Source of the DNA: a virus
Length of the DNA stretch: 40,086 bases
IMG/VR virus record: IMGVR_UViG_3300033571_016612
Coordinates: 1 to 40,086 of that record
Direction: 5' to 3' (one strand)
Under the pieces are notes generated by a model. The model did not search any database. It was not told where the DNA came from and saw only the letters and a program-made list of their open reading frames with translations. Position numbers and translations under genes: made by a program. Below, piece after piece: positions 1 through 40,086 of the stretch (position 1 is its first letter; every line of letters begins with the position of its first letter).

Positions 1-3000
1 TATAGTAATTTGCTGAGATGTAGCAGAACCTACAGAATTAATCTTCGCTGATCCATATACATCTAATTTTACTTGAGGACTGGTTGTACCTAGTCCCACA
101 GACCCTTGTGACGTTATAGAAATAACTCTATTATTATCTCTGGTACCGAAAACAAAAGGAATATTAGTTTGTATTCCAGTATTCAAAGTACTTCTACCAA
201 TACCAATTGAACTGCTACCAATAGATGTAACAGTGGTCCCAGAAGTAACAATACCAGAAACTAATGATTGTACTTCAAGTCCTGTTCTAAGTCCACTAGT
301 ATTAATACCAATTATCGTAGTCGTTGTAATTCCAATTGTCGAACCATAAGCAATAACCGTTGTAACAAATACATTCGTAGAATTAATCTCAATTAGATTA
401 GTTGGTAAAGTAGTACCGATACCAATATTACCAGATTGAGTTACTTCTAAAACAGATTGAACGGACGGAAAAGATTTGGAATATCTATTAATAGATAATA
501 GACTATTGTTATCATTCAGAATACTTATTAATTGACCACCATTAAGTGTAGTTGCATCTATAATACCATCAAGAACAAGTGATCCTCGAATTGGATTAAC
601 TGTATTAACTCCAGTTCTTGCAAAATGAGATGCAGTAATCTGTTGAAATGCAGTAGAACCTACAGAATTAATTCTTGCTGATCCATATACATCTAATTTT
701 ACTTGAGGACTGGTTGTACCTAGTCCCACATTTCCAGTAGAAGTAATTGCAACAATTCCAGTATCAGATCTGGTACCAAAAGTTAAATTTATATTAGTTT
801 GTATTCCAGTATTTAATGTAGTTGTATTAATTCCAATTTGACTTATACCTACTGAAGTAATAATGGTATTATCACGAATAATACCAAAAATATCTCGAAT
901 CGATAAATTCGTCGAAATTCCAACAGTTGAAACTCCGGTAATTATTGTTGTTGTTACTCCAATTGTAGATGCTGTTGCAACAAAACTTGGAATAAAATTA
1001 TTTCTATCATTTACTTGAAATCTGACAAGAGGATTTGTAATACCTATGCCAACATTCCCAGAAGAACTTGCCTCAAAAATAGGTGATCTATTAATATCAT
1101 TTACTCTAAAAATACTAGAAGTGAGATTATTAGTAATACTAAATATCTGAGTTTCTTGATTTGTTTGTGCAGCGCCTACTGGTGCATTAAAACTGATTGA
1201 TCCGCTGTCTAATGTTTTCGGAGCAACAAACATATAGTTTGTAGTTGTAGAAAAAGCAGATCTGAGATTTAATCTATTATATAAATCGTGAGAATAAAAA
1301 GAATTTACTGAAGTTCTTCCAATTGAAATTTTATCAACTCTAGTAATACCAGTGTTAGAAACACTTAAATAAGTTGATAATCCTAAAGTAGAATCCCAAT
1401 CAGTAACTCTAAAAAAGTCGCCTGTTTTCGTATTGTTTGCTGTAAATAATTGATTTCCAGTATTACTAGAAAGATTTCCATATAATCCAGCAACTTCAAA
1501 AGTTCCATTATCTCTAGGAACAGAAGATAATCTTACCTTATTCGTTATCGCAGTTCCAACAGGAGAACTTAAAAATAAAGACCCAAATACATCTAATTTA
1601 GAATTCACAGTAGGATTTGTGGTTCCTATTCCAATAGAACCATCAGAAGTGAATGTAATCACTCTAGAATCACTTCTAGATCCAAAAGTGAGAGTAGTTA
1701 TACCTAATGCAGTACTATTTAATGATGTAGTTCCTATTCCAATTGTATTGATTCCAATAGATGTTATTGTCGTCCCAGAGGAAATAATATTATTAATTTG
1801 TTGTAATTCCAATCCAATAGAAAGACCTGAAGTGCTAACACCTGTAATAAAAGTTGTAGAAATACCAATAGAAGAAGCAATCGATACAATACTTGGTATA
1901 AATTGATTTCTAGAATTAACTTGAATTCTCTGTAAAGGAATATTAGTACCTATACCTAAATTATTGGTAGATGGATTAAAAGTTAGAGTTGATGGTGAAA
2001 CATAAGTCGTGGATATAGATCCGCTACTGTTTAAAAGATATGGAATATTAAAAGATTGATTTAGATTTGTTGTTGCAATTACTCCAGAGGATGTTGCATA
2101 ATCAGCATTTGTTGTGACTCCAACTGCTATAGTGACAGCAATTCCCGTTAAATTGGAACCATCTCCATAATAAGTAACAACTCCTACAGTTGATGTAATA
2201 ATTCCACTAGAAATTCTTACCGTTCCTAAAGTTGAAATTCCTGAAACATTCAGAGAAGTTACAGATGCAATTCCCCCTGATACATTTGTTGCAATTCCTG
2301 ATCTATCTGAATATGTAGCAATTCCAGATCTGCTTGAAAAAGTAGCAATTCCAGAAAAATCAGAGTAGGTTGCAATTCCCGATCTATTCGAGAAAGTGGC
2401 GATACCTGAAAAATCAGAATATGTAGCAATTCCCGCAAAATTAGAATAAGTTGCAACTCCAGATCTATTTGAGAAAGTGGCGATACCTGAAAAATCAGAG
2501 TAGGTTGCAATTCCAGCAAAATTAGAATAAGTTGCAACTCCAGATCTATTTGAGAAAGTGGCGATGCCTGAAAAATCAGAGTAGGTTGCAATTCCCGATC
2601 TATTCGAGAAAGTAGCAATACCTGAGAAATTAGAATAAGTAGATATCCCCGCAAAATTAGAATAAGTAGAGATGCCTGAAAAATCAGAATAAGTTGCAAT
2701 TCCAGATCTATTCGAAAAAGTAGCAATTCCCGCAAAATTAGAATAAGTAGAGATGCCTGAAAAATCAGAATAAGTTGCAATTCCAGATCTATCAGAATAC
2801 GAAGCAAATCCGACAAGAGAAGATGCAGCAACTCCAATTAAATTAGAACCATCTCCATAATAAGTGACAATTCCTACAGTTGATGTGATAATTCCATCAG
2901 AAATTCTTACCGTACCTAAAGTTGAAATTCCTGAAACATTTAGAGAAGTTACAGATGCAATTCCTCCTGATACATTTGTTGAAGTTCCAGATCTATCTGC

Positions 3001-4287
3001 ATAAGAGACAATTCCAACAATAGAAGAAGCGACAATTCCCGTTAAATTCGAACCATCTCCATAAAAATTACTTGCAGTAATAATACCATAAGAATTAATA
3101 TTTCTTATGATAGATAAATCTTTTTCCGTGAATTTAATTTCTCCAACTGCAAGTCTAGTTCCATTAGGAAATTGAGTGGATCCAATACCAACTGCATAAT
3201 TAAATAACCAAGCATCAGTCCCAAGTCCAGAAAAAGTACCCTCTTTAAACCACATAATTTTTTTATATGTGGGTGAAATTTCTTCAATTCCAGGTATATA
3301 CAAATTCACTAAAGGACTACCTTCAGTAGAAGCTAAAGCAACACCTCCGTGATTCGCAGTATTATCATTTGATACATCATTTCCATTTACATCACTTCTA
3401 AATCCAAGAATAATATCTGAATCAGAAACTCTTAATTCCGTTGCATAAATGATTGCTGAAGTACCACCAATAGTAATATTTCCAGAAACATTTAAATTTC
3501 TATTTACTTGTAAATCTCTTGTAACAGTTAAATCTTGAGGTGCGAATAAATTTGTTGGAAGACTTATTATTGAAGTAGATCCTTCACCGGTCCCATTTGT
3601 GACAACAATTTGCTGAGATGTACCAGAAATATCTTTAACATAATCCCCAGTCGTATCTTGACCCAATTCAACACTATTTGGTTGAATTGTCGCTGCAAGT
3701 GAAACATTATTTGTACCATCAAATATTACTGGAGACGCAACAATATCTCCTGTAATTTGAAAAGTTCTCGGAGTTTCTAATGCAGTGGATACTCCAGATT
3801 TTTCAGAATAAGTAGAAATGCCTGCAAAATTAGAATAAGTAGCAATTCCAGAAGTATCTGAATACGTAGCAATTCCTGCAAAATTAGAATAAGTTGCAAT
3901 TCCAGATCTATCAGAATAAGAAACAACTCCAACAAGAGATTGTGCAATAACTCCAGTTAAATTGGAACCATCTCCATAATAAGTAACAACTCCTACAGTT
4001 GATGTAATAATTCCACTAGAAATTCTTACCGTACCTAAAGTTGAAATTCCTGAAACGTTCAGAGAAGTTACAGATACGGAATCACCCGTCACGTTTCCTA
4101 TGAAATTCTTTGCAGTAAGAACACCAGTAAATTCTCCATCTCCAATTGCATAAAGAGATCGTCCTCCAGAATATGTTGTTCCTATTCCAACATTTCCAGT
4201 AATCTGAACTACTGTTTGATTCTCAGTGTAAGAACTGATACCAACTTTGAGATTTTTTTGACGATTACTTAGATATCTTTCGGGCAT
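1..4287 (-). CDS. giant repeat-rich tail fibre-like virion protein (3' end outside window)
   Basis: Reading down from the ATG at 4287 the frame stays open to base 1, giving at least 1429 codons; the C-terminus lies beyond the left edge. The N-terminus (MPERYLSNRQKNLKVGISSY) leads into repeated modules. One is rich in GDGSNLTG and VSGISTLGTVRISSG; another is an array of about 20 nonapeptides of type GIATYS(N/D)xAG (about 2281-2810), with a smaller array at about 3780-3930. Further along come fibre modules with VYGSA(K/R)INSVGS. Such Gly/Ile/Ser-rich low-complexity repeats are typical of long trimeric cyanophage fibres. It lies directly downstream of the 109-aa gene and reads in the same direction as the 1331-aa fibre gene, so it probably belongs to a late structural operon. 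The host-recognition role is inferred from repeat architecture only; the receptor-binding tip would be in the missing C-terminal part. Confidence 0.85.
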   Translation of the reverse strand, partial: MPERYLSNRQKNLKVGISSYTENQTVVQITGNVGIGTTYSGGRSLYAIGDGEFTGVLTAKNFIGNVTGDSVSVTSLNVSGISTLGTVRISSGIITSTVGVVTYYGDGSNLTGVIAQSLVGVVSYSDRSGIATYSNFAGIATYSDTSGIATYSNFAGISTYSEKSGVSTALETPRTFQITGDIVASPVIFDGTNNVSLAATIQPNSVELGQDTTGDYVKDISGTSQQIVVTNGTGEGSTSIISLPTNLFAPQDLTVTRDLQVNRNLNVSGNITIGGTSAIIYATELRVSDSDIILGFRSDVNGNDVSNDNTANHGGVALASTEGSPLVNLYIPGIEEISPTYKKIMWFKEGTFSGLGTDAWLFNYAVGIGSTQFPNGTRLAVGEIKFTEKDLSIIRNINSYGIITASNFYGDGSNLTGIVASSIVGIVSYADRSGTSTNVSGGIASVTSLNVSGISTLGTVRISDGIITSTVGIVTYYGDGSNLIGVAASSLVGFASYSDRSGIATYSDFSGISTYSNFAGIATFSNRSGIATYSDFSGISTYSNFAGISTYSNFSGIATFSNRSGIATYSDFSGIATFSNRSGVATYSNFAGIATYSDFSGIATFSNRSGVATYSNFAGIATYSDFSGIATFSNRSGIATYSDFSGIATFSSRSGIATYSDRSGIATNVSGGIASVTSLNVSGISTLGTVRISSGIITSTVGVVTYYGDGSNLTGIAVTIAVGVTTNADYATSSGVIATTNLNQSFNIPYLLNSSGSISTTYVSPSTLTFNPSTNNLGIGTNIPLQRIQVNSRNQFIPSIVSIASSIGISTTFITGVSTSGLSIGLELQQINNIISSGTTITSIGINTIGIGTTSLNSTALGITTLTFGSRSDSRVITFTSDGSIGIGTTNPTVNSKLDVFGSLFLSSPVGTAITNKVRLSSVPRDNGTFEVAGLYGNLSSNTGNQLFTANNTKTGDFFRVTDWDSTLGLSTYLSVSNTGITRVDKISIGRTSVNSFYSHDLYNRLNLRSAFSTTTNYMFVAPKTLDSGSISFNAPVGAAQTNQETQIFSITNNLTSSIFRVNDINRSPIFEASSSGNVGIGITNPLVRFQVNDRNNFIPSFVATASTIGVTTTIITGVSTVGISTNLSIRDIFGIIRDNTIITSVGISQIGINTTTLNTGIQTNINLTFGTRSDTGIVAITSTGNVGLGTTSPQVKLDVYGSARINSVGSTAFQQITASHFARTGVNTVNPIRGSLVLDGIIDATTLNGGQLISILNDNNSLLSINRYSKSFPSVQSVLEVTQSGNIGIGTTLPTNLIEINSTNVFVTTVIAYGSTIGITTTTIIGINTSGLRTGLEVQSLVSGIVTSGTTVTSIGSSSIGIGRSTLNTGIQTNIPFVFGTRDNNRVISITSQGSVGLGTTSPQVKLDVYGSAKINSVGSATSQQITI
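2142..2280 (-). repeat. long direct repeat, copy 1 of 3 (fibre module)
   Basis: A stretch of roughly 125 bp encoding a module with VSGISTLGTVRISSG followed by GVVTYYGDGSNLTG recurs almost unchanged at about 2832-2975 and 3950-4078. The copies bracket the nonapeptide arrays. They form a higher-order repeat of module plus array within the same gene and are likely substrates for intragenic recombination. Confidence 0.8.
2281..2810 (-). repeat. 27-bp coding tandem repeat array (nonapeptide GIATYS-N/D-x-x)
   Basis: About twenty 27-bp units run in the frame of the giant fibre gene and encode GIATYSNFA / GIATYSDRS-type nonapeptides. Units alternate between a few near-identical versions (NFA, DRS, DFS, NRS), with larger blocks duplicated, for example around 2460-2580. 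A related smaller array lies near 3785-3930. There are no unique spacers, so it is not CRISPR. The array probably grows and shrinks by slippage or unequal recombination and sets fibre shaft length. Confidence 0.85.
2832..2975 (-). repeat. long direct repeat, copy 2 of 3 (fibre module)
   Basis: Second copy of the GDGSNLTG / VSGISTLGTVRIS module in the giant fibre gene, with a few synonymous and one or two replacement changes relative to copies 1 and 3. Confidence 0.8.
3950..4078 (-). repeat. long direct repeat, copy 3 of 3 (fibre module)
   Basis: Third copy, nearest the N-terminus of the giant fibre protein. It is almost identical at DNA level to copy 1, which suggests recent duplication or gene conversion between modules. 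Confidence 0.8.
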
Positions 4288-4295
4288 ATTAAAAA

Positions 4296-4625
4296 TTAAT
4301 TAAGTGTAGCTAAAATACTTACAACAAATTTTAAATGAGTGTCATTATTACCATACAATACTAATTTATCTCCACTCTCAAGACACAATTTCCCCCGAAT
4401 TAAATTAAGAGTGTCATGAGATTCCACCGGTAATTGATATGCAATTTCACTATCAACATTACCTCTTCGATGTAATAAAGTCACATCATATGTAACTGGA
4501 CCTGTATTTGTCACCTGAGACAAAAGAACCACACCAGTATAACCTACAGGAGCAGTATAAACAATTGAAGGAGTAAGAGTCACAACTTTTGTAACTGTTT
4601 TGAATATATTAAGTGCTAAAGCCAT
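4296..4625 (-). CDS. 109-aa small virion-associated protein, function unknown
   Basis: The ORF starts MALALNIFKTVTKVVTLTPS and is predicted to be mostly beta strand (VVTLTPSIVYTAPVGYTGVVLL, then TYDVTLLHRR), with no signal peptide or membrane segment. It sits between two fibre genes, 1 bp after the stop of the 1331-aa gene and 8 bp before the start of the giant fibre gene, so it is almost certainly translated from the same late mRNA. Small beta-rich proteins in this position of cyanophage structural operons may be fibre connectors or caps; that role is an inference from position. I do not recognise a named family. Confidence 0.85.
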   Translation of the reverse strand: MALALNIFKTVTKVVTLTPSIVYTAPVGYTGVVLLSQVTNTGPVTYDVTLLHRRGNVDSEIAYQLPVESHDTLNLIRGKLCLESGDKLVLYGNNDTHLKFVVSILATLN

Positions 4626-4626
4626 G

Positions 4627-7600
4627 TTACTCTCCTCCTAATGCTAAGATAAATGGTGTAACTGTTGAGAATAAACTCTTAGAATAGAAATCACCAGAAA
4701 TTGTTCCAGTCTGTTGATTAATAACAACTCCATCACCAATTCTAAAATTACCAGATTGATCTGTAGTTGTGTATATCACTATTCCTCCGTTTTTAGATAC
4801 AGTTTCATTTTCTTGAATTGGAACACCTCCTCCTGCGGGAAGAGCACTTGAAATATTAACTCCAGAACCAATATATTCTAAAGAGTGACCGGAAGCTAAA
4901 ATTCTACTTTGTTTATATATGTCAACTCTTGTACCAGAATTTAAAGCGTACGGTAAAGTTTGATTAATTGTAACTGTACAAATTCCAGAGGATACAGGAG
5001 TGGAAGAAAGAATAGAATAATAAGTAGGAATTAATTCAACAATTGCAGTAGCAGTATTCACACCCACATCAGGAGAACTAATCGTAATTTTCGGAACATT
5101 TTTATATCCTCTACCACTCGAAACAATTTCAATATTTGTCAAAGATCCATTTCGAATTTCCGCAACAGAAGTAGCAGGAATTCCCCAAGATACGTCGGGT
5201 TCTTGAATTTCAATAATTGGACTAGTGATATATCCAGAACCGTTATTTAAAATTTGAATGTTTCCAACAGTATAATAAAGATCACCAAAGTATATCACCT
5301 GTCCATCAAATGGACGAACTGTATTAATTCTTGCGGTCCCACCAGAGACATAAACTTGATTTGGTGTAGTAGAAACTCCAACATTACAAGTAAATACTGT
5401 ACTTGCCATTGAAACAGAAGGTAATGACAATTGAGTAGTTCCAATTCCAACCGAGTCTGAGTTTACCGTTGCAATTAAGTTATCAATAAAACTTTGTACA
5501 TTTGCACATGAATTAACATCTTTATTTGTTGGATCTCCTTGTAAAGTAAGATCTTGATAATTTAATTGATTTGTGATTGCCTTCTTTGCATAATCTCTTA
5601 CAGCATTAAAAGCAGTTTTTGATTCTATAACTTCACCGGAAATTCCGTTTAAAATGGGAACACCATTTGCATTAAAATATCCACTTATAAAGTCGCGAAT
5701 ATTCTCATTTGTATAATCTCGCACATCCAAAGATAATGCATCAATTAAATAACCAATATCTCTATAACATTTACTAATACCTAATGAGAAAGTGCCTGAA
5801 TTTTCACTAAAAGTATTCAGAAAAGACTGTGATCCACTTCCGATAACAGTTGTTACAATTCCCACAAGAGTATTAATTGCACTTTGAACATCAGTACAGG
5901 ATTCAGAATTTCCTGAAGGTAATACAGGAATATTTGGTCCACCGGAATTATAATTTGCAGGTCCAGAACTAATTCCAATTTCTTTATAATTCAATTGATT
6001 CGTAATTGCTTTTTTTGCATAAGTACCCAAAGTATTAAATGCATATACAGATTGAAGTCTTTCACTTGTACCAATTCCAACAGAAGATGCCCCATTGAAA
6101 TAAAAATCAGTAAAGTCTCTAGAGTACTTGTTACCTCCTGTAAAAATATCAGTAGAAATCGCATCTACAAGATATGATAAATCTCTTGCACAAATATTTG
6201 TAGTTGAAATTCCAAGATTTTCATTAAAAATCTGAAGACTAACGGTACTACCTGCACCAATTACAGTGGTAATAATTCCAACTAAATTATCAATATTCGA
6301 TCTTACATCTGCACAAGAATCTGGATTACCTGAAGCATAGACAGTATAAGCAATACCAGGACCATTGTAAATTGCAGGACCGGAACTAATTCCCAAATTT
6401 TTAATGTTCAATTGATTCGTAACTGCTTTCTTCGCAAATTCACTTGCAGAAAGAAATGCAGTAATAGATTGTGATTCTTCACCCAATAATCCATTTGAAA
6501 TTGGAGAATTATTGTTGAAATATTGAAGAGTAAAATCTCTCGAATACTTATTTCCACCAGTAAAAATATCCGTAGAGATTGCTTCAATCATAAAACCAAG
6601 ATCTCTCGCACATTTTAATCCACCTGGAGAACTTGTACTACCTATACCAACAAAATATCCAAAATTTGGAGAAGGTAGAGAACTTGTATTACCTGATCCT
6701 ATAGAGGTAGTTACAATTGAAACTAGATTATCAATATTTGATCTTACGTCTGCACAAGAATTTGGAGAAGTATTGAAACCAGTTAAGGAATCTGGAGTAA
6801 TTGAAAGATCACTATATGCTGCACCAACAAGAGTATTTGTGACTGCATTTTTCATCAAATTTCTAACTTGATTAAAAGCATAATTTGATTGAGTCTGCTC
6901 ACCCAATAATCCATTTACAATTAAAGATCCATTATTAAAGTATTGTAAAGTAAACTCTCTAGAATAATTATTACCACCCGTTAAAACATCAGCAGAAATT
7001 GCATCTACAAAAAAATCTAAATCCCTTTTACATTTATTCTGAGTGCTTGAAATTTCAGGATAAACTGAAACAGTATTTGTCCATGCAATAGAAACAATTA
7101 CATTCTTATTTTTTTGAATTAAACGATAAGAATCAAAATAACGAGATCTTGAATTTGTTTGAAAATCTCCTGGAAAATAAAAATTCGTATGAGCAATTGC
7201 AATTGCCCCAATTGATTTATCAATAATTTCTTGTTTATTTCTTTGAATTAATCCAGATGCATCATAAAAACGATTTCTTTCAAATGGAACTGGATCATCC
7301 GGAAATTTAAAATTAGAAGGAAATCCAACTGCAATAGAAGCAAGAGATTTATCTACAATTTCTTGTTTATTTTTTTGAATCAAACGATAAGAATCATAAT
7401 ATCGATATCTTAAATCAGATGATGAATTTCCTGGAAAAATGAAATCTGGATGATTTAATGCAATTGCCGCTAAAGATTTATCCTGAATTTCTAATTTATT
7501 ATTTTGAATTAAATTATAAGAGTCTACATATCTTCCTGGAGCAACAGTTTTAACTTCAAAAATATAACCATATTTTCCACTTGGATAAGTGTTTATTCCT

Positions 7601-8622
7601 CCAATTCCCTGACAAGTAAATTGTAAATTGGATAAAGAAACTCCCATTCCAACTGAAAAGTTATGAGGAGTACTTGTATATGCAGTTAAAATTCCAGAAG
7701 TATTATCATATAAAGCATTTGTGACATTTAAAGTTGGCGTATTTAAATCTATAACAAAGGTGTCATCATTTTCTAATGAATTTTGTGTAATAATTCCAGA
7801 ATATTTTTTTGGGCTTGTACCATTTGCAACTAAAGCATAGTTACCAAAAGAAGAATTTGAGTTTGTAAGATCACATGCTGCACCTGATCCACAATAAACT
7901 GCAACATCACAACAAATTGTAAACAAGGATACCAATTGAGCATATCCTTCATTGGTGATAGAAACACCAATACCTCCTTGATTATATTGAGTATAACTAT
8001 CTAGAACCATTGATTTTAATGGTCCTATTGCATTGTTACCATCAATTTTTAAACCAATACTATTAGGAATAAAATTCGTACAATTCTGAATATATGGAGA
8101 CTGATCAAAATATCCAATTTGTTCTGAATTAAATGCAAAAATTGCCTTACCCGAATTCAATGATCCAGTATAAGACATTTCTGCAACATAATTTCCATTT
8201 GAAACATAGAATAAATCTTGATTCGCATTTAATGGAGATACTGACACTTCTCGAAGAGAATCTCCTACAATAGAAACTTGTTCCGGTATGATTAAAGGAT
8301 TATCTTCTATATAAGATCCAGCACTAACTTTAATAACTGTTCCTGTTGTTGCTGCTGCGATTGCTCCTTTAATTGTCGCTTTTGCGTCTCCGAGTTTTTT
8401 ACCTGTGTTTTCGTCTTTTCCATCTTCTGTAACATAAAGAATATTTGTAACTGTTGCACCTGATCCAATGCGAACAATATCAGTTCCAATTCCTACTCTT
8501 TCTCTTTTTCCATATAATTCACCATCATACGTATTATAAGCGACTTCCGCATTTTTTAGTTGACCTGGTAAAGGTATTTTTCCGGGTACAGAAGACCTCT
8601 TTAGTCTAATACGTGTTGACAT
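4627..8622 (-). CDS. 1331-aa tail fibre / beta-helix structural protein
   Basis: The N-terminus (MSTRIRLKRSSVPGKIPLPG, then AEVAYNTYDGELYGK) is the short phage-fibre lead domain seen in many T4-like cyanophage fibres. Residues about 60-260 resemble a pectate-lyase-like beta helix (YVTEDGKDENTGKK, IKVSAGSYIEDNPLIIP, QVSIVGDSLREV). Then come about four copies of a block with YDSYRLIQKNKQEIVDKSLA (about 370-500) and five copies of a longer block with CARDLGFMIEAISTDIFTGG, YSRDFT and AKKAVTNQLN, each followed by SCADVRSNIDNLVGI (about 520-1090). The C-terminal third is beta-rich with Gly/Ser. It is the first gene of a three-gene structural cluster and has a late-promoter-like AATAAATA about 40 bp upstream. 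The structural role is well supported; the exact place on the virion is not. Confidence 0.85.
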   Translation of the reverse strand: MSTRIRLKRSSVPGKIPLPGQLKNAEVAYNTYDGELYGKRERVGIGTDIVRIGSGATVTNILYVTEDGKDENTGKKLGDAKATIKGAIAAATTGTVIKVSAGSYIEDNPLIIPEQVSIVGDSLREVSVSPLNANQDLFYVSNGNYVAEMSYTGSLNSGKAIFAFNSEQIGYFDQSPYIQNCTNFIPNSIGLKIDGNNAIGPLKSMVLDSYTQYNQGGIGVSITNEGYAQLVSLFTICCDVAVYCGSGAACDLTNSNSSFGNYALVANGTSPKKYSGIITQNSLENDDTFVIDLNTPTLNVTNALYDNTSGILTAYTSTPHNFSVGMGVSLSNLQFTCQGIGGINTYPSGKYGYIFEVKTVAPGRYVDSYNLIQNNKLEIQDKSLAAIALNHPDFIFPGNSSSDLRYRYYDSYRLIQKNKQEIVDKSLASIAVGFPSNFKFPDDPVPFERNRFYDASGLIQRNKQEIIDKSIGAIAIAHTNFYFPGDFQTNSRSRYFDSYRLIQKNKNVIVSIAWTNTVSVYPEISSTQNKCKRDLDFFVDAISADVLTGGNNYSREFTLQYFNNGSLIVNGLLGEQTQSNYAFNQVRNLMKNAVTNTLVGAAYSDLSITPDSLTGFNTSPNSCADVRSNIDNLVSIVTTSIGSGNTSSLPSPNFGYFVGIGSTSSPGGLKCARDLGFMIEAISTDIFTGGNKYSRDFTLQYFNNNSPISNGLLGEESQSITAFLSASEFAKKAVTNQLNIKNLGISSGPAIYNGPGIAYTVYASGNPDSCADVRSNIDNLVGIITTVIGAGSTVSLQIFNENLGISTTNICARDLSYLVDAISTDIFTGGNKYSRDFTDFYFNGASSVGIGTSERLQSVYAFNTLGTYAKKAITNQLNYKEIGISSGPANYNSGGPNIPVLPSGNSESCTDVQSAINTLVGIVTTVIGSGSQSFLNTFSENSGTFSLGISKCYRDIGYLIDALSLDVRDYTNENIRDFISGYFNANGVPILNGISGEVIESKTAFNAVRDYAKKAITNQLNYQDLTLQGDPTNKDVNSCANVQSFIDNLIATVNSDSVGIGTTQLSLPSVSMASTVFTCNVGVSTTPNQVYVSGGTARINTVRPFDGQVIYFGDLYYTVGNIQILNNGSGYITSPIIEIQEPDVSWGIPATSVAEIRNGSLTNIEIVSSGRGYKNVPKITISSPDVGVNTATAIVELIPTYYSILSSTPVSSGICTVTINQTLPYALNSGTRVDIYKQSRILASGHSLEYIGSGVNISSALPAGGGVPIQENETVSKNGGIVIYTTTDQSGNFRIGDGVVINQQTGTISGDFYSKSLFSTVTPFILALGGE

Positions 8623-8663
8623 TATTGTTCGATATCGCTCTCAATATTAAAAGTGCTTTCATA

Positions 8664-8671
8664 TATTTATT
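8664..8671 (-). promoter_or_regulatory. T4-type late promoter motif before the 1331-aa fibre gene
   Basis: AATAAATA on the minus strand, about 42 bp upstream of the ATG at 8622. It matches the cyanophage late consensus (N)ATAAATA and would drive the three virion genes. Motif match only. Confidence 0.45.
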
Positions 8672-8692
8672 CATGTTTTTATTCGTTAAAAA

Positions 8693-9028
8693 TTAATTTT
8701 CAGGTAGATTCATATTCATCCATTTTTTAATTTTAGAGAATCGATTCTCACAGAAAAAACTCTGAGATGTATACCATTCTTCCCAAGGAGTATGATTTTT
8801 TGATTGATTACAAGAATGACAACAGCAAAGAACATTTGTTGTAAAATTTGTTCCACCCTTCGACTGAGGTATAATATGATCGATTGTCAGATTTTTCTCT
8901 GAATCACAATAAGCACATTTGTAATTCCATCTTTGTTTTATTTGATTTCTCCATATTTTTTTTGCTTCTGCCGAACTTGTTGTGTGTAAATTAAACAAAT
9001 ACTCTGAGGGAGAATGGAGAAGATCCAT
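8693..9028 (-). CDS. HNH endonuclease (111 aa), probably free-standing homing nuclease
   Basis: Classic small HNH domain: a CAYCDSEKNLTIDHIIPQSKGG core with the DH of the catalytic motif, then NVLCCCHSCNQSKN, giving two CxxC zinc pairs. The N-terminal 30 residues (SAEAKKIWRNQIKQRW) are a short helical arm. HNH proteins of this size nick or cut double-stranded DNA with a divalent metal and are common as homing nucleases in T4-like phages. It sits between the fibre operon and a phosphoesterase and has a late-type AATAAATA about 20 bp upstream. There is no sign of an intron here. It could instead be a packaging-associated HNH, but the location away from the true terminase region argues for homing. 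Confidence 0.85.
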   Translation of the reverse strand: MDLLHSPSEYLFNLHTTSSAEAKKIWRNQIKQRWNYKCAYCDSEKNLTIDHIIPQSKGGTNFTTNVLCCCHSCNQSKNHTPWEEWYTSQSFFCENRFSKIKKWMNMNLPEN

Positions 9029-9048
9029 AAGTTACCGAGACTTATGAT

Positions 9049-9056
9049 TATTTATT
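9049..9056 (-). promoter_or_regulatory. late promoter-like AATAAATA before the HNH gene
   Basis: Minus-strand AATAAATA about 20 bp upstream of the HNH start at 9028. It overlaps the intergenic gap after the metallophosphoesterase stop. Confidence 0.35.
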
Positions 9057-9068
9057 GTACTATTTGAA

Positions 9069-9770
9069 TCAATAAAATAATAATTTATATTCGCCATTCA
9101 TTTCTGTAATATACGTACATTGATCACACCAGTCTCCACAACACATATACGTGATTGTACCAAATTCTCGAATCTTTGCGTGATGAATATGTCCACAAAT
9201 TATTCCATTATATTTCTCTTCTCTTCGAACACCATATGATGCAATATCAGTCTCATAATGATTAATATATTTTCTACCACGAGACGTATTTTTAAGAATA
9301 TGAATCAAAGAAATTTTTAAAAATTTTTCTAAAAATACACTCATTGGAGTAATATATTCATATCCTTTATTAAATAACAATTGTTTCCAGGAACCAGATG
9401 AATACTGCGAATACTTATCTCCATGAACACAAAGAATCTTATTTCCTCTTGAATCCATATGAGTATATTCATTCACCATCTTAAAATTTTCATGAGAAAA
9501 ATTACAGTATCTACGAATTTGTGCCTCATGATTTCCAAGAATATAAACAACTTCCGTGCCTTTTTTGAGAAGTTCTAAAATCTGATGAACACATTCAGTA
9601 TGTTCTTTTGTCCAGCGAGTATTATATTTCTCCATACAATAGATGTCTATAATATCACCCACCATTATTAGTTTTTTAGTTTGAAGTTCTTTCAAAAATT
9701 TTAAAAACTTTTTCGTGTTACATCTAGGAGATCCGAGATGAACATCGCTTATAAAAGTTGCATCGTACAT
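9069..9770 (-). CDS. calcineurin-like metallophosphoesterase, LpxH-like (233 aa)
   Basis: All metallophosphoesterase metal motifs are visible in order: FISDVHLGS (DxH, about residue 8-11), MVGDIIDIY (GDxxD, about 37-42), ILGNHEAQIRR (GNHE, about 78-81), CVHGDKYSQ (about 114-117) and GIICGHIHHAK (GHxH, about 192-195). The two-metal centre hydrolyses phosphomonoesters or diesters. The whole-length pattern, including HLGSPRCNT, resembles UDP-2,3-diacylglucosamine hydrolase-like (LpxH-like) phosphoesterases, so lipid A precursor or another sugar-nucleotide diphosphate is a possible substrate, but this is not certain. The gene follows the terminase-like gene on the same strand with a 146-bp gap. 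Confidence 0.85.
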   Translation of the reverse strand: MYDATFISDVHLGSPRCNTKKFLKFLKELQTKKLIMVGDIIDIYCMEKYNTRWTKEHTECVHQILELLKKGTEVVYILGNHEAQIRRYCNFSHENFKMVNEYTHMDSRGNKILCVHGDKYSQYSSGSWKQLLFNKGYEYITPMSVFLEKFLKISLIHILKNTSRGRKYINHYETDIASYGVRREEKYNGIICGHIHHAKIREFGTITYMCCGDWCDQCTYITEMNGEYKLLFY

Positions 9771-9916
9771 AATATTTTTTCAGTCTCTTTCAGTATATTC
9801 TCTAAGTGTTTCTTTCCGATAATTCATTTGCATCACGAATCTATAAGTATTTTAGCGAGTATTCAGAATTATGTCAAGGAAACAGAGACATAATGAAAAG
9901 GAACAGTCCAAAGAGT

Positions 9917-10744
9917 TCAAAAAATATTAGAAGTTGAAACATTGTCTAAAAATTTACATTCATATTCATTGTCGAATTTGTCTTTACCAATATAAGCAAT
10001 TTGTTTTTCTTTCCATTGCTCATCCTTTTCAGGAAGTAAAATCCTCCAAGAAATCTCATAAGGAATAAAGGTATTTCTTCCAAATATTGCATCAATCCAT
10101 AAAACATAAAAAAGAGTTGGAACTTTAATAGTAATGATGTTACCTTCATCATCTACAGTCAGTTTATGACTATAAAAAGGAGTCGAAGAAACAATAAGTT
10201 TTGTTCTTCTAGAAAAAACTGTGGGAATCATCATTTCCCAAAAATTTCCTGCAATCTCATCATTCACAAATGCAAATTCATCAAGAAAAATTAAATCAAA
10301 AATAGTTGCATGTGCTGAAGTTAGATTCACAGATGATGCACAGATTTTAGATCCATTTCCAAGTTCAAGTTCTGTTTTGTTATATTTAATCACTTCCATT
10401 CTCATCCAACTCGGAAGTTCTAGATAAATGTCTGATAGTCTAGTTAACAGATCTACAGCAGCTGATCGATTATGAGAAAAAAGTCCTACAATTACATTTT
10501 CATTAAAAAGAATATAATGAAGAATATATAAAATTCCAGTGAATGATTTTCCAGATTGTCTACAGCCTTTTACAATAGTAAATCGATTATTATGATATCT
10601 TCTTATGATATCTTCTTGATAATCATAAAGTTTTACTATTGATTGTGATGATTGTGGTGATGCACATTTCACGTAAGTATTGATAAAATATATTGGATCA
10701 TCTTTACATTTTTGAAATTCTTTTATTTTATCTTCAATGGTCAT
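9917..10744 (-). CDS. terminase large-subunit-like ATPase, ATPase half only (275 aa)
   Basis: The sequence matches the N-terminal motor of T4 gp17-type terminases: an adenine-binding YDYQEDIIRRYHNNRF, Walker A GCRQSGKSF (about residue 62), ELGNGSKICASS, Walker B LIFLDEFAFV (about 155-165) with the catalytic glutamate, and coupling motif VSSTPF. The protein stops at residue 275 (VSTSNIF). Full-length gp17 proteins are about 550-610 aa, and the RNase H-like nuclease half is absent here. The next 146 bp contain no continuation, and the next gene is unrelated. Walker A also differs from T4 gp17 (SRQLGKTT). So it is either a paralogue specialised as an ATPase, or a truncated duplicate kept under selection; the ATPase motifs look intact. 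It should not be taken as the main packaging terminase. Confidence 0.75.
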   Translation of the reverse strand: MTIEDKIKEFQKCKDDPIYFINTYVKCASPQSSQSIVKLYDYQEDIIRRYHNNRFTIVKGCRQSGKSFTGILYILHYILFNENVIVGLFSHNRSAAVDLLTRLSDIYLELPSWMRMEVIKYNKTELELGNGSKICASSVNLTSAHATIFDLIFLDEFAFVNDEIAGNFWEMMIPTVFSRRTKLIVSSTPFYSHKLTVDDEGNIITIKVPTLFYVLWIDAIFGRNTFIPYEISWRILLPEKDEQWKEKQIAYIGKDKFDNEYECKFLDNVSTSNIF

Positions 10745-10782
10745 AATACCTCACATCGTCTAAGGAATAATATTATATATTA

Positions 10783-11655
10783 TCAGAAATCTTCTTTATC
10801 ACGAAACCCAAGAAACACAGGATGCCTTGGAAGTTCTTTCACTCCTACTGGAAAATATTTGTACTTTACAATTTTCCCGATATAAGAACTCTTATTATTC
10901 CATATTTCTTCTCTCATTTTATCATCCAATCCACTACCAATTTTAAATTGATTATGCTCATCCTTAACTATAAGAGCGCCAGTAGTATTCATAGAAATCA
11001 TACCATCCAATGCAGAGGATCTTTTAATATATCCAAAGGCATCAAGTTTTTCCGGGTTTTGATTACTCATCTTCTCTTCTATATCAATAAGAATTGCTTC
11101 AGAATCTTCAAATCTTTTAAGTTTTAAAAGAATATTATCGTTGATAGTAGAACGACCGAACTTATAAGTTCCTGAAGGAGACCGCAACATCACTCCTTCA
11201 TATCCTTTGAGAAGACATATTTTTTCAAAATCCTCCACTTCTTCAATTGTATTTTTCAAAGATCCATAAAGAATCTCATACTCAAATGGAGTGGAAGGAA
11301 GAGTTGGCATCTTCTTCAAACGTTTCATAAAAGGTTCAATTATATCATTTTCTGGATTTACATAATCAAACAACCATACCTTAAAATTCGAAGATCCTTC
11401 GATTGTCATCACTGCAGATGTAGAAGACTGAAACGTGTCTCCAGATGTAATTTCTCCATCAACTCCATCAGGTAAATATTGTTGAAGTAAATTCTGAATA
11501 TAAACATTCCGAATAGGTTTAAATGTACGAGATACTGCAACACCGTTGACCATTAAGAATCGAACACCATCAATCTTTGGCGTTACAATATATGGAAATT
11601 TTGCTTTAGAAGCATCAAATTTTCCAGCAAGAAGAGGTTTTTGAATTTGAGGCAT
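10783..11655 (-). CDS. ATP-dependent DNA ligase, small phage type (290 aa)
   Basis: Nucleotidyltransferase motifs are present: motif I TPKIDGVRF (adenylated Lys at about residue 27), a motif IIIa-like KVWLFDYV, motif IV YEGVMLRSP (about 153-158) and motif V ILLKLKRFED (about 176-182). A C-terminal OB-fold follows, ending in KIVKYKYFPVGVK, which carries the usual KxxxxP-type end region. The length is close to, but shorter than, T7 gene 1.3 ligase (about 359 aa). It seals nicks during DNA replication or repair using ATP. It lies 38 bp upstream of the terminase-like gene on the same strand and might be co-transcribed with it. Identification as a ligase is firm; exact subfamily is inferred. Confidence 0.88.
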   Translation of the reverse strand: MPQIQKPLLAGKFDASKAKFPYIVTPKIDGVRFLMVNGVAVSRTFKPIRNVYIQNLLQQYLPDGVDGEITSGDTFQSSTSAVMTIEGSSNFKVWLFDYVNPENDIIEPFMKRLKKMPTLPSTPFEYEILYGSLKNTIEEVEDFEKICLLKGYEGVMLRSPSGTYKFGRSTINDNILLKLKRFEDSEAILIDIEEKMSNQNPEKLDAFGYIKRSSALDGMISMNTTGALIVKDEHNQFKIGSGLDDKMREEIWNNKSSYIGKIVKYKYFPVGVKELPRHPVFLGFRDKEDF

Positions 11656-11698
11656 ATTTGGAATTTATGAATATCTTAGCAGGGTTGGGGGTCTTATG

Positions 11699-12295
11699 TC
11701 AAGATGAGTATTTTCTACCCCGTCTCCATCCTTCACCCGGCAATTCTTTAGACATACAAGTTTTTTTAGTTTTCTCATTATACCACCATTTTAAACCTTT
11801 TCTTTTTTCGGATAAATTACGAATAGTTTCTTCACTATGTTTTTTTCCATAAAATGGGTTCTTTTCTCCAAGTATAGCATCAGATTTTATCTTTAAAGTT
11901 TCTTCATTAAGATGTCTAGTTTTATTTGAGTATGAAACTGCCTTTCTAGTTTTTTCATTTATTACTCTACCCTTTAATTTTTTACTTATTTTATCTTTTG
12001 ACACTTTACTAAGAATTCTTCCCGTTGGGTCTGGTGGACGAGAAGCATATTGATTTATATTATAACATTGCGACTTCCCCCACCACACATCCAATAATGA
12101 TTGCTCTAAAATTGGTTCATCATATTCATCAATGTAAGTTTCCCATTCAAACTTATCTGGATTTTTACGGAGAGAGTTTTGAAATGGATAATTATTTTTT
12201 GATTCTAAATGTTCTTGTTTTCTTCTTTCAAAATTAAAAGTGCTTCCAATATAAAACTTTCCATTCAAAGTATTTGTTGCAATATATGTTATCAT
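11699..12295 (-). CDS. GIY-YIG homing endonuclease with NUMOD3 repeats (198 aa)
   Basis: The N-terminal GIY-YIG module reads MITYIATNTLNGKFYIGST, with the catalytic Arg in FNFERRKQEHL. The C-terminal DNA-binding half contains NUMOD3-type repeats, including GEKNPFYGKKHSEETIRNLS, and basic helices (SKDKISKKLKGR, NEETLKIKSDAI). The first motif is TYI rather than GIY, which is tolerated in this family. It lies immediately downstream of psbA, a place where cyanophages often carry homing nucleases. psbA itself is uninterrupted, so this copy is free-standing (intronless). Confidence 0.88.
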   Translation of the reverse strand: MITYIATNTLNGKFYIGSTFNFERRKQEHLESKNNYPFQNSLRKNPDKFEWETYIDEYDEPILEQSLLDVWWGKSQCYNINQYASRPPDPTGRILSKVSKDKISKKLKGRVINEKTRKAVSYSNKTRHLNEETLKIKSDAILGEKNPFYGKKHSEETIRNLSEKRKGLKWWYNEKTKKTCMSKELPGEGWRRGRKYSS

Positions 12296-12300
12296 TTTAT

Positions 12301-12341
12301 AAACAAAAAATCTCTCTTATGATTATACACCATAAGAGAGA
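12301..12341 (-). terminator. Rho-independent terminator of psbA
   Basis: A 10-bp perfect stem, CTCTCTTATG / CATAAGAGAG (12312-12340) with a 9-nt loop, is followed on the minus strand by a T-rich run (12301-12310). It lies 27 bp after the psbA stop and isolates psbA from the GIY-YIG gene. Confidence 0.85.
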
Positions 12342-12367
12342 TTATATAAAGAGATTACACTATTTTA

Positions 12368-13447
12368 TCAACCAATTTCAGGTGCAATGAGTGCTACTTC
12401 TGTAGTTGATACTGTCGCCAAATCCAATGCAAAATTGTGTGCGTTACGTTCGTGGATGACTTCTAGACCCAAATTTGCTCTTCCGAGAACATCTGCCCAA
12501 GTAGGAATAACTCGTCCTTGTGCATCTTGAACACTATGTTGGAAGTTAAACCCGTTGAGGTTATAACTCATAGTGGCAATGCCAAGAGAAGTAAACCAAA
12601 TGCCAATTACAGGAAGTGCAGCAAGGAAGAAATGTAGTGAACGTGAGTTATTGAAGGACGCATATTGGAAAATAAGACGACCGAAATAACCATGTGCAGC
12701 AACAATGTTATAAGTTTCTTCCTCTTGTCCGAACTTGTAACCATAGTTCTGAGATTCAGTCTCAGTGGTTTCACGAACAATTGAAGAGGTTACGAGGGAA
12801 CCATGCATTGCTCCAGCAAAAGCACCACCGAAAACACCGATAACTCCCATTTGATGGAAGGGGTGCATAAGGATATTATGTTCTGCTTGGAAGACAAGCA
12901 TAAAATTAAAGGTTCCAGAAATACCCAGAGGCATACCATCAGAGAAAGAACCTTGACCAATAGGATAAAGAAGAAATACCGCAGTTGCTGCAATGGCAGG
13001 AGCAGAATATGCAACAAAAATCCAAGGGCGCATTCCAAGACGGTAAGAAAGTTCCCACTCTCTCATAGCATACATCCAAATACCAATTAGAAAATGGAAG
13101 ATGATGAGTTGATATTCACCTCCGTTGTAACACCATTCTTCAAGAGATTGTGCTTCCCAGATAGGATAAAAATGAAGTCCGATAGCATTAGAACTTGGAA
13201 TAACATTACCCGAGATAATGTTATTCCCCCACATAAGAGACCCAGCAACAGGTTCTCTAATGCCATCTATGTCAACGGGAGGTGCTGCAATAAAAGCAAG
13301 AATAAAGCAAATAGTAGCAGCAAGAAGGCAAGGAATCATAATGGTTCCCGACCACCCAACGTACAACCTATTATTGGTTGAAGTAACCCACTGGCAAAAA
13401 TCTTCCCAAGCGTTACTTTGTGAACGTGTAGCAATTGTAGCAGTCAT
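12368..13447 (-). CDS. psbA: photosystem II reaction-centre protein D1
   Basis: Full-length D1 of 359 aa. It carries the redox-active Tyr in [20 protein letters not shown], the QB-pocket and haem/chlorophyll histidines ([20 protein letters not shown]), the conserved [20 protein letters not shown] loop, and the C-terminal manganese-binding [13 protein letters not shown] with a processing site after Ala, followed by a short cleaved tail ([15 protein letters not shown]). Gln is present at the YPIGQG position. D1 is the fast-turning-over subunit damaged by light; phage copies keep host photosynthesis running during infection (established for cyanophages). No intron or frameshift is seen. It is a single-gene unit with a sigma70-like promoter, a structured leader of about 150 nt, and its own terminator. 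Confidence 0.98.
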
Positions 13448-13469
13448 AAGAATTTAAAGAAAATAAAGT

Positions 13470-13572
13470 GAATCTAGGGAAGATTCTTTACGTTATTTTC
13501 CTTCTCCACCCTCAAGAGAAGGCAAGATAAGAGACGTGTTTAGACTCCCCATAGGTCTCGGTTAACGGGAGT
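13470..13572 (-). promoter_or_regulatory. structured 5' leader of psbA (three stem-loops)
   Basis: Between the predicted transcription start (about 13600) and the psbA ATG (13447) the minus strand can form three hairpins: ACTCCC/GGGAGT (13544-13572, 17-nt loop), CCTTCTC/GAGAAGG (13500-13522, 9-nt loop) and GAATCT/AGATTC (13470-13486, 5-nt loop). Such a leader could stabilise the mRNA or control translation, as host psbA leaders do. Folding was judged by eye. Confidence 0.5.
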
Positions 13573-13607
13573 ATCAGAATCAGGTTTTCCTTTTTTCCGA
13601 TGTACTT

Positions 13608-13636
13608 ATCATAACACCATCATGAGATCCTGACAA
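13608..13636 (-). promoter_or_regulatory. sigma70-type promoter of psbA
   Basis: Minus strand TTGTCA (13631-13636), a 17-bp spacer, then TATGAT (13608-13613). Both boxes are close to consensus, with ideal spacing. This is a host-sigma (early-type) promoter rather than a T4 late TATAAATA box, so psbA may be expressed early and throughout infection. Confidence 0.65.
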
Positions 13637-13664
13637 TCCGTATTTGTACTCAGCGGACTCATGA
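13620..13664. repeat. inverted repeat around the psbA promoter
   Basis: TCATGAG (13620-13626) and CTCATGA (13658-13664) are perfect inverted copies flanking the -35 region. On the minus strand the stem extends through TCC/GGA with one bulge. It could be an operator-like or RNA structure between the tRNA-Gly end and psbA. Confidence 0.45.
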
Positions 13665-13673
13665 GATTTGAAA

Positions 13674-13743
13674 GCGGATAACGGGATTCGAACCCGTGAC
13701 TGGAACTTGGAAGGATCATATGTTACCACTACACTATATCCGC
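13674..13743 (-). tRNA. tRNA-Gly (anticodon TCC) with weak anticodon stem
   Basis: Minus strand: acceptor GCGGATA/TATCCGC (7 bp), D stem GTGT/ACAT, T arm ACGGG-TTCGAAT-CCCGT, and anticodon loop CTTCCAA giving TCC. Length and spacing are canonical (70 nt before the discriminator). The anticodon stem TGATC/GTTCC has only three pairs, with a T27-C43 and a T30-T40 mismatch, unusual for a working tRNA. Identity as Gly is supported by the GCGGATA acceptor, common to Gly tRNAs. Confidence 0.75.
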
Positions 13744-13767
13744 AAAGATAATAAATATTTAGTCAAA

Positions 13768-13839
13768 TATTCGGATCGGGAATCGAACCCGAACTCCATA
13801 TGCATTGTCTGCTCGTCCTGACCACTAGACTACCCGAAT
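13768..13839 (-). tRNA. tRNA-like RNA with no pairable anticodon arm
   Basis: Minus strand: acceptor ATTCGGG/TCCGAAT (7 bp), D arm GTCT-AGTGGTCA-GGAC with the conserved GG, and T arm TCGGG-TTCGATT-CCCGA are all excellent. The total is the exact 71 nt expected before the discriminator. However, the 17 nt that should be the anticodon arm (AGCAG-ACAATGC-ATATG) cannot form a stem, and no loop with U33 is found in any register. The body (GTCTAGTGG..AGGAC) resembles Glu/Asp tRNAs. It may be a decayed tRNA or a tRNA-mimicking RNA. Listed as tRNA because three of four arms are intact; decoding function is doubtful. Confidence 0.55.
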
Positions 13840-13939
13840 ATGGGGTAGGAGGGAGAGTCTAAAGCGCAAGTAATTCTCCTCTTTCACTTCATTCAGTTTC
13901 TCAAAGAACCCAAAGAGAGGTGTTCGCTTCCTACAAATA

Positions 13940-15475
13940 TCAAGATTGAGTAATTTTATTCAACAAATCTGCCCCAAGATCACTTTGAGCAAATGCTTCA
14001 AATGCAGATGCAAGAGAAGTTCCACCTTTAGAACTAAAGAGATCCATCACATTTTTCACACCATCAGAGGTAGATCCACCATTGGCAATAACCTTAACTT
14101 CCGCAGATTGAAGTGCCTTAGCTTGTTCAACACCTACAGACATATAAGATTTAAGTGCTTCAACGAGAACAAGATACTTCTGATAAGATTCATTATTACC
14201 AATCTCTTGTGAAAGAGCAATTTGAGCACTAACTGGTGCAAGTTGCATAGCTTTATCAGCTTCTGCCTTAGCAATACCAGTAGTCTGAATAGCTTCAGCG
14301 TTTCTTTTCTCGGATTCCAACTTACCATCAGCAATAAGAATAGAAGTTTCTTTTTGCTGAGATGCCTCAATCAATGCAGTTTCTTTACTAATTTTAGCAA
14401 CTTTTTGCAATTCTTCAGCCTGAACAAGTGCTCTGTCTCGTGTAATTTCAGCGGATTTGATTTCTTGAACTCTCTGAACTGCAAGATCCTTTTCTTTGGT
14501 CTCAGCTTGTTGCAGAAGAACTTGTTGCTTTGATTGTTCTTGTGCTATACCAATTACTTTATCTTTCTCAGCAGATCTTTCTCCAACTTGTTGTTCAGCA
14601 AGTTGTTTACTGAGTGCGATTTCACGATTTGCTTCCACTGAAGAAATTTCAGATGTACGCTTATTTTCAACTTCAGCAACAGTTGCTAGACGATTATTCT
14701 CAGCAACAGTAATACGACTATCTTTCTCAATCTCTGAGATCTTTTTAGCCATAATATTAGAAATTACCGAAGATTTAGGAGAATCACGAATGTCCATAAG
14801 TTCCATATTTCTCACAGAACTTACTCCCCATTCAGCTAATTGATCTCTAACTTCATTCGAAAAACTCTCACCAAAAGTAGATCTTTGAGTCATGATGTTA
14901 TCAATTTTCTCAGAGGCGAGAACCCTTCTCACAGCACCCTGAACGATGAGTGTCAATTGCTGTTCAAGACTTGAGATGTTAGAAATTCTTTGAGATGCAA
15001 CAGTGGGATCAATGATTCTAAAAAATGCCGTAACATCTACCAAAAAAGGAACTCTATCTTCATCATAAGCTTCATAATCTTGAAGAGACAGATCAAAATT
15101 ATTTACCGGAAGTTTGATAACAGAAACACCAAACTTTGGAACCCAGGAAGGAATTTCATAATAAACATTTCCATTAGGCAAATTTGATCCATAAGGAACT
15201 GTAGTTTTACCATTCTGAACAATATGGACCATGTTGGTATTGACAACTTTTCTGAAAAAGAAAGATATCAAAATCAACAAAGTTCCTGATACACCTCCAA
15301 ACAACAATGCATATTTAAGAATAAAGAATACTGGAGATTCTGATGCTTTAGATACCTGTGATTGCGTGTTTAGAGGAACTACATCTGCTTTCACACTTTC
15401 TACTGGAAGAAAAGAAGAAGAAGAAGCAATAACTGCAGGAATGATTAGACTTGCAATTTTGTGATTGAATTTCAT
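13940..15475 (-). CDS. flotillin-like SPFH/Band 7 membrane protein (511 aa)
   Basis: A signal-like N-terminus (SLIIPAVIASSSSFLPV) is followed by a transmembrane helix at about residues 50-72 (ILKYALLFGGVSGTLLILIS). Then comes the SPFH/Band 7 domain (VHIVQNGKTTVPYGSNL, VPFLVDVTAFFRIIDP, LTLIVQGAVRRVLASEKI). A long Ala/Glu/Gln/Lys-rich coiled coil fills about 240-430 (ALVQAEELQKVAKISKE), and the C-terminus is flexible. This is the flotillin layout; flotillins oligomerise at membranes and organise microdomains. In a phage it could protect or remodel the thylakoid or plasma membrane, or act in lysis control; the role here is inference. It is flanked by tRNA-like RNA genes on both sides and is probably acquired from a cyanobacterial host. 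Confidence 0.85.
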   Translation of the reverse strand: MKFNHKIASLIIPAVIASSSSFLPVESVKADVVPLNTQSQVSKASESPVFFILKYALLFGGVSGTLLILISFFFRKVVNTNMVHIVQNGKTTVPYGSNLPNGNVYYEIPSWVPKFGVSVIKLPVNNFDLSLQDYEAYDEDRVPFLVDVTAFFRIIDPTVASQRISNISSLEQQLTLIVQGAVRRVLASEKIDNIMTQRSTFGESFSNEVRDQLAEWGVSSVRNMELMDIRDSPKSSVISNIMAKKISEIEKDSRITVAENNRLATVAEVENKRTSEISSVEANREIALSKQLAEQQVGERSAEKDKVIGIAQEQSKQQVLLQQAETKEKDLAVQRVQEIKSAEITRDRALVQAEELQKVAKISKETALIEASQQKETSILIADGKLESEKRNAEAIQTTGIAKAEADKAMQLAPVSAQIALSQEIGNNESYQKYLVLVEALKSYMSVGVEQAKALQSAEVKVIANGGSTSDGVKNVMDLFSSKGGTSLASAFEAFAQSDLGADLLNKITQS

Positions 15476-15563
15476 AAAAAAATAAGTTATATCAAAAATA
15501 GTGAAAATACTTTTTAACTTTATTCAGATTGTTTAAGAATCCAAAGAGAAGTTTACTCTTTCT

Positions 15564-15616
15564 AAAAAAAAAAATTGGTATCTTAGATAATAAGTGCCTA
15601 TTACCTAAAATACCAA
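15564..15616 (-). terminator. strong Rho-independent terminator upstream of the SPFH gene
   Basis: On the minus strand, TTGGTAT (15616-15610) pairs with ATACCAA (15581-15575), with an inner stem continuing through TTAG/CTAA and GTAATA/TATTAT. An uninterrupted run of 11 T follows (15574-15564). It ends transcription coming from the tRNA-like RNA at 15776-15895 before the SPFH gene. A TATAAT box (15632-15637) sits just upstream of it, so a very short terminator-only RNA is also possible. Confidence 0.8.
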
Positions 15617-15631
15617 CGGTTACTTGTAAAC

Positions 15632-15637
15632 ATTATA
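15632..15637 (-). promoter_or_regulatory. TATAAT -10-like box directly before a terminator hairpin
   Basis: Minus-strand TATAAT about 16 bp upstream of the strong hairpin at 15575-15616. The -35 region is AT-rich and not convincing. The promoter plus stem-loop order resembles the mobile promoter/stem-loop cassettes described in T4-type phages. Confidence 0.35.
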
Positions 15638-15775
15638 TAAAAAACAAAAATTATGATAAAATAAAAAATATGTACCTCCAATAATCAAAAGACACTTTTT
15701 GAGTGTAAACAAGATGAGAATTTAAAACAAATATGAGAATATATGTTGTGTATTAAATTGCTGTCTCATCTTTAT

Positions 15776-15895
15776 TCGGGGGAGTAGGACTCGAACCTAC
15801 AATAAACTGTTTCTTAGTGGTTTATTAATTGCTGTTATTATCTATAATCTAGATAAATTTTTAACTGTTGCCTTTTCCAATTAGGCCACCCCCCG
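15776..15895 (-). ncRNA. tRNA-like RNA with 68-nt region in place of the anticodon arm
   Basis: Minus strand: acceptor CGGGGGG/TCCCCCG (7 bp, one G-T), short D arm GCC-TAATTGGAAAA-GGC with the conserved TTGG, and T arm GTAGG-TTCGAGT-CCTAC. Between the D and T arms lie 68 nt instead of the usual 21-31. They contain two hairpins: TTATCTA/TAGATAA with a 5-nt loop, and AATAAAC/GTTTATT with a 12-nt loop. The insert is bracketed by two AACAGTT copies. No standard anticodon stem with U33 is found, even assuming a long variable arm. The total is 120 nt. It is either a tRNA with an insertion or a tRNA mimic; the nearby Ro60-like gene makes a Y-RNA-like role worth testing. Confidence 0.6.
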
Positions 15896-15917
15896 GATGA
15901 AGGAAGTTTTAAAAACT

Positions 15918-15981
15918 AGATAGTAGTTGTTCTTTTGAAAGTTTCCAAAACGGATAAAAGAGTTTGATTGCTGAACTATCT
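15918..15981 (-). ncRNA. structured repeat A (paired ends AGATAGT/ACTATCT)
   Basis: A 64-nt element whose ends form a perfect 7-bp stem, 8 bp with the flanking T/A. The minus strand begins AGATAGTTCAGCAATCAAA and ends ACTATCT, followed by AGTTTTTAA. A second copy (repeat B, 16017-16067) shares the internal TTCAGCAATCAAA and CTAG-ended stem but has AGATGGT/ACCATCT. The stem thus changes on both strands together while pairing is preserved. That compensatory change points to a selected RNA (or DNA) structure. Middle lengths differ (64 vs 51 nt). Confidence 0.5.
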
Positions 15982-16016
15982 ATGGGTGCAAATTAGAGGA
16001 AATATACGTATTAACT

Positions 16017-16067
16017 AGATGGTGTTTGATCTTTATCCAAAAAAGAGATTTGATTGCTGAACCATCT
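16017..16067 (-). ncRNA. structured repeat B (paired ends AGATGGT/ACCATCT)
   Basis: A 51-nt partner of repeat A, 41 bp after the stop of the Ro60-like gene. The minus strand starts AGATGGTTCAGCAATCAAAT and ends ACCATCT. The conserved part is the 5' strand and TTCAGCAATCAAA; the 3' middle diverges. Direction is assumed to follow the neighbouring genes. Confidence 0.5.
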
Positions 16068-16108
16068 AAAGAGATTATAAGATGAAAATCTGAGTTTGTC
16101 AACCCCTA

Positions 16109-17584
16109 TTAAGGGGTGTTAAAGACTCGACCGATCTCATCATACCTGTTATTATACACCGCATCGTTCATAATGTCAACAGGTGACAGAGTACCACCAG
16201 TAAGTACGGTTTTAAGAATAGAAGGACTACAACCGGACACAAGACAAGTACCAGTATCGTGAGAGGTAATAGGAACGTTTGAATGAGAATTCACATTCCA
16301 GAATACCAATTGAGGCATCTCATAACCCGCCTTACGATAGAGTTTTTGAATTTGCTCAAAATTAGTTCTCTTATTAGAAAAGCAGCATCGATCAAATTGC
16401 ATATCAGAAACAATAATCAATTTCTGAGGCATGTCTTCGGATGCAACAGAGTTTTTCTCAGCTGCGCTTAGAATAGTTTTAAATACTGCAATCAAATCAG
16501 TATTCATATCCCAATCAGCACGGGAAAGATTCTCAATACGTTTTCCAATCGTAGAACCAACAATAGTTTGCAATTTAGGTTGTGCAGAAAAAGTTAGAAA
16601 CTTATTTTTCCAAGCAGGAGAGGTATTGCGTTCTGCAATATACATCGCAAGAGAGATGGAAACTGCCATAGGCATACCATACATAGACCCTGAAACATCT
16701 GCAACTACTAGACCGTTGAAAGTTTGATCTCCCATATAATTAGGCAGAGCATTCCATTGAAGATCAATAGTCTTATCGTTACGAGCACCGTTGTGGAGAT
16801 ACTGATAAACAATATCATAAGGATAAAGAGTTGCAGCGTTGATTTTTGCTTCACCCTTTTCAACAGAACTCAGATACTGAGCATAACGAGTTGCATCCTG
16901 CTTTGCAAATGCCTTACGGTACATAAATGAAGCACGAGAAGGTACTTTTGAATAGTCAATTGCAGACCATTCTCTAGAACACATTGCAGTTTCAATAATC
17001 TTAATATGATTACGGAGTTTCGACAGAGTTTGACGATACTGACGTTCTGTCATACCAAGATAAGATGCAATCTTACGCCCTAAACGCTTACTGTCTTTAC
17101 TAGAAGCATTGATTGAAGGCAACCATTTGCTAATTAAACTTACTTGATTAGATGATTGATCAGCAAGAACTGCAACATCTTGAAGTAATTGAGTTTTGAT
17201 AAGATCAAGAACTGCTTCCCATGCAGAAGTATCCTCCAGAATAAGAAGATCATCCCAACGACCATATTCAGGCACTAGAGAAACAAGTTTTACGGCAATT
17301 TGTGAATCCTGTTCTACAAGATATTTAAATAGTTGACGAAAAACTTCACGTTCACCTTGCCCACCCCGAATATCGCGCACCCAGAACAAAATACGAGTAG
17401 CAGTTTCAGGATTTACTTGATAAGCGCGAGCAAAGAGTTTCTTTGCTTGATTCATATCATTACGACATGATCCGATCTTACCAAAAAGATCTAGGCAATA
17501 ATTCAAAGTCGAAGAATATGCTTTTGCTCCATTCAAAGTCTCGGTGGTATTCAGTTCATTTTCTAATGCAGTAATAAAAGTCAT
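16109..17584 (-). CDS. Ro60-like / DUF2828 protein: helical RNA-binding-like repeats plus vWA domain (491 aa)
   Basis: The N-terminal two thirds are all-helical, with DUF2828-type signatures: LFWVRDIRGGQGERE (about residue 70-85), EYGRWDDLL, ISKWLPSINASSKDSKRLGR and KVPSRASFMYRKAFAKQD, then KINAATLYPYDIVYQYL. The C-terminal third is a von Willebrand A domain with the MIDAS motif VVADVSGSMYG (DxSGS, about 295-305), a later WDMNTDL and IIVSDMQFD. This order (helical repeat ring plus vWA) is that of Ro60/Rsr and the related DUF2828 family; Ro60 proteins hold misfolded or Y RNAs in their ring. The ATG at 17584 is chosen because GGAG lies 6 bp upstream; an upstream GTG at 17623 has no such site. 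It is followed on the same strand by structured repeats and tRNA-like RNAs. RNA binding is inferred. Confidence 0.75.
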   Translation of the reverse strand: MTFITALENELNTTETLNGAKAYSSTLNYCLDLFGKIGSCRNDMNQAKKLFARAYQVNPETATRILFWVRDIRGGQGEREVFRQLFKYLVEQDSQIAVKLVSLVPEYGRWDDLLILEDTSAWEAVLDLIKTQLLQDVAVLADQSSNQVSLISKWLPSINASSKDSKRLGRKIASYLGMTERQYRQTLSKLRNHIKIIETAMCSREWSAIDYSKVPSRASFMYRKAFAKQDATRYAQYLSSVEKGEAKINAATLYPYDIVYQYLHNGARNDKTIDLQWNALPNYMGDQTFNGLVVADVSGSMYGMPMAVSISLAMYIAERNTSPAWKNKFLTFSAQPKLQTIVGSTIGKRIENLSRADWDMNTDLIAVFKTILSAAEKNSVASEDMPQKLIIVSDMQFDRCCFSNKRTNFEQIQKLYRKAGYEMPQLVFWNVNSHSNVPITSHDTGTCLVSGCSPSILKTVLTGGTLSPVDIMNDAVYNNRYDEIGRVFNTP

Positions 17585-17677
17585 GATGTTCTCCAAGTTG
17601 ATTGTGAATTGGTCGATTTTCACAGAAAAAGAAAGTGGAAGACTATGTTTTCTGCTGAATCAACTTTAAACGAATGA

Positions 17678-17683
17678 ATTATA
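17678..17683 (-). promoter_or_regulatory. -10-like TATAAT before the Ro60-like gene
   Basis: Minus-strand TATAAT about 95 bp upstream of the ATG at 17584, just after the preceding LRV gene. The -35 region is poor. Weak candidate. Confidence 0.3.
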
Positions 17684-17696
17684 GAACGAAAATTTC

Positions 17697-18053
17697 TTAG
17701 TTTGATGAGCACTGTGACAGTTTACTTACTGATCGATTATTTGTCATCAGAACCAGTCTTCTTGCAAGTTCAGTTGAGTTGGGATTATAAGCAACTTCGC
17801 TACGAATATAAAAATCGGTATCAGTCGCTAGAGATTCTAGAGTCTTTGATGATGTGTTGGGATTTTCAGCAACTTCATAACGAACACACCAGTCCTCATC
17901 AGTTGCTAAAAATTCTAGAATTTTTGATGATGTGCTGGGATTAGAAGCAACTCCATCACGAACACGCCAATCATGATCAGTCGCTAAGATTTCTAGAGTT
18001 TTTAATGGTGTGTTGGGATTTTCAGCAAGTTCGATTTTTTGATAAAAATACAT
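17697..18053 (-). CDS. leucine-rich-repeat-variant (LRV) protein 1, 118 aa
   Basis: Built from about four 24-residue repeats with consensus A-x-NPNTS-xx-LE-LATD-xDW-xVR-x-EVA (for example ENPNTSSKTLESLATD, then DTDFYIRSEVA). This is the LRV/HEAT-like solenoid pattern, which usually mediates protein binding. The C-terminus (ELARRLVLMTNNR) is shared with the neighbouring paralogue at 18106-18426. There is no signal peptide or catalytic motif. It lies between the paralogue and the Ro60-like gene, all on one strand. Repeats are near-identical at DNA level, which points to recent duplication. Function unknown. Confidence 0.75.
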   Translation of the reverse strand: MYFYQKIELAENPNTPLKTLEILATDHDWRVRDGVASNPSTSSKILEFLATDEDWCVRYEVAENPNTSSKTLESLATDTDFYIRSEVAYNPNSTELARRLVLMTNNRSVSKLSQCSSN

Positions 18054-18105
18054 AACTCAAGAGTTGAATTAAAAAAGTATAAGACACCTGAGAGTTCTGA
18101 AGAAC

Positions 18106-18426
18106 TCAGGTGGACGGTTTATTATTTGTCATCAGAACCAGTCGTCGTGCAAGTTCTGATGACTTTGGATTTTCGCCAACTAACATACGAATCTCCCAAT
18201 CTTCATCAGTCGCTAGAGATTCTAGAGTCTTTGATGATGTGTTGGGATTAGAAGCAACTCCCACACGAACACTCCAATCCTTATCAGTCGCTAGAGATTC
18301 TAGAGTCTCTGATGATGTGTTGGGATTACGAGCAACTTCATAACGAACACACCAGTCCTCATCAGTCACTAGAGATTCTAGAGTCTTTGGTGATGTGTTG
18401 GGATTACAAGCAATAATAGAATTCAT
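18106..18426 (-). CDS. LRV repeat protein 2, 106 aa (paralogue of the 17697 gene)
   Basis: Three to four copies of the NPNTSxxTLESLATDxDWxVRxxVA repeat, ending ELARRLVLMTNNK like its neighbour. The start MNSIIACNPNTSPKTLESLV enters directly into the first repeat. The pair is likely a tandem duplication followed by repeat gain or loss. It may act as a small protein-binding solenoid. No family-specific function can be read from the sequence. Confidence 0.75.
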   Translation of the reverse strand: MNSIIACNPNTSPKTLESLVTDEDWCVRYEVARNPNTSSETLESLATDKDWSVRVGVASNPNTSSKTLESLATDEDWEIRMLVGENPKSSELARRLVLMTNNKPST

Positions 18427-18517
18427 AATTAATTTTTAAGTTCATCTTTTTACACTAGAATAAATTTAAACTCATGTCAAGTTTTTAAATAAATAAAGTA
18501 AATATGATCTTAAAACA

Positions 18518-18709
18518 ATGCCGAGAGAGTTCAATACTCCGGTTAGGGAACCTTGGAATGCTCCAATACATCAGATTTTGAAAGCAATTGACAATCATAA
18601 CACTCAGTATTTCAAGACCAAGAATTCATGGCATCTAGAGAAGGCAGAGATGTTAAGATCATATTTACATGAATTAAAAACTTGGATTCATTCCAAGGAA
18701 AAAAATTAA
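18518..18709 (+). CDS. 63-aa conserved-looking hypothetical protein
   Basis: One of only two plus-strand genes in the window. The sequence MPREFNTPVREPWNAPIHQI, then AIDNHNTQYFKTKNSWHLEK and MLRSYLHELKTWIHSKEKN, has normal composition, amphipathic helices and no low-complexity signature of a shadow frame. It ends convergently with the 53-aa minus-strand ORF, sharing 4 bp (18706-18709). The upstream gap (18427-18517) separates it from the divergent LRV2 gene and may hold a promoter, but none is clear. Function unknown. Confidence 0.6.
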   Translation: MPREFNTPVREPWNAPIHQILKAIDNHNTQYFKTKNSWHLEKAEMLRSYLHELKTWIHSKEKN

Positions 18710-18867
18710 TTTCGATATTCTTCTATTTTAGAGAGAACCAAATCCAAATATTTATGAACTAGTCCTTTTGGATCGGAAGTAAAATTAACGTTTTCTTGAT
18801 CTAATTGATTTTTTATTTTTAAAACTTGACAGCGAATTTCATCTTTTGTTAAATTATTTCTAGGCAT
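18706..18867 (-). CDS. 53-aa small hypothetical protein
   Basis: The ORF reads MPRNNLTKDEIRCQVLKIKN, then a helical tail ending LVHKYLDLVLSKIEEYRN. A helix-rich charged protein of this kind is frequent in T4-like cyanophages. It starts at the ATG at 18867 and ends TAA at 18706, converging with the plus-strand 63-aa ORF. It lies 31 bp after the stop of the short HLIP gene (18899) on the same strand, probably in one operon with the two HLIP genes. Function unknown. Confidence 0.65.
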   Translation of the reverse strand: MPRNNLTKDEIRCQVLKIKNQLDQENVNFTSDPKGLVHKYLDLVLSKIEEYRN

Positions 18868-18898
18868 AACGCCTCCCTTAAAAGGGAATTATAATACA

Positions 18899-19018
18899 TC
18901 AAAAGATTCCTGGCAACAGATGACCAGTTTTGAGATACACTCCAGTCATAATCAAAAAAGAAATCATCGCAATTCTTCCATTCAGAAGTTCTGCTTGTTT
19001 AGTAAAACCAAATTTCAT
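18899..19018 (-). CDS. hli: high-light-inducible protein (HLIP), minimal 39-aa form
   Basis: MKFGFTKQAELLNGRIAMIS is followed by a single membrane helix (FLIMTGVYLKTGHLLPGIF). The ELLNGRIAM segment is the chlorophyll-binding ExxNGRxAM motif of the one-helix light-harvesting-like (HLIP/SCP) family, which binds chlorophyll or carotenoid and protects photosystems under light stress. At 39 aa it is near the smallest functional size. It lies just downstream of a second HLIP gene (17-bp gap), making a photoprotection pair. The ATG at 19018 lies after an AAGGAG-type site overlapping the upstream gene end. Confidence 0.88.
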   Translation of the reverse strand: MKFGFTKQAELLNGRIAMISFLIMTGVYLKTGHLLPGIF

Positions 19019-19035
19019 AATACTTTACTCCTTAA

Positions 19036-19245
19036 TTAAAATACGCCAAAGAAAAATTTACCGGTAATTATATAAGAAATTACACCTGAAACAACTCCGA
19101 TCATTGCAAATCGAGAATTCATAATTTCCGATCTTTCTGCATAGGGTTGCTGTTCGTATCGAGTCATATCCTCGTTTGAAATATACATTGGAGGTTCTTT
19201 CGCAAACACATTCATTTGCTGATTTTCATTTTTTGTAACAGTCAT
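19036..19245 (-). CDS. hli: high-light-inducible protein (HLIP), 69 aa
   Basis: The C-terminal segment YAERSEIMNSRFAMIGVVSG, then VISYIITGKFFFGVF, is an HLIP one-helix chlorophyll-binding domain; the motif is ExxNSRFAM rather than ExxNGRxAM, so a Ser replaces the usual Gly. The N-terminal 35 residues (NVFAKEPPMYISNEDM) are typical of phage HLIPs. The start is taken as the ATG at 19245, giving the usual length; the longer reading frame to 19317 begins at GTG with no ribosome site. It is co-directional with the 39-aa HLIP. It probably stabilises photosystem II assembly alongside phage D1. Confidence 0.85.
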   Translation of the reverse strand: MTVTKNENQQMNVFAKEPPMYISNEDMTRYEQQPYAERSEIMNSRFAMIGVVSGVISYIITGKFFFGVF

Positions 19246-19330
19246 TAACCTTTTGTGAAGATTTACCCGAGTATCATACCCTAAGAAAAAAATCCTGTCA
19301 AGAATCCCAATGTTCACATTTGCTGATACA

Positions 19331-20122
19331 TCATTGATTTAATTCAAATGTTCCTGTGATCCGACCTAGATATGGGTCATAATTCATCAAATCATCAATT
19401 TTCATATTGAATCCTTGATTCTGCCAAAATTGCAACAATCCTTGATGACTAGAACGATGATAAACATCAATGTGTTCTTGATGAATAGATGAACCCAATT
19501 CAATTCTATAAAGAAACAAAGGAATAGAAAAAGTATTACCTGAGTTATAAATTAGATCATCTGCAACTGCTCTAGGTCTAACTCCTTGATCTAATTTATA
19601 CTTTCCATTTTTAACATGAAACTTAAGAAGTTTTTCTGCATGATGTCTCGTTAAAATATAAGCAGCAGTAGAAAAATCATTTATAAATCTTTTGTGAAGT
19701 TTAATATGAAGATCACCAGTGCAAATAATTGCCAATTGAATTACATCCCAATCATAAGGAATCTTAGAAATAAAATCTTTCCAAGTAAAATTCCAAAATT
19801 TGACCAAATCAAAATTTACATCATCCTCTAAAAAAAGAGCATAAGATGAATCAGTAGTATCATACCAATGTTGAATTGCTTTTAAGTGTGATAATGTACA
19901 TCCAACTTCACCAGAAGACATTCCATCTGGGTATTTCCCTTTAAGAAAGTCACTTAGGTCATCATTACGACCATCATACGCTGAGATACGAGTGTAATTT
20001 TCAATTTCCCAATATTTAAACTGTTCTTCCATATATTCTTTTCTTTCTGGTTGATCATCCAGATTAATATAATAAATCGGAGGAAGATTTTGAAGTTTAT
20101 ATGCTGATTTATTTTTGTCCAT
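19331..20122 (-). CDS. glycosyltransferase family 25 (263 aa)
   Basis: GT25 signatures: IYYINLDDQPERKEYMEEQF at the N-terminus (INLD-x-xxR), AYDGRND, GEVGCTLSHLKAIQHWY (GxxGCxLSH) and ALFLEDDV (DxD-like EDD, about residue 100). The C-terminus has TAAYILTRHHAEKLL. Family members add galactose or similar sugars to lipooligosaccharide, from a nucleotide-sugar donor, in the cytoplasm. It is the last gene of the sugar operon and overlaps the upstream epimerase by 14 bp, so translation is probably coupled. Acceptor unknown. Confidence 0.87.
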   Translation of the reverse strand: MDKNKSAYKLQNLPPIYYINLDDQPERKEYMEEQFKYWEIENYTRISAYDGRNDDLSDFLKGKYPDGMSSGEVGCTLSHLKAIQHWYDTTDSSYALFLEDDVNFDLVKFWNFTWKDFISKIPYDWDVIQLAIICTGDLHIKLHKRFINDFSTAAYILTRHHAEKLLKFHVKNGKYKLDQGVRPRAVADDLIYNSGNTFSIPLFLYRIELGSSIHQEHIDVYHRSSHQGLLQFWQNQGFNMKIDDLMNYDPYLGRITGTFELNQ

Positions 20123-21008
20123 TAATCCAATCCAGTATGTTTATTTTTGGATACCATCCAAAAGTTTTTTTCATCTTATCAATATTAGCAAGTGTTGTCC
20201 TTGCTTCACCGTCTCTTGATGGAAGATGAATATAATCATCGGATATCATTTTAGCAATTTCTAAAATTGAAATATTTACTCCACTACCAATATTATAAAC
20301 TTCACCATAACAAAAATCTGCAATATCAGCAGACATTACCATAATATTTGCATCAACAACATCTTTAACATTTACAAAATCTCGACGTTGAAGACCATCA
20401 CCAACGATAGTCAATGATTGATTATTTTCTTTTTGCCTCTTAAAAATTCCAATAACTGGTGCATATTGTCCTGTAGTTGGAGATCGATCACCGTAAACGT
20501 TAAAATATCTAAAAATAATTGTTTTCAATCCATACATTTTCGTATAAAGTTTGCAAAGTTCTTCACCAGAAACTTTTGATACTGAATATGGATTCAAACA
20601 ATCATTGGGATCAGTTTCATAATTTGGAAATTTGTTCAGACCATAAGCAGAAGATGTAGATGAATACATTACCTTTTTAACTCCAGACTCTCTAGAACAT
20701 TGAAGAACAGTACAAGTACCTACAGTATTTTTTATCACTGCATTAATTGGATTTAAAATTGCAGGTTGAAGTCTTGATTCAGCTGCAAGATGAAAGACAT
20801 AATCTACATCATTATACAAGTCTCTAGTAAATTCGTAATCACAAATATCTAATTTATAATTTTTTGCTTTATCATTCCAATAAAATTTTTCATTACACTC
20901 AGCACTCTCATTATCAATTACAATAACTTCATGCCCGAGATCAATTAATGAATCTACTAAATTAGATCCAATAAATCCAGCACCACCAGTTACTAAACTT
21001 TTAGTCAT
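20109..21008 (-). CDS. NAD-dependent NDP-sugar epimerase/dehydratase (299 aa)
   Basis: Extended short-chain dehydrogenase: the Rossmann motif SLVTGGAGFIGSNLVDSL (GxxGxxG), acidic DNESA for the adenosine ribose, HLAAESRL, SSTSSAYG and the catalytic pair in NPYSVSKVSGEEL (YxxxK, about residue 137-141). A C-terminal substrate domain contains GDGLQRRDFVNVKDVV. These enzymes epimerise or dehydrate nucleotide-bound hexoses or heptoses (GalE/WbpP/HldD-like). In this operon it could act on the activated heptose or on a hexose for the glycosyltransferases. It overlaps the fused kinase-pathway gene upstream by 8 bp. Exact substrate unknown. Confidence 0.88.
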   Translation of the reverse strand: MTKSLVTGGAGFIGSNLVDSLIDLGHEVIVIDNESAECNEKFYWNDKAKNYKLDICDYEFTRDLYNDVDYVFHLAAESRLQPAILNPINAVIKNTVGTCTVLQCSRESGVKKVMYSSTSSAYGLNKFPNYETDPNDCLNPYSVSKVSGEELCKLYTKMYGLKTIIFRYFNVYGDRSPTTGQYAPVIGIFKRQKENNQSLTIVGDGLQRRDFVNVKDVVDANIMVMSADIADFCYGEVYNIGSGVNISILEIAKMISDDYIHLPSRDGEARTTLANIDKMKKTFGWYPKINILDWINGQK

Positions 21009-21756
21009 ATTTTTTAATTTGTTCTTTTTTTGCTTTTATGGATTCATAAATTTGATTCTTCAATCTAGTTGAAGAATAATCATGCGATTCTCTGTCCAAC
21101 CACACAATATCAATTGGTATCTCTGATCCAGAATAAATTTTTGTCTTATAATCTGTACCCAAGAATCTAACATTATAATTACCACTCTTCAAATAGTCAA
21201 GATATTCATTTTCTACTTTATATGTAACTATTTTATCAATGTATTTAATACTTTGAAGTATTTCTTTTCTTTCTTCTACTGTTTGAACTGGTTTTAATTT
21301 AATTAATCTTTCTGTAGAAGGATCTTCATGAAGTGCCACAGTTAAATGATTACAATAAAATTTAGATTCTTTAAATATACGGATATATCCAGGGTGAATT
21401 ATATCGAATGCACCAGCAATAATTCCGGACTTCAATGGTTGCATTTTTTTCCAATCTTCCACATTTATTGCTTTATCATCTACAAAAATATCTGCAGTTG
21501 GTTTAGAGAACATGGGAAATAACTCATGATATTTGTACCCCCATTCATCTAATTGACTTTTAGTAAGGTCCGTATGATCTATACCGGATCCTTTACCTCT
21601 TGCAGTTTGCATAATAATATAATGACCTTCATGATATAAACGGTTAACTTGTTCCACCATAAATGAAACAGGTTTTGCGTTCATATAATCAGGTTTGCCG
21701 AATTCATTATTTGGAGTATCACAAAGAGTACCATCAATATCAAAACAATATCTCAT
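21001..21756 (-). CDS. fused HAD phosphatase - nucleotidyltransferase (251 aa), heptose activation
   Basis: Residues 1-115 form a HAD-type phosphatase: MRYCFDIDGTLCDTP (DxDGT nucleophile) and later IFVDDKAINVEDW (DD motif). Residues about 118-250 form a cytidylyltransferase-like (RfaE-C/TagD) domain: GIIAGAFDIIHPGYIRIF (GxFDxxHxGH with Y for the last H) and a C-terminal SSTRLKNQI. The ATG at 21756 is chosen because it overlaps the upstream stop as ATGA, with GGAG just ahead; a longer in-frame start at 21789 is less likely. Next to a GmhA-like isomerase and a GHMP kinase, it would remove the 7-phosphate and then add a nucleotide, making NDP-heptose. This pathway role is inferred from context. 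Confidence 0.82.
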   Translation of the reverse strand: MRYCFDIDGTLCDTPNNEFGKPDYMNAKPVSFMVEQVNRLYHEGHYIIMQTARGKGSGIDHTDLTKSQLDEWGYKYHELFPMFSKPTADIFVDDKAINVEDWKKMQPLKSGIIAGAFDIIHPGYIRIFKESKFYCNHLTVALHEDPSTERLIKLKPVQTVEERKEILQSIKYIDKIVTYKVENEYLDYLKSGNYNVRFLGTDYKTKIYSGSEIPIDIVWLDRESHDYSSTRLKNQIYESIKAKKEQIKKYD

Positions 21757-22256
21757 ACTACTCCGTGAAGAAAAATTTGATGTACACATTCTACGACACC
21801 ATAATCATAACTACTAATATAGTAATTCCATAGAGAATTTGTTGAAGTTTTTCTTAGTGTATTATCCGGTTTAAAACCAGTCAGAACCCCATATGGAACA
21901 TTGTTTTTTTCACACCATTTCTGAGAATTTATCATATTTTTAGACTCCCCACCAGAACTCACAATAATTACAAGTGTATCTTTTTCAACATAATACTCTA
22001 AAAACTTTTGATAAGCATTCTCATATCCAAAATCATTTGTCAACATGGTTAGCATTGAAGGATCAGAAAGAATAGATACCTTTTTTCCATGAAACTTCAT
22101 ATAATCTTGCGAAATATGAGACGCCACAGAATTACTTCCGCCATTACCGAGAATAATAATTCTTGAATAAGAGATAAATGCATTATAAAATTTTTCAAAC
22201 TCTTCTTCTATATGAGCACCCTGAAGTGCTTCAATATATTCTATAAATGGATTCAT
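21753..22256 (-). CDS. gmhA: SIS-domain phosphoheptose isomerase-like (167 aa)
   Basis: The SIS fold is shown by IIILGNGGSNSVASHISQDY (sugar-phosphate loop), FGYENAYQKFLEYYV, VIIVSSGGESKNMINS and a C-terminal GVVECVHQIFLH with the conserved Glu/His pair. GmhA converts sedoheptulose 7-phosphate to D-glycero-D-manno-heptose 7-phosphate. The size is slightly below the usual 190 aa. The gene overlaps the upstream kinase by 4 bp (ATGA) and the downstream fused enzyme by 4 bp, so the three form one translational unit. It could isomerise another sugar phosphate, but the GHMP kinase partner supports heptose. Confidence 0.85.
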   Translation of the reverse strand: MNPFIEYIEALQGAHIEEEFEKFYNAFISYSRIIILGNGGSNSVASHISQDYMKFHGKKVSILSDPSMLTMLTNDFGYENAYQKFLEYYVEKDTLVIIVSSGGESKNMINSQKWCEKNNVPYGVLTGFKPDNTLRKTSTNSLWNYYISSYDYGVVECVHQIFLHGVV

Positions 22257-23200
22257 AGCATTTTCCCAGAAACTCCATTAGGTGTTACATCTATTTTAAC
22301 AGATTGATAGGAAATATTCAAGTTTCCTTTTTCAGAGAAAACAAGAAAAAATCCACCATTACCCGCACCACATAATTTATGAGATATTACAGTCCCATTT
22401 TCACTCAAAAATTGATCCATATTTTTAATAATTAAGTTTTCAGTAATAGTTGAACTAGTATGTTTTTTTTGAATCCAACTTTTATTCAGATAATTTAAAA
22501 AAGTTCCATAATCATCTTGCATAATTGCATTATAGGATTTGTCAAGTGTACCCAAAAGTGGTTTTGCTTTATCGATATTATCTGTAATATCTTTTAAAAC
22601 ATTTTTTGAGTTTCTTGTAACTCCAGTAAAAACTAAATGAGCATCATAATTATTAAACATTTTAGTGGAGAGAAAATCATATTTAACACCTCCACCCCTA
22701 ATAAATTCAATTTTTTTAAATCCACCAATCCCACAACCGTAAGGATCTTGATATCCACAATATGAATTAAATTTCAATTCTAATTCATAGGCAAGTTTAC
22801 AGATCTCTATATCCGTCATACGAATGTCAAGAAAAAGAATACATGCCTTAATCAAACTAATAATATAAGAAGATGAAGATGCGAGACCACTACCTTGAGA
22901 ATATGCATCACTTGTAAGCGTTACTTGAACTGGAGGCATATTGAAATAATCAAGAACTACTCTAACCACATCATTTTTTATCTCATGAATATTGGACACT
23001 TCTTCTCTTATTGAGTAATTGACAATATATTTGCGCTGATAACTATTAAATCCAAATTTATCTTGACTAATAGTTACATAAGTTTTAAGATTACAAGTAA
23101 AACTAATCACAGATCCATATCCAAATTTTTCCACAAAATAAGGATTGTCTGTTGATCCACCAAATAAAGAAACTCTAAGAGGGCATGATGCTATGTACAT
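22253..23200 (-). CDS. GHMP-family sugar kinase, HddA-like (315 aa)
   Basis: GHMP kinase signatures: N-terminal ASCPLRVSLFGGSTDNP, the ATP loop SQGSGLASSSSYIISLIKA (about residue 100-118; GLxSSSS), and the C-terminal CGAGNGGFFLVFSE (motif 3, about 285-298). The pattern CPLRVSLFGGSTD matches D-glycero-D-manno-heptose 7-phosphate 1-kinases (HddA) and related fucose/galactose kinases. It phosphorylates C1 of the sugar from ATP. It is directly upstream of the GmhA-like isomerase and 3 bp after the first methyltransferase stop, so it is co-transcribed with both. Confidence 0.87.
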   Translation of the reverse strand: MYIASCPLRVSLFGGSTDNPYFVEKFGYGSVISFTCNLKTYVTISQDKFGFNSYQRKYIVNYSIREEVSNIHEIKNDVVRVVLDYFNMPPVQVTLTSDAYSQGSGLASSSSYIISLIKACILFLDIRMTDIEICKLAYELELKFNSYCGYQDPYGCGIGGFKKIEFIRGGGVKYDFLSTKMFNNYDAHLVFTGVTRNSKNVLKDITDNIDKAKPLLGTLDKSYNAIMQDDYGTFLNYLNKSWIQKKHTSSTITENLIIKNMDQFLSENGTVISHKLCGAGNGGFFLVFSEKGNLNISYQSVKIDVTPNGVSGKML

Positions 23201-23203
23201 AGA

Positions 23204-23797
23204 TCACCCAGGATTAATCCAAGTTCCATAATAACAATCTGCTGTATGAAAATTTGGTATTGAACTTCCAATGTAAGTAGTGCCAAAATCTTCACCAAAA
23301 ATTCCAGTAAATAAATCTTTTGTCAACAAATGTGGGTGGGCTAATTCAATAGGATAATTAATGGGTTCAAAAATTCTAACTACCTTTGAAGTCTCTTTCG
23401 CTTTTCTTAGTTGCAATTCTGGATCAATTACGTGTTGAAGAACATTAAAAAACCAAGTTTCATCTACCTTTTCCTCAATTGTCAAATTTTCATAAGGAGT
23501 TGTTTCAATAATGATATTTTTTTCCATGTAAAGATTTACGTATTCTTGACCCCATTTATAAATCAATGGTTCAACAATTATAGCCTTAGAAAACTTCTCA
23601 GTTAAGAGAGTGACACCCAATGGTCCTGGTCCAATCTCAATTATTGATTTACCGATAAAATCAGTATCAAAATCAATATTCATCAATTTTGCCATTGTAA
23701 AATACATCATCTCATAATATTTGGGATCAATATTAATAGAAGACAATCTCAATTCTTCTTCTTGAGCTTGTACCCAACGTTCTTCAGTGATTTTCAT
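23204..23797 (-). CDS. SAM-dependent methyltransferase-like protein (197 aa), paralogue 2
   Basis: Rossmann methyltransferase core: SIIEIGPGPLGVTLLTEKF (motif I ExGxGxxG), AIIVEPLIYKWG (motif II acidic end), a motif IV-like VDETWFFNVLQHVIDPE and a C-terminal CYYGTW. It is clearly related to the gene immediately upstream (23794-24408), with which it shares VDETWFFN, FQHVI/LQHVI, TSKVVRIFEPI and the HPH..TK block. The pair arose by tandem duplication. It may methylate sugars of the glycan made by the operon; acceptor unknown. It overlaps its partner by 4 bp. Confidence 0.8.
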   Translation of the reverse strand: MKITEERWVQAQEEELRLSSINIDPKYYEMMYFTMAKLMNIDFDTDFIGKSIIEIGPGPLGVTLLTEKFSKAIIVEPLIYKWGQEYVNLYMEKNIIIETTPYENLTIEEKVDETWFFNVLQHVIDPELQLRKAKETSKVVRIFEPINYPIELAHPHLLTKDLFTGIFGEDFGTTYIGSSIPNFHTADCYYGTWINPG

Positions 23798-24408
23798 TTA
23801 GTTTTACTCCATGTCCCGTAATAACATTCAGCTTGGTGAAATTTTTCTACCGAATTTGCCGTATAAACAAATCCAAAATCCCCCATAATATCTATTATAG
23901 TTTCTTTAGTGATAATATGAGGATGAGCATCATTTTCAGTTAAATTTAGTCCATTCCCCCATCCAATTGGTTCAAAAATACGGACAACTTTAGAAGTTTC
24001 CATAGATTTTATCATTTGTTCTTCAGGTGAAATAACATGTTGGAAACAATTGAAAAACCAGGTTTCATCAACATCCTCATCAATCTCAAGATCCTCATAT
24101 GGATGAGAAATCATTTCAATTCTAGCCTCATTACACCTATCAATATATTTTTTAGGCCATTGATTAAATAATGGATCGACGCCAATAGATCTTTTGGTAT
24201 CTTTTGTCCAAAGAAGAGCTGGGTAAAATCCGCAACCAACTTCAACAATAACTTTATCTTTGAAATCTTTTTGTAAATCTGCACCAAGAAGATTAAAAGT
24301 TACTTCTACAGCATACTTATATGCTTTTTCTCCAGGATCAGTACTTTCATTCAATTCAGAAATTTCTGCTCTTTGAGCATATTCCCATCTTTCTCTAGAT
24401 ATTTTCAT
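23794..24408 (-). CDS. SAM-dependent methyltransferase-like protein (204 aa), paralogue 1
   Basis: Motif I VIVEVGCGFYPALLWTKD binds SAM; SIGVDPLFNQW carries the acidic residue for the ribose; VDETWFFNCFQHVISPEEQ is the motif IV region; TSKVVRIFEPIGWGNG follows. It starts MKISRERWEYAQRAEISELN, almost the same as its downstream paralogue (MKITEERWVQAQEEELRLSS). Both lack an added substrate domain. Located between a two-domain glycosyltransferase and the kinase, it is likely a sugar-modifying methyltransferase. The reaction is inferred from fold and context. Confidence 0.8.
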   Translation of the reverse strand: MKISRERWEYAQRAEISELNESTDPGEKAYKYAVEVTFNLLGADLQKDFKDKVIVEVGCGFYPALLWTKDTKRSIGVDPLFNQWPKKYIDRCNEARIEMISHPYEDLEIDEDVDETWFFNCFQHVISPEEQMIKSMETSKVVRIFEPIGWGNGLNLTENDAHPHIITKETIIDIMGDFGFVYTANSVEKFHQAECYYGTWSKTK

Positions 24409-24479
24409 ATTAATTTAAATCCATTTGAAGTTTATCCTTAATCATTTTAATAAATTTAGTAAAATAGAGTTATTATTTT

Positions 24480-26066
24480 TTAACTAACCTTTCTGTTTTC
24501 AATAATTCTATAAGATTCCAAAACATCTTTGTATCTATCATAAAATATTTTAACATTTTTATGTTGAGATTTTAAATACCATGGAGCAGGGAATCCATTA
24601 ATTCTTGTACCACCCCATTCACTCTCTGATTGATAATTGATCCAATAACATCCACAAACTTTATTAAGTTCAGTTCTTGCCCTAAACATAAGATCATGAT
24701 CATCCATATCAAGCGGAGCGTATTCCTCATCAAAATAATTTAAAGTTTTAAGATCGTCAAGATTCATCATTAAAGGTCCTCTATTTACAGATCCTCTGAC
24801 AGAAAAAGTATCTCTTGGTGTATTAGATTTATCCGAATGATCACAGTGTATTAATATATCACAATAGCAATTATCAAGATTCTCAAGCATTCCAATATGT
24901 TTCGAATCTTCATTATAAATCCAATTGTGAGATGTTCTAGCAGTAACAGCAAATACATCATCAAACTTTAGGAATGGTTTTTGCATTCTACGATTCCATC
25001 CGAGTTCCTGAATTACCATATCATCTTGAATGATAATTGCATATCTACCAGTACATTCCCTCAATCCAATATTATTTGATTTGGTTTCGAATACATCAGA
25101 TGCATATAATATCTTATAATCTATATCAATGTTCTCTAACATATCAGAAGCAATTTTTTCAGATTGATCAATGCATCCATCAAACACTAAGATTAACTCA
25201 TAATCGCCAGTAGTGTTGTTTACAATTCCATCTATAACTTTTTTAATTAAAAACTCTTTATTATGAACTGTAAGAACTAGACTATGTTTAATTAAATTTC
25301 CTTTTATATAGGGACACTGATTCTGAATTTGAATCATATATTGATCAATGGGTCTATATATGTTTACTTTATTATCAAAATATCTATCATACCAATAATC
25401 AGCATTACATTCCATGTAATTTCTAATAGTACCATTATCGACAAAAAGACCTTCTTTTATTGCCAAATTTGTTAAAATACTTTGATCTTTTGATGAATAT
25501 CCAGAAAATTCAGGAAAATTTTCTTTTTGAGAGAAATGTGAATCTTCTCCATTAACTCTCTCATCTAAACACCATTTCAACCACTCATTTATGATTCTCT
25601 TAGATTCATCACATACTTTCCAAAAAGTAACTCCAGCCTCAAGTTGTGGAGAATTCCAATAATCTTCATCATCACAATCCATAAAAACAAAACAATCTCT
25701 TTTCGTAGTCTTTTTATTTTTATCAAATCCCAAAACAAAAAGACATGGATCATCTTCCATTACGGAATCAACATAATTAAATATTTCTGGATGAAAAAGA
25801 TCTTCAACGTCACATAAAAGAATTTTGTCTCCATCGTCTAATACTTTCATGGTCTCAAGTAATAAAATTGGTTTCCAAGAACACCAACCATATTTGTTGT
25901 TTTCTGTAAAGTATTCTACGTTATTTTTATATACTTCAGTATTTTTTAAAAATTCAACATCATACTCAAAAGATTTTAATCCCTGACTTTTCAATAAATT
26001 GGAAATAAATTTTTGATAATTTGAAAAAATATTTCCGCCATAAGAAAAAGTAACTAAATTCCACAT
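24480..26066 (-). CDS. two-domain glycosyltransferase (528 aa)
   Basis: Residues 1-250 look like a galactosyl/mannosyltransferase-type domain: KYGWCSWKPILLLETMKV, KILLCDVEDLFHPE (DxE metal-like motif) and LEAGVTFWK. Residues about 262-510 are a GT2 domain with SLVLTVHNKEFLIKKVIDGI, ELILVFDGCIDQS, the AIIIQDDMVI aspartates (about 345) and a late APLDMDDHDLMFRART (ED/DxD-like). It probably adds two different sugars in sequence. It is separated from the methyltransferase by 71 bp and starts 3 bp after the next upstream gene ends, placing it in the same operon. Donor and acceptor cannot be read. Confidence 0.83.
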   Translation of the reverse strand: MWNLVTFSYGGNIFSNYQKFISNLLKSQGLKSFEYDVEFLKNTEVYKNNVEYFTENNKYGWCSWKPILLLETMKVLDDGDKILLCDVEDLFHPEIFNYVDSVMEDDPCLFVLGFDKNKKTTKRDCFVFMDCDDEDYWNSPQLEAGVTFWKVCDESKRIINEWLKWCLDERVNGEDSHFSQKENFPEFSGYSSKDQSILTNLAIKEGLFVDNGTIRNYMECNADYWYDRYFDNKVNIYRPIDQYMIQIQNQCPYIKGNLIKHSLVLTVHNKEFLIKKVIDGIVNNTTGDYELILVFDGCIDQSEKIASDMLENIDIDYKILYASDVFETKSNNIGLRECTGRYAIIIQDDMVIQELGWNRRMQKPFLKFDDVFAVTARTSHNWIYNEDSKHIGMLENLDNCYCDILIHCDHSDKSNTPRDTFSVRGSVNRGPLMMNLDDLKTLNYFDEEYAPLDMDDHDLMFRARTELNKVCGCYWINYQSESEWGGTRINGFPAPWYLKSQHKNVKIFYDRYKDVLESYRIIENRKVS

Positions 26067-26069
26067 AAA

Positions 26070-26909
26070 TTATTCCTCAGAATATTTTCTCAAATATTTT
26101 TGACTAGTATAGTAATTAATAAGTTGTTTTTTATCCAATCTCTGTAAAAAGTCCCACAATTCAAGATTTTCTTTCATATATGGATTCTTTTGATATGAAA
26201 CTGGCCAAGAATTATCGCCTCTACTATGTTCCAAATGATAAACATGATCATCTATTCTACCAACATTGTATCCTAATTTATTAAATCTAAAAAATCTTTC
26301 TTTATCTTCCGGTGAAGATCCTCGAAAATTTTCATTTTCCATCCCACCTTCAATATAAACTCTTCTATTAAAAAATTGGACATGTCCATACTGAGAGATT
26401 TCAGTATTTTGTTGTTGTTCTAAAATTGAAAAATTAAAATTATTATTTAAAAATTCACTTACGAGTTCATCATTAGCATAAATTTGTTTTTGATAATAAC
26501 CAAATCCATAAGGATATATTACATCGTAAGTTTTATCTATAATTAGATTATAGCACTTTATATAAGTATCCGGTTTTAGTAGAACATCACAATCATAATT
26601 AACAATAACTTCAGTTTTCGATCGTTCCAACATTTCATTTATGATTTGCATTCTATAAAAAACAGGATCATTTGATTTCTCAAAAATATAATCTAATTGA
26701 TTAATATCATCTTCTACAAATTCTTTAATCTGAGGTAGAGCATAACTCTGAAAATATTTTTCATTATCAACTTCTTTTAAAATTATATTGGTATTAAAAT
26801 TTTTTAAAAGATAACAAAGAACAGTAATTATATTTCTAATTCTATCGTCAGAATCAATTCTGATGGGAATTAAAAAAGTTAATTTCGACAAATCAATTTT
26901 ATTACTCAT
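26070..26909 (-). CDS. GT2-type glycosyltransferase, chondroitin-polymerase-like (279 aa)
   Basis: Fold signatures: LTFLIPIRIDSDDRIRNIIT at the N-terminus, VIVNYDCDVLLKPDTYIK (DCDV, metal-binding DxD-like, about residue 108), GMENENFRGSSPEDKERFFR (EDxE-like acid region) and VYHLEHSRGDNSW (HxxHSRG end motif), as in the N-terminal domain of chondroitin/hyaluronan-type polymerases. The start is taken at 26909, because that ATG overlaps the upstream TGA as ATGA; an upstream start 12 bp earlier is possible. It transfers a sugar from a nucleotide donor in the cytoplasm. Part of the 19-28 kb sugar operon. Confidence 0.8.
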   Translation of the reverse strand: MSNKIDLSKLTFLIPIRIDSDDRIRNIITVLCYLLKNFNTNIILKEVDNEKYFQSYALPQIKEFVEDDINQLDYIFEKSNDPVFYRMQIINEMLERSKTEVIVNYDCDVLLKPDTYIKCYNLIIDKTYDVIYPYGFGYYQKQIYANDELVSEFLNNNFNFSILEQQQNTEISQYGHVQFFNRRVYIEGGMENENFRGSSPEDKERFFRFNKLGYNVGRIDDHVYHLEHSRGDNSWPVSYQKNPYMKENLELWDFLQRLDKKQLINYYTSQKYLRKYSEE

Positions 26910-27688
26910 ATAACAATCCACTCATTTAAATAAAGATCGTGAGTTTTATTTTTAGAAGTATCGCCAGTAGTTCCATACCATTTTTGGGGAGCTATTACTT
27001 TTTTAGATTTAGCTAACCATGCACCCCACCAACTAAAAGAACTATTAGCAATAATATGATAATGACACATACTCATTAAACACAAATCAATATATGTATT
27101 ATATGATTCTGATACCAAAAATCTATCTGACTTAAATATATTTTGCATATTACACCATTCAATATCATCAGAAAAAATCATTACAGGAATAGTATCGTCA
27201 AAATGTTTTAATGCCATATCATAATAATTTATATCACATAGAGGATGATTTATTGAATTATAGACATAATCAGTTCTTCTTACATGTAAAGCAATAATTT
27301 CATCAAAATTAAAATTTTTAGTGCAAGGTTCTAGTATATATTCCTTAAAAGTAAAATCTTCTCTTATGCTATCCTCGATATGCTTGAAATATTTTTCAGT
27401 CTGAAAATATCCATGCAAATTTACATTATCAGGGCAATTTTGAACATATTCTTCATCATAATGGTACTGTCTTTCTTGATAAAATTGTCCAGGTAAATAA
27501 CAAATATTCTCAAGATTTTTTAATTCAAAGATTTCAAAAAGCTTATTATCCTTCCACTTATCATTATAATTAGTTTGTGGAATACAAAACTCATAATTTT
27601 TATAATCCGCAATCCCCCTCAATGCTGCATATTGAAACATTTGATTAGCCAATCTACCATGTTGACCGAGATAATTAAATCCAATCAC
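26906..27688 (-). CDS. GT11 alpha-1,2-fucosyltransferase-like (260 aa)
   Basis: GT11 signatures: GFNYLGQHGRLANQMFQYAA at the N-terminus, ALHVRRTDYV (HxRRxDY, GDP-fucose binding, about residue 135), VMIFSDDIEWC (SDD) and ANSSFSWWGAWLAKSKKVIA (NSSFSWWGAW). Members move fucose (or a similar GDP-sugar) onto galactose of surface glycans. First gene of the sugar operon by transcription; about 135 bp of AT-rich, hairpin-bearing DNA separates it from the upstream small membrane protein. It does not reveal which glycan, phage or host, is the acceptor. Confidence 0.9.
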   Translation of the reverse strand: MIGFNYLGQHGRLANQMFQYAALRGIADYKNYEFCIPQTNYNDKWKDNKLFEIFELKNLENICYLPGQFYQERQYHYDEEYVQNCPDNVNLHGYFQTEKYFKHIEDSIREDFTFKEYILEPCTKNFNFDEIIALHVRRTDYVYNSINHPLCDINYYDMALKHFDDTIPVMIFSDDIEWCNMQNIFKSDRFLVSESYNTYIDLCLMSMCHYHIIANSSFSWWGAWLAKSKKVIAPQKWYGTTGDTSKNKTHDLYLNEWIVI

Positions 27689-27771
27689 TTACAACTCCTG
27701 TATTATTATTGAATCCGATTTTCTAGACATTATTTAATTTCAATTATTAAAAACAATTTAACATATTTAAA

Positions 27772-27789
27772 GATCCTTGCCAAAGGATC
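27772..27789 (-). terminator. hairpin terminator between the small membrane gene and the sugar operon
   Basis: GATCCTT/AAGGATC stem with a 4-nt loop, followed on the minus strand by TTTAAAT. It would end transcription from the 27824-28069 gene. A second hairpin, CCTAGTT/AACTAGG (27813-27832), straddles that gene's stop. Confidence 0.5.
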
Positions 27790-27823
27790 AAAACGGGTCA
27801 TTGACTCCACCACCTAGTTTATA

Positions 27824-28069
27824 CTAACTAGGAAAAGTTAATTGAATGAGTTTCGGAATCTCAATTGCGGCATAAAATCCACAAATAACAAGAATGTCCC
27901 AAAATTTATACTTGATTGCAAAAGGTATGACACAAGCGTTACCAATACATTTTGCAATTAATCCGATTTTGGGATCCCCCCATAAAAGGATGAAATATCC
28001 AGATAAAAGAAAAATATTTCCAATGTATCTTAATAAATCTGTATTTTTTATAAGGAGATGCTTTAACAC
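27824..28069 (-). CDS. small membrane protein, two to three helices (81 aa)
   Basis: Hydrophobic segments are visible: LLRYIGNIFLLSGYFILLWG (about residue 12-31), a middle GLIAKCIGNACVIPFAIKY and a third DILVICGFYAAIEIPKL. No catalytic motif. The reading frame opens at GTG (28069) with no clear ribosome site, so the true start may be slightly downstream. It is separated from upstream genes by a strong AT-rich stem-loop. The type recurs as a conserved hypothetical membrane protein in cyanophages, to my recollection; function unknown. Confidence 0.65.
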   Translation of the reverse strand: MLKHLLIKNTDLLRYIGNIFLLSGYFILLWGDPKIGLIAKCIGNACVIPFAIKYKFWDILVICGFYAAIEIPKLIQLTFPS

Positions 28070-28106
28070 TAAACAATACTTTTAAAGACTTTTTGTATTT
28101 TTAGAA

Positions 28107-28151
28107 AATTGATTTATCTATAAAACTTTTATGTTTTATAAATTCATCAAT
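28107..28151 (-). terminator. AT-rich stem-loop downstream of the 87-aa gene
   Basis: TATAAAAC pairs with GTTTTATA around a TTTTAT loop, with flanking TTGAT/ATCAA extending the stem. It lies after the stop of the 28158-28421 gene and before the membrane gene. Terminator by position; no long T run. Confidence 0.4.
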
Positions 28152-28157
28152 TATTAT

Positions 28158-28421
28158 TTAGGTGCCATCATCATCCTCATCTTTCTTAGCATAACAAGCA
28201 ACTCCATCAGGGTCCAACCAACAGGTATAAGAAAAGTTATCCATTGCAGTAATCAGTTGATCTTTGTTATCCAAAAGATACATGTCTTTGTATCGTCCTG
28301 TATAGGAATCCATTTTTTGAATTCGATAATCAGGCATACCATTAATTTCAAGAACCCCCACCTCGACATATCGGTAGGGGAATTTCTCCATTAAAACAAT
28401 TGGTTTTTGAATTAGTTTCAT
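28158..28421 (-). CDS. 87-aa hypothetical protein
   Basis: The sequence has mixed composition with beta strands (YRYVEVGVLEINGMPDYRIQ), a cysteine pair in FSYTCWLDPDGVACYAKK and an acidic tail (DEDDDGT). It overlaps the upstream 72-aa gene by 4 bp (ATGA), so the two are translationally coupled. No known domain recognised. Probably an early accessory protein, judged only by its size and place in the small-gene block. Confidence 0.7.
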   Translation of the reverse strand: MKLIQKPIVLMEKFPYRYVEVGVLEINGMPDYRIQKMDSYTGRYKDMYLLDNKDQLITAMDNFSYTCWLDPDGVACYAKKDEDDDGT

Positions 28422-28636
28422 TGCACAACTTCAATAGATTGAAGGTCAGAGTCAATTTGATCCATGACGATTTCATAGTTATCAAGAGGATCATCAGAAA
28501 ATATAACTCCTTTTTTGTTATAGTATTGAAGAAGTTTTCTATAAAGTTTTGGATTCTTCACATCAAGATAAAATTCGCCATCTACAGCACCACGAAGAGT
28601 GCGTACATCTTTCTTGAATTTTTGAGTCAGAGTCAT
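28418..28636 (-). CDS. 72-aa hypothetical protein
   Basis: Starts MTLTQKFKKDVRTLRGAVDG and continues EFYLDVKNPKLYRKLLQYYN, with an acidic tail. Charged, soluble and helix-rich. The overlap with the downstream 87-aa gene supports both being real. No catalytic motif and no recognised family. Confidence 0.7.
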   Translation of the reverse strand: MTLTQKFKKDVRTLRGAVDGEFYLDVKNPKLYRKLLQYYNKKGVIFSDDPLDNYEIVMDQIDSDLQSIEVVQ

Positions 28637-28720
28637 AGTCGTGCTTTGTTTACGAAGTAATTGTAGAACGTCTGAGAAAATCTGTCAAGTCTTCCAATTT
28701 AAAAATTGGCACAGTCAGAT

Positions 28721-28843
28721 TCATTTTTTGTGAATTCTAGCAATTCCTATAATTGGAACTACTATTAATCCCATTCCACATAATCCCAACCATACGGGAC
28801 TTTTAGCTAGAATTTCTACAATATGAAATATTTTATCGTGCAT
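28721..28843 (-). CDS. 40-aa single-helix membrane peptide
   Basis: ATG at 28843, stop TGA at 28721. Reading: MHDKIFHIVEILAKSPVWLG, then LCGMGLIVVPIIGIARIHKK. One hydrophobic helix in the second half with a basic end, so it may sit in a membrane with the C-terminus in the cytoplasm. Located in a cluster of small membrane proteins. It is too short for the usual ORF cut-off, but a clean start, stop and composition support it. Function unknown. Confidence 0.5.
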   Translation of the reverse strand: MHDKIFHIVEILAKSPVWLGLCGMGLIVVPIIGIARIHKK

Positions 28844-28920
28844 ATCCAAAATTAAGTGAAATATAAATTAATAGAACAAATATGAAAAAAAGTATAACTG
28901 TAGAAGCGATTAACTCGTTA

Positions 28921-29211
28921 TTATTCTTCGTCTTCATCTTCGTAACTCGAAGGTTCTTCGAACAATTCATCCATTTTTAATTTTATAATTCTTTCCTGTA
29001 ATTCATTTAAATCTTCTTCTGTAAATTTGATCACCAGTAATCCTTCTCCTATTTTATAATTTTTCATTTCTGGATGTTTAATTTTTGGATATTTAGAATA
29101 TCCATATTTAGAGTTCATTATCATCCAACCTTGTATGAACATTGAAATCGCAATTAATGCAAAAACAAACCATGGTATTAAAAAAATTATTGAAGAGTAA
29201 TTTTGAGCCAT
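28921..29211 (-). CDS. 96-aa membrane protein with acidic C-terminal tail
   Basis: One hydrophobic helix near the N-terminus (IIFLIPWFVFALIAISMFIQ), then a basic/aromatic loop (SKYGYSKYPKIKHPEMK), a soluble helix (TEEDLNELQERIIKLKM) and a strongly acidic tail (EEPSSYEDEDEE). It overlaps the start of the upstream 66-aa membrane protein gene (29187-29387) by 25 bp. Possibly a small membrane complex with that neighbour. No named family. Confidence 0.7.
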   Translation of the reverse strand: MAQNYSSIIFLIPWFVFALIAISMFIQGWMIMNSKYGYSKYPKIKHPEMKNYKIGEGLLVIKFTEEDLNELQERIIKLKMDELFEEPSSYEDEDEE

Positions 29212-29387
29212 GGAAATAAAGGAGGAATGACGCCTATTAATCTAAGAAGACCTTCAGCGAATAATCCAAGAACTACCCAACCAACACACATTGAAATAAT
29301 TGAGGCATTTCTATTATGTATTCTTATTGCAGAATCAATCATCTCCTGAACTTCGTCTCTAGTTACAAAATCATTATCATCATTCAT
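29187..29387 (-). CDS. 66-aa membrane protein
   Basis: Soluble acidic N-terminus (MNDDNDFVTRDEVQEMIDSA), then one membrane helix (IISMCVGWVVLGLFAEGLLR) and a short hydrophobic end. It overlaps the preceding 50-aa gene by 8 bp and the following 96-aa gene by 25 bp, so the three are tightly coupled. Function unknown. Confidence 0.7.
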   Translation of the reverse strand: MNDDNDFVTRDEVQEMIDSAIRIHNRNASIISMCVGWVVLGLFAEGLLRLIGVIPPLFPWLKITLQ

Positions 29388-29532
29388 GAATTTCGCCTAA
29401 AAATTTTGCATATGGATCTTTTCCAGTTTTAACTATCTGACATGCTCTTTTATAAAACATATTATCAGTATTACCGGATTGTTCAAAGGTTTCTTTGATC
29501 TTGATCCAATTTTTGAGACTTCTATCGTCCAT
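29380..29532 (-). CDS. 50-aa hypothetical protein
   Basis: ATG at 29532, TGA at 29380. Reads MDDRSLKNWIKIKETFEQSG, then NTDNMFYKRACQIVKTGKD and a short end. Soluble, helix-rich; resembles small conserved cyanophage proteins. Its ATG lies at the base of a 13-bp inverted repeat (29531-29608), which could hide the start in the mRNA. Overlaps the 66-aa gene. Function unknown. Confidence 0.6.
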   Translation of the reverse strand: MDDRSLKNWIKIKETFEQSGNTDNMFYKRACQIVKTGKDPYAKFLGEIHE

Positions 29533-29608
29533 GTTTTTGTATCTATACACTAATAATTTATATTAGAATATATTTTGATTTCTAGTGTTTATGTTGATAC
29601 AAAAACAT
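29531..29608. repeat. 13-bp perfect inverted repeat covering a start codon
   Basis: ATGTTTTTGTATC (29531-29543) and GATACAAAAACAT (29596-29608) are exact inverted copies; a second inner pair, ACACTA/TAGTGT (29547-29552 with 29583-29588), stacks on it. The intergenic RNA could form a long stem that contains the start of the 50-aa gene (29532). A late-promoter-like TATAAATT lies inside. Possible translational switch or terminator. Confidence 0.6.
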
Positions 29609-29614
29609 TTTAAA

Positions 29615-29878
29615 TCATCTCTCTTCAAAATCTATTTTACGAATTTTTCTTTTCTTTCTTTCTTCTTGCCATTGAATATCTTCATTTGAAAGAACATTAG
29701 TTTTCGATGAAAATAAACTTTTGGGATCTGTCACCATAATAACATTCGCCAAATCAATCGCGGAAATTTTCTCACCACAAATAGTGGTCATATTCGAACA
29801 TCCGCAAGTTACGGTTTTATTTGAATATGCCTGAATTTCTTTGCCACAAGAACGACACTGAACTTTTAAATTTTCCAT
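29615..29878 (-). CDS. 87-aa zinc-ribbon-like hypothetical protein
   Basis: N-terminal four-cysteine set: CRSCGKEIQAY, then TVTCGCSNMTTICG, which could bind one zinc. The C-terminal half is charged (DIQWQEERKKRKIRKIDFEE). Such small Cys-rich proteins in T4-like cyanophages are usually called hypothetical; a nucleic-acid or protein-binding role is only suggested by the zinc motif. It follows the Dps-like gene by 9 bp. Confidence 0.72.
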   Translation of the reverse strand: MENLKVQCRSCGKEIQAYSNKTVTCGCSNMTTICGEKISAIDLANVIMVTDPKSLFSSKTNVLSNEDIQWQEERKKRKIRKIDFEER

Positions 29879-29887
29879 TTTACACTT

Positions 29888-30331
29888 TTACTCTAATACT
29901 GATCTTAACATCCACAGAAATTTTCCATGAGTTTCCATTAAACTCTGAACAAGATTTGAAGTTGCAAATTGTTTTTGCTTATCTGCTTCTTCAGAAACAC
30001 TAGAAAATAAATCAATGATTTTTTTATTATCATCTCTTAATTGTCTAACCATTTCTCTGGAATCAATTTCCTGAGAACTATTTGAAGCCTGCTCAATATG
30101 AGATACTTCTACAATTCTAGAAAGAGTACTTACAGGTTTAATACCCAAGTATCTCATATGTTCAGTGAGTGAATCAATCTCTTCAAACATTTTTTCGTAT
30201 TGGTCCCCAAAAAGAGTATGTAATTGTTGAAAATCCGAACCAACTACATTCCAATGATACATCCAAGTTTTTTGAAAAAGTACAAAAAGCGTGGATTGAG
30301 AATCACTCAAAAGTTTAAAAAGTTTTTCCAT
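29888..30331 (-). CDS. Dps-like ferritin (147 aa)
   Basis: Four-helix ferritin-like protein: KTWMYHWNVVGSDFQQLHTL (Dps ferroxidase His and surrounding), QYEKMFEEIDSLTEHMRYLG (E..D.xxEH iron site) and MRQ-type long helices to the end (ETHGKFLWMLRSVLE). Dps proteins form dodecamers that oxidise and store Fe(II) and limit peroxide damage to DNA. In a phage it could protect replicating DNA or manage host iron released from photosystems. A perfect TATAAATA late promoter (30347-30354) and an AAGG site precede the ATG, so late expression is likely. Confidence 0.85.
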   Translation of the reverse strand: MEKLFKLLSDSQSTLFVLFQKTWMYHWNVVGSDFQQLHTLFGDQYEKMFEEIDSLTEHMRYLGIKPVSTLSRIVEVSHIEQASNSSQEIDSREMVRQLRDDNKKIIDLFSSVSEEADKQKQFATSNLVQSLMETHGKFLWMLRSVLE

Positions 30332-30346
30332 TTCACCTTTTTTATG

Positions 30347-30354
30347 TATTTATA
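30347..30354 (-). promoter_or_regulatory. T4 late promoter (TATAAATA) of the Dps-like gene
   Basis: Exact minus-strand TATAAATA 16 bp before the ATG at 30331, with AAGG between. It overlaps the tail of the porin terminator. Confidence 0.6.
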
Positions 30355-30357
30355 AAA

Positions 30358-30385
30358 AAACACCCCCCAGATTCAGAGGGTGTTT
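30358..30385 (-). terminator. Rho-independent terminator of the porin gene
   Basis: AAACACCC / GGGTGTTT (8 bp) with a 12-nt loop; the minus strand continues with a T run. It lies 19 bp after the porin stop at 30404 and separates it from the Dps-like gene. Confidence 0.85.
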
Positions 30386-30403
30386 AAGAAGACAAAATTT
30401 TCT

Positions 30404-31906
30404 TTAGAAAGTAAATTTCGTCTGAACGATCCCACCCCATCTAGATTCTACATCTTTAAATGCTTGATTATTTTGAACATAGATGATTGCAGGAGTGATA
30501 CTCACATTGTCCCCAACTCTAAATTTATAGAAAATTTCAAGAAGAGATGCTTTATCACTCAAACCAGAATAATTTCCGGGTTGACCATATGCAACGCCAG
30601 CAGAATTTCCACTCACAAACACGTCACTCCATTGGAGTCCGGCAAACCACGTAGATGTATTCGTGGCACTGTTAGAAATCGAAGTCGAATCACTCACAGT
30701 ATTCCATCCATATCCTGCACTAATTGATGGCATAAGAGTACCACCCTGAGAAGGTTGCCAGTATGCATTCACTCCATATCCGTTCGAAGTTTGCTCTGGA
30801 GTAAGAACACCACTTGCACCCAAAGGACCATTATAAGTACGAACTCTTGTCCCTTCAGTACCGTAACGGTAACCGAATGCAATACCATAGTTAGGAGCAC
30901 GATAACCAAGTTGAACCATTGCATTCAACCCACCAGTTTCATCAAATACACCTTTGGATGAATCTGAACCGTTCTGAGCAACATAGTTCACTCCCGCAAC
31001 AAAACCTCTTTTTCCAGGTTGAACCCATTGTGCGCCGAATCCAGAACCAGTTGCTTTATTATAAACACCTGGAACACCTGCAGTAGTAAAGAAATCCAAG
31101 ATTTCCGAACGATATGCAGTAGGCACCCATGCCATTTCAGTATTACGAACCAGTGGACCAGCAGTAAGAGTCAAACCTTTAGTAAGAGCGGGAAAACTAT
31201 AATAAAGGCGATCAATAATCGCTGAATTGGAAGTCGTGGTTTCTGCTTTATCCAATTTCAGAATAGAAGAACTTGAACCAAATGGTTGAGAAGAAAAATT
31301 ACCCGATCGGATACGAGTACGAAGCAAGTCTTCACCATTAAACGATGTATCAAAATTCAGACGAAGATCATAATTAAATGCAGTATTTCCTACATTTTGA
31401 CCATTTTGATAAAGAGATGTTGGATTGAGACGAGCACCTGGAACACCACCAAGAACAAAACTAGATTCTCCACGAAGTTTGGTAGTCGTAGAAAATTGAT
31501 TTGATTCAAGTACTCCAATTTTCGCTTCAGCAACATCAACTCGACCTCGAATTACAGAAAGTTCTTTCGAAAATTCGGTGAGAAGTCTCTTAAGTTCATC
31601 AGTCACTTCAGTTACTCTATCCAAGCAAGAATTCAAGAGAGCAGCTGCTTCATAGCGAGTCATGGATTGACTTCCAGCATAGGTTCCATTCGGATAACCT
31701 GCAACGCAACCATACCTTTCAATAAGATTACTCAGTGCTTGATACGACCAATCCGTTGGTTTTACATCACTAAATTGAGAGATGCTTGTTACTTGATCAG
31801 AAGAGTATTGAGACACTTCCGAAATTTTTAATTCAGATGCATTAGAAGAAACTGGGAAAATTGAACCAAGAACAGCAGATGCAAGAATTAATGAATTAAG
31901 TTTCAT
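30404..31906 (-). CDS. cyanobacterial-type SLH/OprB outer-membrane porin (500 aa)
   Basis: Signal peptide at the N-terminus (SLILASAVLGSIFPVSSNA), then an SLH domain (ISQFSDVKPTDWSYQALSNL, RYGCVAGYPNGTY, MTRYEAAALLNSCLDRV; about residue 45-95), a coiled-coil spacer (about 97-135, VAEAKIGVLESNQ), and a beta-barrel with many alternating strands up to a C-terminal ...GGIVQTKFTF ending in Phe. This is the iron-uptake/SomA porin family of cyanobacterial outer membranes. A phage copy could alter host nutrient or iron uptake, or replace a damaged porin. It has its own sigma70-like promoter and terminator, so it is an independently expressed auxiliary gene. Confidence 0.88.
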   Translation of the reverse strand: MKLNSLILASAVLGSIFPVSSNASELKISEVSQYSSDQVTSISQFSDVKPTDWSYQALSNLIERYGCVAGYPNGTYAGSQSMTRYEAAALLNSCLDRVTEVTDELKRLLTEFSKELSVIRGRVDVAEAKIGVLESNQFSTTTKLRGESSFVLGGVPGARLNPTSLYQNGQNVGNTAFNYDLRLNFDTSFNGEDLLRTRIRSGNFSSQPFGSSSSILKLDKAETTTSNSAIIDRLYYSFPALTKGLTLTAGPLVRNTEMAWVPTAYRSEILDFFTTAGVPGVYNKATGSGFGAQWVQPGKRGFVAGVNYVAQNGSDSSKGVFDETGGLNAMVQLGYRAPNYGIAFGYRYGTEGTRVRTYNGPLGASGVLTPEQTSNGYGVNAYWQPSQGGTLMPSISAGYGWNTVSDSTSISNSATNTSTWFAGLQWSDVFVSGNSAGVAYGQPGNYSGLSDKASLLEIFYKFRVGDNVSITPAIIYVQNNQAFKDVESRWGGIVQTKFTF

Positions 31907-31976
31907 AAAGATTTTTTACTAAACGATAGTATAAGGGAAGTAATTATGTATTAGACATTATTACTTCATGATATTT

Positions 31977-32008
31977 ATTTCAATAAACTTTTAGAAATTA
32001 TTGAAATA
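31977..32008. repeat. 10-bp inverted repeat in the porin leader
   Basis: ATTTCAATAA and TTATTGAAAT, separated by about 11 bp, form a perfect hairpin in the leader between the porin promoter and ATG. It could be a regulatory stem-loop or the terminator of the upstream HNH gene, although no T run follows. Confidence 0.5.
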
Positions 32009-32064
32009 AAATTCGGTAGTTACACATCAGATAAAGTCAAAGATTCATCTTATAGTGCTTAGGT

Positions 32065-32093
32065 ATTATATACCATATTTTAAGTTTAATCAA
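32065..32093 (-). promoter_or_regulatory. sigma70-type promoter of the porin gene
   Basis: Minus strand TTGATT (32088-32093), a 17-bp spacer, then TATAAT (32065-32070). Near-consensus; it gives a leader of about 150 nt before the ATG at 31906. Confidence 0.65.
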
Positions 32094-32141
32094 AACAGTG
32101 TGACAGTTTTAAAAGTGCACACATGAAAAATGAAATTTCTA

Positions 32142-32621
32142 TTAAGTTTTTGATGCTATTAGATAATCTTTCCATTCAGATACCATACTTCTTTCCATTT
32201 TCAAATGAAGGGGATTTAGAGGTGAATAAGGTCTGGTATGAAGAATCATATCAGTTTCATGTAATAAAAGATCACCCTTTTTTATATTACAACGATAACA
32301 ACAACAAACAAGATTATCCCAAGTATCTCCACCCCCCTTAGATTTGGGTATTACATGATCAATTGTAAGATTTCTATAAGCACCGCAATATTGGCACTGA
32401 AAATCATCTCTTTTATGAATTAGAGATTTTGTTGGAAAATAATTTCTATAGTTCTTAGATGGAATTTTTACAAAATTTATCAAACGAATTGTTCTTTTTG
32501 AAATCAATTTTGCTTTTTCTTTAAGAAGTAAAACAATTGCTCTTTTCCAACTTACAAAATTCAATGGTTCATATGAACTATTTAAAACTAATATAGTAGA
32601 ATGAGGTTCGACGAATTCCAT
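32142..32621 (-). CDS. HNH endonuclease, cyanobacterial type (159 aa)
   Basis: The N-terminal part (LVLNSSYEPLNFVSWKRAIV) is the lead-in found in a family of cyanobacterial chromosomal HNH proteins. The HNH core follows: FQCQYCGAYRNLTIDHVIPK (DH catalytic pair, about residue 75-95), then DNLVCCCYRCNIKKGD with a second CxxC. The C-terminal tail is basic. It is probably of host origin rather than a phage homing nuclease. It sits between the phosphoesterase and the porin, a block that may be host-derived as a whole. Likely a nicking or repair nuclease; exact target unknown. Confidence 0.83.
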   Translation of the reverse strand: MEFVEPHSTILVLNSSYEPLNFVSWKRAIVLLLKEKAKLISKRTIRLINFVKIPSKNYRNYFPTKSLIHKRDDFQCQYCGAYRNLTIDHVIPKSKGGGDTWDNLVCCCYRCNIKKGDLLLHETDMILHTRPYSPLNPLHLKMERSMVSEWKDYLIASKT

Positions 32622-32630
32622 GAATAATTA

Positions 32631-33179
32631 TCAAATTTTAATTTTTGAAATGACTTCTTCTAAAGAAATCGGTCTAAAGTTAGTTTGTTCAACACAAACA
32701 CATTGATATCTTTCATCGATCTCATTTGAAGAGTTTAAAACTCTATTTGCATGAAGATGTCCATGAACATTAATGCCAAATCTTTTAAGTTCTTGTTCAT
32801 GAATTGGAATATGACTCATGATGATATTTGTTTTTTTATCATGTACATCAATATTCATCATGTGATATGAACGAATATCATAAAAATGCTCAGCATATTC
32901 ATTGAGTCTAAAAATATCATGATTTCCTTTTATCAAACATTTTTTACCATTTAGTTTAGAAGCAATGTTTAGGGATCTTCGATTGATTACAAAATCACCT
33001 AGATGATAAACTTTATCATTTGGAGATACTGTTTCATTCCAAAAATCAATCAATGCCTCGTCCATGTCTTTAATATCAGTCCATGGACGAAGTTTTGTTC
33101 CGTCACTCTTCAGAAATTGACAAACGCCATGATGTCCAAAATGAGTATCCGACGTTAGAAAAATTTTAGGTTTAATCAT
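32631..33179 (-). CDS. metallophosphoesterase (182 aa)
   Basis: Compact calcineurin-like enzyme with KIFLTSDTHFGHHGV (DxH), VYHLGDFVINRR (GDF), LIKGNHDIFRL (GNHD), IIMSHIPIHEQ and NVHGHLHANRV (GHxH). The set of metal ligands is complete. Small proteins of this kind hydrolyse phosphodiester or monoester bonds; cyclic nucleotide, RNA ends or nucleotide-sugars are possible, and the sequence does not decide. It starts just after a tRNA-Val gene and precedes the HNH gene by 9 bp. Confidence 0.82.
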   Translation of the reverse strand: MIKPKIFLTSDTHFGHHGVCQFLKSDGTKLRPWTDIKDMDEALIDFWNETVSPNDKVYHLGDFVINRRSLNIASKLNGKKCLIKGNHDIFRLNEYAEHFYDIRSYHMMNIDVHDKKTNIIMSHIPIHEQELKRFGINVHGHLHANRVLNSSNEIDERYQCVCVEQTNFRPISLEEVISKIKI

Positions 33180-33274
33180 GAGACTTTTTCTCCTTTACTC
33201 TTTCAATTTTAATTGATATGGTGTCATTTTTTTATCAGAAGTACCAGATCTTCAACTGTCACAGTAAATCATAA

Positions 33275-33347
33275 TGCTCGATACAGGTACTGCCCCTGTC
33301 AATGTCTGCTTGTAAGGCAGATCTCTTCACTAGCTGAGTCATCGAGC
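33275..33347 (-). tRNA. tRNA-Val (anticodon TAC) with abnormal D and T loops
   Basis: Minus strand: acceptor GCTCGAT/ATCGAGC, anticodon arm TCTGC-CTTACAA-GCAGA giving TAC, variable CATTG, and T stem ACAGG/CCTGT. The T loop is GGCAGTA instead of the universal TTCRANY, the D loop lacks the GG pair (AGCTAGTGAA), and position 8 is G rather than T. The tertiary contacts that hold a normal tRNA elbow are thus all altered together. The anticodon stem is perfect, so decoding of GTA-type valine codons is plausible. A promoter-like TATAAT lies about 95 bp upstream. Confidence 0.7.
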
Positions 33348-33358
33348 AGAAAAATAAT

Positions 33359-33376
33359 GGACACTTTAGAGTGCCC
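33359..33376 (-). terminator. hairpin before the tRNA-Val
   Basis: GGGCACT/AGTGTCC (one G-T) with a 4-nt loop, followed on the minus strand by ATTATTTTT. It may end transcripts from upstream or help process the tRNA-Val 5' side. Confidence 0.5.
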
Positions 33377-33424
33377 AAATATTTTTTTATTTAGTGAAAG
33401 AATTATGAAGATGTCGATAGGTTT

Positions 33425-33497
33425 CTGTGTGTATAAAGTCATTATAAACCAAAAAGAATACCTATGGGGTGATCCTAGGTTAGTTCTTCAAGTGTCT
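33425..33497 (-). promoter_or_regulatory. terminator-promoter cassette, copy B
   Basis: After the stop of the 123-aa gene, the minus strand reads TAAAGACACTTGA, then a CCTA/TAGG hairpin with a T-rich run, then TATAATGACTTTATACACACA. The same order occurs downstream of nadV (33873-33953). Shared parts include TAAAGACACTTGA at the stop codon and TATAATGAYTTYATA with ACACAGA. Such mobile terminator/promoter modules are known from T4-type phages. Confidence 0.6.
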
Positions 33498-33869
33498 TTA
33501 AACAAGACCACTTATCACATCATCAAGTGGATATGTTTTATCATTAGTCAATTCAACAACAACGAATTTACTAAATTTACCAAAAGAATTTCCTTGGATT
33601 AAAACCTGGCGGTTAAGCATAATACTATTCGGTGGCAAAACAATAGGTTTAACAACGGTTTCTTTATTACAACATCTAAGAGAACGACGAATTTCATCAG
33701 TGGATGAAAATACTCTTCGTCGTTTTTCAGAAACTCCAAACCTTAATACACATTCCATAGTTTCTTTTTCTGGTTCAAGTGTGAAACGAGCATCGTCTGT
33801 TATAAAATAAGAAAGATTTTTTTTACCCAACCATACATCAAAATCTTTCAGTTTGATTGCAAAAAACAT
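33498..33869 (-). CDS. 123-aa hypothetical protein
   Basis: The sequence starts MFFAIKLKDFDVWLGKKNLS and is rich in beta strands, with a basic middle (VSEKRRRVFSSTDEIRRSLR) and a VLPPNSIMLNRQVLIQG segment. No catalytic motif, signal peptide or membrane helix. It lies between two copies of a terminator-promoter cassette, so it is expressed as a single-gene unit just after nadV. No recognised family. Confidence 0.68.
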   Translation of the reverse strand: MFFAIKLKDFDVWLGKKNLSYFITDDARFTLEPEKETMECVLRFGVSEKRRRVFSSTDEIRRSLRCCNKETVVKPIVLPPNSIMLNRQVLIQGNSFGKFSKFVVVELTNDKTYPLDDVISGLV

Positions 33870-33872
33870 AAA

Positions 33873-33950
33873 GTGTCTGTGTATATGAAATCATTATACA
33901 TTAAAAAAGGGCACCCGCAAAGTGCCCTTATGCCAGTTGCTCAAGTGTCT
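33873..33950 (-). promoter_or_regulatory. terminator-promoter cassette, copy A (after nadV)
   Basis: Contains the nadV terminator hairpin AAGGGCAC/GTGCCCTT with a T run (33903-33932) and, just after it on the minus strand, TATAATGATTTCATATACACA with ACAGACAC before the ATG at 33869. It matches copy B in order and core sequence. Confidence 0.65.
33903..33932 (-). terminator. Rho-independent terminator of nadV
   Basis: Stem AAGGGCAC/GTGCCCTT (8 bp), 7-nt loop, followed by T6 on the minus strand. It lies 19 bp after the nadV stop at 33951. Confidence 0.85.
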
Positions 33951-34793
33951 TTAGATAATCACCGAAGCATTTTTACGAACCTCATCAAAGGTATATTCTT
34001 TGACCAGTTCACCTTTCTCAAATACAGTTTCAAGAACTTCTACCGCATCAGTCCTACCTTCCAAGTCGGTGAAGTAACCTTCATCATTACGATAGAGAGT
34101 TACACGACCTTTCTTGGATTCTTTACCCATATCGGTAATCGGACTCTTATAGACATCGCGTTGCTCTCCGTTAACTTCAATAGAAGAACACTTCATAGCA
34201 AACTTTTGAGTGTCTCGGTCAATACTCTGAAGCAGTTTACCACCTTGACCGAAAGCAATGTTGTCTGAAGAATAACCAGCAGTCATTGCTCTATAAAGAA
34301 TACGGTCAATCGTATCTTGAGTAATACCATCACCCTGAATTACACGAACATAATTAAGAACTTTGAATCCTTTCTCATTGATCGTGTGTCCAAAATATTT
34401 GTCTAAAAGTTGAAGGCAATTTATTACCACTTCTGGTGGATGTCCACTATCTGGGCGAACTACAAGAGTTGCACCAGAGTTGATTATATCATCCTTTAAC
34501 ACAGTGCCCCACATATGACAAGCATCGTAAATGTTATAACTATCACTTACGCAAGCAAATAGAGAACCAGGTTTGCCGTAGAGTTTTACCATATTACGGT
34601 AAGAATCTTCTTCACCTTCCCTACCCCAAGAGGTGCAGGTACTATGTTCACTGGCGGGAATAGAGAATCCTGCCATATAAATGTCGTAGTATTCTTTACC
34701 GTAAAGAAGAGCGGTGACTGTATCCGTTCCCTTGAAGTTTACAAGGTGTGCGAGACCACCGATACCAGCAGACTCAAAAGAGGACACTCCTCG
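33951..34793 (-). CDS. nadV: nicotinamide phosphoribosyltransferase, exon 2 (C-terminal 280 aa)
   Basis: Begins RGVSSFESAGIGGLAHLVNF and continues with FKGTDTVTALLYG, the catalytic-His region GFSIPASEHSTCTSWG, the ribose/phosphate-binding VVRPDSGHPPEV (Asp), VIQGDGITQDTID and the dimer-site NIAFGQGGKLLQS. These are the hallmark motifs of NAMPT/NadV, which joins nicotinamide with PRPP to make NMN. The exon starts at 34793, after the intron-terminal G. Joined to exon 1 the protein is 458 aa, matching the family length. Alone it has no start codon of its own (a GTG at 34787 is just an in-frame Val). Confidence 0.9.
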   Translation of the reverse strand, partial: RGVSSFESAGIGGLAHLVNFKGTDTVTALLYGKEYYDIYMAGFSIPASEHSTCTSWGREGEEDSYRNMVKLYGKPGSLFACVSDSYNIYDACHMWGTVLKDDIINSGATLVVRPDSGHPPEVVINCLQLLDKYFGHTINEKGFKVLNYVRVIQGDGITQDTIDRILYRAMTAGYSSDNIAFGQGGKLLQSIDRDTQKFAMKCSSIEVNGEQRDVYKSPITDMGKESKKGRVTLYRNDEGYFTDLEGRTDAVEVLETVFEKGELVKEYTFDEVRKNASVII

Positions 34794-34802
34794 CGGAGTT
34801 AT

Positions 34803-35447
34803 TCAGGCATGTTCGCTAAGCATACCCCGTTCATACTCTTTAAAAACTAAAGAAACAAAAGATTGAGAACATTGATACTTTTCAGATACTTCTTTTAGTG
34901 CTTTTCCTGATTTTCTCATTAAAGCAATTTCAAGTCGTATTTTTTTACCAAAGACTCTTCTTTTTTTGTTGTTTTTGACTGAACCTAATTTGTTTAGAAT
35001 ATCCCACATAGTATTTAATGGAGTATTATACTTTTTGGCAAACTCCTGTACCGTGTAGTTTCCTTCATTAAACTCTAATGTAAGTTTATCTGGGTCTCCG
35101 ACATAACTTTTGTTTGCCTGAGAATATCTAATGTTTTCAGAAAGAGGCATCCACTCTAAGTTATCAATATGATTATTAAAAGTGTTTTCGTCTATGTGAT
35201 TCACAGTTAGATTTTTGTGGTTGGGGTTATATTTAAATGCTAAACAAACGAGTCTATGAATTGAAATTGTTTTACGGATTCCGTTAGAATCGTTTAATCC
35301 AATTCTTCCATAAGCACATCCATTTCCCATTCTTATACTCGTTTTCAGAAATTTGTTAGTCTTATGTGAAAAGATTCTACCATCATCTGAAATCGAATAC
35401 CCCTTAAATGTTTCTAAACTAGGTATAGTTTCTAATAGTTTCAACAT
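34803..35447 (-). CDS. intron-encoded HNH homing endonuclease with NUMOD4-like N-terminus (214 aa)
   Basis: N-terminal NUMOD4-like sensor (ETFKGYSISDDGRIFSHKT), then the HNH motif VCLAFKYNPNHKNLTVNHID, with NTFNNHIDNLEWMPLSENIR, and a C-terminal helix-turn-helix (GKALKEVSEKYQCSQSFVSL). HNH homing enzymes of this type cut or nick an intronless nadV so that the intron is copied in. The ORF lies wholly inside the intron, ends 9 bases from the 3' splice site, and is preceded by CATAAATA (35475-35482), a late promoter-like box like that used by T4 intron nucleases. Confidence 0.88.
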   Translation of the reverse strand: MLKLLETIPSLETFKGYSISDDGRIFSHKTNKFLKTSIRMGNGCAYGRIGLNDSNGIRKTISIHRLVCLAFKYNPNHKNLTVNHIDENTFNNHIDNLEWMPLSENIRYSQANKSYVGDPDKLTLEFNEGNYTVQEFAKKYNTPLNTMWDILNKLGSVKNNKKRRVFGKKIRLEIALMRKSGKALKEVSEKYQCSQSFVSLVFKEYERGMLSEHA

Positions 35448-35474
35448 AAATATTTTACAATTTTGGTCTGGAAG

Positions 35475-35482
35475 TATTTATG
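35475..35482 (-). promoter_or_regulatory. late-promoter-like box inside the intron
   Basis: Minus-strand CATAAATA, about 28 bp upstream of the intron HNH ATG at 35447. T4 intron nucleases such as I-TevI use late promoters placed inside intron structure to delay expression; the position here fits that logic. Confidence 0.45.
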
Positions 35483-35719
35483 CTGAGTATGAACTGCTTC
35501 ATTTTTCAATGAAGATTGGACCATATCTTACGATACATAGTATCGCCTTTGCGCTTCCACTCGCTTGAGTGTACTCTACTAAGTGTTATTTGTAAATAAC
35601 CTTTTCGATGGTCTCTGAACCTTACTACTAAAATAGTAGTCTTGGATGCTGATTTCCATATTACCTAAGCAACTTAGGGGTTCCAGCAGTTCACAAAGTT
35701 AGGTGCCCGAAGTTAATTA

Positions 35720-36253
35720 AGCACCGAAATCGTGCAGTTTGAACTCAATCAAACTTGGGTCTCCAGTCTTCACCAAGTAATCGTGAATAATCCTCTTGCT
35801 CTCATAAGAGTTGGTAGCAACAGTAGTTCCATACCAAATACTCCTGAGAAGTGAAGTCTCAATGTAACTTGTAATCCAGGCACATTGAGGGTCAGTGTTC
35901 TCAACAGTCGCAAGAACATTCTTTACAGGAATTACAGAACCTTCGGGAACTGCTTTAATACGAATAGGCAACTTACCACCGTGTTCACGAAGAATATACT
36001 CCCAACCTTCACGATTGAAAGGTTCTCCGTGTGCTTGAGTAATAAGTTCTGCGGTATCAATATCATCCTGAGTAATAGGATTAGACAGATACTCTTTCAG
36101 AAAGATTTGAAGTCCGAAGAAAACAGTTTGGTTCCAAGTACCTCCACGACTTTCTACATAGGAATATACATTCGTAGTCCCTTCGGGATATTGATTGTAT
36201 TGCGAAAACTTGTAAGAATCGGTGTTCAACAGAATTGTTTTATTAATAGTCAT
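35720..36253 (-). CDS. nadV: nicotinamide phosphoribosyltransferase, exon 1 (N-terminal 178 aa)
   Basis: Starts MTINKTILLNTDSYKFSQYN (the DSYK substrate motif of NAMPT/NadV) after an AAGGAG ribosome site, and continues YPEGTTNVYSYVESRG, VFFGLQIFLKEYL and ITSYIETSLLRSIWYGTTVA. The exon ends ...EFKLHDFGA at 35720 and is followed in frame by TAA inside the intron. Unspliced mRNA would therefore make a 178-aa truncated protein lacking the active-site His and Asp. Upstream lies a 5' stem-loop leader shared with the nadM gene. Confidence 0.92.
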
Positions 36254-36281
36254 TTTAAACTCCTTAAAATGTTAATGAATA

Positions 36282-36313
36282 AACTAACGTCTATCGTTAG
36301 TTCGTGTTTTATA
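36282..36313 (-). promoter_or_regulatory. nadV promoter and 5' stem-loop leader
   Basis: TATAAA (36308-36313) is followed 5 nt later by an 8-bp stem AACTAACG/CGTTAGTT with loop ATAGA on the minus strand (36282-36302). The stem ends 28 bp before the nadV ATG. The nadM gene has the same arrangement with another stem sequence but the same loop (37982-38002). A second hairpin ATAGTC/GACTAT (36311-36331) overlaps the region upstream. Confidence 0.6.
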
Positions 36314-36397
36314 GTCTTTACACCTGACTATCAAATTAATCAAAGGACATGTTATTTAACATGGACCCAATATTTTCCTTGTAACTAGTAACAAAAT

Positions 36398-36928
36398 TCA
36401 GTAAGGTTGATATTCCACCACAGTTACGTCAGCATAATCAGAGACATCTTCTGAAAACTTTTCAATCATCTTGGAAATTCTACTCCAATCGCCACCAGCA
36501 AGTCCAGCACCGATTTGAGGAAAACCAATTCTAAATCTTTTAAATTCACGAACACGAACATTATTTCCATCTGGTTTCCAGTCAAAATTTGCCATTGAAT
36601 CATAATATTCTATCATATTCGTAAAGTCATTTAGAAATTTATCGAAAGCATCATACTCAAAAACATCTTTTTTACGACTAAAAGAGTATTGAGTATATGC
36701 GTTAATGACAGTAAAATTACCAATCTCAGCAACACTCCAAGTTCCTAATTTTTCTTTGTCTCCATATTTGGATTGTGTTTTATCTGCTTCTAATACTTGT
36801 GGATACTTTGATACAAGTTGTCCTGCCAACCCAGAAGATTGAGTATGAAAGCAATTGCATCCTTGCACAATCATATTAAACTCGCCTTGTTCGGCAAGTT
36901 TGATTAAGTCTCCTTTGATGGTTTTCAT
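36398..36928 (-). CDS. macro-domain protein (176 aa)
   Basis: Macro domain signatures: N-terminal TIKGDLIKLAEQGEFNMIVQ, then GCNCFHTQSSGLAGQLVSKY (ADP-ribose-binding GCNCFHTxxxGxA) and FRIGFPQIGAGLAGGDWSRI (phosphate loop). Macro domains bind ADP-ribose and many hydrolyse ADP-ribose 1''-phosphate or ADP-ribosylated targets. It starts directly after the nadM-Nudix stop and precedes nadV, forming a NAD/ADP-ribose unit. It may recycle or detect ADP-ribose left by NAD+-consuming host defences; that role is inferred. Confidence 0.88.
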   Translation of the reverse strand: MKTIKGDLIKLAEQGEFNMIVQGCNCFHTQSSGLAGQLVSKYPQVLEADKTQSKYGDKEKLGTWSVAEIGNFTVINAYTQYSFSRKKDVFEYDAFDKFLNDFTNMIEYYDSMANFDWKPDGNNVRVREFKRFRIGFPQIGAGLAGGDWSRISKMIEKFSEDVSDYADVTVVEYQPY

Positions 36929-37954
36929 TTAGACTCCAGTAAAATAATTAATGATTTCATAGTGGTCTTCAAAGCACTCATTTGGAGTGATTTTAGAAAT
37001 TGGAATCCACTTTGCAGATGTAGCATCACTTCCTCCCTTCACTTTTGGAAGTTCTCCGTTAGGAAGTTTGATGTGAAATGCATGAGTGATTGTTCTACCT
37101 CTTGTGCTACGTTCAATAGCATCAAAAACTTTTGCTTCCTCAATACTACCACGAAGAACTGGAGCAGGCACCTTGAGTTGAGTTTCTTCCCTTACCTCCC
37201 GTATCATAGCATCCTCTAAAGATTTATCACTCAAAGCGTCTAAGAATCCACCAGGTAGAGCAAGAAGTCCTTTTCCAGGTTCTGCACGACGACGAATCAT
37301 TAGAATATGCCCCGATTGCACTATAACAGCATCCACAGTCACGAAGGTTGGAGGATATGGGAAAGAAGCATATTGAGATTTGTATTTCTCAACAAAATTA
37401 ATCTCTTTCAGAATTTGTTGATAATCTTCTGTTTGAGAAAATTTATTGAGAAAGTCCAGAACTTCTTGAGGAAGAACATTCTTAATAAAATTTGAATTAA
37501 AGTCTCGTTTAAAATAAAGTTGACGAATCTGAGATGCACTTAATTCTTCAATCAAAGGAACTTCAATTAAGTTCCATTGAGGAAACATATCAAGGTAGAA
37601 AGAAGACTCGTCCTTTTTATGCCCAATGATTCCAATTCTAGAACTTTCAAAAGGATTAATTTTGTTTACAACATTTTGAACTCTTGTTGCCCAAGAATCG
37701 TCATTGTAAATAGTATCTTGGTTTGGATGAATACTGTAATTAGTGTTCATCTTCATCATCATTAAAGTTTTATTGATTAAATCTTCTCTTTCCTCATAAG
37801 AGAAAGGATTCTTAAATGTTCTGGGTTGATTTGCAGATCCAACAATAATTGCAATGTGTTCTGCAAGTTCTGTTGCTCGTTTAATGATCTCTAAATGAGC
37901 ATTATGAAATGGTTGAAATCTACCAATAAAAACAATTACATCGTATTTTTTCAT
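36929..37954 (-). CDS. nadM: bifunctional NMN adenylyltransferase / Nudix hydrolase (341 aa)
   Basis: Residues 1-170 form an NMN adenylyltransferase: VFIGRFQPFHNAHLEIIK (HxxH nucleotide-transfer motif), VGSANQPRTFKNPFSYEERE and SASQIRQLYFKRD (ISxTxxR-like). Residues about 205-341 form a Nudix domain: GHILMIRRRAEPGKGLLALP, GGFLDALSDKSLEDAMIREV and REETQLKV (REVxEE core); the box differs from the standard at a few positions. The first half makes NAD+ from NMN and ATP. The second half hydrolyses ADP-ribose-type diphosphates in homologues. Together with NadV it completes salvage from nicotinamide to NAD+. It starts after TAAGGAGTTTA and has its own promoter and leader. Confidence 0.92.
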   Translation of the reverse strand: MKKYDVIVFIGRFQPFHNAHLEIIKRATELAEHIAIIVGSANQPRTFKNPFSYEEREDLINKTLMMMKMNTNYSIHPNQDTIYNDDSWATRVQNVVNKINPFESSRIGIIGHKKDESSFYLDMFPQWNLIEVPLIEELSASQIRQLYFKRDFNSNFIKNVLPQEVLDFLNKFSQTEDYQQILKEINFVEKYKSQYASFPYPPTFVTVDAVIVQSGHILMIRRRAEPGKGLLALPGGFLDALSDKSLEDAMIREVREETQLKVPAPVLRGSIEEAKVFDAIERSTRGRTITHAFHIKLPNGELPKVKGGSDATSAKWIPISKITPNECFEDHYEIINYFTGV

Positions 37955-37981
37955 TTTCTAAACTCCTTAGAAATAGTTGTT

Positions 37982-38036
37982 AATCAAAGTCTATCTTTGA
38001 TTTTATAATCATAATATATGTGAGACCTTTAGTCAA
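37982..38036 (-). promoter_or_regulatory. nadM promoter with 5'-terminal stem-loop
   Basis: Minus strand TTGACT (38031-38036), 17-bp spacer, TATGAT (38008-38013). The predicted mRNA begins at about 38000, inside an 8-bp hairpin AATCAAAG/CTTTGATT with loop ATAGA (37982-38002). The same loop and distances recur before nadV. The ribosome site AAGGAG lies between hairpin and ATG. Promoter followed by stem-loop is the layout of the promoter/stem-loop (PeSL) cassettes of T4-type phages. Confidence 0.65.
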
Positions 38037-38090
38037 GATTCATGTATAAATTTTAAAAATTCATCATAAATCTCTCTGATAAAAAGTCAA

Positions 38091-38174
38091 GCTGGAGACA
38101 GGATTTGAACCTGCGGTGTCCTTTCGGAGCGGCGTTACAAGTGCCGTGCGTTCGACCTCTACGCTAACTCCAGC
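38091..38174 (-). tRNA. tRNA-Thr (anticodon TGT) with long variable arm
   Basis: Minus strand: acceptor GCTGGAG/CTCCAGC, D stem GCG/CGC, T arm GCAGG-TTCAAAT-CCTGT, anticodon loop CTTGTAA (TGT). The anticodon stem has CGGC/GCCG plus an A-C pair next to the loop. The variable region is 15 nt with a TCC-GAAA-GGA hairpin, as in class II (Leu, Ser, Tyr) tRNAs. Thr tRNAs normally have a 5-nt variable loop, so body and anticodon disagree. Called Thr by anticodon; true charging identity uncertain. Confidence 0.75.
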
Positions 38175-38250
38175 ACACAATGCATTCTATATTTTAGAAT
38201 ATTATCCGACGCATGTAAAATCGGTTGAAGTTTTACTAGTATTCTTCAAG

Positions 38251-38322
38251 TCCAGAAGATTGGGATCGAACCAATGCCTTCACCGCCCCAAACGGTGCCG
38301 TCTACCTCTGACTTACTCCTGG
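38251..38322 (-). tRNA. tRNA-Pro (anticodon TGG)
   Basis: Minus strand: acceptor CCAGGAG/CTTCTGG, D stem GTC/GAC, anticodon arm CACCG-TTTGGGG-CGGTG, T arm ATTGG-TTCGATC-CCAAT, discriminator A. All arms pair well. Confidence 0.9.
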
Positions 38323-38348
38323 TGAAGTTCCCCAATAAAGAGGAACAA

Positions 38349-38439
38349 TCTTAACGTTAAGCACCTCGCATATTACGACACTGTGAGGAGGTCGTCGAAG
38401 ATTTAACGATAATCTTATACGTTTAGGTTATCTAGAAAC
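38349..38439. other. hairpin-rich spacer between tRNA-Pro and tRNA-Glu
   Basis: About 120 bp with no gene. It contains several small inverted repeats: CTTAACGTTAAG (38349-38360), AAGATT/AATCTT (about 38399-38417) and TAGGTT/AACCTA (about 38424-38442). They could help tRNA processing, or they may be remnants of another tRNA. Confidence 0.4.
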
Positions 38440-38445
38440 CTAAAA

Positions 38446-38520
38446 AGCGTAGAAGGGACTCGAACCCTCAAAAATCCACATTGAAAGTGTGGAGACTTTA
38501 TCCAATTTGTCTACTACGCC
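38446..38520 (-). tRNA. tRNA-Glu (anticodon TTC)
   Basis: Minus strand: acceptor GGCGTAG/CTACGCT, anticodon arm CCACA-CTTTCAA-TGTGG, T arm GAGGG-TTCGAGT-CCCTT. Anticodon TTC gives Glu. Next to the inserted homing endonuclease gene. Confidence 0.85.
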
Positions 38521-38599
38521 ATAATGAAATTTTAAATATTAACGGAAAGTAAAAGAATTGAAAATATATAAATAATACATCACTTTCCTTATATTATAA

Positions 38600-39205
38600 A
38601 TGATAGACGTAAAATGTCTACACTGTAATAAAATTTTTAAAAAAGCACCATATGAAATTAAAAGAACTAAAAATAGAAATTTTTGCTCCAGAGATTGTTT
38701 CAATAATCATCAAAGAAGTGATAGAAAAAACAATATAAAAGAGTGTAAATACTGCGGAAAAAAATTTTACAAAAGACCGGTAGACCAAAAGAAAACAAAA
38801 AATGATTTTTGTTCCAGAAGTTGTGCTGCAACTTATAACAATACTCACAAAACTCAAGGAACAAGAGTTTCCAAACTAGAGTTATTCTTACAAGAAGAAT
38901 TGACCAAAAGGTATTCCTATGAGTTTCTTTTCAATCGAAAAGATGCTATCAATTCCGAATTAGACATTTATATACCTGAACTCAAATTGGCGTTTGAACT
39001 TAACGGAATTTTTCATTATGAACCTATATATGGGCAAGAAAAATTGAATCAAATCCAAAATAACGATAATCGTAAGTTTCAGTCTTGTCTAGAAGAAAAG
39101 ATTGAACTTTGCGTCATAGATACATCTTGGATAAAGTACAATAAAATTCAAAACTTTATAAAGATTTTAAATATAATAGAAAATATTATATTTAATAAAT
39201 TATAA
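38600..39205 (+). CDS. EDxHD/Vsr-like homing endonuclease (201 aa)
   Basis: The N-terminal half holds two zinc-finger units (CLHCNKIFKK with FCSRDCFNNH, and CKYCGKKFYKRP with FCSRSCAATY). The C-terminal half is a PD-(D/E)xK-type nuclease of the Vsr/EDxHD group: RKDAINSELDIYIPELKLAF (acidic residues), ELNGIFHYEPIYG (Asn-Gly-x-x-His) and NDNRKFQSC, plus a final helix. Such proteins are free-standing homing nucleases in large phages. It is on the plus strand, opposite to the tRNA genes on both sides, which suggests a separate insertion into the cluster. Confidence 0.87.
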   Translation: MIDVKCLHCNKIFKKAPYEIKRTKNRNFCSRDCFNNHQRSDRKNNIKECKYCGKKFYKRPVDQKKTKNDFCSRSCAATYNNTHKTQGTRVSKLELFLQEELTKRYSYEFLFNRKDAINSELDIYIPELKLAFELNGIFHYEPIYGQEKLNQIQNNDNRKFQSCLEEKIELCVIDTSWIKYNKIQNFIKILNIIENIIFNKL

Positions 39206-39211
39206 AGTAAG

Positions 39212-39298
39212 CAGAAGTGACTAGATTCGAACTAGTGGAGGTGTTACCCTCATTTGTTTTCAAGACAAACGCAATAAACCAGACTCTGCCACACTTCC
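39212..39298 (-). tRNA. tRNA-Ser (anticodon TGA)
   Basis: Minus strand: acceptor GGAAGTG/CACTTCT (one G-T), anticodon arm TTTGT-CTTGAAA-ACAAA, long variable arm, T arm ACTAG-TTCGAAT-CTAGT, discriminator G. A class II tRNA as expected for Ser. Confidence 0.9.
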
Positions 39299-39303
39299 AT
39301 ATC

Positions 39304-39339
39304 AGTTTCTACTATTTTTAGAGGGCATCGAGAAACTGA
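39304..39339. repeat. hairpin between tRNA-Ser and tRNA-Arg
   Basis: AGTTTCT and AGAAACT (7 bp), separated by about 21 nt. Possible processing or terminator element. Confidence 0.4.
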
Positions 39340-39355
39340 AAAACATAACACCCTA

Positions 39356-39429
39356 CACCCAATCCAGGATTTGAACCTGGGGCACCTTGGGTCGTAACCA
39401 AGTACTCTAGTCCGCTGATCTAATTGGGT
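39356..39429 (-). tRNA. tRNA-Arg (anticodon ACG)
   Basis: Minus strand: acceptor ACCCAAT/ATTGGGT, anticodon arm CTTGG-TTACGAC-CCAAG, T arm CCAGG-TTCAAAT-CCTGG, discriminator G. Anticodon ACG (Arg). All arms intact. Confidence 0.88.
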
Positions 39430-39433
39430 ATGG

Positions 39434-39504
39434 CACGGAATGCAAGAATCGAACTCGCATCAAGAGGTTTGGAATCTCTTGTCTTACCATTAGACGAATT
39501 CCGC
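39434..39504 (-). tRNA. tRNA-Trp (anticodon CCA), one A-C mismatch in anticodon stem
   Basis: Minus strand: acceptor GCGGAAT/ATTCCGT, D stem GTCT/AGAC, T arm GCGAG-TTCGATT-CTTGC, anticodon stem AGAGA/CCTCT with A31-C39 mismatch, loop TTCCAAA. Position counting puts CCA at 34-36 (Trp), and the discriminator G fits Trp. A TCC (Gly) reading would require a non-pairing stem. Confidence 0.75.
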
Positions 39505-39601
39505 TTAATGAAAGAGTTAAAAGGGTGTTATTCTAGCATTGAATTACGAACTCAATAATAAAGGATTTATATTTAATTGTCAATGTTCTTTGTGATGTAT
39601 C
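39505..39601. other. short spacer after the tRNA cluster
   Basis: AT-rich DNA with no clear gene. It leads into the 62-aa ORF on the minus strand. Confidence 0.5.
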
Positions 39602-39790
39602 TCAATCACTAGTTGTCTGGGTCCTCTGTATCCGGTGACCCCGCATCTTCAACCGCAACTCCATCTGTGATACGGATAAGGACAAATCCTTATTGCTGGA
39701 TTGCAGCGCCGATGATGTTGATTTCAGTGCAGATAGCGTTGAATCAAGATTCTGAATCCTGCTACTCGTTGTTAGTTTGTCGCTATTCAT
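39602..39790 (-). CDS. 62-aa putative coiled-coil protein
   Basis: Reads MNSDKLTTSSRIQNLDSTLS, then ALKSTSSALQSSNKDLSLSV, with heptad-like Leu spacing and a basic end (RGHRIQRTQTTSD). It starts 75 bp downstream of the adhesin stop (39865) on the same strand. Its higher GC and serine-rich helix resemble the tail-associated genes. No ribosome site is clear, so it may be spurious or a small fibre-associated chaperone. Confidence 0.4.
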   Translation of the reverse strand: MNSDKLTTSSRIQNLDSTLSALKSTSSALQSSNKDLSLSVSQMELRLKMRGHRIQRTQTTSD

Positions 39791-39864
39791 ACAGTTGAAA
39801 ATCTGTCATATTATTTATTTAATTAAAGTATAAAAATTATACTTCAAAAAATAAGTAACAAGAA

Positions 39865-40086
39865 TCAAATAGTAACCCACCGGAAGGCACGCACGCAGAA
39901 GGTGCCCGTCTTAGTGAAGTTGTACGTATTACCAAAGCCAAAGTACAGAGAACAACCGATAGCAGCACTAATCTCCGTAGAAGACCAATAATAGGCGGAG
40001 GAGAAAGAGTCTTTTGCATTCTTATATGCGAGTTTAAGTTCCTCAATCGTGGGAACATGCCACTGAGAAGGGGTGAATCCATGAGA
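39865..40086 (-). CDS. DUF1566-type (C-type-lectin-like) phage adhesin, C-terminal 73 aa
   Basis: Frame reading from the right edge ends TGA at 39865-39867. It contains QWHVPTIEELKLAYKNAKDS, then AYYWSSTEISAAIGC, FGFGNTYNFTKTGTFCVRAF and a final RWVTI. YWSSTE..., Phe-Gly-rich middle and VRAFR end are hallmarks of the DUF1566/FGE-lectin-like domain used in many phage tail and baseplate proteins. The start and N-terminus are outside the window. A different frame over the same DNA (39837-40082) gives a longer ORF but with a nonsensical Leu/Arg/Pro composition, so it is rejected. Confidence 0.8.
   Translation of the reverse strand, partial: SHGFTPSQWHVPTIEELKLAYKNAKDSFSSAYYWSSTEISAAIGCSLYFGFGNTYNFTKTGTFCVRAFRWVTI

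What the first reader, a model, noticed from the sequence alone, without database searches (positions are those of the whole stretch)
13674..17584. Candidate phage Ro60-like ribonucleoprotein system with tRNA-like partner RNAs
A DUF2828/Ro60-like protein (helical repeats plus vWA with intact MIDAS DxSGS) is followed on the same strand by two structured repeats with covarying terminal stems, a 120-nt tRNA-like RNA that lacks an anticodon arm, and, beyond one gene, another tRNA-like RNA with intact acceptor, D and T arms but no pairable anticodon arm. In bacteria, Ro60 (Rsr) genes are found beside Y RNAs, and YrlA-type Y RNAs mimic tRNA folds (established). Such a pairing in a cyanophage would be new to my knowledge. 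It may guard or process tRNAs, or redirect host exonucleases during infection. The link between protein and RNAs is inference from proximity and shape.
Basis: partly seen in the sequence, partly recalled or inferred. Interest (0 to 1): 0.78.

Follow-up and report, generated by a model that had tools for sequence, protein, structure and literature searches.

The report
Phage Ro60 with tRNA-shaped partner RNAs
A cyanophage carries a relative of the human Ro60 protein next to four small RNAs that share one docking module, and one of them is a tRNA whose anticodon part has been replaced by that module; the same arrangement recurs across many phages, and the docking module (but only rarely the rebuilt tRNA) also recurs beside the bacterial relatives of the protein.

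Summary
The protein (16109-17623, -) is a Ro60-fold member of the DUF2828/DUF7788 branch (AF2 pLDDT 89; Foldseek's best hits are Ro60 crystal structures). Downstream, between a 12/12 sigma-70 promoter and an intrinsic terminator, lie four RNAs, not three, that share one module: a 7-8 bp stem, 1-3 nt, then CAGCAA. Three are Y-form (terminal stem). The fourth is a tRNA body whose anticodon arm is replaced by the same module, circularly permuted. The module accompanies this protein family: 71 of 97 viral and 73 of 80 bacterial loci. Of 4096 hexamers, CAGCAA ranks first in viral flanks. About 80 non-redundant tRNA-form RNAs were found. A protein-blind search for the tRNA-form led back to this gene in all but five contigs, all possibly fragments. 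Y RNAs beside phage Ro proteins were already proposed (mycobacteriophages, Listeria phage), and YrlA is a known tRNA mimic. What I found no description of is the CAGCAA module as the signature of this Ro branch, and the unpermuted tRNA-form. Binding and function are inferred, not shown.

The parts
16109..17623 (-). Ro60-fold protein, DUF2828/DUF7788 branch (phrog_850), 504 aa
   Evidence: AF2 pLDDT 89, pTM 0.89; Foldseek: 2i91, 1yvp, 1yvr, 9kop, 9l5y
16074..16102 (-). sigma-70 promoter TTGACA-17-TATAAT (12/12); -10 ends 5 nt before the first RNA
16016..16068 (-). Y-form RNA 1: stem UAGAUGGU/ACCAUCUA with CAGCAA at 16059
15917..15982 (-). Y-form RNA 2: stem UAGAUAGU/ACUAUCUA with CAGCAA at 15973
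15776..15895 (-). tRNA-form RNA: acceptor, D and T arms of a tRNA, anticodon arm replaced by the module
15829..15856 (-). circularly permuted module inside the tRNA-form: UUAUCUA-gauua-UAGAUAA-uaa-CAGCAA
15711..15772 (-).
15574..15617 (-). intrinsic terminator-like site (20-pair stem, T10) closing the RNA cluster before the band_7 gene
13767..13840 (-). second tRNA-like RNA: acceptor, D, T arms plus 3-bp mini-arm with invariant GACAA loop; separate from the Ro system

Best explanation
The locus encodes a phage Ro60 ribonucleoprotein. A DUF2828-type Ro ring protein is encoded next to a set of small noncoding RNAs that each carry the same module (a 7-8 bp helix flanked by CAGCAA), which is most likely the Ro-docking element. 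In three RNAs the module is the terminal stem, as in a Y RNA; in the fourth the same module, circularly permuted, replaces the anticodon arm of a tRNA, so that its ends lie at the acceptor stem like those of a true tRNA. The tRNA body is most likely an adaptor that lets tRNA-handling enzymes (an exoribonuclease such as PNPase, or repair, CCA or modification enzymes) work next to the Ro ring, steering turnover or repair of structured RNA, probably tRNA, during infection. Shown here: the anatomy, covariation, conservation and gene linkage. Inferred: binding of the module to Ro, tRNA-type processing, the enzyme partner and the biological role.
For: Ro60 fold: (Ro60 2i91 E 1.1e-7, TM 0.57; phage Ro60 9l5y). 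Module tracks the gene: viral 148/284 CAGCAA sites with a perfect 7-bp partner, antisense 4/98; bacterial 160/259, antisense 2/76; 71/97 viral loci and 73/80 bacterial loci. No protein family neighbours the gene in more than 14 of 97 loci. In two whole phage genomes the long-stem, near-zero-gap matches on the gene's strand cluster at the Ro locus. Protein-blind search with the tRNA-form: 50 unique full tRNA-like hits, 46 with 3/3 pairs next to the anchor although the pattern did not ask for them; 34 loci have the gene in the DNA held, all within 2.2 kb, and 12 of 17 further contigs carry it. Covariation of acceptor and T stems. tRNA-forms are 107-129 nt, and a short helix at the anticodon-stem position is kept in a subset (22/82 against 7.4 +/- 2.4). 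Promoter 5 nt upstream of the first RNA in the window, and promoter-like sites before 15/173 viral elements against 3/865 random positions. In Listeria phage CKA15 three non-coding regions within 2 kb of this gene are among the most transcribed of the genome (PMC12282133). YrlA docks Rsr by its stem and PNPase by its tRNA-like domain (review PMC8394870).
Against: No binding or expression data for this phage. The only coordinates published for a highly transcribed CKA15 region (26236-26727) do not cover the CAGCAA elements at 25542-25384. 24 of 97 viral relatives have neither form within 3.5 kb. The six module pairs counted were required when those sequences were picked, so only one search is an unbiased test of that stem. 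Only about a quarter of the long viral Y-forms hold a recognisable T-arm (19/79). Sequence match to Pfam TROVE is absent. PNPase partnership is carried over from D. radiodurans.
Confidence: 0.6

Rival explanations
1. The RNAs bind Ro, but the tRNA bodies serve as decoys or sponges that occupy host tRNA-targeting enzymes (for example defence nucleases or tRNA-modifying enzymes) rather than as adaptors of a processing machine.
For: Intact acceptor, D and T arms without an anticodon loop to cleave; many loci lie in phage tRNA arrays (29 tRNAs in L003); Hughes 2020 (PMC7790460) suggests YrlA might competitively inhibit an anticodon nuclease.
Against: Tight linkage to Ro and the same stem in every copy; the shorter Y-forms have no tRNA body but are as strongly linked; anticodon nucleases read the anticodon loop, which is missing.
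Confidence: 0.17
2. The protein and RNAs are packaged or act in the virion (structural or delivered RNP).
For: The CKA15 relative was found in purified virions with 20 peptides and 57% coverage (PMC12282133).
Against: The gene lies outside the structural module there; abundant cytoplasmic RNPs can contaminate virion preparations; copies exist in bacterial genome assemblies.
Confidence: 0.07
3. The hairpins are cis-acting processing or stability elements of the transcript, not separate Ro-bound RNAs.
For: They lie in short gaps beside genes, often several in tandem, and in tRNA arrays.
Against: They occur upstream or downstream of the gene in different phages, on the sense strand, with a constant CAGCAA; tRNA-forms are complete tRNA-like molecules; the window copy begins at its own consensus promoter.
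Confidence: 0.06
4. The tRNA-like RNA is a decayed or intron-bearing tRNA.
For: Annotators of phage B23 called its counterpart tRNA-OTHER/Undet.
Against: About 80 non-redundant copies of 107-129 nt with intact arms and the same insert; the insert matches no intron family in Rfam.
Confidence: 0.02

Closest known systems
YrlA RNA with TROVE-type Rsr (D. radiodurans, Salmonella; RF02553)
   Same: Small RNAs encoded beside a Ro60-fold protein; terminal stem plus a tRNA-like domain made of T arm, capped acceptor and D arm. Long Y-forms in relatives (Faith1 L014, L222, L053) have this permuted topology.
   Different: YrlA copies next to a TROVE gene fetched here have a stem signature GGGCGAAUGC...GUCGCCC and no CAGCAA. 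The window RNAs reach no RF02553 match at E<=5. The window tRNA-form is not permuted: its ends are at the acceptor.
Ro-like RNA-binding proteins of mycobacteriophages and Listeria phage CKA15
   Same: Same protein family; Y RNAs were suspected nearby (PMC12282133, citing Chen 2014).
   Different: I found no description of the CAGCAA module, its two permutations or the tRNA-form in the literature held.
Ro60 of Thermus phage phiLo (PDB 9l5y)
   Same: Phage Ro60 fold, 14% identity, Foldseek E 2.4e-5.
   Different: Described as TROVE domain protein in the PDB; its RNAs were not examined here.
Canonical phage tRNAs
   Same: Acceptor, D and T arms; RF00005 match (39.7 bits); 5 of 82 tRNA-forms have an encoded CCA.
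   Different: No anticodon loop; cannot decode.

Membership tests
Ro60 / Rsr (structural family) | HEAT-like helical ring plus vWA domain | tested here: met
   AF2 model matches Ro60 2i91/1yvp/1yvr, 9kop, 9l5y as the only PDB hits with E<0.001
Ro60 / Rsr (structural family) | MIDAS DxSxS in the vWA domain | tested here: met
   D309, S311 and S313 invariant in 20 relatives
Ro60 / Rsr (structural family) | Sequence match to Pfam TROVE (PF05731) | tested here: not met
   Only DUF7788, DUF2828 and a weak VWA_2 match reported at E<=0.1; profile search of the PDB gives weak TROVE/Ro60 hits only (E 0.058-0.8)
Ro60 / Rsr (structural family) | Binds Y RNA and RNA 3' ends | not testable with these tools
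   needs biochemistry
YrlA (RF02553) | Covariance-model match at the gathering score | tested here: not met
   No YrlA match in the window region at E<=5; none over the cut-off in four related phage records nor in 14 related loci
YrlA (RF02553) | Terminal stem from pairing of 5' and 3' ends | tested here: met
   Y-form RNAs 1-3 in the window; not met by the tRNA-form
YrlA (RF02553) | tRNA-like domain enclosed by the stem (permuted tRNA) | tested here: not met
   Window Y-forms of 53-66 nt are too short; met in relatives such as L014, L053, L222
Canonical tRNA | Acceptor, D and T arms | tested here: met
   RF00005 39.7 bits, gathering 29
Canonical tRNA | Anticodon stem and 7-nt anticodon loop | tested here: not met
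   Replaced by the module

The most novel reading that the evidence does not exclude
The DUF2828 branch of Ro60 uses its own docking RNA (helix plus CAGCAA) that is built into different circular permutations of a tRNA: YrlA-like (cut at the docking stem), tRNA-form (cut at the acceptor, so that RNase P, RNase Z and CCA enzyme could mature it) and Y-forms enclosing a whole tRNA. It would be an undescribed class of tRNA-derived RNP RNA, common in phages and rare in bacterial genomes, on a general RNP platform rather than a phage curiosity.
Probability: 0.6. Interest if true: 0.85.

Novelty: new variant of a known kind. Interest (0 to 1): 0.72.

Why it matters
It gives hundreds of phage and bacterial Ro proteins annotated only as DUF2828 or 'RNA-binding protein' a specific, testable RNA partner that no Rfam family searched here covers. 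It reveals a circular-permutation relation between Y RNAs and tRNAs, which bears on where Y RNAs came from and on what their tRNA-like domain is for. It also makes a simple prediction: RNAs that tRNA finders miss or call 'undetermined' in Ro-bearing phages are Ro partners.

Tried and rejected
Rfam at permissive E-values: only tRNA, PhotoRC-II and chance matches in the region. YrlA membership tested and rejected for the window RNAs. phmmer of the single protein against the PDB: no hit. Genome-wide stem+CAGCAA matches at 7 bp are not specific by themselves (12 of 17 in B23 lie on the strand opposite to the Ro gene); only location, strand, gap and the 3' flank make them so. RNAalifold on a full-length MAFFT alignment of 82 tRNA-forms recovered only acceptor, D and T arms, because the variable middle does not align. 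Shared protein neighbours as a clue to function: none common; band_7 directly next to Ro seen only in the window and Aeromonas phage LAh_9. Promoters: enriched before viral elements but found in only 14 of 67 loci, not a general rule, and not enriched in bacterial loci. Chen 2014 and Sim 2020 could not be read (not held), so their exact phage examples and any sequence motif are known to me only through citing papers and memory.
Full report
What is in the window. The window is a 40-kb viral record with psbA and tRNA genes. On the minus strand a 504-aa protein (17623-16109) carries PF11443 and PF25043 and belongs to phrog_850. It is followed by a non-coding gap of about 630 nt, a band_7/SPFH protein (15475-13940), a tRNA-like RNA and a tRNA-Gly.

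The protein is a Ro60. An AlphaFold2 model from 47 relatives has pLDDT 89 and pTM 0.89. The only PDB matches with Foldseek E<0.001 are Ro60/TROVE structures: 2i91 (E 1.1e-7), 1yvp, 1yvr, 9kop and the Ro60 of Thermus phage phiLo, 9l5y. MIDAS residues are invariant. Pfam TROVE itself is not matched, so it is a Ro60 by fold and a separate branch by sequence. 681 of 50,697 phage records carry it; mycobacteriophage annotators already write 'Ro-like'. It is also widespread in bacterial genome assemblies, mostly Clostridia, Erysipelotrichia, Synergistota and Treponema in the loci fetched; some of those copies may be prophage.

The RNAs share a module. In the gap, CAGCAA occurs four times on the sense strand, each time next to a 7-8 bp helix. 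In three RNAs the helix joins the ends (16068-16016, 15982-15917, 15772-15711). In the tRNA-like RNA (15895-15776) the two strands come in reverse order as a hairpin, 15856-15838, followed by CAGCAA: the same module, circularly permuted, in the place of the anticodon arm. A 12/12 sigma-70 promoter ends 5 nt before the first RNA, and a terminator-like 20-pair stem with T10 follows the last.

It is not chance and not local. For 97 viral loci I asked, for every hexamer, how often it is preceded within 3 nt by a perfect 7-nt strand whose complement lies 18-200 nt downstream. CAGCAA ranks first by number of loci, and by fraction among hexamers seen at least 30 times: 148 of 284 sense occurrences, in 65 loci; antisense 4 of 98; background 5.3%. 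Extending to 3.5 kb, 71 of 97 loci have a Y-form and 28 a tRNA-form, 73 either. In 80 bacterial loci the figure is 160 of 259 sense against 2 of 76 antisense, and 73 of 80 loci have a Y-form. The consensus read by eye from these lists is 5'-AAGRYRC-NNA-CAGCAA...GYRYCUUG-3', with stem sequences that differ between copies and remain complementary. In two whole phage genomes single 7-bp matches occur throughout, but the long-stem sense copies cluster at the Ro gene. No protein family neighbours the gene in more than 14 of 97 loci.

The tRNA-form. 84 non-redundant candidates came from a scan of all loci, 107-129 nt, median 118; a few are visibly spurious or start inside another tRNA, so 'about 80' carries that caveat (82 kept a CAGCAA or CTGCAA motif). 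A search of IMG/VR with the pattern CTTGNNNAAGN{6,8}CAGCAAN{18,40}GGTTCRA, which knows nothing of the protein, gave 50 unique hits with T stem and acceptor; 46 of 50 also pair at the three positions next to the anchor, which the pattern did not require, against 4 of 17 for the other hits. 34 of 57 loci with full hits have a Ro gene in the DNA held, all within 2.2 kb. Of the remaining contigs, three were already known Ro carriers (those of L003, L005 and L049) and 17 were searched whole: 12 have the gene; the five without are linear records of 14.5-129 kb that may be fragments. For comparison about 1.3% of phage records carry the gene. In 42 representatives acceptor and T stems covary (the module stem was required at selection and is not counted as evidence there). 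A helix at the anticodon-stem position survives in some, 22 of 82 against 7.4 +/- 2.4 in shuffles, so in those the module sits in the anticodon loop. 46 of 82 have A after the acceptor stem and 5 an encoded CCA. Two occur in bacterial genome contigs, L251 and L290, so the tRNA-form is mainly viral in what I sampled.

Relation to YrlA. 19 of 79 long viral Y-forms hold a T-arm (1 of 1940 random coding 70-mers), for example Faith1: T arm, capped 7-bp acceptor, D arm, between the stem strands. That is the YrlA topology. A genome with a TROVE gene gave four YrlA copies beside it; their stem reads GGGCGAAUGC...GUCGCCC and lacks CAGCAA. So the Ro branches share tRNA mimicry but the docking signature differs in the examples seen. 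A few Y-forms enclose what looks like a whole tRNA (L234, L052).

How it probably works. The review PMC8394870 describes YrlA as docking Rsr with its stem and PNPase with its tRNA-like part. By analogy the CAGCAA helix docks to the Ro ring and the tRNA body recruits a tRNA-handling enzyme. RNA ligases or a tRNA splicing ligase lie within 4 kb of this gene in LAh_9, A511, Erwinia 47 and SE_PL, an anecdotal hint at RNA repair. In Listeria phage CKA15 the protein is in purified virions and three strongly transcribed non-coding regions lie within 2 kb of it; the authors suggested Y RNAs. The one region with printed coordinates is a different RNA of about 490 nt; the CAGCAA elements lie at 25542-25384, directly upstream of the gene, behind a TTGACA-17-TATCAT promoter-like site. 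Whether they are among the other two regions is not stated.

The second tRNA-like RNA. 13840-13767 is conserved in S-PM2, S-CREM1, S-RIM32 and DSL-LC03, in which the Ro profile finds nothing. In 88 unique IMG/VR copies a 3-bp stem closes a GACAA loop in place of the anticodon arm, 88 of 88 paired with four main stem types; the pattern fixed GACAA but not the stem. It is a separate and interesting RNA.

Verdict. A real Ro RNP locus, a new variant of a known kind. Literature coverage is limited: the two key papers on bacterial Y RNAs are not held, so the novelty claim is provisional.

Noticed in passing
window 13767-13840 (-); L319-L322; IMG/VR contigs: A widespread cyanophage tRNA-like RNA in which the anticodon arm is replaced by a 3-bp covarying stem with a GACAA loop (88 of 88 paired); found in phages without Ro. 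ARAGORN miscalls it as His, Leu or '???'.
   Followed up: partly
L218 2637-3128 (-) (OR088597 26236-26727): About 490-nt structured RNA of Listeria phage CKA15, one of its most transcribed regions (PMC12282133), near tRNAs and the Ro gene; contains no CAGCAA.
   Followed up: no
L234 (upstream 416), L052 (upstream 1578): Y-form RNAs that appear to enclose a complete tRNA with an anticodon arm.
   Followed up: no
window 13940-15475; L015 5507-6415: A band_7/SPFH gene directly follows the Ro gene (and, in the window, its RNAs) here and in Aeromonas phage LAh_9; not seen next to the gene in the other annotated loci.
   Followed up: partly
L057, L058, L066, L071, L076, L077 and others: Viral Ro relatives without any CAGCAA element within the flanks held; they may use another RNA.
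   Followed up: no
L261: A DUF2828 Ro relative in a contig binned as Lokiarchaeota.
   Followed up: no
window 35497-35781 (-): Group I intron (RF00028, 61 bits).
   Followed up: no
window 13487-13584 (-): PhotoRC-II RNA directly upstream of psbA (12368-13447).
   Followed up: no
window 17697-18053 and 18106-18426 (-): Two small leucine-rich-repeat-variant (LRV/HEAT-like) repeat proteins upstream of the Ro gene, with similar repeated DNA.
   Followed up: no
L026 8142-8263: A 122-nt 'tRNA-Val' annotated in Aeromonas phage Aeh1, which has a Ro gene but no CAGCAA on the sense strand nearby; possibly another tRNA with an insert.
   Followed up: no
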